Below, piece by piece: positions 1 through 39,797 of a stretch of 39,797 nucleotides of DNA (within the stretch, counting starts at the first letter, position 1; each line of letters begins with the position of its first letter). Origin of the DNA: a virus; the IMG/VR virus record IMGVR_UViG_3300043419_000725, positions 1 through 39,797 of that record. One strand, given 5' to 3'. The notes below the pieces were generated by a model. That model had not been told where the DNA came from and made no database searches. It saw only the letters and a program-made list of their open reading frames with translations. Position numbers and translations under genes: made by a program.

Positions 1-1
1 T

Positions 2-121
2 GTAAACCGTGAATACGTAGCAAAGAAGGACACAATTGAGTACACAGTATTCGTCCGCTTTGGTATTCAGTGGGAAGAAGAGGATGCAATTGCATTCGCT
101 GACGCTGCTTCAGATTCATAA
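2..121 (+). CDS. Major capsid protein, C-terminal end (partial)
   Basis: An open frame enters from the left edge and stops with TAA after 39 visible codons. The end of the protein contains the stretch EYTVFVRFGIQWEEEDAIAF, which fits the last beta strands of the P/A domains of an HK97-fold major capsid protein. It is followed by a strong terminator and then by head-tail joining genes, the usual position of the capsid gene. The few codons seen favour those of highly expressed genes (AAG, CGT, CGC, GTA). The start and most of the gene are outside the window, so the call rests on context and a short tail; a capsid decoration protein is the main alternative. Confidence 0.6.
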   Translation, partial: VNREYVAKKDTIEYTVFVRFGIQWEEEDAIAFADAASDS

Positions 122-142
122 TCTGTAAACAGTACCTTTAAT

Positions 143-180
143 GGGGGGCGGGAGTTCACTCTCCTGTCCCCCTTAATACT
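143..180 (+). terminator. Rho-independent terminator after the capsid gene
   Basis: Positions 143-154 pair with 161-172 as a 12-bp G/C-rich stem with two G-T wobbles and a six-base loop (155-160), followed by a short T-rich run. It lies 21 bases after the capsid stop codon and just before the promoter of the next gene, so it would separate capsid transcription from the connector genes. Confidence 0.8.
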
Positions 181-184
181 TTAA

Positions 185-193
185 TGATATAAT
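185..193 (+). promoter_or_regulatory. Extended -10 promoter (TGATATAAT)
   Basis: A perfect TATAAT at 188-193 is preceded by TG at the extended -10 position. No good -35 box is seen at the right distance. Initiation would fall near position 200, directly at the AAGGAGG ribosome site (200-206) of the gene starting at 212, giving a leader of about a dozen bases. Confidence 0.6.
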
Positions 194-211
194 ACAAACA
201 AGGAGGATACA

Positions 212-700
212 ATGGAAAATAATAACAATAACAATCCGCTTTCAGCAGAAAATGCAAACGAGCAAAATGCTTCTGTTGGCTACTGGTCAACTCCAGAGCA
301 GGTTGCAGAAGCAGTAGCCAAGACTGAAGAAGTTGTAGAAGCACCAGTTGCTGAACCAGTTGTAGAGGCACCAGTTGTCGAAACACCAGCAGAAGTTGTA
401 GAAGCACCAGCAGCAGTCGTAGAGGCACCAGCAGCAGAAGAACCAGTTCAGTCCCTAGGCTTTACAAAGACAGGCGCTATTGGATCAATGGCAGCAGACG
501 GACCAAAGAAGGCAACTAAGCCAGAAGTAGAACTTGCAGACAAGGTAGCAATTCACTCAACAAAGAGCGTTCGATGGGAAGAAGTTGGATCAATTTCTAA
601 GGGCTATAACATTGTTACAAAGGCACAAGCAGAAAAGTGGCTAACCCGTAACCATGTTCGCATTGCGACACCAGAAGAAGTCCAGAAGGCTTTTGGGTAA
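212..700 (+). CDS. Small head-region protein with VEAP-type linker
   Basis: The 162-residue protein starts with an Asn-rich segment. It continues with a low-complexity Val/Glu/Ala/Pro linker (about residues 40-80, repeated VVEAP units) and ends in a compact domain (about 105-162) with the stretch KGYNIVTKAQAEKWLTRNHV. I do not know its function. Its place between capsid and connector genes, and its extended linker joined to a small C-terminal domain, suggest a capsid-associated or decoration-like protein. A perfect AAGGAGG lies 5 bases before the ATG. The linker is acidic and extended, not a coiled coil. A role in virion assembly is inference from position only. Confidence 0.7.
   Translation: MENNNNNNPLSAENANEQNASVGYWSTPEQVAEAVAKTEEVVEAPVAEPVVEAPVVETPAEVVEAPAAVVEAPAAEEPVQSLGFTKTGAIGSMAADGPKKATKPEVELADKVAIHSTKSVRWEEVGSISKGYNIVTKAQAEKWLTRNHVRIATPEEVQKAFG
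331..448 (+). repeat. Degenerate VEAP-encoding repeats
   Basis: Imperfect copies of a 15- to 18-base unit (gttgtagaagcaccag and variants) are repeated within the gene at 212-700 and encode the V/E/A/P linker. Copy number is likely to vary between relatives through slippage. Confidence 0.6.
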
Positions 701-706
701 TTAAAG

Positions 707-1603
707 ATGGAGATATTGAGAGTTTCGCCATATGCAGCAGTACCTGTTAATTTTATAATTCCTGCGGGAGTTTCAGAATCAAACATAACTGTCACCATAA
801 CAGATATGGCGGATCTTTCAGTATCCACATCTACATTCCCTGATTCTTCTTCAGGAGAAGTTTTAGAAATCTTATTGCCAGGAAAGTACGACTCTTCCTA
901 TAGAGTTGAAATCGTATCAGAAAAAGGAACATCTGATGAAGAGTACCTCAAAGACGAAACGTATGAAATATTTAGACCATATGTAGATCCATCAACAAAG
1001 GCAACAACAGCAACAGACATTGCAGCATATGCGTTGAATGAGGAAATTGCTAGAGCAGTAATTGACTCAATTGTTCCAGACGGTTTCTATTATAGAAAAA
1101 AGGTTTTGAACTTTACAGGAACTGGATCAGACTACTTGCCTATCTGGGATGATGTAAAGAAAGTTTTAAGTGTGTATGAAAATAACAAGTTGGTTGAAGA
1201 CAGACAGTATGAAGTAACATCAGACAAAACAGCAATTGTTGAAAAATCTACAGACAATATTAATCGTGCAGAGTCTGCACCACTTGTTTTGCCAGCAGCA
1301 TCTTCTGACTCTTTAGATCCACAATTTATATACAGAGGTTTTGGAAAGACTTGGGATTATAGAATTACGGTGGAGCACGGATACACAACTGTTCCATCTG
1401 ACATAGTAAGAGCAACAGAAATGCTTGTTCACGATATTGAGTGTGGCAAGTTAGACTACTATAAGAGATTTATTTCTTCTTACAATACAGATCAATTTAG
1501 AATTCAGTTTGACAAGGGTCTTTTCGAAGGAACGGGAAATATAATCGTAGACAAGATACTTTCTAAGTATGTTAAGTCTATTACAAAAATTGGGGTGTTG
1601 TAA
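707..1603 (+). CDS. Head-to-tail connector/adaptor protein (probable)
   Basis: The 298-residue protein has a beta-rich N-terminal part (about 1-95) that looks like an Ig-type domain. The C-terminal part is helical and beta (about 105-298) and includes DIVRATEMLVHDIECGKLDYY and a terminal helix. The second half fits head-tail adaptor proteins that bind under the portal. It is the first of four connector genes in the standard order adaptor, stopper, neck, tail terminator. The start lies 6 bases after the previous stop with no strong ribosome site, so translation is probably coupled. The N-terminal extra domain is unusual for an adaptor and could decorate the neck. Identification is by gene order and fold impression, not a strong motif. 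Confidence 0.5.
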   Translation: MEILRVSPYAAVPVNFIIPAGVSESNITVTITDMADLSVSTSTFPDSSSGEVLEILLPGKYDSSYRVEIVSEKGTSDEEYLKDETYEIFRPYVDPSTKATTATDIAAYALNEEIARAVIDSIVPDGFYYRKKVLNFTGTGSDYLPIWDDVKKVLSVYENNKLVEDRQYEVTSDKTAIVEKSTDNINRAESAPLVLPAASSDSLDPQFIYRGFGKTWDYRITVEHGYTTVPSDIVRATEMLVHDIECGKLDYYKRFISSYNTDQFRIQFDKGLFEGTGNIIVDKILSKYVKSITKIGVL

Positions 1604-2052
1604 TGACAGTTTGTGAGACACCAGATTTTATGTTTCCAATGCAGGCATCTGTATATCACCCAATAGTTGAGCAAGGTCAGTATGGAGCAATCAAGAAGCA
1701 CTGGGTCTTAGACAGAGTGTTTGCTTGCAGTTTTACATCTGGCGGTTCAGCATTTAAAGAAGAAGTAAAGCCAAATGTCAATATCACACAGCATACTATT
1801 CTCGTTGGAAGATCAAAGTCTGATTTAAGAATTTCATCTCTTGATAGCAAGAATGCTTTAACAAACATACTTGTAACAGACATCAAAGATCAAGAAGGAA
1901 ATCTTATTTATATAGAAACATCTGGGCCAAGATCTGGCAAAGGAACTTTGTTTGAGATAGCAACATACGAGCCATTCACTGGACCATTTGGAACAGTAGA
2001 GTCTTACAACATGGTTATTAGAAGATCAGAGAATCAGACAGGTGATGTATGA
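1603..2052 (+). CDS. Head-tail stopper/head closure protein (probable)
   Basis: The 149-residue beta-rich protein matches phage head-closure (stopper) proteins in length and position. These form the ring that seals the portal channel after packaging and accepts the tail. It begins at the TAATG overlap with the adaptor gene and ends in an ATGA overlap with the next gene, so the three are translationally coupled. No catalytic motifs are expected or seen. The stretch YEPFTGPFGTVESYNMVIRR near the C-terminus resembles a closing beta hairpin. The call depends mainly on synteny. Confidence 0.5.
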   Translation: MTVCETPDFMFPMQASVYHPIVEQGQYGAIKKHWVLDRVFACSFTSGGSAFKEEVKPNVNITQHTILVGRSKSDLRISSLDSKNALTNILVTDIKDQEGNLIYIETSGPRSGKGTLFEIATYEPFTGPFGTVESYNMVIRRSENQTGDV

Positions 2053-2723
2053 GAGCCGTATTTGCGTCTAACCAATTTAAAAAAGAAATGAACAATATTA
2101 TAGATTACTCTATAGGATTTTTAGAGGGCGTACAAAGAGGTAAGACAGTATTTCTAAAAACAGTAGGGCTACAAACAGTAGAGTTAATGAAAGAGTTTAT
2201 AGACTCAAATGCAAGAGTAAACCCACAAATGCTACATCATATATACGAATGGCATCAGACAGGTAGTCCAAGCGCAAGACTTTACGATATCTCTTACACA
2301 ACCAGCAACCTAGGTCTTTCTTTTAGATCGTCTTTTAGTCAGTCAACATCTATCAGGAATGGTTCAAGAACTCCGTTTTATGATAAAGCAAGAATTATGG
2401 AAGAAGGAATTCCAGTTACGATTAGACCAAGGGTTGCACAGGCCTTGGCTTTTGAAGATAACGGAGAAACTGTTTTTACAAAAGGACCAGTAACGATAGA
2501 TAATCCTGGAGGAACAGAAGTAGAGGGCGGATTTGAGAGAGTGTTTGATATGTTTTTTAATAGATATTTTTCACAAGCATTTTTACGAGTTAGTGGCGTT
2601 GCAAAATATTTAGAAAATCCTTATGTATATAAAAAGAATATGCCAGCAGGAAAGAAAATTGGAAGATCCAAAGGCCTCTCTACTGGATACAGATGGATTG
2701 CTAATGCGGGAGTTGGTTCGTAA
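2049..2723 (+). CDS. Neck/tail completion protein, HK97 gp10-like (probable)
   Basis: The 224-residue protein has a long N-terminal helix (about 8-55) followed by a beta region with NPQMLHHIYEWHQTGSP and PFYDKARIMEEGIPVTIRP. This layout is typical of HK97 gp10-like neck proteins, which join the head-closure ring to the tail terminator. It is larger than the usual 120-160 residues, with a C-terminal extension rich in basic and aromatic residues (about 160-224). Its ATG overlaps the stopper stop codon (ATGA) and its own stop overlaps the next start (TAATG). Confidence 0.55.
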   Translation: MRAVFASNQFKKEMNNIIDYSIGFLEGVQRGKTVFLKTVGLQTVELMKEFIDSNARVNPQMLHHIYEWHQTGSPSARLYDISYTTSNLGLSFRSSFSQSTSIRNGSRTPFYDKARIMEEGIPVTIRPRVAQALAFEDNGETVFTKGPVTIDNPGGTEVEGGFERVFDMFFNRYFSQAFLRVSGVAKYLENPYVYKKNMPAGKKIGRSKGLSTGYRWIANAGVGS

Positions 2724-3292
2724 TGGCTAATATTCATCATCCACCTACAATTATTAATGCATATTTAGCGTCAAAGATAAGTCCAAATTTTAATCCAGAC
2801 GACTCTATAGGCGGGTCTCAGCCAGTTGGAACAACATATTTTTTCCCAACACTTCCAACAGATATCGATTCCCTAACAGAAACATTTCCACAAAGTAACG
2901 GGGTCTTTGGCGTATATGATAGAATGTTCAAGATGAGAAGAGTTCCTTTCCCATATGTTAAGTGTGAACAATTGCTTTACTACTTTTATTCAGTAGGAAA
3001 TGATGCACAAAGAAACATGATAGTTGTTCAGCAGCAGGTCAATGACCTACTTGACTATGGCGACGATTCAGCACAAGAGATAAACCGTTGGGCAAGTCAA
3101 AATGTTGATAAGTGGAGTAATGATTCTGAGCCATGCTTTTTTCATAACTTTAAAATATATCAACTTGAAGAAACCAGAGATATTGTAGACTTCGGCACAG
3201 CCCGTACTTATGCGGGAAACAAGATAATAATAGACTATGACTGGCACCCAGATAGGCGAATAATACCAGGAGAATCTCCAATAACTTTCTAA
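2723..3292 (+). CDS. Tail terminator protein (probable)
   Basis: The 189-residue protein occupies the usual tail-terminator position directly before the major tail protein. Tail terminators cap the finished tail tube and bind the neck. The C-terminal part, with FHNFKIYQLEETRDIVDFG and then a beta strand ending in IIIDYDWH, fits the alpha/beta fold of this family. It overlaps the neck gene as TAATG and ends 8 bases before the promoter of the major tail gene, so it closes the connector operon. The assignment is by order and general fold. Confidence 0.55.
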   Translation: MANIHHPPTIINAYLASKISPNFNPDDSIGGSQPVGTTYFFPTLPTDIDSLTETFPQSNGVFGVYDRMFKMRRVPFPYVKCEQLLYYFYSVGNDAQRNMIVVQQQVNDLLDYGDDSAQEINRWASQNVDKWSNDSEPCFFHNFKIYQLEETRDIVDFGTARTYAGNKIIIDYDWHPDRRIIPGESPITF

Positions 3293-3299
3293 TAAAGGG

Positions 3300-3308
3300 T
3301 GTTATAAT
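3300..3308 (+). promoter_or_regulatory. Extended -10 promoter of the major tail gene (TGTTATAAT)
   Basis: TG at 3300-3301, one spacer base and a perfect TATAAT at 3303-3308 lie in the short gap after the tail-terminator gene. No clear -35 hexamer is present. The predicted start near 3315 gives a leader of about 43 bases before the ATG at 3358, which has the ribosome site AGAGGTG. Confidence 0.65.
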
Positions 3309-3357
3309 TAAGGTGAGGAAACAACCCCCTTTTAATAAAATGAAAGAGGTGAAATAT

Positions 3358-4014
3358 ATGGCATACAGCCGTGGTTCAAGTAGCAATATCATCGTAGGTG
3401 CAGCAGCACTATTTACGCATGAAGGTCCAATCGGATACGAAGCATTGACTGGCAAGATTACTGATACTCAAGCAGCATCAGATCTTCCAGTATTCACAGC
3501 ATCCGCAACATCATACAAGGACACTTTGTCTGAAGATGAAAATTATACAAACATCGGTTACACATCAAATGGTTTGGAACTCGCATTCCAGCCAGATTTT
3601 GGTGATGTAGCAGTAGATCAACTTCTCGACGTTGCTCGTCTTTTCAAGCAAGGTATGACAGTTAATCTAAATACATCTTTTGCAGAAGCAACACTAGAAA
3701 ACCTTCTAGTAGCAATTGCAGGAGCAGATACAGATCTAACATCACCATCAACAGGCGTTCAAGCAATGAAGATGTCTGCTGGAGATATTGGAGATGTTCC
3801 ACTAGAGCGTGGACTTGTAGCAGTAGGCCCAGGTTCTGGTTCTGCTCTAGATCCAAAGGAAAGAATTTACGTAGCATACCGTGCACTCTCAATTGAGAAT
3901 GTTACAGTATCTGCAAAGCGTGATGAAGCAACAATGTTTGAAGTTTCATTCCGTCTTCTTCCAAACGACAATGCGTCTTACGGTAAGATCGTAGACCGTT
4001 CACTAGAAGCATAA
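3358..4014 (+). CDS. Major tail (tube) protein
   Basis: The 218-residue protein (first residues MAYSRGSSSN) has the size and composition of siphovirus tail tube subunits: small residues, many Thr/Ser, beta strands, and a well-ordered C-terminal strand region (ENVTVSAKRDEATMFEVSFR). It precedes the tail chaperones and the tape measure, the defining position. I chose the ATG at 3358 because AGAGGTG lies 6 bases upstream; a GTG at 3313 would add 15 atypical residues. The gene stands alone between its own promoter and a strong terminator. It uses codons such as CGT and ATC more often than neighbours, consistent with high expression. Confidence 0.8.
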   Translation: MAYSRGSSSNIIVGAAALFTHEGPIGYEALTGKITDTQAASDLPVFTASATSYKDTLSEDENYTNIGYTSNGLELAFQPDFGDVAVDQLLDVARLFKQGMTVNLNTSFAEATLENLLVAIAGADTDLTSPSTGVQAMKMSAGDIGDVPLERGLVAVGPGSGSALDPKERIYVAYRALSIENVTVSAKRDEATMFEVSFRLLPNDNASYGKIVDRSLEA

Positions 4015-4032
4015 TACAACTTAATATATGAG

Positions 4033-4066
4033 AGGCTCAATCCTTCGGGGTTGGGCCTTTCTGTTT
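4033..4066 (+). terminator. Rho-independent terminator with UUCG tetraloop
   Basis: Positions 4033-4043 pair with 4048-4058 (11 bp, two G-T wobbles) around a TTCG loop closed by C-G, followed by TTTCTGTTT. It sits 18 bases after the major tail protein stop. Its T-run merges with the promoter of the following gene. Confidence 0.88.
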
Positions 4067-4074
4067 GGTATACT
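4066..4074 (+). promoter_or_regulatory. Extended -10 promoter (TGGTATACT), leaderless start predicted
   Basis: TGG followed by TATACT (4069-4074) ends exactly 6 bases before the ATG at 4081. A transcript starting at the usual distance would begin at or next to the A of the start codon. No Shine-Dalgarno sequence is present upstream. Confidence 0.6.
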
Positions 4075-4080
4075 TATATA

Positions 4081-4758
4081 ATGGCAACAAAAGTATATGA
4101 CACTAAAAAAATATCATTAATAGATGAGAGCGTTATTATTGCTGCCCCACTGAAGATTAAATATCTTAGAGAATTTTTAGAGACTTTTGAAGAAATTAAA
4201 GATGCAGAAACTGACGATGAATCGGTTGCTATTTTAGCAAAATGCGCTCTTGTTGCTATGCAGCAATATTGTCCATCAATAAAAACAATAGAAGAATTAG
4301 AGGATAGTATAGATCTTCCTACAGTCTATGAAATAATCGATATTGCAGCGGGAATTAAAATTAATGAAAAATCAGAAAATACAGTAAAGAATCAAGCAGT
4401 AGATAGCGGATCAACCTGGGATACACTAGACTTGGCAAAACTAGAGTCTGAGGTTTTTTTGCTTGGTATTTGGAAAGACTATGAGGAGTTAGAGTCTTCC
4501 TTATCTATGCAGGAGTTAACAGCAACCCTGCAAATAAAAAGAGAGTTAGATTATTCAGACAAGAAATTTTCTGCTGCAATGCAAGGGGTAGATTTAGACA
4601 AGAACTCTGGCAGTGGTAATGAGTGGGAAGACATGAAGGCTAGAGTATTTAGCAAAGGTGCAGCAACTAATGGAAATGATATTCTGGCTTTGCAAGGCGT
4701 AAATGCTGAAAGGGCTGGTTTTGGAATAGGCATGGGCCTTGATTATGAAACTTATTAA
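4081..4758 (+). CDS. Tail assembly chaperone, long form
   Basis: Tail assembly chaperones bind the tape measure protein and recruit tube subunits. The first ~95 residues of this 225-residue protein are clearly paralogous to the 108-residue protein encoded just downstream: both share xxLID, PLKI and LDLPTVY with a following (A/S)GIK. The C-terminal part (about 120-205, with VFLLGIWKDYEELESSLSMQ) looks like the extension that other siphoviruses add by a programmed frameshift (the lambda GT form). Here it is read without a shift. I start at the ATG at 4081, since the upstream GTG lies inside the terminator. The gene has a leaderless-type promoter and no ribosome site, which would suit low expression. 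Confidence 0.7.
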   Translation: MATKVYDTKKISLIDESVIIAAPLKIKYLREFLETFEEIKDAETDDESVAILAKCALVAMQQYCPSIKTIEELEDSIDLPTVYEIIDIAAGIKINEKSENTVKNQAVDSGSTWDTLDLAKLESEVFLLGIWKDYEELESSLSMQELTATLQIKRELDYSDKKFSAAMQGVDLDKNSGSGNEWEDMKARVFSKGAATNGNDILALQGVNAERAGFGIGMGLDYETY

Positions 4759-4780
4759 TAGCAAAAATAAGCCTGCGCTA

Positions 4781-4789
4781 TGGTATAAT
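4781..4789 (+). promoter_or_regulatory. Extended -10 promoter (TGGTATAAT)
   Basis: TGG plus a perfect TATAAT at 4784-4789 lies in the 57-base gap between the two chaperone genes. The predicted start near 4796 leaves a short leader carrying the strong ribosome site AAGGAGG (4804-4810) before the ATG at 4816. Confidence 0.7.
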
Positions 4790-4815
4790 TGATTAAACCT
4801 TATAAGGAGGAATAA

Positions 4816-5142
4816 ATGGCAACTGCCACAACAGAAGAAAAGACCGTAACACTGATCGATGGTACAAAGATCAAGGTCAGACCACTCAAGATCTCTCTAC
4901 TTCGTCCATTTATGAAGAAGTTTGAGGATATCGCAAAGGTTGCAGAAGATAATGAAAAGTCTATGGACTTGCTTATGGACTGTGTACAAATTGCAATGAA
5001 ACAATACAAGCCAGAATTGGCAGAAGACAAGGAAGCCCTAGAAGAAAATCTAGACCTTCCAACAGTATACAAGATTGTCGAAGAGGCATCAGGAATTAAA
5101 CTTTCTGACGCATCATTGCTTGGCAGCCTTGCAAATAACTAA
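4816..5142 (+). CDS. Tail assembly chaperone, short form
   Basis: The 108-residue protein corresponds to the N-terminal domain of the preceding gene (PLKISLLRPFMKKFEDI against PLKIKYLREFLETFEEI, and LDLPTVY in both) but lacks its C-terminal extension. It matches the short chaperone (lambda G-like) normally made in excess. It has its own extended -10 promoter and a perfect Shine-Dalgarno, in contrast with the leaderless long form. It ends 18 bases before the tape measure ATG. I found no open continuation in a shifted frame at its 3' end, so it does not seem to be frameshifted into a longer product. Confidence 0.7.
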   Translation: MATATTEEKTVTLIDGTKIKVRPLKISLLRPFMKKFEDIAKVAEDNEKSMDLLMDCVQIAMKQYKPELAEDKEALEENLDLPTVYKIVEEASGIKLSDASLLGSLANN

Positions 5143-5160
5143 ATAAAGAGGTGTTAATGG

Positions 5161-8100
5161 ATGGCTGATGTTCAATCCAATATTCATGTAAATATTGATA
5201 CGTCTGATGCTTTAGCAAGTCTAAAACTTCTGCAACGTCAAATATCAGCCTTCCATACACAAATGGCAAAGTCTGGTACCGCTGCTGCTGCGGTATCTGC
5301 AAATCAAGCCCAGAACTTGATGAACGCAATAAATGCAACTGGACAATTCCAGGCATCTATGCGAAAGGTAACAACCAGTACAGAGCATTTCACTGATGCG
5401 CTAGAGCGTAACAAACTAACATCTAGAGAGTACTTCAGATACACTGGAGCAGCAACAAAAACTTTTGGTAGACTGTTTAAGTCTGAGTTTGAAACAATTA
5501 ACAAGGTTGCACGAGAGCGTGTAAAAGATATACAGACTCAATATATTAAGTTGGGTCGTGGTGCTAACGGAGCACTAGAGTCAATTGCTGTAAGACCTCT
5601 AACCCTTGACATGAAAAACCTTGGCACACAAACTGCCATTGCTGCACAAAGACAACAACTTCTAAATCAACTACTAAAGCAAGGATCAACCAATCTTCTA
5701 AACTTCGGTAAGAACACTCAGTGGGCAGGCCGTCAGTTGATGGTTGGATTTACAATTCCTCTTGCAATGCTTGGAGCACAGGCCTCAAAGACATTCATGG
5801 CAATGGAAGAGCAGGCAATTAGATTTAAGCGTGTATACGGAGAAATGTTTACAACGCAAGAAGAAACTGATGCAATGATCAAGCAAATTCAGACTCTTGC
5901 AAAGGAATATACCAAGTACGGTGTTGCTGTAGAAGATACGATGAAGATGGCTGCTGATGCTGCAGCAATGGGCAAGATGGGTGCAGAACTAACAGCACAG
6001 GTTGCACAGGCCACTAGACTGGCAGTACTTGGTGGAGTAGAGCAGACACAAGCATTAGAAACAACTATTTCTGTAACAAATGCATTCGGTGTTGCAACAG
6101 AAGATTTAGCAAAGAAGATTGACTTCCTCAACGCAGTTGAAAACCAAACTGTTGTTTCTATTGAGGATTTAACAATTGCAATTCCAAAGGCTGGACCAGT
6201 TGTACAACAACTTGGCGGAGATGTAGAAGATCTTGCATTCTTCCTAACAGCAATGAAGGAAGGTGGAATTAATGCATCAGAAGGTGCTAACGCACTCAAG
6301 TCTGGTCTGGCATCTTTAATTAATCCATCAAAGAAAGCAAGCGCTTTTCTTAAAGATCTTGGCGTAAACATTACAGGAATTGTTGAAGCAAACAAGGGAG
6401 ACATCAAGGCAACAGTGGTTGGTTTTGCACAGGCACTTGACACACTTGACCCACTTAACCGTGCTCGTGCAATTGAACAACTATTTGGTAAGTTTCAGTT
6501 CTCAAGACTTTCTACACTATTCCAAAACGTAACAGCGCAGGGAACACAGGCACAAAGAGTTCTAGGACTTACAAGAGCAACTACAGAAGAACTTGCAATT
6601 TTGTCACAACGAGAATTAGATAAGATACAAAATACAACATCATACAAGTTTAAGAAGTCTATGGAAGATCTTAAGATTGCTCTTGCTCCAGTTGGAGAGC
6701 AGTTCCTAAAGGCTCTAACCCCTATCCTTGAGTTTGTTGGAAAAGTTCTTGATAAGTTTAATAATCTTGGTGACGGAACAAAAAAGTTCTTAACTGTATT
6801 TACAGTAGCAGTTGCTGGTATTGGTCCAGTACTTTTGATGACATTTGGTTTGATAGCAAACGCTGCTGCCAACATAATTAAACTATTTGCAAATATGAAG
6901 TCCATGTACAACAGAACTGGAAATGCAAGCACTGTTTTAGGTGAGCAAACTAACTATCTAACAAAAGAGCAATTAGAAGCATCAGCAGTTGCAGCATCTC
7001 TTGATCAGGTTCACCAAAAACTTAGACAAACATTTACATCTGAAACAACTGCAGTCAACTCACTTGCAGCAGCATATAGAAGAGCAATCGCAGCACAGGC
7101 AGGATTCACTGGCCCAGTCAGAGGTGGAGGAAGAACTCCTGGACTAAAGAAGTACTCTACAGGAACTACAGAAGTTCCAGGAAGCGGAAGCAGGGATACA
7201 GTTCCAACAATGCTTACTCCTGGAGAAGCGGTTATTCCAGCGAAGGCAGCACAAGATCCAGCAAACAGACCAATGATTGCACAGTTGATTGCAGGAAAGC
7301 GTGTACAAGGATTTAATGGTGGAACACCTGAAGTAACGGCAGATGGACAAACACAAAAAACACACGTAGGTGGAAAGAGTGAGCAAAAACTAATTTCCGA
7401 TATCATTAAAAATAATCCTTTTATGGGTGATGATCAAAAGGCCAAACTAAGAGCGCTTGAGGCAATTCTGGTATCACAAGGTCTAAAGCCAACTACAGCA
7501 ACTTTGCACAAATTAATGTTTACATTCCCAGCATCAATGAACATGTCAATGAGTTCTGGTGTTGGAATTCCTGCTCAAAACTTTATAGATGCTTGGGACA
7601 AGTTAGGACCAAATAAGTGGGAAGCATCTAAGATTAGTGGTGCCGTTGCTGATCCTTTTGATAAGGCAATGATAGAGATGATCAAGCAAGACTTGGCAGA
7701 TAAAAAAATAACACATGTTAATGATGACTATGTTAAGAAAATATTTACAGAAAGAATCCCAGCAGAGAGACCAGATATTGCAAAAACTGCGGGATACACT
7801 CAAGCAGAAAAACTATACAATACATCTACTCAGTTCTTACTTGGAAGAGGATTAGGAAACACTCCAGAAGAAAGTAGAAAAATTTTAGAAGATGCAGTAA
7901 AGAAGGGTGCTATAAAAAGTTTTGATATTCAGGAAAGAGAAGGAACTGGAAAAACCAACGCTGGCAAGATTGTAACTGGATCAGCCACAGTAACATTAAA
8001 TGATGGAACAGTCGTAAACATGAATCGTCTCGGTTCTGGCCATAGAGTAAACATTAGCCAAGATGAAAAAAGCCAAGCAAGGAGCAACGCAGCAACAGAA

Positions 8101-11100
8101 CGGGCAAGAGCAAAGGCCATAGCACAAAGAGCAGCAGACTTGCCAAGTCAATCAAAGATGACGGTCCTAGAGCGTGTTGCAGATGCCGCAACAAAAACAG
8201 TGTCTGGAAAACTTCCTCCTACTGACTTTGGAAAACAAATTGCTCCATCATCTGGTTACAGTTTTAAAGAGGCATCTTTCATGGGTGGTCTTTATGAGAG
8301 GCCTGACGGCAAAAAAGTATTTGTAAAGCCAATGATGAGCGAACTAGATGCTATAGCAGAAAAGAGAGCAACAGACTTTGCCAGAGTTGTTCAGGGACTT
8401 GATACACCAGAACAAAACATTAAAACAATGATTGATCCTTCAGACCCACAAGGGAAGAGAAAGATAATTGTCCTAGAGTCTGAATTTAACAAAAACTTTG
8501 ACACAAAAAATATTCCAAAGACATTTACTCAGGAACAATATTTTAGACAGTTAGTGGCAGCAAACCTTCGTGGAGATAAAGATCTCAAAGCAGGAAACTT
8601 AGGCGGTAATATTTTAACTGATGTTGGACCTGCAGGAGTGTTTGATTCTGCCTCTGGAGAGAGAAAACTATCAAAGAAGATGCCATCTCTAGAGCAAATG
8701 GCAGAAGAAAACCTAAAGGGTCTTCCAGAAAAAAGTAAGGCAAACCCACAGAACTCTCCTAATTGGTTTGCAAATGCAACTAAGGATATTGCTTTAAATC
8801 TAACACCAGATCAATATCATAAAGCCATGAGAGATGAAATTAAAAGACAGATTTCTCTAATGGTCCCATATCTAGCAGATATGCCAGACAATGATCCACT
8901 AAAGCCTCAATACACTAAGATGTTAGCAAGACTTAGAGCAGGACTAAAGGTTGACTGGAAAAAGTTACATCAAAAGCATAGCAGTATCTTAGTAAAGCCT
9001 GATGAGGTTCAAGAAGATGCTAAGGGAAACACAAAGCCAATACCTACAGAACCAAACAATGGTAAATTCAAGTCTGACTCAGGAATAAAAGATACAAGAA
9101 TTGCTTCAAAGGAAGTTGAATCATCAGTACGCCAAAGACCTAGATTGCGTGGAAAGGCAAATGCTCCAGAAGCAATGTCAACAACCACAGCAGCAATTGT
9201 TGATGGAGCAAGAGGATCAGTTGCAGAAGCAAAGGCAGTTGGAGCAAATATTGGAACTACGCTTTCTCAATCAGCAGCAGCAGCCTCAAGAACAATGCTT
9301 TATGGAACTGGCCCAGTAGATGCTGATGCAAAATCATTGCGTCGTCAAATAGAAAAAAGACAGAGAGCAGAAGCAAAAACACAGGCAAAGGCCAATGCGT
9401 CTAAGACTGCACTCTATGGAACAACTGGACCAATTGACCCAGTTATGCGAGGCAGAAGAAAGCAGGCTGCACTAGAAGAAAAAAGAAGTAAGTTAGCAGC
9501 AAAGGTAGCATACCAGCAATCTGTTATTGATGCACGGGCTGCAGAAGAAGCAAAGAAGAGAACCCCACTTGGTAGAGTTAAGACATTTGTTGAAAACAGA
9601 GAAGCAAAGAGACAGGCAAAGATAGATGCAGGTAAGCGCCCAGGAATGGGAATGGGTGGTGCGCTTGGAATTGCATCTGGTGTAGCAATGATTGGATCCA
9701 TGGCTCCAGGTAAGGTTGGAGAAATTTCACAGAAAGTTATGATGCCATTGATGGGTCTTGCTATGATTCTTCCGATGCTCAAGAGTCCAATGGCTGCAGT
9801 AGCAATTGGTCTGACAGCAACAGTTGGATCTTTTGTGGCTCTAAGAATGGCTTTTGATAAAGCAGCAAATAAGGTTTTAGAAGAAAATGAAAAGTTTAGA
9901 GGTTCAAGTTCTGCAATAAATGAAATTGCAAAGTTTAGCGGTAAGGTAACAGCCTCAGAGCAAATGGATTTGAGAAGACAAAACTCATTCTCAATGCTTG
10001 GTGCAGCAACAGGAAAGACAACATACGGTGAAGCATTTATTCAAACCAAGGAAGGCAAGGCACTAACAGAAAGAATTTCACAGCAAAATGCTGCAGGCAA
10101 GGGAAATGTTGCAGCACAAGATCTTTCAGGTCAACTTTCTGCAGCAATAATGTCTGGTGCTATGGATATGGGTCAAGCAAAGAGTTTAGCAATGAACGCT
10201 GCAAGACAAGCAGGAGATATGTCTATTGGACTAAAGGTAATTGGACAACTAGAAACTCTCCTTGGTCCAAATGGAGAGAATCTAGAAAAAGATCCATACA
10301 ATGTTAGAATTAAAATGATTAATGATAATGCTACTAAAATGCAGGGCAGTCTTGACAATATTAAAAATGCCAACCCAATAACTAAGATGGCTGGACAAAA
10401 GACAGTTCAGATGGCTGGTATTGGTGCGTCAGCAGCAGGTGGGGCAGCAATTGGGGCAACACTTGGAGCAGCGCTAGGATCAGTTGTTCCAGTACTTGGA
10501 AACGCAGTTGGTGCAATTATTGGTGGTGGAATTGGCGCTGCAGCAGGAGCAATCGGAGGATACTTTGCTTCAAAGAAGTTCGCAGCCCAAGCAGGACAAC
10601 TTGGAGCAGCATATGCAGTAGATGCAAAAATTGCAATGGAACAAAATAAGCAAATGCTTGACTCTATGGATATGTACTATCAAAATAAGATTGAAGAACT
10701 TAAACTTCAAGGTAAGATCAATGAAGCACGAGAACTTGAAAATAAGTATTTAGGCGAAAAAGGCAAGATGGGAGAAAGAGATAAACTAACTGCAGCCCAA
10801 GCAAAAATGCAAGCAGACATAGTTTCTCAATACAACAGTGCTGGTGGCATGCAAGAGTCAATGATGAGCGGTATGAAGAAGGCTGTATCTGCAAAGTACA
10901 AGGATGATCCAAATCAGTTGGCTTATGTGGATGTTGTTAATACACAAGCAGGAAACCTAAGAAAAGACGGACTTATTGATAGTGGACAAGAGTTTTTAAT
11001 TCAGGCAAAGATGGCAAGCGGAGACATTCCTCCTGCAGTATTTAGAAGTCTATTAGGTATGGCAGCAGAGAATAAAGATATTGCTCCAAAGATGATGAAC

Positions 11101-13995
11101 ATAATTACTAAGTTTAGTGGAGCAACATCAGAGTCAATTGGTGTTGCAGCACAGAATATTCTTGGAGCAGATAAGGTTATTAATAAAGAGGTTCAAACTT
11201 CATTTATTACAAGAGTAGAGGCATTTGAAAAAGACTCTGATGCTCTTGACTTTACAAAGAACATAATCAAGTTAAATAATCTTAACGCAGTAATCCCATC
11301 AGATGTCATGGTCAGTTACTACACAGATCCAAAAAACAAAGAGCAGTATGAGAAACTAAACACAATGCTAGATGGAATTGAGGGCAAAAAAGATTTAACT
11401 GCAACTTTTGTTTATGAAATTATGCCAGAGGTTAAGGGAACTGCAGCATTTGATGAGGCATACTTTAACACCTTGACTGAAGATCAGCAAAAGGTTTATA
11501 CAACTACTATTGCATCATTAATTAATATTCCAGATCCACAAATTATTGAAAGTGAAGATTTTAAGGCATGGAGAAAAGAGAGTGGTCCACTTGGCGGAGC
11601 AGGCGTTACTGGAAGCAAGGCATATATAATTCAGAAGTATAAAGAGGCTCAGGGCCAAAAGGCTGTTGTTGATAATGTACAGGTAAATGCAAATGCTCCA
11701 GTAAGCACAGGAGGAGACAAAGGCGGGGGAAGTAAGGTAGAGTCCTCCCCATTGGATGATCTAGTAAAGAAACTGAGAGATGTAAGAAAGAACCAGATAA
11801 AGGTCACAGAAGGCTGGAGCGCCTCTCGTAAGGCCTTAGATAGCCTGTTTGGTGGCAAGAAGACCATAGATGTATTTAGCGGTATAGAGAACGATATCAG
11901 AAAATTGGGCGGTAGCCAAGACTTTATAGAAATGATTGTTGGCATGGATCCAAAGGAATACGAGAAGAGAAAGAACTCCCTGTTTAAGTTTGACAATAAG
12001 GGCAACATTATTGCACTAAAGAGAGATGCTAAAAATATTCAAGAGGCTATGAACTCAATTGCTATGGGTGACTGGAACTCTAGTATGGAAGCAGAGTCTA
12101 AGGCACTTGATGACCAGAGTAAGGCATTCAATAGAATAGCAGCACTTGGTGTTCCAGTAGCGAATGCATATGATTTAATAACTGATAAGACCATAGCGCA
12201 GGCAATTGCTAATGGAGTTAACGATAAAACATTAAAAACTTTGATTAGCAGATATAAAGGTTTGGCCGTAGCGCAAGAAAAGTCTGCAGCAATTCAAGCA
12301 ACAAAAACAGATATTGCTCAATTTAAAAAGGATAGGGTACAAGAGGACAGAATAAGAAGCAAGTATAGTTCAGAAACTGCTTTTGCAATTGGCTCTGATG
12401 AAAATCTAAAGGCAATGGAAAGCGCTATCGCTGCTCAGCAGTCAAGAGTGAACAGTTTAATTTCTAAGGGTGCCGACAGAGGTCAGATTATGGCTGCTCA
12501 AAAAGAACTAAATAGCATGATCTCTGACTTTGATGAGAGACTAAATCAGTTAAAGAATACTATTGGGTTTATGCAGGACATGTTTGACGAAGGTTTTGGT
12601 AATGCAATGGAAGCATTTGATGTTCAAGAAACCGCTCTTCAGATAAAGTTTAACTTAGACACCAAGGAAAGTGCAAAGATAATTGAAGAAGCACAGAACA
12701 CAATTGCTGGCATTCAATATAAAATTGATGACAAAGAAGCATCTCTCAAGGCTATTGAAGATCAAGAGCAAAAAATTAATGAAAAATATGATGAAAGAAT
12801 TAAGGCTTTAGATGAAGTAGAGAAGGCTAACGCTACAATTACTAATCAGCAAAGAGGGCAACTATCTCTTGCTGAAGCGCTAACCTCTGGAGATATTGCA
12901 GCAGCAGCAAGAGCAGCACAAGACATGAGAGCGCAGCAAGCAGCAGATGCAGTAACAAAACAAAAGGATGCAGTAGAACAGTCTAGACAATACGAACTTA
13001 ACTCTGTGAAGGCATATGACCCGACTACAAAATCTTATAGAACTAGAAAAGAACTAGAAGCAGACATTAAAAAACTTCAGGATGAAATCTTTGACCTTGA
13101 AGAAAAGAAGATAGAGCCAGCACAAGAGTTTATTCGCCTAAAGCAAGTACAACTAGATAAGGATGTTGAGAACTTAACTGTGCTTGGAAAGACAAGAGAT
13201 GCATGGGAAGCCATTAAGAATCAGGTAGACCTGGCTATGATTAACAGCAAGAAGTTTATAGAGTCAATGCAACTTGCTTTGAATACTCAAGGAAAACTAA
13301 TTCAGGGATACAATAATCAGCAAGCAAGTGGTAATGATCCAATTGTTCCTGCTGCTTATACTCCAGCCCCTGTGGTTCCTGGAGAAACTCCAGAGCAAAA
13401 GGCAGCAAGAGAAGCAGCAGATCGTGCAGCAAAGGCAGCAGCAGATAAAGCAGCAGCAGATGCTAAGGCAGCAGCAGAGGCCAAGGCTAAGGCAGATGCA
13501 GCAGCAGCAGAGGCTGCTAGAATTGCAGCAATCAATGCCAACATAAATGTTCCAAGTTTTCTTGCTTCACAAGAAAGTGGAGCAATTGGTGCAGCATCTA
13601 TAGCAGCAAAAATGGCAGCAGCAGTAAAGCCAAAAACAGCAGCAGAAATTGTTGCAGAAAGAAAAGCAAAGTACGGATATCTATCAAAGGGTGGATTCGT
13701 ACCTAAGTATTTTGCTGCTGGTGGTTTTGCAAAGGGTACAGATAGAATACCAGCAATGCTAACTCCAGGAGAGTTTGTAATGAGCAAGTACGCAGTAGAC
13801 TCATACGGAGTAGAAAATCTCAAAAAGATTAATAATGGCGATACACCTAGCGGAGCAGTGTATAATAATACATATACATTAACTGTTAACGCAAAGACAG
13901 ATGCTAATCCAAACGAAATTGCACAGGCAGTAATGGCAACAATTAAGCAGGTAGACGACAGAAGAATCAGGGGGATTGGAATAAATGGCAGATGA
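5161..13995 (+). CDS. Tape measure protein, very large, with central insertion
   Basis: The 2944-residue protein sets tail length and fills the tube. A TP901-type tape measure core lies at about 179-470. Hydrophobic segments follow at about 541-577, 1495-1565 and a glycine-zipper region near 1750-1806. Two copies of the family motif xPxMLTPGExV lie at about 681-691 and 2864-2873. The late part holds coiled coils (about 2500-2640), an Ala-rich TolA-like linker (about 2747-2790) and a compact C-terminus. Residues about 735-1290 form an insertion not typical of tape measures, part of which (1030-1290) resembles a kinase fold. I chose the ATG at 5161, preceded by AGAGGTG; the ATG 4 bases earlier is out of frame. 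The gene overlaps the next one by 11 bases. Confidence 0.92.
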   Translation: MADVQSNIHVNIDTSDALASLKLLQRQISAFHTQMAKSGTAAAAVSANQAQNLMNAINATGQFQASMRKVTTSTEHFTDALERNKLTSREYFRYTGAATKTFGRLFKSEFETINKVARERVKDIQTQYIKLGRGANGALESIAVRPLTLDMKNLGTQTAIAAQRQQLLNQLLKQGSTNLLNFGKNTQWAGRQLMVGFTIPLAMLGAQASKTFMAMEEQAIRFKRVYGEMFTTQEETDAMIKQIQTLAKEYTKYGVAVEDTMKMAADAAAMGKMGAELTAQVAQATRLAVLGGVEQTQALETTISVTNAFGVATEDLAKKIDFLNAVENQTVVSIEDLTIAIPKAGPVVQQLGGDVEDLAFFLTAMKEGGINASEGANALKSGLASLINPSKKASAFLKDLGVNITGIVEANKGDIKATVVGFAQALDTLDPLNRARAIEQLFGKFQFSRLSTLFQNVTAQGTQAQRVLGLTRATTEELAILSQRELDKIQNTTSYKFKKSMEDLKIALAPVGEQFLKALTPILEFVGKVLDKFNNLGDGTKKFLTVFTVAVAGIGPVLLMTFGLIANAAANIIKLFANMKSMYNRTGNASTVLGEQTNYLTKEQLEASAVAASLDQVHQKLRQTFTSETTAVNSLAAAYRRAIAAQAGFTGPVRGGGRTPGLKKYSTGTTEVPGSGSRDTVPTMLTPGEAVIPAKAAQDPANRPMIAQLIAGKRVQGFNGGTPEVTADGQTQKTHVGGKSEQKLISDIIKNNPFMGDDQKAKLRALEAILVSQGLKPTTATLHKLMFTFPASMNMSMSSGVGIPAQNFIDAWDKLGPNKWEASKISGAVADPFDKAMIEMIKQDLADKKITHVNDDYVKKIFTERIPAERPDIAKTAGYTQAEKLYNTSTQFLLGRGLGNTPEESRKILEDAVKKGAIKSFDIQEREGTGKTNAGKIVTGSATVTLNDGTVVNMNRLGSGHRVNISQDEKSQARSNAATERARAKAIAQRAADLPSQSKMTVLERVADAATKTVSGKLPPTDFGKQIAPSSGYSFKEASFMGGLYERPDGKKVFVKPMMSELDAIAEKRATDFARVVQGLDTPEQNIKTMIDPSDPQGKRKIIVLESEFNKNFDTKNIPKTFTQEQYFRQLVAANLRGDKDLKAGNLGGNILTDVGPAGVFDSASGERKLSKKMPSLEQMAEENLKGLPEKSKANPQNSPNWFANATKDIALNLTPDQYHKAMRDEIKRQISLMVPYLADMPDNDPLKPQYTKMLARLRAGLKVDWKKLHQKHSSILVKPDEVQEDAKGNTKPIPTEPNNGKFKSDSGIKDTRIASKEVESSVRQRPRLRGKANAPEAMSTTTAAIVDGARGSVAEAKAVGANIGTTLSQSAAAASRTMLYGTGPVDADAKSLRRQIEKRQRAEAKTQAKANASKTALYGTTGPIDPVMRGRRKQAALEEKRSKLAAKVAYQQSVIDARAAEEAKKRTPLGRVKTFVENREAKRQAKIDAGKRPGMGMGGALGIASGVAMIGSMAPGKVGEISQKVMMPLMGLAMILPMLKSPMAAVAIGLTATVGSFVALRMAFDKAANKVLEENEKFRGSSSAINEIAKFSGKVTASEQMDLRRQNSFSMLGAATGKTTYGEAFIQTKEGKALTERISQQNAAGKGNVAAQDLSGQLSAAIMSGAMDMGQAKSLAMNAARQAGDMSIGLKVIGQLETLLGPNGENLEKDPYNVRIKMINDNATKMQGSLDNIKNANPITKMAGQKTVQMAGIGASAAGGAAIGATLGAALGSVVPVLGNAVGAIIGGGIGAAAGAIGGYFASKKFAAQAGQLGAAYAVDAKIAMEQNKQMLDSMDMYYQNKIEELKLQGKINEARELENKYLGEKGKMGERDKLTAAQAKMQADIVSQYNSAGGMQESMMSGMKKAVSAKYKDDPNQLAYVDVVNTQAGNLRKDGLIDSGQEFLIQAKMASGDIPPAVFRSLLGMAAENKDIAPKMMNIITKFSGATSESIGVAAQNILGADKVINKEVQTSFITRVEAFEKDSDALDFTKNIIKLNNLNAVIPSDVMVSYYTDPKNKEQYEKLNTMLDGIEGKKDLTATFVYEIMPEVKGTAAFDEAYFNTLTEDQQKVYTTTIASLINIPDPQIIESEDFKAWRKESGPLGGAGVTGSKAYIIQKYKEAQGQKAVVDNVQVNANAPVSTGGDKGGGSKVESSPLDDLVKKLRDVRKNQIKVTEGWSASRKALDSLFGGKKTIDVFSGIENDIRKLGGSQDFIEMIVGMDPKEYEKRKNSLFKFDNKGNIIALKRDAKNIQEAMNSIAMGDWNSSMEAESKALDDQSKAFNRIAALGVPVANAYDLITDKTIAQAIANGVNDKTLKTLISRYKGLAVAQEKSAAIQATKTDIAQFKKDRVQEDRIRSKYSSETAFAIGSDENLKAMESAIAAQQSRVNSLISKGADRGQIMAAQKELNSMISDFDERLNQLKNTIGFMQDMFDEGFGNAMEAFDVQETALQIKFNLDTKESAKIIEEAQNTIAGIQYKIDDKEASLKAIEDQEQKINEKYDERIKALDEVEKANATITNQQRGQLSLAEALTSGDIAAAARAAQDMRAQQAADAVTKQKDAVEQSRQYELNSVKAYDPTTKSYRTRKELEADIKKLQDEIFDLEEKKIEPAQEFIRLKQVQLDKDVENLTVLGKTRDAWEAIKNQVDLAMINSKKFIESMQLALNTQGKLIQGYNNQQASGNDPIVPAAYTPAPVVPGETPEQKAAREAADRAAKAAADKAAADAKAAAEAKAKADAAAAEAARIAAINANINVPSFLASQESGAIGAASIAAKMAAAVKPKTAAEIVAERKAKYGYLSKGGFVPKYFAAGGFAKGTDRIPAMLTPGEFVMSKYAVDSYGVENLKKINNGDTPSGAVYNNTYTLTVNAKTDANPNEIAQAVMATIKQVDDRRIRGIGINGR
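9286..9438 (+). repeat. Imperfect LYGT-GP repeat inside the tape measure
   Basis: Two related 36-39-base segments, 9286-9321 and 9400-9438, encode SRTMLYGTGPVD and SKTALYGTTGPID, separated by a basic helical stretch. They look like an old internal duplication next to the kinase-like insertion. Confidence 0.5.
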
Positions 13996-14623
13996 TATTG
14001 ATCCAAGATACACCTACATGCAGAGTAGAAAAAAATACAACAGACCTAGCGGTATGTTATGGTCTGAAAACTCTGGCACCCTGATAAATGGTTTGTACAT
14101 TCCATACGGTCTAGAAGTTGGTGCTGATGCAACAGCAGAAGAAGATCCAACTCTTATAGACCAGTTCTTAATGCTTACAGATGACAACAGGTCTCCATTA
14201 GATTTTTCAGATGAGCGTATTGAAAAACGGGAAAGAATGATCAATGGTCGCATGAGGTCATACCACATTGCTGACAAGATGAGACTTAGCACAAGTTGGA
14301 GCATGATTCCATCAAGGTCTCATTCAGATATCCCAAACTTTGATCCAGCCACTGGTTTATCGCCATACAAACCATACACAACAGATGGCGGTGCAGGAGG
14401 AGCAGATATGCTTGAGTGGTACGATGCACATAAGGGCTCTTTCTGGGTATTTCTTGCCTATGACAGAAAAGGTATATTTAAGGGCACAGAGGCTCCATAT
14501 GATCACCTATCTCAATATAACCAACTTATAGAAATGTTTATATCTAGTTTTACATATTCTGTAGAAAAAAGAGGAGCCAATTTTGATTATTGGAATGTCT
14601 CAGTTACTTTGGAAGAAGTATAA
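13985..14623 (+). CDS. Distal tail protein / minor tail protein
   Basis: The 212-residue protein directly follows the tape measure, where siphoviruses encode the distal tail protein, the hub that ends the tube. The C-terminal half has ADMLEWYDAHKGSFWVFLAY, then FTYSVEKRGANFDYWNVSVT, a beta-rich pattern suited to a tail-tube-like or Dit-type fold. It overlaps the tape measure by 11 bases and the next gene by TAATG, so the tail-tip genes are translationally linked. The exact tail-tip role is inferred from order. Confidence 0.6.
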   Translation: MADDIDPRYTYMQSRKKYNRPSGMLWSENSGTLINGLYIPYGLEVGADATAEEDPTLIDQFLMLTDDNRSPLDFSDERIEKRERMINGRMRSYHIADKMRLSTSWSMIPSRSHSDIPNFDPATGLSPYKPYTTDGGAGGADMLEWYDAHKGSFWVFLAYDRKGIFKGTEAPYDHLSQYNQLIEMFISSFTYSVEKRGANFDYWNVSVTLEEV

Positions 14624-17600
14624 TGTTTGAGGATAAAGACTTACAAAATTTCTTAGAGACATCTTCAACAATAAGAAATAAATCAATCATAACTGCAGAG
14701 TGGAATATGAATATTCCTACAAACATCAAGCATATAGGAAACTATAGATATAGGCCAACCCAGTCAGGCTCAGTATATTCTTCACTACCTACAAGTTTTG
14801 ATATAAATGACGCTGGTAATTTTTATACTAACGCAACAGATGCTGATGTTGTTGTTGATGGTTTATTTGATAATAACGATGTTCCAACAACTCTTTTAAG
14901 TAAAAGAGAAAAGTTGCAGACCCTCTACTCACTTGAGGACTGCTTTGGTCAGTTTAGACCAAGGTCTGGAATTAATAAGGCTGTGTTTTTTAAAGATAAT
15001 GGAACAATGGTTCACCATGCAAACCTAGTAATGGCAGATAGGCCAAGATACTATATGCCAGATAAAAATGATAAGTTTAAGTACTGGACATCTTACAGAA
15101 CTGAGTCTGGTCAGGAATATGGAATTGCGTCAAAAGTAAGAGGTTCTCAAAACTCAATAGAAGATGCTTGCCCATTTGTTGTGTACAAGGAAAAAGTTCC
15201 TACAAACAGAGTTGTTGTTAAAATGCAAACACACACTGGAACAGAAAATCTTGGGCCTTTTTCATCCCCTACTGGATCTTACGCTGATCCATTTTATGGC
15301 GAAGCAAATCAAAAGACCCCTAGCAAATGGAAAATACAATTTCTAAAAGATGGAAACTGGGAGAATGTTTTTTCATTTGATCCAGCATTAACAAGAAGAG
15401 ATGGCTCTCCAGTAATCAAAAGTGATGGGTATGTAGAAATTGCATACGGACTAATTGTTCCAGATGAGTGGAGAAGCACCTTTGTGTTTGCAGAAACATA
15501 CACGAGTGTTGAGTTGCTTCCTGAGCAATCTGTGATTGGGTATGCATATCTTATTAAGAATAATTCTAATGATTTAGGTACCTTTCATATTTGGGACGGT
15601 TCTGAGTATGTTGTTATAACACCAAAGTATGGTTGGTATATACAGGATGAAACAGTTGATAGACTAACTAACTTTGTTACAGATGTTACTTCTCCAGATG
15701 TTTTTGTTAGACCGATTGATAGCAAGTTGCAATTTAGAGAGTTTGAATATATTAGCGGAATCAGAGTAGTCGTTGAAACAATGAATAAAAAAGACTCAAC
15801 ATTTGATCTTATTGAAATTTCTCCAAGACTTGTTCTTAATATTTCAGACAAGACTTTAGACTACTCTATAAATAAAAGTGCATCAGACCTTGGAGTTTCT
15901 GGATTGCCAGTTGGCCAACTAATTGCCTCTAATGGTGGAATAACTATTTTTGATCATGATCAAGCATTTAACTCTAACAATAAGTCAAGTATTATTGCTA
16001 ACTATATTGCCAGACACATACAGTTTAAGTTTTACGAAGTAATAGTTGATGTGAACGGTTGGGACTACTACGTTCCAATTAAGACACTATATTCTGATTC
16101 ATTTCCTAAGCAAGACCTAATGACAAAGCGTGTATCTATATCACTTAGAGATCTATACTGGTATCTTGAATCGATAACTGCTCCAGAAATTTTGATGACA
16201 GAGGTTTCTGTTAGTTCTGCAGTGTCTTTGCTTTTAGATCATATTGGATTCTCTAACTATACATTTAAAAGAGTTCCAAACGAAAAAGAGATTATTATTC
16301 CATACTTTTTTGTTGCACCAGAAACCAGTGTTGCACAGGTTCTTCAGGATCTGGCAGTCTCAACACAGACAGCAATGTTTTTTGACGAATACAATAATTT
16401 CGTCATGATGAGTAAAAATTATATAATGCCATCATTAACAGAAAGACCAACCACTTTTGCTTTAAAGGGAACTAAGGATTTTGTGCAGGATGGTGAGATA
16501 AAAAATAAAACCAATAAGCCAAAACTGGCAAACATTATGTCGGTATCTACCCAAGAAAATTCGGTATACAATGATGGATCAATTAACTATAGCACAAGGT
16601 ATATCCAAAGGTCTATAGGCTCTCTTAGACAAGCAAGCCTTGTTGATGACGAAAGATACTACACATACAAGCCAGCACTCCTTTGGGAGGTTTCTGGAAC
16701 ACAAAATACAAAATCAATTAATAATGAGGTCGCAACACAGTCCTCTTATGTTCTTAGCGCCATTCCTCTTAACTCAGATTTGACAGCAGATGTACCAATG
16801 GTTAAAAATAATATTCTAATAAATAATACTTTAAGCCTAGGCGAAGCAGCATACTGGATCACAAGATACAATGGGTATTTTTATTCACAGGGCGAGATAA
16901 TAAAATATGATGCTGTTCAGTATAATGTTTCTGGTTTTGGAAATGTTTGGATAACTTCTACTGAGGACTACCAAAACTACTTTTCAAAACTTCCTTTTAA
17001 TGGCAAGATATATCCAACAGGGCTTATAAGAATATATTCTGAGCCAAAGTACTTTGAAAAAGATGGTGTCGTAAAACTACAAAACGGAGATGTGCAAAAG
17101 CATGGCCGTGGTCAATTTGGTACTACAATTGTTGCACACAGTGCTGGCATAGCAGACTACTGGAAATCAGACAGTAACGTAAAGGGATGCTATATGTCAT
17201 CAGAATATCTATTTCAAAAAGACTTAACTTTGCCAACAACAACTATTGCTGTATCTGGAAAGTTAACAGATTCTGGAGTATCTTCTGATGCTCTTTCACG
17301 AACCTCTTCTAGAACTGGAATTATTAAAAACTTTATGTCAACATCTTTCCTTGAAGAAGTCAGCACAGCAACAACTCTTCAAAAGGGAACCATTCAGTCT
17401 TCAGCACTATCACTTACTGGACCAAACTTTACTACTAAAGAAAAACCAAGAAACTTTGTATCATATGTCCATAAGTCTTTAGAAGATAACAAGTATAAAC
17501 ATTTTGGAACAAGAATGAGAATTGTTGGAAAAATAGAAAACACTTCGGATAGAGGGCAGACATCTAATGGTTCTGCAACATACTATGTTGTTAATGGAAG

Positions 17601-18918
17601 TACTCCAGACAAGAATATTAATATATCTGGTGGCTCTGGTGGACTTGCATTTATGCTAAACTCTACAACCAATGTCGGATACTACTTTGAAATAGCAGCG
17701 CTTGGAATAGGAAATCTTTCTAAAGATGAAAGAGAAAGCGTTAGCAATGTATTTTTCTATAAAGTCAAATCTGATAATGGAAAAGCAATTCCCATAAAGT
17801 TGTGGGAGGGCTTAGGAGAGATAACTGTAGACGATGGAAAGTTTACTGGGCAGGCAAGAATTGTTGCTGAAGACAATCCCACAGTCTATGATCTTGCAGT
17901 TGAGTATCAGGACATAGGAAATATAAGAAGATTTTATTTATACCTAAATGGTAAAATAATCAAGACAGTTGATGACACAGATCCTCTACCAGTTTACTCT
18001 GGAATTGCATTATTCTCAAGAGGATCATCAAGAGTTATGTTTGAAAATGTTTATGCTCTTTGCAATAACTATTCACAAAATACAACATTCTCTTTGGGTG
18101 CTCCAGTTAACTCAGTCTTCGGAGATTCCGATATTGATGTAAATGAATCATTTAGAAAATATGCTCTAAGCGGTTTAATTCAAAATACATATCTTTCTGG
18201 AATAGGAACATCAGAAGCACCAAAATATAATATTTTCTTTGAAGAGTTTGGAAGCATAATGAGAGAAGCAGCAACATTTAACTTTAAATATGATAAGGCT
18301 TTCCCAGCGTTAACTGCAAAGATATCTCCTACATTTAATAAGATTAAGGGGTATGTTGTTTCAGGATTTAGGGCTGGGTCATATGGGGCAGAGTTTATCG
18401 TATTCAATGCAACAGATACAGCAATAAGTTTGGATGAAACAACTGGAAACTATCTAAGAGTTCAGGGTGTAACTTTTACACAGCAGTCTGAAAATCGCCT
18501 AACAGTTGATGACTATTTTAATAAAAATAGTTTAGAGTCAAATCCACAGTTTGTTGCAGATACTTTGATTTCAAACCCATACAAGTTTAAGCAAGATTAT
18601 CAGGATATTAAGTTAAGTAGAATGACTTACGGCAAAAGAGATTTTTCTGTAAATGCTCCATATATTCAGTCTTATGATGAAGCGAATAGTTTAATGAAAT
18701 GGCTTGTTGAAAAAATAACAAAGCCAAGAAAGTCTGTAGGCGTTAAGATCTTTGCAATTCCAACACTACAGTTGGGAGATATTGTTACACTAGAGTACGA
18801 AGAAAACGGAGTTAATATGGCATCATCTCCTTCAAGTAGGTTTGTAATATATAATATAGATTATGCAAAGAGTTCTGATGGTCCAGATATGACAGTATTT
18901 TTAAGTGAGGTAGTTTAA
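14623..18918 (+). CDS. Large tail-tip hub and adhesion protein
   Basis: The 1431-residue protein is the largest tail-tip component. Residues about 190-420 look like a galactose-binding (discoidin-like) sandwich, with KWKIQFLKDGNWENVFSF and later GIRVVVETM. Residues about 500-600 resemble the hub region of Tal/baseplate-hub proteins. Residues about 1000-1150 look like a concanavalin/LamG-type jelly roll (FYLYLNGKIIKTVDDTDPLP). The last ~80 residues form another hub-like beta domain (LQLGDIVTLEYEENG). I start at the ATG in the TAATG overlap at 14623; an upstream in-frame ATG at 14590 would lie inside the previous gene. It probably contacts cell-surface glycans. No peptidase motif was recognised. 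Confidence 0.65.
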   Translation: MFEDKDLQNFLETSSTIRNKSIITAEWNMNIPTNIKHIGNYRYRPTQSGSVYSSLPTSFDINDAGNFYTNATDADVVVDGLFDNNDVPTTLLSKREKLQTLYSLEDCFGQFRPRSGINKAVFFKDNGTMVHHANLVMADRPRYYMPDKNDKFKYWTSYRTESGQEYGIASKVRGSQNSIEDACPFVVYKEKVPTNRVVVKMQTHTGTENLGPFSSPTGSYADPFYGEANQKTPSKWKIQFLKDGNWENVFSFDPALTRRDGSPVIKSDGYVEIAYGLIVPDEWRSTFVFAETYTSVELLPEQSVIGYAYLIKNNSNDLGTFHIWDGSEYVVITPKYGWYIQDETVDRLTNFVTDVTSPDVFVRPIDSKLQFREFEYISGIRVVVETMNKKDSTFDLIEISPRLVLNISDKTLDYSINKSASDLGVSGLPVGQLIASNGGITIFDHDQAFNSNNKSSIIANYIARHIQFKFYEVIVDVNGWDYYVPIKTLYSDSFPKQDLMTKRVSISLRDLYWYLESITAPEILMTEVSVSSAVSLLLDHIGFSNYTFKRVPNEKEIIIPYFFVAPETSVAQVLQDLAVSTQTAMFFDEYNNFVMMSKNYIMPSLTERPTTFALKGTKDFVQDGEIKNKTNKPKLANIMSVSTQENSVYNDGSINYSTRYIQRSIGSLRQASLVDDERYYTYKPALLWEVSGTQNTKSINNEVATQSSYVLSAIPLNSDLTADVPMVKNNILINNTLSLGEAAYWITRYNGYFYSQGEIIKYDAVQYNVSGFGNVWITSTEDYQNYFSKLPFNGKIYPTGLIRIYSEPKYFEKDGVVKLQNGDVQKHGRGQFGTTIVAHSAGIADYWKSDSNVKGCYMSSEYLFQKDLTLPTTTIAVSGKLTDSGVSSDALSRTSSRTGIIKNFMSTSFLEEVSTATTLQKGTIQSSALSLTGPNFTTKEKPRNFVSYVHKSLEDNKYKHFGTRMRIVGKIENTSDRGQTSNGSATYYVVNGSTPDKNINISGGSGGLAFMLNSTTNVGYYFEIAALGIGNLSKDERESVSNVFFYKVKSDNGKAIPIKLWEGLGEITVDDGKFTGQARIVAEDNPTVYDLAVEYQDIGNIRRFYLYLNGKIIKTVDDTDPLPVYSGIALFSRGSSRVMFENVYALCNNYSQNTTFSLGAPVNSVFGDSDIDVNESFRKYALSGLIQNTYLSGIGTSEAPKYNIFFEEFGSIMREAATFNFKYDKAFPALTAKISPTFNKIKGYVVSGFRAGSYGAEFIVFNATDTAISLDETTGNYLRVQGVTFTQQSENRLTVDDYFNKNSLESNPQFVADTLISNPYKFKQDYQDIKLSRMTYGKRDFSVNAPYIQSYDEANSLMKWLVEKITKPRKSVGVKIFAIPTLQLGDIVTLEYEENGVNMASSPSSRFVIYNIDYAKSSDGPDMTVFLSEVV

Positions 18919-19463
18919 TGACAACAGGAGCAACCCCAAATCTTCCAGAGCCAAAGACAATAGTAGACAATAAGTCGGTAAAAATTGCTACTCCAGATCT
19001 GATCATTCAGGACGATGACATGATGTCTATTGACATAATGACAGACTTAATCTTTGAAGATATCGGTGGACAAGAACTTGCAACAATTTCTAGACATGAT
19101 CTTGTTAATGGTCAAAAAATATTGTATAGTCCAATTAAAAATCTGACAGACCTCTACCTACAATATAATCCAAACAACATCTTGAGGCTTCAGGCTTCAG
19201 ACTCATACTTCAAGTCTCTTTCACTTTCTATCTTAGACCATCTACCAGCATGTGGTAACGGGTATGACCTAATAGAAAAGCCAGGGGAGCCAGATAAAAC
19301 TAAATGGACAAAAGTCCCAAACTGTAAATCTGTATATATAGACCCAATTACAGGAGACCTAGTAATTAATCTAATAAACATTAAAGATGGCGAGCAGGCA
19401 GAGATACAAATACTAACAAGTGGAAACACCTTTGATGATACAATATATACTGGAGGAAATTAA
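18918..19463 (+). CDS. Minor tail protein, unknown function
   Basis: The 181-residue protein is not recognised. It is acidic, with a Pro/Thr-rich N-terminus, a middle stretch of Asp and Met (IIQDDDMMSIDIMTDLI) and a C-terminal beta-like part. It shares TAATG overlaps with the hub gene before it and with the tail-fibre-like gene after it, which ties it to tail-tip assembly. Two Cys residues (in PACGNGYD and PNCKSVY) lie about 28 residues apart. Its function is inferred from position only. Confidence 0.6.
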   Translation: MTTGATPNLPEPKTIVDNKSVKIATPDLIIQDDDMMSIDIMTDLIFEDIGGQELATISRHDLVNGQKILYSPIKNLTDLYLQYNPNNILRLQASDSYFKSLSLSILDHLPACGNGYDLIEKPGEPDKTKWTKVPNCKSVYIDPITGDLVINLINIKDGEQAEIQILTSGNTFDDTIYTGGN

Positions 19464-20830
19464 TGATAACTAATACAGGTAAAAATATTTTAGCAAAGTA
19501 CCTTGTGGGGCAGACACCATCTTATGCATCTCATATAGCGTTAGGCTGTGGCCCACGCCCAATTGACTCCGATGGAACCCTTGGGGACTATTCAGGTAAG
19601 ACTGCTCTTGATTTTGAAATGTTTCGTGTTCCAATAATCTCTCGTGGGTTTGTCGATGAAGGCGGAGTTTCAAAGGTTGTTCTAACAGCAGAACTTCCAA
19701 CTCAGGAAAGATACGAGATCACAGAGGTTGGTATATTTTCTGCAGCATCTAATCCTGCTGCAGGTGCATTTGACAGTAAGAGCGTATACTCATTTTCTGA
19801 GTCAGAATCTTGGAAGTATTCTTCTCAGGGTACAGAAATTCCTTCAATCTATGAGCCACTAGATGATCGTGTTGTTAGCATAACAAATGCAACATCATCA
19901 CCAGCATCACCTTCTGGTTCCACTTTGACTTATACAACAGACGCAGAGCATGGACTTACCGTAGGAACTAGAATATCTATATCTGCAATTACTCCAACAG
20001 TGTTTAATTTATCAGATGTCACAATTGCAACAGTGCCAACACCAACATCTTTTACAATCACATCGCTAACCAGTGTCACAGGAACTTTTGTTTCTTCTGG
20101 ATATTTAATCAATGATGTGGACACAAATATTATTAATCAGGTGTATCCAGTATTTCAGACAAACGCCGATAATAAAATATTTACAAACTCAAATAGAGTT
20201 AATAGATATGAGAGATGTAGGTTTTTAAATAATATTTATGCAATATCTGGAAACAATGCAAACATTTCAATAAACGGGAGTGGAAATTTAACAGCAGAGG
20301 CAGGATCAAACTTTATACAGTTAACAAACACCTCTGTAGATTTTAGTAAAAACTCTCCAACAGACGAACTAAGACTTGCATTTTCTGTAGTTAATAAGGT
20401 TGGCTCAGCAGTTACACTTCCAAAGTCTGTTAGAATTATTGTTGAATTTTCATCAACAGGAACCTTTAAGAGTGGTAAGTGGGCAATCTTTGAAGCAGTA
20501 GTTGATGATAGTAAAAATAATTTTGCAACCAATAGGTACTTTGTTGTATCTAAGCAGATTCAGGAATTGCAGAAGAGTACAGATTTTTCTTGGTCAGAAG
20601 TTAACACGGTCAGAATATATGCCTGCGTTATAAAAGATGGCAGCACTACTCCTACATCAGATTTTTATGTTTGTCTAGATGGATTTAGACTTGAGAATGT
20701 TACCTCTAATAATTCTGTATATGGACTTACTGGATATTCAGTTATAAAAACTCCAGATGCAAAAACAATTATCAAGTCAGCCAACACAACAAACTATATT
20801 GAATTTAGATTTGGTTTGGATGTAGTATAA
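19463..20830 (+). CDS. Tail fibre / baseplate-type minor tail protein
   Basis: The first ~95 residues of this 455-residue protein (GKNILAKYLVGQTPSYASHI, IALGCGP, AELPTQERYEITEVGIFSA) resemble the N-terminal anchoring domain of phage tail fibre and baseplate proteins. A Thr/Ser-rich beta module follows at about 140-215, and a larger jelly-roll-like domain at about 270-430 could bind glycans. It starts at a TAATG overlap with GGAGG just upstream and ends in another TAATG. It is probably a receptor-facing fibre, but the receptor cannot be read from sequence. Confidence 0.6.
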   Translation: MITNTGKNILAKYLVGQTPSYASHIALGCGPRPIDSDGTLGDYSGKTALDFEMFRVPIISRGFVDEGGVSKVVLTAELPTQERYEITEVGIFSAASNPAAGAFDSKSVYSFSESESWKYSSQGTEIPSIYEPLDDRVVSITNATSSPASPSGSTLTYTTDAEHGLTVGTRISISAITPTVFNLSDVTIATVPTPTSFTITSLTSVTGTFVSSGYLINDVDTNIINQVYPVFQTNADNKIFTNSNRVNRYERCRFLNNIYAISGNNANISINGSGNLTAEAGSNFIQLTNTSVDFSKNSPTDELRLAFSVVNKVGSAVTLPKSVRIIVEFSSTGTFKSGKWAIFEAVVDDSKNNFATNRYFVVSKQIQELQKSTDFSWSEVNTVRIYACVIKDGSTTPTSDFYVCLDGFRLENVTSNNSVYGLTGYSVIKTPDAKTIIKSANTTNYIEFRFGLDVV

Positions 20831-21261
20831 TGGCAGATCCAGGAATAAAAAACATTATTGTAAAAAAAGAATTGCTTGGAAAAGTAACATCGGAAAATGG
20901 CAGAGTCGCAAGGTTTAGACTGGTATCAGAAGATAAAAACAGAAAGTCCGCATGGTCTCAGATATTCTTAGTTAACTCTGAAGCAGTTCAAGTTTTGCCA
21001 GGTGATCTAGTCCCCATGGGCAATACAATTTTTGTAAACTGGTCTAAAGGGTCAAGAACTTCTACGCAAGAAATGTATGATGTGTTTGTTTCATTTGACG
21101 GAGGAGACTACTCAAATGTTGGCATTGCTATAGGAACTAGTTACTCATTTTTAAAAACTGGGACATCTTCTGTTAGAGTTTTAGTCCAGTTAGCATCAAT
21201 AAACCCAGCGATTAATGCATCTCTAAAGGTTTATGATTCTGGAGTCAGGTCTCTGGTATAA
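20830..21261 (+). CDS. Minor tail protein, beta-sandwich type
   Basis: The 143-residue protein has a central part resembling a fibronectin-III or Ig-like sandwich (VTSENGRVARFRLVSEDKNR, then MYDVFVSFDGGDYSNVG). Such small beta proteins are common in actinophage and other siphovirus tail tips, where they decorate fibres. It starts in a TAATG overlap with the previous gene. Its last codons carry the promoter of the next gene. A specific role cannot be given. Confidence 0.55.
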   Translation: MADPGIKNIIVKKELLGKVTSENGRVARFRLVSEDKNRKSAWSQIFLVNSEAVQVLPGDLVPMGNTIFVNWSKGSRTSTQEMYDVFVSFDGGDYSNVGIAIGTSYSFLKTGTSSVRVLVQLASINPAINASLKVYDSGVRSLV

Positions 21262-21262
21262 T
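21254..21262 (+). promoter_or_regulatory. Extended -10 promoter (TGGTATAAT), leaderless start predicted
   Basis: TGG plus a perfect TATAAT (21257-21262) overlaps the last codons of the preceding gene and ends 6 bases before the ATG at 21269. No Shine-Dalgarno lies in the short gap, so the transcript should begin at the start codon. Confidence 0.65.
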
Positions 21263-21268
21263 TGTATT

Positions 21269-21712
21269 ATGGCTATTTTACCTGTGCCCGAAAGAGGGCA
21301 ACCTCTAGATGTAACATATATCTATCAGATTGTTAAGGCTATTAATGATCTGTCTACTCAGATATCTCCATCAACATACAAGTATGTAACTGTTGATACT
21401 CCAACATCTGGAAAGCAGAGCGTAAAGGCCTCTGAGGCTCGTGTAATAGGCGGGTATGTACAAGTAACAACAAGTACAACTCAGACTGCAGGATCGTCTA
21501 AACCCTTCTCATATGACTTTGGAACAGACTTTAAGTTCGCTCCAGTTGTTACAGTAACGCCAATTAATATTGGAAGCACGGATGCTGGAAAAGATGTCAC
21601 AGTAACAATCAACAGCGTTTCAACTTCACGAGTAGAGGGAACAGTTAAATTTAATACTGGCGGAGATACAAGCGTTGGGATTAACCTAATAATAGTTGGA
21701 ATCCCTAACTGA
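21269..21712 (+). CDS. Tail-tip protein with lectin-like beta domain
   Basis: The 147-residue protein has a short N-terminal helical part (about 15-32) followed by a Thr/Val-rich beta domain. The pattern FKFAPVVTVTP, DVTVTINSVS, GTVKFNTGG recalls H-type lectin-like or fibre-tip modules. The ATG at 21269 is chosen because a perfect TATAAT stands 6 bases before it; an upstream in-frame start would lie inside the promoter. It is the last recognisable tail gene before the replication region. Having its own promoter suggests expression separate from the tail operon. A binding role is inference. Confidence 0.55.
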   Translation: MAILPVPERGQPLDVTYIYQIVKAINDLSTQISPSTYKYVTVDTPTSGKQSVKASEARVIGGYVQVTTSTTQTAGSSKPFSYDFGTDFKFAPVVTVTPINIGSTDAGKDVTVTINSVSTSRVEGTVKFNTGGDTSVGINLIIVGIPN

Positions 21713-21903
21713 TGATGTCATGTAAAAAATGCAAAGGCAGAATGTTTGTAGATAGACAATATACTGAGATAAATCATTTAGAAGTATACTGTATGAGTTG
21801 CGGAGTGAGAGTATTTTTTCATCCACCTAGCCACACTTTGGAGGGACAATGGTTACTAAAAAAGGAACTATTGAGAGCGAAAAATACAATGAGTCACCTG
21901 TAA
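21712..21903 (+). CDS. Small zinc-ribbon protein
   Basis: The 63-residue protein has CKKC near its N-terminus and CMSC about 20 residues later, a four-Cys zinc ribbon. The start is at 21712 or the adjacent ATG at 21715. Its 3' end overlaps the following gene by 55 bases in another frame. Such small zinc ribbons often bind nucleic acids or proteins, but no function can be assigned. It marks the change from tail genes to DNA metabolism genes. Confidence 0.6.
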   Translation: MMSCKKCKGRMFVDRQYTEINHLEVYCMSCGVRVFFHPPSHTLEGQWLLKKELLRAKNTMSHL

Positions 21904-22391
21904 TACCAGGTAATAAAAAGGTTTGGTTTCTAAATGGAGACCTTGTTAGAATACATCACTATAATCATTCTAATGGAATCATGTCTGTTTATAATATTAC
22001 AAAAGATCAAATTGAAAGTTGTTTAATTAGTGATTTTAAAAATAAAAGAGAAAGAGCATACACAGTGGGGCAGACTGCTGATTTAGTTAATCGTCATAAA
22101 AAGTATATGCCATCACTAATGAAACGAGGAGTCATTCCATTTCCAACGGGATCTCAAAAGGGTGGCGCTAGGGGCTTTCAGGTAAGATCCTATTACTCTG
22201 AATCGCAAGTGAGAGAGATTCGTGATATACTTGCTTCATACCATATTGGTAGGCCAAGGAAAGACAAATTAATAACAAATGATATTACGCCCAGCAAGCA
22301 AGAGTTGACACGAAGAATGGGCGATGGTATACTTACATATAGGAAAACAGAAGATGGACGGTTTGTTCCAATTTGGAATGAGTCTATTTAA
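21849..22391 (+). CDS. MerR-like helix-turn-helix DNA-binding protein (probable)
   Basis: The middle of this 180-residue protein (about residues 72-130) reads like a winged helix of the MerR/excisionase type: YTVGQTADLVNRHKKYMPSL, a Gly-rich wing (QKGGARGFQVRSYY), then SESQVREIRDILA. It is basic. GGAGGG lies 4 bases before the ATG. Standing at the junction between tail and replication genes, it may regulate one of these modules or act on DNA in replication. The N-terminal 70 residues look like a small beta domain. Its target is unknown. Confidence 0.55.
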   Translation: MVTKKGTIESEKYNESPVIPGNKKVWFLNGDLVRIHHYNHSNGIMSVYNITKDQIESCLISDFKNKRERAYTVGQTADLVNRHKKYMPSLMKRGVIPFPTGSQKGGARGFQVRSYYSESQVREIRDILASYHIGRPRKDKLITNDITPSKQELTRRMGDGILTYRKTEDGRFVPIWNESI

Positions 22392-22404
22392 CGAAGGGTA
22401 TAAA

Positions 22405-22614
22405 ATGGAAAACGAAGACACAAAGGTATCTGTTACACTTGGGTACACGCTAAACCTAGGAAACTTTCAATCACTTAGACTGGATCTTGGCATTGTTGAT
22501 TCAAGACGTAATGGAGAAACTCCAGACCAGGCTTTTGAAAGAGTCTACAAGTTTGTTGAAGACAAACTAACTGCAAAGATTTTGGAAGCCCAATCGGAGG
22601 CTGCTGAAGGATAA
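22405..22614 (+). CDS. Small conserved phage protein, unknown function
   Basis: The 69-residue protein contains GYTLNLGNFQSLRLDLGIVD and then FERVYKFVEDKL, a beta-beta-helix pattern that I have the impression is shared by small proteins next to replication genes in many phages. I chose the ATG at 22405 because AAGGG lies 6 bases upstream; an earlier in-frame start at 22324 would lie within the previous gene. It ends one base inside the next gene (TAATG). No function is known to me. Confidence 0.6.
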   Translation: MENEDTKVSVTLGYTLNLGNFQSLRLDLGIVDSRRNGETPDQAFERVYKFVEDKLTAKILEAQSEAAEG

Positions 22615-22922
22615 TGGCTGAACGCAAAGACCGCATGGCTTTGCTTTCAAGATACAGCAAGTATCATACCGCAAGGTACGAATCAAAGCCATCCCTTAAC
22701 TTAAATGTAGAGCAGTGGGCATCCGATGCCCTTGTAGAATCATACACACTGCCAGGATGCTACGATATACTTGAGTATTACTTTTCAGTTGCAGAGAATC
22801 CTTCTTGGAACTACTTTGCATACAATGCAGAAAAAATATTGCAGGCACAAAAAGACAAGGCTAAAGACAACGAAGAGAGAGCAGAGCGTAGAAGAATGGC
22901 AAAGGAGTGGCTAAGTGAATAA
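22614..22922 (+). CDS. Helicase-adjacent protein, unknown (possible loader)
   Basis: The 102-residue protein is mostly helical, with a very charged C-terminal third (KDKAKDNEERAERRRMAKEW). It overlaps the helicase start by 8 bases and begins in a TAATG with GAAGGA upstream. A small helical protein encoded immediately before a DnaB-type helicase is often a loader or replisome accessory factor, but no AAA+ motif is present. This is inference from position. Confidence 0.55.
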   Translation: MAERKDRMALLSRYSKYHTARYESKPSLNLNVEQWASDALVESYTLPGCYDILEYYFSVAENPSWNYFAYNAEKILQAQKDKAKDNEERAERRRMAKEWLSE

Positions 22923-24135
22923 TACAGAGGCAAAACTACTTACGGCTGTTTTAAACGATAAGCAGATACATGTACTGCTTCAGGCAAATGTAGACAATCT
23001 TTTAAGAACCCACGGAGACATTTGGAACTTTGTTAGACTTTATTTTGAAAACAATTCGGTTCTTCCTCCAGCAGAACTAGTTACTGAAAAGTTTAGAGAC
23101 TTTGAGCCAGTACCAGGTGTTGGCGCTACAAAGCATCACCTTGAAGAACTTCAGGGAGAATACCTTACAGACAGCCTAAAAGATATTATCAGGTCTGCAG
23201 CCAGCGAAATTCAAAACAATAATGGAACTGGCGCACTTAACGAACTAATTACTAAGACATCAGAACTAAAGAAGAATACTGCAGCAATTCGTGATATCGA
23301 TGTTACGGATCTTGAGTCTGCTATTGCATACTTTGAAAATGTTAAGAAGCAGCAAGCATTAGGTTTGTCTGGAATCAAGACAGGTCTTCCAGGGTTTGAC
23401 AACTATCTTCCTTCAGGAATTATGCCAGGACAACTTGGTGTCTTCCTTGCTTATCCAGGAATCGGAAAGTCGTGGCTGGCTCTTTACTTTGCTGTGCAAG
23501 CATGGAAGCAAGGAAAGAGTCCGATGGTCATCTCACTTGAAATGAGTGAGACAGAAGTCCGCAATCGTGTGTTTACGATTATGGGCGAGGGTCGTTGGTC
23601 ACATCGTAAAATAAGTAACGGCGAGATAGAGATTGATATGCTAAAGGACTGGCATGCAAAGAATCTTGCAGGCAAGCCAGAGTTTCACATTATCTCAAAT
23701 GATAGTGGTGGAGAGATCAACCCATCTGTTCTTCGTGGAAAGATTGATCAGTACAAGCCAGACTTTGTAATCGTTGACTACCTTCAGTTGATGGCTCCTA
23801 ATCAGAAGTCAGACAATGAAACGGTAAGAATGAAGAATCTTTCTCGTGAACTTAAACTAATGGCAATTGGTGAAGAGGTTCCTATTATCGCTATCTCGTC
23901 TGCAACACCAGATGATGTTAATGACCTCTCTACGGTCCCTACACTGGGCCAAACGGCATGGTCTAGACAGATTGCATACGATGCCGACTGGGTGCTCGCA
24001 TTGGGCCGTGGAACCAATAGCGATATCATTGAGTGTGCATTTAGAAAGAACCGTAACGGATTTATGGGAGACTTCTTGGTACAGTGTGACTTTGACAAGG
24101 GATACTACAGATATAAAGACTTTGAAGATAAGTAG
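22915..24135 (+). CDS. Replicative DNA helicase, DnaB-like
   Basis: The 406-residue protein has a RecA-type motor. Walker A is at about 179-187 (AYPGIGKSW; Ala in the first position is also seen in DnaB). ISLEMSE follows at about 206. Walker B is at about 283-291 (DFVIVDYLQ), with a later NLSREL and a basic arginine-finger region. It would unwind DNA at the phage fork. The start is GTG, overlapping the preceding gene by 8 bases. The N-terminal ~130 residues are short compared with cellular DnaB (total about 470), so the collar domain is reduced. Primase, SSB and polymerase genes follow. Confidence 0.88.
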   Translation: MNNTEAKLLTAVLNDKQIHVLLQANVDNLLRTHGDIWNFVRLYFENNSVLPPAELVTEKFRDFEPVPGVGATKHHLEELQGEYLTDSLKDIIRSAASEIQNNNGTGALNELITKTSELKKNTAAIRDIDVTDLESAIAYFENVKKQQALGLSGIKTGLPGFDNYLPSGIMPGQLGVFLAYPGIGKSWLALYFAVQAWKQGKSPMVISLEMSETEVRNRVFTIMGEGRWSHRKISNGEIEIDMLKDWHAKNLAGKPEFHIISNDSGGEINPSVLRGKIDQYKPDFVIVDYLQLMAPNQKSDNETVRMKNLSRELKLMAIGEEVPIIAISSATPDDVNDLSTVPTLGQTAWSRQIAYDADWVLALGRGTNSDIIECAFRKNRNGFMGDFLVQCDFDKGYYRYKDFEDK

Positions 24136-24136
24136 T

Positions 24137-24142
24137 TATAAT
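24137..24142 (+). promoter_or_regulatory. TATAAT -10 box, leaderless start predicted
   Basis: A perfect TATAAT begins 2 bases after the helicase stop codon and ends 5 bases before the ATG at 24148. There is no Shine-Dalgarno and no TG extension. The spacing predicts a transcript that begins at or next to the start codon. Confidence 0.5.
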
Positions 24143-24147
24143 ATGGT

Positions 24148-24504
24148 ATGTCAAAAAAGAGTGCTACCACTAATGATTCATACCATCATAAGTCGATCAA
24201 GCGCTTTTGCCTTGACGGAATAATTCATGATGACTCGATGATCGGAAGGCTCAAAGAAGAGTATATAAGATTATTGACATCAGAAATGAAGTTAAGTGGG
24301 TATGTTCCAAGAATTGATCTTGACCCAGACTTCACTATAAGGTATAATGAGATAAAGAACTTTTTTGAATTTGAACTATCGATACATGCAGTTTACGCAG
24401 GGAAAAGGAAAAGCGAATGGATAGCAGGAATAGACGGAACAACTCCAATCTTTATTCCGCAGAGCAAGTCAAGCGAGTCCTTACAGGATCGGGTATTACC
24501 GTAG
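24148..24504 (+). CDS. Unknown protein overlapping the primase gene
   Basis: The 118-residue protein is not recognised. It has a basic His-containing N-terminus (SYHHKSIKRFCLDG), a helix and a beta-like C-terminal part (FFEFELSIHAVYAG). Its last 88 bases overlap the primase gene in a different frame. It starts behind a leaderless-type promoter in the gap after the helicase. Sitting between helicase and primase suggests a replication accessory role, but no motif supports a specific function. Confidence 0.6.
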   Translation: MSKKSATTNDSYHHKSIKRFCLDGIIHDDSMIGRLKEEYIRLLTSEMKLSGYVPRIDLDPDFTIRYNEIKNFFEFELSIHAVYAGKRKSEWIAGIDGTTPIFIPQSKSSESLQDRVLP

Positions 24505-25361
24505 AGTCTGAACTTGATGCAGACTTCATGATCTTTTGTCCATTTCACAACAACCACAGAACCCCAGCAGGAGAAGTGCAAAAAGATAGCGGAATGTTTT
24601 TCTGTTTTTCTTGTCAAAAGTCTGCAGACCTTATAGAATTAGTTATGCATACATCTGGTAGAACATACTTTGAGTCTGCTAGATTTATTAAAAGCAAAGA
24701 GAAGGTGACAAACCTTGCAGTAGAAATTGATAAGGCGCTTGTCAAAGAAGAGCAATACAAAACTTTTGATGAGTTGATTATTAAGAGGTTGCACAATAAT
24801 CTAGTTGCTTCCGAAAGAGCAAGAAATTATTTTACATATCGGAAGATAGAAAAACCTTCTTGCATAAAGTTTTCTTTGGGCTACTCAGAAAAGCAAGACA
24901 TGGTTACTGTGCCAGTGCATAGTCCAGATGGAATCCCACTTGGCTTTGTTGGTAGGTCTATTGAAGGAAAAGATTTTAAAAATACTCCAGGCCTTCCAAA
25001 AAGTAAAACACTTTTTAACTTGCACAGAGTTAAGAAATCTGATAGAGTATATGTAGTGGAGTCATCATTTGATGCAATTAGACTTGATCAGGTAGGGCTC
25101 CCAGCAGTAGCAACACTTGGCGCAAATGTGTCAAGTACACAAATAGAATTGCTTCAGAAGTATTTTAATAACATTATTGTTATTGCTGATAACGATGAAG
25201 CGGGAGGAAACATGAAAGATAGAATAGTTGAAAAACTTTCTAGTCGTGTCTCCGTTATTGAACTAAGCAAAAAATATAAAGACATAGGAGATATGCCAGA
25301 CGAAGAACTTAGAAGTTTAGAGTTTCAGTTTGACAAATCTATATCTCTTATGCTAAACTAA
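24417..25361 (+). CDS. DNA primase, DnaG-like
   Basis: The 314-residue protein has a CHC2 zinc finger at about C41-x2-H44 and C63-x2-C66, and a TOPRIM domain with the Glu near E215 (VVESSFDAIRL) and the acidic motif at about D258-x-D260 (ADNDEAG). It would make RNA primers for the phage fork. It is much shorter than bacterial DnaG (about 600 residues) and lacks a recognisable helicase-binding C-terminal domain. AAAAGGA lies before the ATG at 24417, supporting a start inside the previous gene. Confidence 0.88.
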   Translation: MDSRNRRNNSNLYSAEQVKRVLTGSGITVESELDADFMIFCPFHNNHRTPAGEVQKDSGMFFCFSCQKSADLIELVMHTSGRTYFESARFIKSKEKVTNLAVEIDKALVKEEQYKTFDELIIKRLHNNLVASERARNYFTYRKIEKPSCIKFSLGYSEKQDMVTVPVHSPDGIPLGFVGRSIEGKDFKNTPGLPKSKTLFNLHRVKKSDRVYVVESSFDAIRLDQVGLPAVATLGANVSSTQIELLQKYFNNIIVIADNDEAGGNMKDRIVEKLSSRVSVIELSKKYKDIGDMPDEELRSLEFQFDKSISLMLN

Positions 25362-25384
25362 TATAACAACCAAAGGAGAATAAT

Positions 25385-26041
25385 ATGAGCGTAGTAAAGG
25401 GACTTAAGAATATCAATGCCCTGCTCGACAAGCCAAAGTATGAAAACGACGGGCCAAAGGTAAAGTGGCTAAAACTTGCAGACGGTCAATCAGTAAAGAT
25501 CCGTTTCATTGAAGAACTCGATGAAGACTCTGCAAACTATAACGAAAAGCGTGGACTAGCACTTGTTGTTAAGGAGCACGTAAATCCAAAGGACTACAAG
25601 CGCAAGGCTGTAGACACAATGGAATCAGAAGGCCGTGACTGGGCAGAAGAAATGCACCGCAAGGATCCAAAGGCAGGATGGCGTGGCCGTCTTCGCTTCT
25701 ACTGCAACGTACTAGTTGACGATGGAATCGAAGCACCCTATGTTGCTATCTGGTCAATGGGTATCAGCAAGCAGTCATCATTCAATACAATTCGTGAGTA
25801 TGCACTAGAAACAGGTAGCATCTCAAACGTACTGTGGAAGTTAAAGCGTAATGGTCAGGGAACTGAAACTAATTACACACTTATTCCATCAGCACCAGAC
25901 AAGGAACCATTTGATTGGAAGGACATTGAGCCTTATCCTCTTGAGTCAGCACTTAAGAAGATTCCTTATGCCGAGCAAGAAGCGTACTATTTGGGCTTTG
26001 ATGGCCCATCTGTAACTTCATCTACCAACGCAGATTGGTAA
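25385..26041 (+). CDS. Single-stranded DNA-binding protein (probable)
   Basis: The 218-residue protein has an N-terminal Lys-rich segment, then a beta-rich core (VKWLKLADGQSVKIRFIEEL and later GRLRFYCNVLVDD) and an acidic, aromatic C-terminus. This combination fits phage SSBs of the gp32-like type, which coat ssDNA at the fork. It is placed between primase and polymerase. AAAGGAG lies 6 bases before the ATG, the best ribosome site of the replication region. Codons are unusually rich in CGT, CGC and AAG, consistent with high expression. No diagnostic zinc motif is seen. Confidence 0.6.
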   Translation: MSVVKGLKNINALLDKPKYENDGPKVKWLKLADGQSVKIRFIEELDEDSANYNEKRGLALVVKEHVNPKDYKRKAVDTMESEGRDWAEEMHRKDPKAGWRGRLRFYCNVLVDDGIEAPYVAIWSMGISKQSSFNTIREYALETGSISNVLWKLKRNGQGTETNYTLIPSAPDKEPFDWKDIEPYPLESALKKIPYAEQEAYYLGFDGPSVTSSTNADW

Positions 26042-26042
26042 T

Positions 26043-29000
26043 ATGAACTACGTCGGCTTACATGTCCACACCCATTTTAGTTTATTTGATGGGATTGCTA
26101 CTCCAGAAGAATACGTTGACCGTGCAGTTGAGTTAGGGATGCCAGCAATTGCCATCACTGACCACGGTACTTTATCTGGGCATAGGGAACTGCACCGTAT
26201 TGCAAAAGCAAAGGGCATTAAGCCAATTCTAGGTCTAGAAGGATACATGTGTGCAGACATATCTGATACACGAGATAAGTCTGAAAGAGAAGGTCAGCAA
26301 GATCTTGTCTATAATCACATTATCCTTCTAGCCAAGAATAAAATTGGTTTGGAAAATCTAAACAAGATTAGTGAACTATCATGGACAGATGGTTTCTTTA
26401 AGAAGCCAAGGTTTGATTTTGAAATATTAGAAAAATACAAAGAAGGAATTATCGTTTCTTCTGCTTGCCCAAGTAGTGTTTTAGTTAAGGCATTGGAAGA
26501 AGAAGAGTTTGCTCTTGCCAAGAAGTATATCTCTTGGTTTAAAGAACGCTTTCAAGATGATTACTATATTGAGGTTATGCCTCACAATGAAGCACACATC
26601 AATAAGTATCTTATAGAACTAGCAGATGAGTTTGGTATCAAGGTTATTGTTACACCAGACTGCCACCATGTTGATCCATCACAAAAAGAAGTTCAAGAGT
26701 TTAAATTGCTCATGAACACACACGGCAAGTTCGTAAAAGATGCAACATATGAAAAGTCAAAGAAAAAGGGCAACATGATGGAGCGCCTTGACTATCTCTA
26801 TGGCGAAGACCGTCAGATTACATTTAATAAGTTTGATATCCACCTGCTCTCATATGAAGAGATTAAAGCAGCGATGGAATCGCAGGGGATAGATAGACCA
26901 GACATATACTCAAACACACTCCTATTAGCAGAAACAGTAGGAGACTATGGCATTCAGGAAGGGTTGAACCTTCTACCAGTACAGTACAAGAGTCCAGATA
27001 AGGAACTTGCAAAAGTTGCTCTAGAAGGTTTGGCAGAGCGAGGCCTATCAGAGAATCAAGAGTACTTAGATAGACTTGAAGAAGAGTTGCAGATTATTAA
27101 GGACAAGAAGTTTGCTCCGTATTTCCTTGTTGTAAGTAACATGATCAACTGGGCTAAGAAGGAAGAGATTATGGTAGGCCCAGGTCGTGGTTCTTCTGCT
27201 GGCTCTCTTGTTTGTTATGCACTAAAGATTACAGACATCGATCCTATTGAACATAATCTTTTGTTCTTCCGCTTTATTAATCCAGAGCGTAACGACTTCC
27301 CAGATATCGATACAGATATTCAGGATACTCGTCGTGAAGAAGTTAAAGATTATCTTGTTAGACAGTATCGACATGTTGCATCTATTGCCACCTTCCTTGA
27401 ATTTACTGGTAAGGGAATTGTTAGAGATGTTTCACGAGTGCTAAATATTCCTTTGTCTGATGTAAATAAAGTACTAAAAACTGTAGACTCATGGGATGAT
27501 TTCTGTACTGCAAAATCAACCAGAGAGTTCCGTGAAAAGTATCCAGAAGTAGAAGTCTATGGTGAACAACTTCGTGGTCGTATTCGTGGTACAGGTATTC
27601 ACGCAGCAGGTGTTGTAACTGCAAAGGAACCAATCTTTAGATATGCACCACTTGAAACAAGATCTTCTACTGGATCTGATGAAAGAATTCCCGTTGTTGG
27701 TGTTGACATGGAAGAGGCTGAGAGAATTGGTTTAATTAAGATTGATGCTTTAGGTCTTAAAACTTTGTCTGTTCTTAAGAATACAATCGATATTATTAAA
27801 GAGCGAGATGGCAAGAAGATTGACCTCCTCAAAATTAAGATGGATGATGCAAATGTTTATCAGATGCTATCTGACGGATATACAAAGGGAGTGTTCCAGT
27901 GTGAAGCAGCACCATACACAAACCTTCTTGTTAAAATGGGTGTCAAGAATCTAAATGAACTTGCAGCATCTAATGCTCTTGTTCGTCCAGGTGCAATGAA
28001 CACTATCGGAAAAGACTATGTTGACCGAAAGCATGGTCGTCAAAATATTTCTTACACACACCAAGTGCTAAAACAATTTACGGAGGACACATATGGCTGC
28101 ATTCTTTACCAGGAGCAAGTTATGCAAGCATGCGTACACCTTGGCGGTATGTCCATGTCGGAAGCAGATAAAGTTAGAAAGATCATTGGCAAGAAAAAAG
28201 ATGCTAAAGAATTTGATCAGTTTAAAGAGAAGTTCGTAGAGGGTGCCTCTAAGTTTGTTTCTCCAAACATTGCTCGTGACTTGTGGCATGACTTTGAGGC
28301 TCACGCAGGGTACTCATTCAACAAGTCTCACGCAGTAGCATACTCAACGCTATCCTATTGGACAGCATGGTTAAAGTATTATTACCCACTAGAGTTTATG
28401 TACTCAGTGCTAAAGAATGAAAAGGATAAAGATGCGAGAACTGAATATCTTATTGAAGCAAAAAGAATGGGCATTAGCATTAAGTTACCTCACATTAACG
28501 ATTCGGATATCGATTTTAAAATTGAGGGTAAAGGTATTCGGTTTGGACTCAGTGCTATCAAGTTCATATCTGACAAGATTGGTGAAAGATACATATCTGC
28601 ACGACCATTCGGTTCGTACAAAGAACTTGAAGAATTTACATTTACCAAAGGCAACGGAGTAAATAGTCGTGCACTACAGGCATTGAGAGCAATCGGTGCT
28701 GCAACTTTCAATGATAATCCTAGAAATGATCAAGAGATTAAGGAAAATCTTTACGAGTATCTAAACCTTCCAGAGTTTAATATTACGATTCCTTCTCACT
28801 ACTATGCATTTATTCAGGATATTGTTGACTTTGAAGAAAAAGGATCATACATTTTTATGGGTATGGTAAAATCAATTAAGCGAGGAACAGGATGGTCACG
28901 AGTTGAAATTTTGGACAAAACTGGCAGTGTCGGCATATTTGATGATGAAAATACGACTATTGAGACTGGTCGTTCTTACTTGGTTCTTTGTAATGATAAC

Positions 29001-29318
29001 AGGATTGTATCTTTCATACCATCTGATGAAATAAAAGAATCATCTCACGCCCTTGTAAAGTTCTTGAGTTACAAGCAACTTCCATACAAGGATGATGAAA
29101 TGTTTGTAGTTTCATTTAAGCCAAGAATTACAAAGACTGGAAAGAAGATGGCATCTTTAACTCTTGCGGATACAAGTAGAGACTTGCATTCCATAACAGT
29201 TTTCCCTACATCTTTTGCAAAGGCATACATGAATATTGAAGAGGGCAAGGCATACAAGTTTGATTTTGGAAAGACTAAAGACGGAACAGTAACATTGGAG
29301 GATGTACATGTCGGTTAG
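26043..29318 (+). CDS. dnaE: DNA polymerase III alpha subunit, DnaE-type
   Basis: The 1091-residue C-family replicase is slightly shorter than the usual ~1160. An N-terminal PHP domain has HVHTHFS at about 7-13 and the ITDHGT motif. The palm carries PGRGSSAGS and the catalytic PDIDTDI at 420-426. Fingers and tandem HhH regions follow (about 600-870), with a C-terminal OB-fold (about 920-1091). It would be the fork polymerase. It starts one base after the SSB stop and overlaps the recA-like gene by 11 bases. No separate epsilon or beta clamp gene is in the window, so host clamp use is possible. Confidence 0.95.
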   Translation: MNYVGLHVHTHFSLFDGIATPEEYVDRAVELGMPAIAITDHGTLSGHRELHRIAKAKGIKPILGLEGYMCADISDTRDKSEREGQQDLVYNHIILLAKNKIGLENLNKISELSWTDGFFKKPRFDFEILEKYKEGIIVSSACPSSVLVKALEEEEFALAKKYISWFKERFQDDYYIEVMPHNEAHINKYLIELADEFGIKVIVTPDCHHVDPSQKEVQEFKLLMNTHGKFVKDATYEKSKKKGNMMERLDYLYGEDRQITFNKFDIHLLSYEEIKAAMESQGIDRPDIYSNTLLLAETVGDYGIQEGLNLLPVQYKSPDKELAKVALEGLAERGLSENQEYLDRLEEELQIIKDKKFAPYFLVVSNMINWAKKEEIMVGPGRGSSAGSLVCYALKITDIDPIEHNLLFFRFINPERNDFPDIDTDIQDTRREEVKDYLVRQYRHVASIATFLEFTGKGIVRDVSRVLNIPLSDVNKVLKTVDSWDDFCTAKSTREFREKYPEVEVYGEQLRGRIRGTGIHAAGVVTAKEPIFRYAPLETRSSTGSDERIPVVGVDMEEAERIGLIKIDALGLKTLSVLKNTIDIIKERDGKKIDLLKIKMDDANVYQMLSDGYTKGVFQCEAAPYTNLLVKMGVKNLNELAASNALVRPGAMNTIGKDYVDRKHGRQNISYTHQVLKQFTEDTYGCILYQEQVMQACVHLGGMSMSEADKVRKIIGKKKDAKEFDQFKEKFVEGASKFVSPNIARDLWHDFEAHAGYSFNKSHAVAYSTLSYWTAWLKYYYPLEFMYSVLKNEKDKDARTEYLIEAKRMGISIKLPHINDSDIDFKIEGKGIRFGLSAIKFISDKIGERYISARPFGSYKELEEFTFTKGNGVNSRALQALRAIGAATFNDNPRNDQEIKENLYEYLNLPEFNITIPSHYYAFIQDIVDFEEKGSYIFMGMVKSIKRGTGWSRVEILDKTGSVGIFDDENTTIETGRSYLVLCNDNRIVSFIPSDEIKESSHALVKFLSYKQLPYKDDEMFVVSFKPRITKTGKKMASLTLADTSRDLHSITVFPTSFAKAYMNIEEGKAYKFDFGKTKDGTVTLEDVHVG

Positions 29319-30318
29319 CGTAGAAGAAGCATTGGCACAACTTGATCCTAAGTTGAGAAAGAGATTGGGAACTGGGGTTGGGGTTAACTATGAGTATCAG
29401 CCAACACCAAGTTTTGGTTTAAACCGTGCACTAGGAGGTGGGCTTCCTTATGGTAGACAAGTTCTTATCTGGGGGTCAAAGTCGTCTGCAAAGTCTTCTA
29501 TGTGCCTTCAGATGATTGCTCTAGCACAAGCAGAAGGTAAGTTGTGTGCATGGATTGATTCAGAGATGTCATACTCAGAAGATTGGGCCAGATCTCTTGG
29601 AGTGGATCCAGAAAAACTAATCTACTCACAGGCAAGAACTATCAGCGACATGGTTGATGTAGGCGTAGGACTAATGAATGCTGGAGTTGATTTAATTGTG
29701 GTAGACTCTATTACGTCTATGCTTCCTGCAATTTATTTTGAGAAGGACACAGATGAAATGAAGGCTTTGGAAAACACAAAGCAGATTGGAGCAGAATCTC
29801 GTGACTTTAGTAACGCATGGAAAATGCTTAACTATGCAAACAATAAAGTTAAGCCAACTTTGCTTGTTCTCATTTCTCAGTCTCGTAATAATATTAATGC
29901 TATGTATACTAGCCAGCAGCCTTCTGGTGGTCAGGCTACTAAGTTTTATTCCTCATGTATTGTTAAACTCTTTTCTTCAGAGTCAGACAATCAAGCGATT
30001 AAGGGCAAGATCAAGGTAGGAGATAAATTAATTGAAGAAAAAATTGGTAGAACTATTAAGTGGGAACTCCAGTTCTCCAAAACCTCTCCAGGGTTCCAGT
30101 CTGGTGAGTACGATTTTTATTTTAGAGGTGACGATATTGGTCTTGATACCATTGGTGATTTGGTTACTACCGCAGAACTAAACGGTATTGTAGAGCGTAC
30201 AGGTGCTTGGTACATACTTCCTGATGGAACAAAGGTGCAGGGCAAGGAAGCGTTTGTTAATCGTGTCAGAGAGGATCTTGACTTGCAAGAATCAATCAAG
30301 GCTAAACTAAATGGCTAG
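29308..30318 (+). CDS. RecA-like recombinase
   Basis: The 336-residue RecA-family ATPase has Walker A at 56-63 (GSKSSAKS), where Ala replaces the usual second Gly. Walker B-type strand DLIVVDSIT and ISQSRNN (the region of RecA motif 4) follow. It would catalyse strand exchange for recombination-dependent replication and repair. I chose the ATG at 29308 because GGAGG lies 6 bases upstream; the ATG at 29302 touches that site. It overlaps the polymerase gene by 11 bases and a small zinc protein by 8. Confidence 0.85.
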   Translation: MSVSVEEALAQLDPKLRKRLGTGVGVNYEYQPTPSFGLNRALGGGLPYGRQVLIWGSKSSAKSSMCLQMIALAQAEGKLCAWIDSEMSYSEDWARSLGVDPEKLIYSQARTISDMVDVGVGLMNAGVDLIVVDSITSMLPAIYFEKDTDEMKALENTKQIGAESRDFSNAWKMLNYANNKVKPTLLVLISQSRNNINAMYTSQQPSGGQATKFYSSCIVKLFSSESDNQAIKGKIKVGDKLIEEKIGRTIKWELQFSKTSPGFQSGEYDFYFRGDDIGLDTIGDLVTTAELNGIVERTGAWYILPDGTKVQGKEAFVNRVREDLDLQESIKAKLNG

Positions 30319-30487
30319 TTTTACTGTGTACCACGGCAAGTTTTTATGTCATACATGCAAGGCTGAAGTCGGAACCTTAAGGCTTTATGCTGAAACAAAA
30401 GAAATGACTTGGATGTGTAAGGATAAACACATAAGCAAGGTAAATCTTGGCAAAAGAAAGAAGAGCGATTTTGACGGAGAAGAGTGA
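30311..30487 (+). CDS. Zinc-finger microprotein (58 residues)
   Basis: An ATG at 30311, overlapping the end of the recombinase gene, opens a 58-codon frame ending in TGA at 30487. It carries a C-x2-C pair (CHTC at residues 13-16) and C-x3-H (CKDKH at 36-40), which suggests one zinc site, followed by a very basic tail (GKRKKSD). It overlaps the next gene by 41 bases. The overlap pattern and the paired metal ligands support it being real. It may be a nucleic-acid-binding accessory of the recombination genes. Confidence 0.6.
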   Translation: MASFTVYHGKFLCHTCKAEVGTLRLYAETKEMTWMCKDKHISKVNLGKRKKSDFDGEE

Positions 30488-30758
30488 GTCCAAAAGAATA
30501 GGTGCCAAGCAGCACAAGAACTCTGGTCGAAACACCCAAAAAGGTGACGCATCTTGGAAAAACTTTGTTGTAGACTTTAAAGAAGTTGGCAAATCTTTTA
30601 CCCTTAACAAAGAAGTATGGGCAAAGGTTACCACCGATGCCATGAAAAACGGCAAGGATCCAGCCATAGTGGTCGTCATGGGTGAGGGGAACTCTAAGGT
30701 AAGACTTGCCATAATTGAGATGAGCATATTGGAGCAGATTTTAGAGAATGGTGTATAA
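30447..30758 (+). CDS. PD-(D/E)XK nuclease, Holliday junction resolvase candidate
   Basis: The 103-residue protein has ESKRIGAKQHKNSGRNTQKG followed by D-x8-VDFKEVG, which matches the active-site pattern of Hjc-type resolvases: an N-terminal Glu, then GD, then (E/D)xK. Asp stands in for the usual Glu of ExK. A helix and the IVVVMG strand follow. It would cut branched DNA. The start is TTG at 30447 with AAGG 6 bases upstream. It lies next to the RecA-like gene. Confidence 0.5.
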   Translation: MAKERRAILTEKSESKRIGAKQHKNSGRNTQKGDASWKNFVVDFKEVGKSFTLNKEVWAKVTTDAMKNGKDPAIVVVMGEGNSKVRLAIIEMSILEQILENGV

Positions 30759-30759
30759 T
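30754..30759 (+). promoter_or_regulatory. TATAAT -10 box, leaderless start predicted
   Basis: A perfect TATAAT overlaps the stop codon of the preceding gene and ends 6 bases before the ATG at 30766. AGGA lies only 2 bases from the ATG, too close for a normal Shine-Dalgarno. A leaderless transcript is predicted. Confidence 0.55.
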
Positions 30760-30765
30760 AGGATT

Positions 30766-31437
30766 ATGAACACAGGATATGAACCAAAACTAAAAGTAGT
30801 TCCACGCATCATAAAAAACTTCTTTACTGAAGAAGAAGTAGAAGTATTGCTTGCAATAGTAAGTTATCAAAAAAAGGCTAAAGATTTAGACGAGTTCTTT
30901 GCTCCACTAGTTCTGCCAAGTATGGCCAGAATGCAAATAGAAGTTATGTATCCAGAACATATACGTAGAAAACTTGAAAAGTTTGCTTCAGAAACAGTTG
31001 GTGAAGACGTATATATGTATCACAATAGTTATTTAAGTTATAACCTAGAGCATAATCCAGATGCCAATCCAAAGTTGCCAGTGCATTATGATTCAGATAA
31101 TTATTTTACTAAACTTACAATGGATTACCAATTAGGTGCAAACATTGATTGGCCCATAGTCATCGAAGGTGAAAGTTTTAATCTTCAGTACGGCGATCTT
31201 CTTATATTCTGGGGTGCAGGTCAGGCCCACTGGAGAGAGCCAGTACGGTTTAAAGATGGCGATAATACCGAAGTTTTGACAATGCACTTTTCAAAAAAGA
31301 AAGACTTTGAGGAGTTAAACTTTGCTGCTAGATCACCAGAAGCAAGAAAGCAAAGACTTGAGGCCTGGAGATCAGATCCAGTTTTTATGAAGTACGTAGA
31401 AGAATTTGACAAAAAAGAAAAAAGTCTTTTCGAATAG
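30766..31437 (+). CDS. 2OG-Fe(II)-dependent oxygenase (probable)
   Basis: The 223-residue protein has the HxD iron motif at H107-x-D109 (LPVHYDSD) and a distal His at H155 in GDLLIFWGAGQAHW, spaced as in 2-oxoglutarate/iron oxygenases with a double-stranded beta helix. A Glu-rich helix precedes the core. The 2OG-binding basic residue is not obvious (an Arg in PVRFKDG is a candidate). These enzymes hydroxylate nucleobases, proteins or small molecules; the substrate is unknown. It lies in the replication module but has its own leaderless-type promoter. The 64-base gap that follows is AT-rich with no confident element. Confidence 0.65.
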   Translation: MNTGYEPKLKVVPRIIKNFFTEEEVEVLLAIVSYQKKAKDLDEFFAPLVLPSMARMQIEVMYPEHIRRKLEKFASETVGEDVYMYHNSYLSYNLEHNPDANPKLPVHYDSDNYFTKLTMDYQLGANIDWPIVIEGESFNLQYGDLLIFWGAGQAHWREPVRFKDGDNTEVLTMHFSKKKDFEELNFAARSPEARKQRLEAWRSDPVFMKYVEEFDKKEKSLFE

Positions 31438-31501
31438 CCTTAAAAATTTATTAATACATTTTAAAATAACTAGATCAATAACTATCTGATTGGACAAATA
31501 A

Positions 31502-31807
31502 ATGCAAAACGAAAACACAACTATAGACATGGTAAATGGTTTGGCTGAGATTGCAGACTATATGCAGGACGAAGAGTTAACAACCGCTCTAACATTTATC
31601 GCTAAGATTATTATTAAACCAGACATACCGCTCAATGTGGCAACGGTAGAGATAGTAAGACTTCAGGCAATCGCAGCAAAGATGGCCTTCAAGGCTACCT
31701 GGATGGCCAATGTGGACAAGTCAGATCGTGGGAAGAAGAACCTTTACTACACTGCTGCAGAGTCCATCAACAATCTTGTATCTGCATTAAAATATATAAC
31801 TCGATAG
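31502..31807 (+). CDS. Small helical protein, unknown function
   Basis: The 101-residue protein is almost all helical, without Cys or His clusters. The N-terminus is acidic (VNGLAEIADYMQDEELTTAL) and the C-terminus is basic (NVDKSDRGKKNLYYTAAESI). The start lacks a strong ribosome site. It is bounded by an AT-rich gap and by the promoter of the Cas4-like gene. I do not recognise it. Confidence 0.6.
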   Translation: MQNENTTIDMVNGLAEIADYMQDEELTTALTFIAKIIIKPDIPLNVATVEIVRLQAIAAKMAFKATWMANVDKSDRGKKNLYYTAAESINNLVSALKYITR

Positions 31808-31809
31808 TC

Positions 31810-31818
31810 TGCTATACT
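31810..31818 (+). promoter_or_regulatory. Extended -10 promoter (TGCTATACT)
   Basis: TGC followed by TATACT at 31813-31818 lies just after the stop of the small helical protein. The predicted start near 31825 leaves about 18 bases before the ATG at 31843, which has only a weak ribosome site (ACGAG). Confidence 0.55.
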
Positions 31819-31842
31819 TATACTAATAGAAACGAGAAACTA

Positions 31843-32658
31843 ATGACGAAAAATTTACTACATACTGTTATGATTAAGCCAGAAGAAAAGCCGATTCATC
31901 CTATGGACATCGCTGGTCTTGAGGCAAAGATTAAAGAAGGATACACGATTACTCGTGTAGATAAGCACACAACAAAGAAAACCTTTGCTCCATCAACCAT
32001 TGCTTATGGTCACGGAGAGTGTGCAAGATATTGGTATCTAGCATTTGATGGGCAGATGTTTGAAGATAATGCAGATGCTTATGCTGCTGCAAACATGACT
32101 GCTGGAACTTTGTCACATGCAAGAATTCAAAATGCAATGATGAATGCTGGAATTGTAAAGGTTTATCGTGATGAAAACAATGAGCCTACTACAGAGTTTA
32201 AGATCAGACACGACGATCCTCCAATCTTTGGGTACGGAGATGTTATGTTTGATTGGCAGGGAGAAGAACTCATTGGTGAAATTAAAACAATGATGAATGA
32301 AGGATTTGAGTATAGAAAGGCATCAGGTAAGGCTAAGAATGGCCACCTAATGCAGTTACTTATATATATGAAGATTCTAAAGAGACCAAAGGGTGTAATG
32401 ATTTATGAAAATAAAAATAATCATGAACTTCTTTTGATCCCTGTAGATGTAAACGATCATTACCGTCGGTGGGTAGACCAGGCATTTGATTGGATGAGAA
32501 CAGTTCGAAAGGCATGGGAAGAAAAAACCTTGCCAACCAAAAACTATAGATCAAATTCCAAGATATGCAAGTCATGCCCAATTAAGAAAGCATGTGAGTC
32601 TGCAGGGACAGGCGTATTAAAAATAGCGCCTCTGGAGATTCTCGGTGAACAATTGTAG
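31843..32658 (+). CDS. Cas4-like PD-(D/E)XK exonuclease with Fe-S cluster
   Basis: The 271-residue protein belongs to the RecB/Cas4 nuclease type. The active site has D133 (GYGDVMFDW) and E146-x-K148 (LIGEIKTM), then a QLLIYM motif. Four cysteines fit a [4Fe-4S] site: C60 (HGECAR), then C242-x2-C245-x5-C251. It would resect DNA ends for recombination with the RecA-like protein. No CRISPR array or other cas gene is present, so an adaptation role is not indicated. It overlaps the next gene by 14 bases. Confidence 0.8.
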   Translation: MTKNLLHTVMIKPEEKPIHPMDIAGLEAKIKEGYTITRVDKHTTKKTFAPSTIAYGHGECARYWYLAFDGQMFEDNADAYAAANMTAGTLSHARIQNAMMNAGIVKVYRDENNEPTTEFKIRHDDPPIFGYGDVMFDWQGEELIGEIKTMMNEGFEYRKASGKAKNGHLMQLLIYMKILKRPKGVMIYENKNNHELLLIPVDVNDHYRRWVDQAFDWMRTVRKAWEEKTLPTKNYRSNSKICKSCPIKKACESAGTGVLKIAPLEILGEQL

Positions 32659-32929
32659 ATGCTGTGATAATAGTTTTGAGCCAGCAGTATCCTATCAAAT
32701 ATACTGCTCTCAAAACTGTAGAGATATCGCAACAAAAGAAAAAATTGCAGCGAGATACCTGCAATCAAAAAGACAAAAGAGAAAAGGTAAGACAAGACTC
32801 TGTAAGTCATGTTCCTTGCCTCTCTCTATATACAATGACGACGCAGTTTGTTCATCTTGCAGCGTAAATCCTGATGCAGTTAGCAAAGCAATAAAAGAAA
32901 TAAAGGGTAAGATTAATGGTAAAAAATAA
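32645..32929 (+). CDS. Double zinc-ribbon small protein
   Basis: The 94-residue protein starts at a GTG inside the end of the nuclease gene. It has two metal-binding pairs at the N-terminus (CRCC, then YCSQNC) and two near residues 50-75 (CKSC, CSSC), separated by a basic helix (AARYLQSKRQKRKGK). It is likely a zinc-dependent nucleic-acid-binding protein. It overlaps the RuvC-like gene by 14 bases, which points to co-translation. Function unknown. Confidence 0.65.
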   Translation: MNNCRCCDNSFEPAVSYQIYCSQNCRDIATKEKIAARYLQSKRQKRKGKTRLCKSCSLPLSIYNDDAVCSSCSVNPDAVSKAIKEIKGKINGKK

Positions 32930-33506
32930 GTGGGGTCTGGAGTTAAAACCAGAACGTATTTGTGCTATTGACGCTAGTACTAATAACCTTGCTTTTGCAT
33001 TATTTGATAAAGATAATCTTGAGAAGGTCGGCAAGATTTATTTTGAAGGAAATAATATTTACGAAAAAGTTATGGATGCTGGACAAAAGGTTAAGGCATT
33101 CTTTGATTATTGTGGTGGCTTTGAGGCAATAGTAATTGAGCACACGGTCTTCATGAATAGTCCAAAGACTGCTGCAGATCTTGCACTAGTACAGGGAGCG
33201 ATCCTTGGCGCAGCAGGTCAGTCTGGGACGAAAGTAATAGGAAAGGTATCTCCTATTACTTGGCAAAATTTTATAGGTAATAAGAAAATATCAAAAGACG
33301 AACAACTTTTTATTCGTTCTCAAATTCCTGGAAAGTCTGAGTCTTACTATAAGGCTCATGAGAGAATGCTAAGAAAAGAGAGAACGATAAACTTTATTAA
33401 TATTAACTATGATAAAAGCATTGACGATAACGATGTAGCAGATGCTTGCGGTATTGGTCACTGGGCGTTAAAAAACTGGGGTAAAGCAATAGGGATTGAC
33501 AAATAG
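32916..33506 (+). CDS. RuvC-like Holliday junction nuclease
   Basis: The 196-residue RNase H-fold protein has the acidic residues of RuvC-type resolvases: D19 (AIDASTNNLAF), E75 (IVIEHTVF) and D173/D176 near the C-terminus (NDVADACGIGHWA). It could resolve recombination or packaging intermediates. ATG at 32916 lies within the preceding gene. It follows the Cas4-like and zinc-ribbon genes in the same run. Confidence 0.75.
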   Translation: MVKNKWGLELKPERICAIDASTNNLAFALFDKDNLEKVGKIYFEGNNIYEKVMDAGQKVKAFFDYCGGFEAIVIEHTVFMNSPKTAADLALVQGAILGAAGQSGTKVIGKVSPITWQNFIGNKKISKDEQLFIRSQIPGKSESYYKAHERMLRKERTINFININYDKSIDDNDVADACGIGHWALKNWGKAIGIDK

Positions 33507-33510
33507 GACC

Positions 33511-33666
33511 ATGGCTGCTAAACTATATACAAGTGAAACATTTATGCGTAAGAGATACCTTATGGATAAAAAGACACCAGAGGAAATAGCAAAAGAATGT
33601 GGGTGCTCTTTGGAGACTATCTATGTTTACCTTGCTAAGTTTGGATTAAGGAAATCAAGACGATGA
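33511..33666 (+). CDS. Micro-HTH protein (51 residues)
   Basis: An ATG 5 bases after the RuvC-like gene opens a 51-codon frame that ends in TGA. The segment TPEEIAKECGCSLETIYVYL is a helix-turn-helix of the homeodomain-like or sigma region 4-like kind, followed by a basic tail. The stop overlaps the next start as ATGA. A role in regulation or in terminase-related DNA binding is possible; the position before the terminase genes is suggestive only. Confidence 0.6.
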   Translation: MAAKLYTSETFMRKRYLMDKKTPEEIAKECGCSLETIYVYLAKFGLRKSRR

Positions 33667-33785
33667 GTAAATTTGAAAAGACACTAGTTGCAATTGCCGT
33701 GGTAGGCATGGTAGGTTTTGGCTTTGCAATTTCTACACTAAGAGGAATTCCAGAGGCACTAGATTGGGAGGAAGATGATGAGTGA
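33663..33785 (+). CDS. Single-membrane-segment peptide (40 residues)
   Basis: This short frame has one hydrophobic segment (about residues 8-24, LVAIAVVGMVGFGFAIS) flanked by a basic N-terminus and a very acidic C-terminus (WEEDDE). It overlaps the micro-HTH gene by 4 bases and carries the GGAGG ribosome site of the following gene. It could be a small membrane protein, for example holin-like or regulatory, but size alone does not decide. Confidence 0.5.
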   Translation: MSKFEKTLVAIAVVGMVGFGFAISTLRGIPEALDWEEDDE

Positions 33786-34020
33786 GAGTTTAAATATAAC
33801 AGTTGACCAAGTAAATAATCCAAAACACTATACTTCAGATCCTTCAGGTATAGAATGTATAGAGATAACAAGGCACCGCAATTTTAATATTGGTAATGCA
33901 TTTAAGTATCTCTGGAGAGCAGGACTTAAAGATGAAGAAAAGACTATTCAGGATCTTGAAAAAGCAATCTTCTATATTAAGGATGAAATTAACAGACTAG
34001 AGGGAAAGCATGTCCGCTGA
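33778..34020 (+). CDS. DUF3310 family protein
   Basis: The 80-residue protein has NPKHYTSDPSGIECIEI and NAFKYLWRAGLKDE, the hallmark of the DUF3310 family common in phages. Its role is not established. The start at the second ATG (33778) is preferred, 6 bases after GGAGG. Its 3' end overlaps the small terminase gene by 11 bases. Confidence 0.8.
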   Translation: MSESLNITVDQVNNPKHYTSDPSGIECIEITRHRNFNIGNAFKYLWRAGLKDEEKTIQDLEKAIFYIKDEINRLEGKHVR

Positions 34021-34546
34021 AGATGATCTAGTTAAACACCTTGATCAAGTTAATCAAGTAGTAGAAGAATACCTAAAGGGAAATGATCCTACAATAATTT
34101 CAAAGCAGTTGTCAATTCCACGACAAAAGGTAGTCACACTTATTAATGAGTGGAAGGTCATGGCATCTGCAAACGATGCCATTCGTGCTCGTGCCAAAGA
34201 AGCACTTGCAGCAGCAGACACGCACTATAGCAAATTGGTTTCTCGCACATACGAAGTTATTGATGAGGCATCAATGACTAATAACCTTAGCGCAAAGACT
34301 GCTGCTATTAAACTTGTTATGGATATTGAGTCTAAAAGAATTGACATGCTACAAAAGGCTGGCCTACTTGAAAATAAAGAACTTGCTGAAGAGATGATGG
34401 AAATTGAAAAGCGTCAAGAGATTCTTGTTCTTATTCTAAAAGATATAGCCTCAGAATATCCTCAAGTTCGTGATGAGATTATGCGTAGACTTTCTGCATT
34501 TGCAAAAGACAATGAGGTGATTACAGTTGTCCACGATGTTCAATGA
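34010..34546 (+). CDS. Terminase small subunit
   Basis: The 178-residue protein has an N-terminal helix-turn-helix (about 15-50, DPTIISKQLSIPRQKVVTLI) and a long helical oligomerisation region (about 55-150). This is the layout of small terminases that recognise packaging sites. It directly precedes and overlaps the large terminase by 20 bases. Confidence 0.75.
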   Translation: MSAEDDLVKHLDQVNQVVEEYLKGNDPTIISKQLSIPRQKVVTLINEWKVMASANDAIRARAKEALAAADTHYSKLVSRTYEVIDEASMTNNLSAKTAAIKLVMDIESKRIDMLQKAGLLENKELAEEMMEIEKRQEILVLILKDIASEYPQVRDEIMRRLSAFAKDNEVITVVHDVQ

Positions 34547-36311
34547 GTTTCTTGAGGCACTTCAGGATGATCATTTTGAAGAGACACCCGTAGACGCAAG
34601 AACATTTGTTGAAGGCGAAGCATATCTGGGGCAGCCACCACTATCTGATATTCAGTACGATATTGTTGAGGCGATGAGCCAGATATATCGTAAAGAAGAT
34701 CTAATCAACATAATGGGCGAAGAGAAGGGGGTTCAGTACTACAATAAGTACACAAAGAATGAAATCATCCTGCAACTTGGCAAAGGATCTGGAAAAGACT
34801 TTACTTCAACCGTAGCATGCTCATATATCGTATATAAACTATTATGCTTAAAAGACCCAGCAAAGTATTTTGGTAAGCCCTCTGGAGATGCTATTGACCT
34901 AATCAATGTTGCTATTAACGCACAACAGGCAAAGAATGTTTTCTTTAAAGGATTTAAATCAAAGATTGAAAGATCTCCGTGGTTTGCAGGAAAGTATAAT
35001 GCAAAAGCAGACTCTGTTGAGTTTGATAAATCAATCACTGTCTATTCTGGTCACTCAGAAAGAGAATCACACGAGGGTTTAAACCTTCTGCTTGCAGTAC
35101 TTGATGAGATTTCTGGTTTTGCATCTGAGGTTGGAACAGGCAATGAGCAGGGAAAGACTGCTGACAATATCTATAAGGCTTTCCGTGGATCAGTAGACTC
35201 TCGCTTCCCTGACTTAGGCAAGGTAGTTCTTCTATCATTTCCAAGATATCCAGGCGACTTTATTTCAGAAAGATATGATGATGTTGTTGCTGAAAAAGAA
35301 GTTATAGAAAGAACACATAAGTTTGTAATTAATCCATTACTTCCAGAGGATAACCCAGACAATACATTCGAAATTTCGTGGGACGAAGATCAAATCACAT
35401 CATACAAATACCCAGGGGTGTTTGCATTAAAGAGACCTACATGGGAAGTAAACCCTACACGAAAGATTGATGACTTTATGATTGCATTCATGACTGACCT
35501 TGGCGATGCAATGATGCGCTTTGCATGTGTTCCAACTTTTGCTTCCGATGCATTTTTTAAACAGGCAGATAAGGTAAGAGCCTGTATGACATTAAGAAAC
35601 CCTGTGGATACATTTAAAAGATTTGATGAATCGTTTAAGCCAGATCCAACAAAGAAATACTATGTTCACGCTGACCTTGCACAAAAGCATGACAAGTGTG
35701 CGGTAGCAATTGCACATGTAGAAAAATGGGTAAACATACAAGTAATTAATAATTACGAACAGGTAGCACCAATAGTCGTAGTAGATGCAGTAGCATGGTG
35801 GGAACCAAAGGTTGAAGGTCCAGTTAACCTTTCAGAGGTTAAGCAATGGATTCAAAATCTTAGAAGACTTGGGTTTGATATTGGAATGGTTTCCTTTGAC
35901 CGTTGGCAATCATTTGATATTCAGAATGAATTAAAGCAGGTTGGAATGAGAACTGATACTGTTTCTGTTGCTAAGAAACATTATGAAGACATGGCCATGC
36001 TTGTATATGAGGAAAGACTTGCAATGCCAGCAATCGAACTTTTGTTTGATGAACTAACACAGTTAAAGATTATGAAAAATGACAGAGTTGACCACCCACG
36101 CAAAAAGTCAAAGGACTTGGCTGATGCTGTATGTGGAGCAATATTTGGGGCAATATCACATACCCCAAAAAATATAGACACTGAAGTAGAGGTTCATACT
36201 TTTAGGGATAGACCTAAGCCAGTTGACGAACTACCAGAGAATGTGATACACTATAACTCTAGCCAGATAGAAGAGATAAAAGACTATTTGGATAGACTAA
36301 AAACACTATAA
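34527..36311 (+). CDS. Terminase large subunit
   Basis: The 594-residue ATPase-nuclease packages the genome. Walker A is at about 85-91 (GKGSGKD), Walker B at about 190-194 (AVLDEIS). The nuclease part includes D383 (YVHADLAQKHD) and the late KKSKDLADAVCG. The TTG at 34527 is chosen with GAGGTGA 6 bases upstream; an ATG at 34536 would be spaced badly. Its 3' neighbour is a secreted protein, not the portal, which is unusual. Confidence 0.9.
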   Translation: MSTMFNEFLEALQDDHFEETPVDARTFVEGEAYLGQPPLSDIQYDIVEAMSQIYRKEDLINIMGEEKGVQYYNKYTKNEIILQLGKGSGKDFTSTVACSYIVYKLLCLKDPAKYFGKPSGDAIDLINVAINAQQAKNVFFKGFKSKIERSPWFAGKYNAKADSVEFDKSITVYSGHSERESHEGLNLLLAVLDEISGFASEVGTGNEQGKTADNIYKAFRGSVDSRFPDLGKVVLLSFPRYPGDFISERYDDVVAEKEVIERTHKFVINPLLPEDNPDNTFEISWDEDQITSYKYPGVFALKRPTWEVNPTRKIDDFMIAFMTDLGDAMMRFACVPTFASDAFFKQADKVRACMTLRNPVDTFKRFDESFKPDPTKKYYVHADLAQKHDKCAVAIAHVEKWVNIQVINNYEQVAPIVVVDAVAWWEPKVEGPVNLSEVKQWIQNLRRLGFDIGMVSFDRWQSFDIQNELKQVGMRTDTVSVAKKHYEDMAMLVYEERLAMPAIELLFDELTQLKIMKNDRVDHPRKKSKDLADAVCGAIFGAISHTPKNIDTEVEVHTFRDRPKPVDELPENVIHYNSSQIEEIKDYLDRLKTL

Positions 36312-36330
36312 AAATAAGGAGAAATACCGA

Positions 36331-37470
36331 ATGAATTCATTCAAGAAAATCGCACTAGCCGTGGTTGCAGCCATGACTTTGGGCATGGTCGCAGTAGCAC
36401 CTGCAAATGCTACAGTAATGACAGTAGCAGTAACGCTAGATGGAACAGCAAACACCACTAATGGTGTGCTTGCTACACCTGCTACACTGCCAGTCCCAGC
36501 AGATAACACAATCGATGCAGCAGATGCACTACGCTTTGTAGCAACAGTAGCAGCAGGAACATCAGTTACTGCAGTAGCAACTAACGCAACAATCGTATCA
36601 GCACTACACACATCAGCAGCACCAGTCGGAGCATCGTCAGGATCATCATCTTTGACAATTGCAACAGGCACTGGAACAACTGCAACATTCTTTGTCTACA
36701 CAAAGACAACAGCAATTGGCACAGTTGTAATCAACAACGGTGGAACAACTCTTACATACTATGTACAGGGAACTGCTGGCAAGATTAACAACCTAACAGT
36801 TTCAGCACCTACATCAGGTGCAGCAGGAACAAAGCAGGATATCACAGTAACTGCAACAGATACATTTGGAAACAAGGTATCAGGAAAGTCAATTACTGCA
36901 ACAGTATTTGCTTCAACAGCAGTACTAGATACAGCAACTGCAACAACTGGTGCTACACTAACAGATTTTGGAACAGCGACCTTCAAGGCTACTCTTCCAA
37001 CAACTGGTTCACGAGCACTTATCACATTTGCTCCAACAACATCATCAGATGCAACTTCTGCAGATGTAGTTGGCTTGACTGCTCGCACACTTGCACCATT
37101 CGCAGAGATTGCAGTTCGTGATCTAGTATCAGAACTCGCTGCTCAGACTGCTGCAAAGGATGCAGCACTTGCTGCTAAGGCAGTTGCAGATGCTGCAGTT
37201 GTAAAGGCTGCTGCGGATGCAGTGGCTGCTAAGACTGCCTCAGATGCTGCTATTGCAGCAGAGAAGGCTGCTTCTGCAAAGGCACTTGCTGATGCAAAGG
37301 TTGCTTCAGATAAGGCACTTGCCGATGCAAAGGTTGCACACGATGCAGTCGTTGCTAAGTTGACTGCAGATAATGCAGCAGCAATCAAGTCACTAAAGGA
37401 TGCTTTCAACAAGTTGGCTCGCCAATGGAATGCAAAGAATCCAAAGGCTAGAGTTACACTAGTCAAGTAG
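36331..37470 (+). CDS. Secreted Ig-like protein with Ala-rich coiled coil
   Basis: The 379-residue protein begins with a typical signal peptide (about residues 1-27, ending APANA). A Thr/Ala-rich beta region follows (about 28-250) with at least one Ig-like domain (KINNLTVSAPTSGAAGTKQD). An Ala/Lys coiled coil with 11-residue units (about 260-365, KALADAKVASD twice) comes next, then a basic C-terminus. It has no LPXTG or membrane anchor. AAGGAG lies before the ATG. It resembles surface or S-layer-type proteins of low-GC actinobacteria, so I infer export and attachment to the host envelope. It is placed between terminase and a strong terminator. Confidence 0.8.
   Translation: MNSFKKIALAVVAAMTLGMVAVAPANATVMTVAVTLDGTANTTNGVLATPATLPVPADNTIDAADALRFVATVAAGTSVTAVATNATIVSALHTSAAPVGASSGSSSLTIATGTGTTATFFVYTKTTAIGTVVINNGGTTLTYYVQGTAGKINNLTVSAPTSGAAGTKQDITVTATDTFGNKVSGKSITATVFASTAVLDTATATTGATLTDFGTATFKATLPTTGSRALITFAPTTSSDATSADVVGLTARTLAPFAEIAVRDLVSELAAQTAAKDAALAAKAVADAAVVKAAADAVAAKTASDAAIAAEKAASAKALADAKVASDKALADAKVAHDAVVAKLTADNAAAIKSLKDAFNKLARQWNAKNPKARVTLVK
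37279..37344 (+). repeat. Tandem 33-bp repeat in the coiled-coil region
   Basis: Two adjacent 33-base units (37279-37311 and 37312-37344) encode KALADAKVASD and KALADAKVAHD. Eleven-residue periodicity fits a hendecad coiled coil. Confidence 0.75.
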
Positions 37471-37477
37471 TTTGAGT

Positions 37478-37508
37478 CCTGGTGGGCGAAAGCCCACCAG
37501 GGTTTACT
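37478..37508 (+). terminator. Rho-independent terminator with GAAA loop
   Basis: Positions 37478-37487 pair perfectly with 37492-37501 (10 bp, G/C-rich) around a GAAA loop. It begins 8 bases after the secreted protein stop and ends 7 bases before the sulfotransferase ATG. The following T-tract is weak (GTTTACT). Confidence 0.8.
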
Positions 37509-38270
37509 ATGAAACCAATTTATTTTAACCACATACCAAGAACTGGCGGAACCACACTATCCAGAATGCTACACAACTCTGGAATCAATAGGTGTGGTTT
37601 AAGTGTTTTTACCCCAGAAATATCTTCTAGTAAAGATAAAGGGTTTAACAAAACAAATATATCTGAAAGCCATCTAGTTATGGGTCATTATGGTATTGCC
37701 CCATCAATATTTAATCCAGACATAGAAACAGTTACCTTTTTGCGAAACCCCATAAACCAAGTAGTTAGTATGTTTGCTAAACTAAACTATGAAAGTCAAA
37801 CCTCAAGCCAAAATGCAAGGATCTTTGAACTGTTTAGACTTAGCAAATTCAGTAATGATCCAGCAAATCTTTTTAGAGAGTGGCTCTATGATGAAAGGGC
37901 AGCAGAGTATACGAATAATGGGCAGATATATAATCTAATCAATACAAGATACCCATATTTATATGATCCTAAAACAGGTAAAGGTATAGATCGAGAGACA
38001 CAGATTTTTGTAACAGAACAAAATGCAAAAGAAAAGATAGAGTCACTGCTGTTTTTGGGAACTACAGAAAATATATACAGAGGTTATACGCAAATAGTGG
38101 ATACCATAAATAGTAGGTTTGGGGTTAGCCTTAATAAACTTCAAAAATCTGGAGTTTATAACAGCATTAATGAAACAAAGGATGTATTAAATACATTAAG
38201 CAAGTCAGAGAGAGACTATATTTTAGAAAAAAATAGCATAGACAACCACTATTGGGAAAAGGCTTTGTAG
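37509..38270 (+). CDS. Sulfotransferase-like P-loop enzyme
   Basis: The 253-residue protein has HIPRTGGTTLSRML at residues 8-21, a 5'-phosphosulfate-binding loop of the sulfotransferase type, and VTFLRNPINQVVSMF about 70 residues later, the 3'-phosphate-binding motif (RxP with a following Ser). It probably transfers sulfate from PAPS to a sugar, lipid or peptide. The usual Lys of the loop is Arg here. I start at the ATG at 37509; an in-frame GTG lies inside the terminator. No signal peptide is seen, so it would act in the cytoplasm or on lipid-linked precursors. Confidence 0.75.
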   Translation: MKPIYFNHIPRTGGTTLSRMLHNSGINRCGLSVFTPEISSSKDKGFNKTNISESHLVMGHYGIAPSIFNPDIETVTFLRNPINQVVSMFAKLNYESQTSSQNARIFELFRLSKFSNDPANLFREWLYDERAAEYTNNGQIYNLINTRYPYLYDPKTGKGIDRETQIFVTEQNAKEKIESLLFLGTTENIYRGYTQIVDTINSRFGVSLNKLQKSGVYNSINETKDVLNTLSKSERDYILEKNSIDNHYWEKAL

Positions 38271-38288
38271 CAAGACGCATTCTTTGCA

Positions 38289-38317
38289 GGGATGGCCAGA
38301 TGCCACCCTTATTTTTA
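38289..38317 (+). terminator. Probable terminator after the sulfotransferase gene
   Basis: GGG and TGGC (38289-38296, with one bulged A) pair with GCCA and CCC (38302-38308) around a five-base loop, followed by TTATTTTTA. The stem is short but the T-rich tail is good. Confidence 0.6.
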
Positions 38318-38327
38318 TGCAATAAAA

Positions 38328-38336
38328 TGGTATAAT
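38328..38336 (+). promoter_or_regulatory. Extended -10 promoter (TGGTATAAT)
   Basis: TGG and a perfect TATAAT at 38331-38336 follow the terminator by 10 bases. The predicted start near 38343 lies at the foot of a small hairpin in the leader. No -35 box is seen. Confidence 0.65.
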
Positions 38337-38344
38337 CATCCTAT

Positions 38345-38359
38345 CAGACATCCAGTCTG
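38345..38359 (+). other. Hairpin at the 5' end of the leader
   Basis: CAGAC (38345-38349) pairs with GTCTG (38355-38359) around a five-base loop, starting about 2 bases from the predicted transcript end and stopping just before the AAGGGGG ribosome site. It may protect the 5' end of the message. Confidence 0.4.
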
Positions 38360-38374
38360 CAAGGGGGAAGGCAA

Positions 38375-39797
38375 ATAAAACGAACACTACGCATAGTAAC
38401 AGCGACAGTTTTGGCCTTTGGATGGCTTTTTACATCCCCTACAGAGGCTCATTCTGACGACCCACTAACAGTTGCAGCAGGAAAGATCCAAAACCTCAAT
38501 AGCGCAGTAGATAAATTAGACTATAAAGATGGTCTAATAAGTCTAATTGACATAGCAGAAAACAAGTTTATGTATGCTAAAAATCTGCGGGATATCAGGG
38601 ATGAAGCAATTGCAGATTATGAAGATGCAGTAGAGGCAGAAGAGTTAGCCTTAGAGGAAGTAGAATTAGCCCAGTCAAATGTAGATGGTCAGACAGCCAC
38701 AGTAGCCTTAGCCCTTGAGAATAGGGATAATGCATTTCAAGACAAGAACGATGCACAGGATGCTCTCAATATAGCCAATATTAATCTTCAAACCACACAG
38801 TCTAATATGCAGTCTGCTGGTGGATCAGGACTTCAGTATACTGTTTATAATTTAACCAGAACATGGCCAAGCATAGCAACTCCAAGTGGTGTAATTTGTT
38901 CTGGCACTTGGAATTCAAGTTCTATGAATCTACCAGTTTGCGGTAATAGATATGAGAATATAATTGTTAAGTTTACTGGACAAATAACAGTTCCATCATG
39001 GTTTACAACAGTAGCATTTGCAGGATACACAGATGATGGTTTTAGAATGTTTATTGATGGAAACCTTGCAGTTAACAACTGGGTAGAGCAGGGAGCAAGA
39101 TGGAGTGCTTGGTCTCCAACATATGATGTAAGCGAAGACAAGACCTTCGATGTAGAGATATGGTGGTATAACGGAGGAGGTCCAGGATCCTATCATCTTG
39201 GATGGACCATTCCTGGTGGAATGACTGGTGCAGGCTGTGACTATTCTGGAGAGCCAAGAGTATGGGGACAAAATTTTAGTTGTAACTTAAATACATTCTC
39301 ATCTGGATCAGGACCAACACAGTCAGAAATAGATGCATATAATCAAGCACTTGCTACACGAAATGCAGCACAACAAGATTATAATAATGCCTTATCAGAA
39401 TATAATGATAAGTTAAATGTATACAACCAGGAAGTCGCAATGCTAAACTCCTTGAATCAAACACTAATAAACAAAGAATCTGAATACGACAACGCAGTAA
39501 ATGATACAGCAGATGCCTTATCTGAAAAGAACAATGCTATTAATGATTTTGATAATGCTATTAATGATGTCAATAGCGCAATTGATGATGCATGGCGTTA
39601 CTATGATGAGCAGATGCAACGAGAAATCCAAAGAGCCATTGCTCAGGCAGCAGCAGCAGCCGCAAACCAGCCTAAGCCAGAGCCTTCACCAAAGCCTACT
39701 GTTGAACCAGAAAAGCCAAAGCCTTCTACACCACCAACAGATAAACCAGAGCCAAAGCCAACTAATGTTACTGGAACAGAAGAGCCAGGTCCAAAGC
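38375..39797 (+). CDS. Secreted PA14-like protein with coiled coils (partial)
   Basis: The frame is open for 474 codons and runs off the window. The N-terminus is a signal peptide (basic KRTLR, hydrophobic core, then PTEA). A coiled coil follows at about 30-145. A PA14-like beta domain (about 155-305) has FAGYTDDGFRMFIDG, FDVEIWWYNGG and four Cys. A second Ala/Asn-rich coiled coil (about 318-430) and a Pro/Glu/Lys tail suited to crossing a cell wall come last. No ATG, GTG or TTG precedes the signal peptide in frame. The best start is ATA at 38375, 7 bases after AAGGGGG. PA14 domains bind carbohydrates, so a surface or adhesion role is inferred. Confidence 0.75.
   Translation, partial: MKRTLRIVTATVLAFGWLFTSPTEAHSDDPLTVAAGKIQNLNSAVDKLDYKDGLISLIDIAENKFMYAKNLRDIRDEAIADYEDAVEAEELALEEVELAQSNVDGQTATVALALENRDNAFQDKNDAQDALNIANINLQTTQSNMQSAGGSGLQYTVYNLTRTWPSIATPSGVICSGTWNSSSMNLPVCGNRYENIIVKFTGQITVPSWFTTVAFAGYTDDGFRMFIDGNLAVNNWVEQGARWSAWSPTYDVSEDKTFDVEIWWYNGGGPGSYHLGWTIPGGMTGAGCDYSGEPRVWGQNFSCNLNTFSSGSGPTQSEIDAYNQALATRNAAQQDYNNALSEYNDKLNVYNQEVAMLNSLNQTLINKESEYDNAVNDTADALSEKNNAINDFDNAINDVNSAIDDAWRYYDEQMQREIQRAIAQAAAAAANQPKPEPSPKPTVEPEKPKPSTPPTDKPEPKPTNVTGTEEPGPK

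Follow-up and report, generated by a model that had tools for sequence, protein, structure and literature searches.

A divergent phage sulfotransferase gene and its letter-identical upstream hairpin as a candidate accessory cassette

What does a protein of 253 amino acids do that is encoded behind the terminase and a secreted-protein gene of a bacteriophage, and how may its gene be controlled? The stretch of DNA that raises this question, hereafter the window, comprises 39,797 nt (IMG/VR virus record IMGVR_UViG_3300043419_000725, positions 1 to 39,797), and the gene occupies 37509..38270 of its + strand, from an ATG start to a stop codon. A sequence-only reading had proposed a phage-encoded sulfotransferase and had located its motifs correctly, HIPRTGGTT corresponding to residues 8-16, LRNP to residues 78-81 and the serine to residue 87 (residues 78-87 read LRNPINQVVS). 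Based on motifs, profiles and a predicted fold, the parts of the protein are assigned here as the 5'-phosphosulfate loop (residues 8-16), a putative catalytic His60, the 3'-phosphate motif R79...S87 and E187. Relatives of the gene were found on 11 viral contigs, which yielded five more distinct proteins, 64-83% identical, and, with that of the window, six distinct alleles. Among these, pairwise dN was 0.09-0.31 and dS mostly 0.6-3.5 (saturated in one pair), with values of 0.092 and 0.801 for the window and relative L001; as dN/dS is well below 1 across six alleles, the open reading frame (ORF) is more than a chance one and is a genuine gene under purifying selection. The ATG at 37509 is its likely start, because the in-frame GTG at 37482 falls within the hairpin described below and the frame is broken in relative L009, which has one base fewer. 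The named phage collection held no relative of the protein, the plasmid search gave weak matches only, annotated as sulfotransferase family 2, and no relative was detected in genome contigs by two specific peptide patterns, which distant host relatives could escape. Phage sulfotransferases as such are already known, and the protein adds a divergent new member to them.

Taken singly, the sequence stays below every curated cut-off in Pfam, NCBIfam and PHROGs, the latter two giving no match at all. In Pfam, Sulfotransfer_1 (E 0.069) and Sulfotransfer_3 (E 0.25) came up below cut-off together with unrelated matches that were equally good, hmmscan of the single sequence gave no match to PF03567 (curated score 22 bits), a genome-wide profile search gave none either, though its controls stayed silent as well, and the PDB search returned chance matches only. 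Further viral proteins were gathered by a DNA pattern for the PAPS loop, which many matched, and alignment A3 was composed of 30 of them, excluding the own family (15 with lysine and 15 with arginine in the loop); 27 of its members match PF03567 at E<=0.01. The A3 profile aligned to the six alleles with an hhalign probability of 98.6 (E 1.4e-15, 177 columns) and, when three phage sequences were scanned with it, picked out the window protein (E 1.5e-19, 66.9 bits). As A3 and the joint profile A4 (30 rows, namely the six alleles and 24 further viral proteins) were collected via the loop motif, the loop's share of their scores is circular; this does not apply to the alignment outside the loop, and that of A3 to the alleles extends through the LRNP...S and TEN motifs. 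Searched against the PDB, A4 found HS6ST3 (1.5e-10), HS2ST (1.2e-6) and also cytosolic sulfotransferases. The AlphaFold model obtained with A4 (pLDDT 81.7, pTM 0.81; residues 148-163 unreliable) superseded a prediction from the six close alleles alone (pLDDT 42.9) and takes the fold of the sulfotransferase superfamily; a different P-loop family, the outcome that would have spoken against the sequence-only reading, was not seen. Among solved structures (VIA), HS2ST ranked top (Z 13.9 over 207 residues, rmsd 3.5-3.6), followed by HS6ST (Z 12.8 and 12.3), with other sulfotransferases at Z 9.8 and below, StaL and the SULTs at about 8, P-loop kinases at 7.5-8.0 and tyrosylprotein sulfotransferase at 7.4; Foldseek gave E values of 1.8e-4 for HS2ST and 3.0e-4 for HS6ST; the best viral structure match was an uncultured phage protein named 'Sulfotransferase family' (E 5.3e-13, 25% identity). 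Profile-profile comparison, PDB profile search, a confident model and structure search thus support the proposed identity, and the predicted enzyme class is with high probability that of a PAPS-dependent sulfotransferase of the Sulfotransfer_2 or heparan-sulfate 2-O/6-O type. The protein is called here related to PF03567 and working like that family, rather than a curated member of it.

Within A4, 30/30 rows agree at H8, P10, T12-T15, R79 and S87, E187 is found in 28/30 and H60 in 26/30 (6/6 alleles, 20/24 others). The loop HIPRTGGTT follows the pattern P-K/R-T-G-G-T in 6/6 alleles, R79 and S87 align to the corresponding positions of HS2ST and HS6ST, and in the profile alignment the H60 column coincides with the second histidine of the HS2ST 'HGH', the position of the catalytic base. 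The loop lysine of HS2ST is presumably residue 83, and counted from there the aligned histidine becomes His142. The phosphosulfate-binding residues, whose loss had been named as evidence against a sulfotransferase, are kept in the six alleles. For HS2ST, the H142A mutant is described in an excerpt of the respective report as losing activity (PMC6094399). The arginine that replaces the common lysine of the loop had been singled out beforehand; the letter is correct, its being remarkable is not, for 50 of 66 related viral proteins carry lysine and 16 carry arginine. This count comprises distinct complete proteins from a pattern allowing both residues; the own family, identical duplicates and incomplete ORFs were removed beforehand, as were ORFs <120 aa. 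Arginine in the PAPS loop is hence ordinary. As the protein begins seven residues ahead of the loop and has no leader, a cytoplasmic site is expected for it, and neither a signal peptide nor a membrane anchor was recognised by eye.

The genomic setting was approached via the terminase large subunit (34527..36311, + strand), which is 55% identical at the amino acid level to that of Streptomyces phages of the Stanwilliamsviridae. Because of this relationship the host would be sought in the Actinomycetota; acI bacteria, strains of which are described in an excerpt of PMC5301498 as devoid of assimilatory sulfate reduction, are a guess. Directly behind the terminase lies the gene of a secreted Ig-like/Ala-rich protein (36331..37470, + strand; 379 aa, signal peptide judged by eye), so that the sulfotransferase gene was rightly said to follow a secreted protein. 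In the lineage, the gene after the terminase encodes a secreted protein, of several types, in 40/40 recA-centred loci judged, these being the 40 of 80 in which the terminase was read to its end plus at least 200 nt behind. The end of the secreted gene was readable in 17 loci, 16 of which show, by eye, a GGGG...CCCC-type stem and then a T-run, the remaining one being cut off. The sequence TGCAATAAAATGGTATAAT follows this terminator in many relatives without the gene and also follows the sulfotransferase gene in the window, so that the cassette occupies the interval from the stop codon of the secreted gene to this sequence, in the place of the terminator. The secreted protein is thus lineage-wide and the sulfotransferase a rare insert behind it. 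In a second branch (G007, terminase 58% identical), secreted gene, hairpin and sulfotransferase stand together 12.6 kb behind the terminase, and in 12/12 records, the window included, the three occur together at two genome positions, preceded by either of two secreted-protein types of 43% identity. Carriage of the sulfotransferase as an accessory cassette consisting of hairpin and gene is accordingly probable. Where the secreted gene behind the terminase was read (L279-L358), it varies strongly in type, at about 35-96% identity to that of the window, as if by diversifying exchange. Records L002 and L006 agree at 99-100% along about 1 kb of the secreted gene, less so in the flanking genes, and at 59-90% per 100-nt stretch of the sulfotransferase body, which points to a recent exchange bounded close to the hairpin.

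Two further neighbourhoods were recorded. Behind the sulfotransferase, the window holds a secreted protein with a PA14 domain (38375-39797, open end), the same gene being found in 24 loci, some of which share a contig. Its start seems to be ATA (window, L001, L003) or ATT (others), with a strong GGGGGAA ribosome site and a signal peptide in frame; upstream, no in-frame ATG, GTG or TTG occurs before a stop, and downstream the first one lies 11-111 codons on or beyond the stretch read. Near the cassette of L006, a secreted protein judged by eye to resemble a subtilase, with no Pfam support (10247-11224), and an Ntn-hydrolase-like protein of the proteasome family (PF00227; 9558-10082) are encoded.

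Between the stop codon of the secreted gene and the ATG, the window carries a 35-nt element, TTTGAGTCCTGGTGGGCGAAAGCCCACCAGGGTTT (37471..37505, + strand), which has the same letters in the six alleles, whereas four-fold sites of the sulfotransferase gene agree only to 0.38-0.73 in the same allele pairs. It contains a perfect 10-bp GC-rich stem with a GAAA loop (37478-37501, + strand). The stem stops 7 nt short of the ATG, overlapping a Shine-Dalgarno-like AGGG. An exact 32-mer of the element was found in all 11 viral contigs with the gene and in no other viral contig, and in 9/9 records the element is single-copy when up to 3 mismatches are allowed; the unit of the cassette is hence hairpin plus gene, and the element occurs only with the sulfotransferase gene. 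The 22-nt hairpin had no exact match in genome contigs, a search that distant host relatives could escape, and a relaxed stem pattern hit 44 contigs, the other 33 of which have different loops and contexts and are mostly GC-rich. The fold energy amounts to -21.8 kcal/mol for the stem alone (z -6.3) and to -27.1 kcal/mol with flanks, values as low being reached by no shuffle, and the window has no other GC-rich perfect stem of 10 pairs. Rfam returned no relevant match for 36300-39797, where two sub-threshold matches fell into the Ala-rich coding repeat. The stem is as stable and GC-rich as that of an intrinsic terminator, yet GTTTACT or GTTTTTAT instead of a proper T-run stands directly behind it and the consensus terminator scan does not report it, so that the upstream hairpin is no canonical terminator. 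On the other side of the gene, an imperfect hairpin with a T-run, its stem followed by TTATTTTT (about 38288-38317, + strand), is the probable sulfotransferase terminator; the segment 38262-38325 has an MFE of -17.9 kcal/mol (z -2.2), and this terminator, too, is absent from the list of the scan. The claim that the gene is isolated by terminators is accordingly no more than partly right.

As to the sulfate donor, 8/9 related records encode an APS-kinase-domain protein (PF01583 above cut-off) of ~250 aa, and also DUF2061 genes; the one remaining record is the window, whose sequence stops 1.5 kb past the sulfotransferase. The PF01583 match covers model positions 3-91 of 152 only and includes NxDLGF...R, which we take to be the APS kinase (CysC) signature, the NCBIfam apsK score of 61.5 is below its cut-off of 138.7, and the match of the kinase portion to human PAPS synthetase 1 has a value of 9.6e-11. 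The C-terminal part is NMNAT-like by profile (2.6e-5), which lends no support to an ATP sulfurylase at this end, and a fusion with such a domain may possibly use another nucleotide substrate; as a family it corresponds to PHROG 10255, annotated kinase. The fusion and the sulfotransferase gene are 3.4 kb apart in G007, compared with 11 kb in G004. ATP sulfurylase and PAPS reductase/CysD were not found in 7 records, so that APS would need to be of host origin. That the kinase is specific to sulfotransferase phages was ruled out, at least 592 contigs carrying the fusion. Of these, 80 loci were kept, 19 of which hold sulfotransferase-like ORFs at E<1e-6 (16/77 with the own family removed), most of the 80 being without a sulfotransferase nearby. 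Thirteen of the 19 matches lie within 1.5 kb of the kinase where 4.9 are expected; several of the loci are nearly identical to one another, and manual grouping into types leaves 8/13 and a p of ~0.007. No sulfotransferase-like ORF was found at E<1e-3 in the 80 recA-centred loci (933 kb), which are close kin (96-99% recA identity) and whose flanks end short of the position of the window gene, nor in 33 unrelated loci (313 kb) drawn from other phages; Fisher's test of kinase against recA loci gave p 5e-6, a value that overstates independence given how closely the recA loci are related. Out of ten kinase-adjacent ORFs, seven match a Pfam sulfotransferase family at E<=0.01, only one of them above the curated cut-off, and three have no such match. 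A DUF2061 gene stands near the APS-kinase/NMNAT-like fusion in 72/80 loci (L009:10214-10969, L197-L276), and G007 carries a second, different sulfotransferase-like ORF at ~108.7-109.7 kb on the minus strand (L147; A4 profile E 2.3e-12).

The explanation preferred for the locus as a whole, at a probability of roughly 0.6, is a cytoplasmic PAPS-dependent sulfotransferase in a hairpin-controlled accessory cassette. To the motifs, predicted fold, purifying selection, insert position and hairpin invariance observed above, it adds a course of events which we infer: the sulfotransferase gene would share a transcript with the secreted-protein gene before it, the hairpin over the ribosome-binding site would hold down or regulate translation of the enzyme, and PAPS would come from the host or via the phage's own APS-kinase-like protein. 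The enzyme might then sulfate the precursor of a glycan of the envelope or of one attached to the secreted protein. This would have to be a cytoplasmic precursor because the enzyme has neither signal peptide nor anchor by eye, as would that of any glycan whose sulfation might hide receptors, the proposal of the sequence-only reading, and an altered surface of the infected cell might, for example, block superinfection; confidence in these last two steps is low. Taken by itself, control of translation or transcription by the hairpin has an even chance of being right, a substrate in the envelope or at the surface a chance somewhat short of even, and the foremost guess is that envelope glycans are sulfated as a defence against superinfection.

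Control by the hairpin competes with two other functions of the same element. It may merely be the intrinsic terminator of the secreted-protein gene, with the sulfotransferase being read by leak-through, a reading that suits the stable GC-rich stem (-21.8 kcal/mol) with its GAAA loop right after the stop codon and the terminator which relatives have at the same spot. The short T-run and the silent terminator scan argue against it, as does an identity of letters across diverged alleles exceeding what termination needs, while other strong hairpins vary (those of G004 and G007 have other sequences, several with true T-runs); this makes it possible, if somewhat doubtful. Less likely again is a joint at the DNA level for cassette exchange, for which the contrast between L002 and L006 (secreted gene ~99% identical, sulfotransferase body 59-90%) and the two genome positions of the cassette would speak, and to which it is opposed that the element stands only before the sulfotransferase (11/11 contigs) and nowhere else in 9 records.

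Other accounts concern the enzyme itself. It would be rather unlikely that it modifies a phage product instead of host glycans, in the simplest case the upstream secreted Ig-like protein (on a side chain or glycan) or else a tail protein: the linkage of secreted gene, hairpin and sulfotransferase in 12 records, at two positions and with two secreted types, fits such a target, but the secreted gene occurs throughout the lineage, in most cases with no sulfotransferase, hence its product is not in need of sulfation, and the fold resembles carbohydrate enzymes (Z 12-14) more closely than tyrosylprotein sulfotransferase (Z 7.4). Sulfation of a small molecule (antimicrobial, nucleotide or lipid) in place of a polymer is a little less likely still; the superfamily has such enzymes, and StaL and SULTs are among the structure matches, clearly poorer ones however, at Z ~8 as compared to 12-14 for HS2ST and HS6ST. 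That the protein is no active sulfotransferase at all and represents a degenerate or repurposed P-loop protein would agree with its position below all curated family cut-offs, and is very improbable in view of the PAPS-loop and 3'-phosphate residues in 6/6 alleles, of purifying selection and of sulfotransferases coming first in the structure search.

Compared with the sequence-only reading, the hairpin plus gene unit, the rare insertion behind a lineage-wide gene and the APS-kinase neighbourhood are additions. Beyond the preferred cytoplasmic sulfotransferase in its hairpin-controlled cassette, a far-reaching and rather improbable extension can be conceived, in which a large actinobacteriophage-like group would have its own sulfation programme, the APS-kinase fusion providing PAPS and interchangeable sulfotransferases redecorating the envelope, here under an invariant, sequence-specific RNA switch that replaces a terminator. 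If this were true, the switch would time sulfation to a set moment or to synthesis of the secreted surface protein. The letter-identical hairpin offers a handle on control of the sulfotransferase gene. Sulfotransferases of OM43 phages are described, in an excerpt, as auxiliary genes whose role is stated as unclear (PMC10580990), and the link of the phage APS-kinase fusion with diverse sulfotransferases is a testable route to that role.

Among known systems, sulfotransferase auxiliary genes have also been reported, again according to an excerpt, from glacier-ice viruses (PMC8290583), and the OM43 genes are stated to be Sulfotransfer_3, unlike the window protein (PMC10580990). Excerpts of both reports mention neither a donor-gene link nor a hairpin (PMC10580990, PMC8290583), and no description of the present variant, an invariant hairpin cassette with a kinase neighbourhood, was found in the literature searches made. 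The 'sulfotransferase family' proteins of phages and giant viruses (BFVD A0A6J7WKC8, Synechococcus phages S-SCSM1 and ACG-2014f, Prochlorococcus phage P-SSM7) are alike in fold and in being of the accessory-gene kind, and different in sharing, among the matches listed, 25% identity at most. The Stanwilliamsviridae (StarPlatinum, Karimac) share the order of DnaE, RecA, Cas4-like and RuvC-like genes before the terminase, whereas StarPlatinum has HNH and tRNA genes behind it with neither a secreted protein nor a sulfotransferase annotated within the 8 kb examined. With the heparan sulfate 2-O- and 6-O-sulfotransferases (PF03567), finally, the protein has in common the fold, the PAPS loop, an R...S pair eight residues apart, the Glu of the 'TE' motif and a His at the position of the HS2ST catalytic base; it differs from both in being borne by a bacteriophage, in its length of 253 aa, in the loop Arg instead of Lys, in falling below the Pfam cut-off when taken singly and in having, by eye, no membrane anchor or signal peptide.
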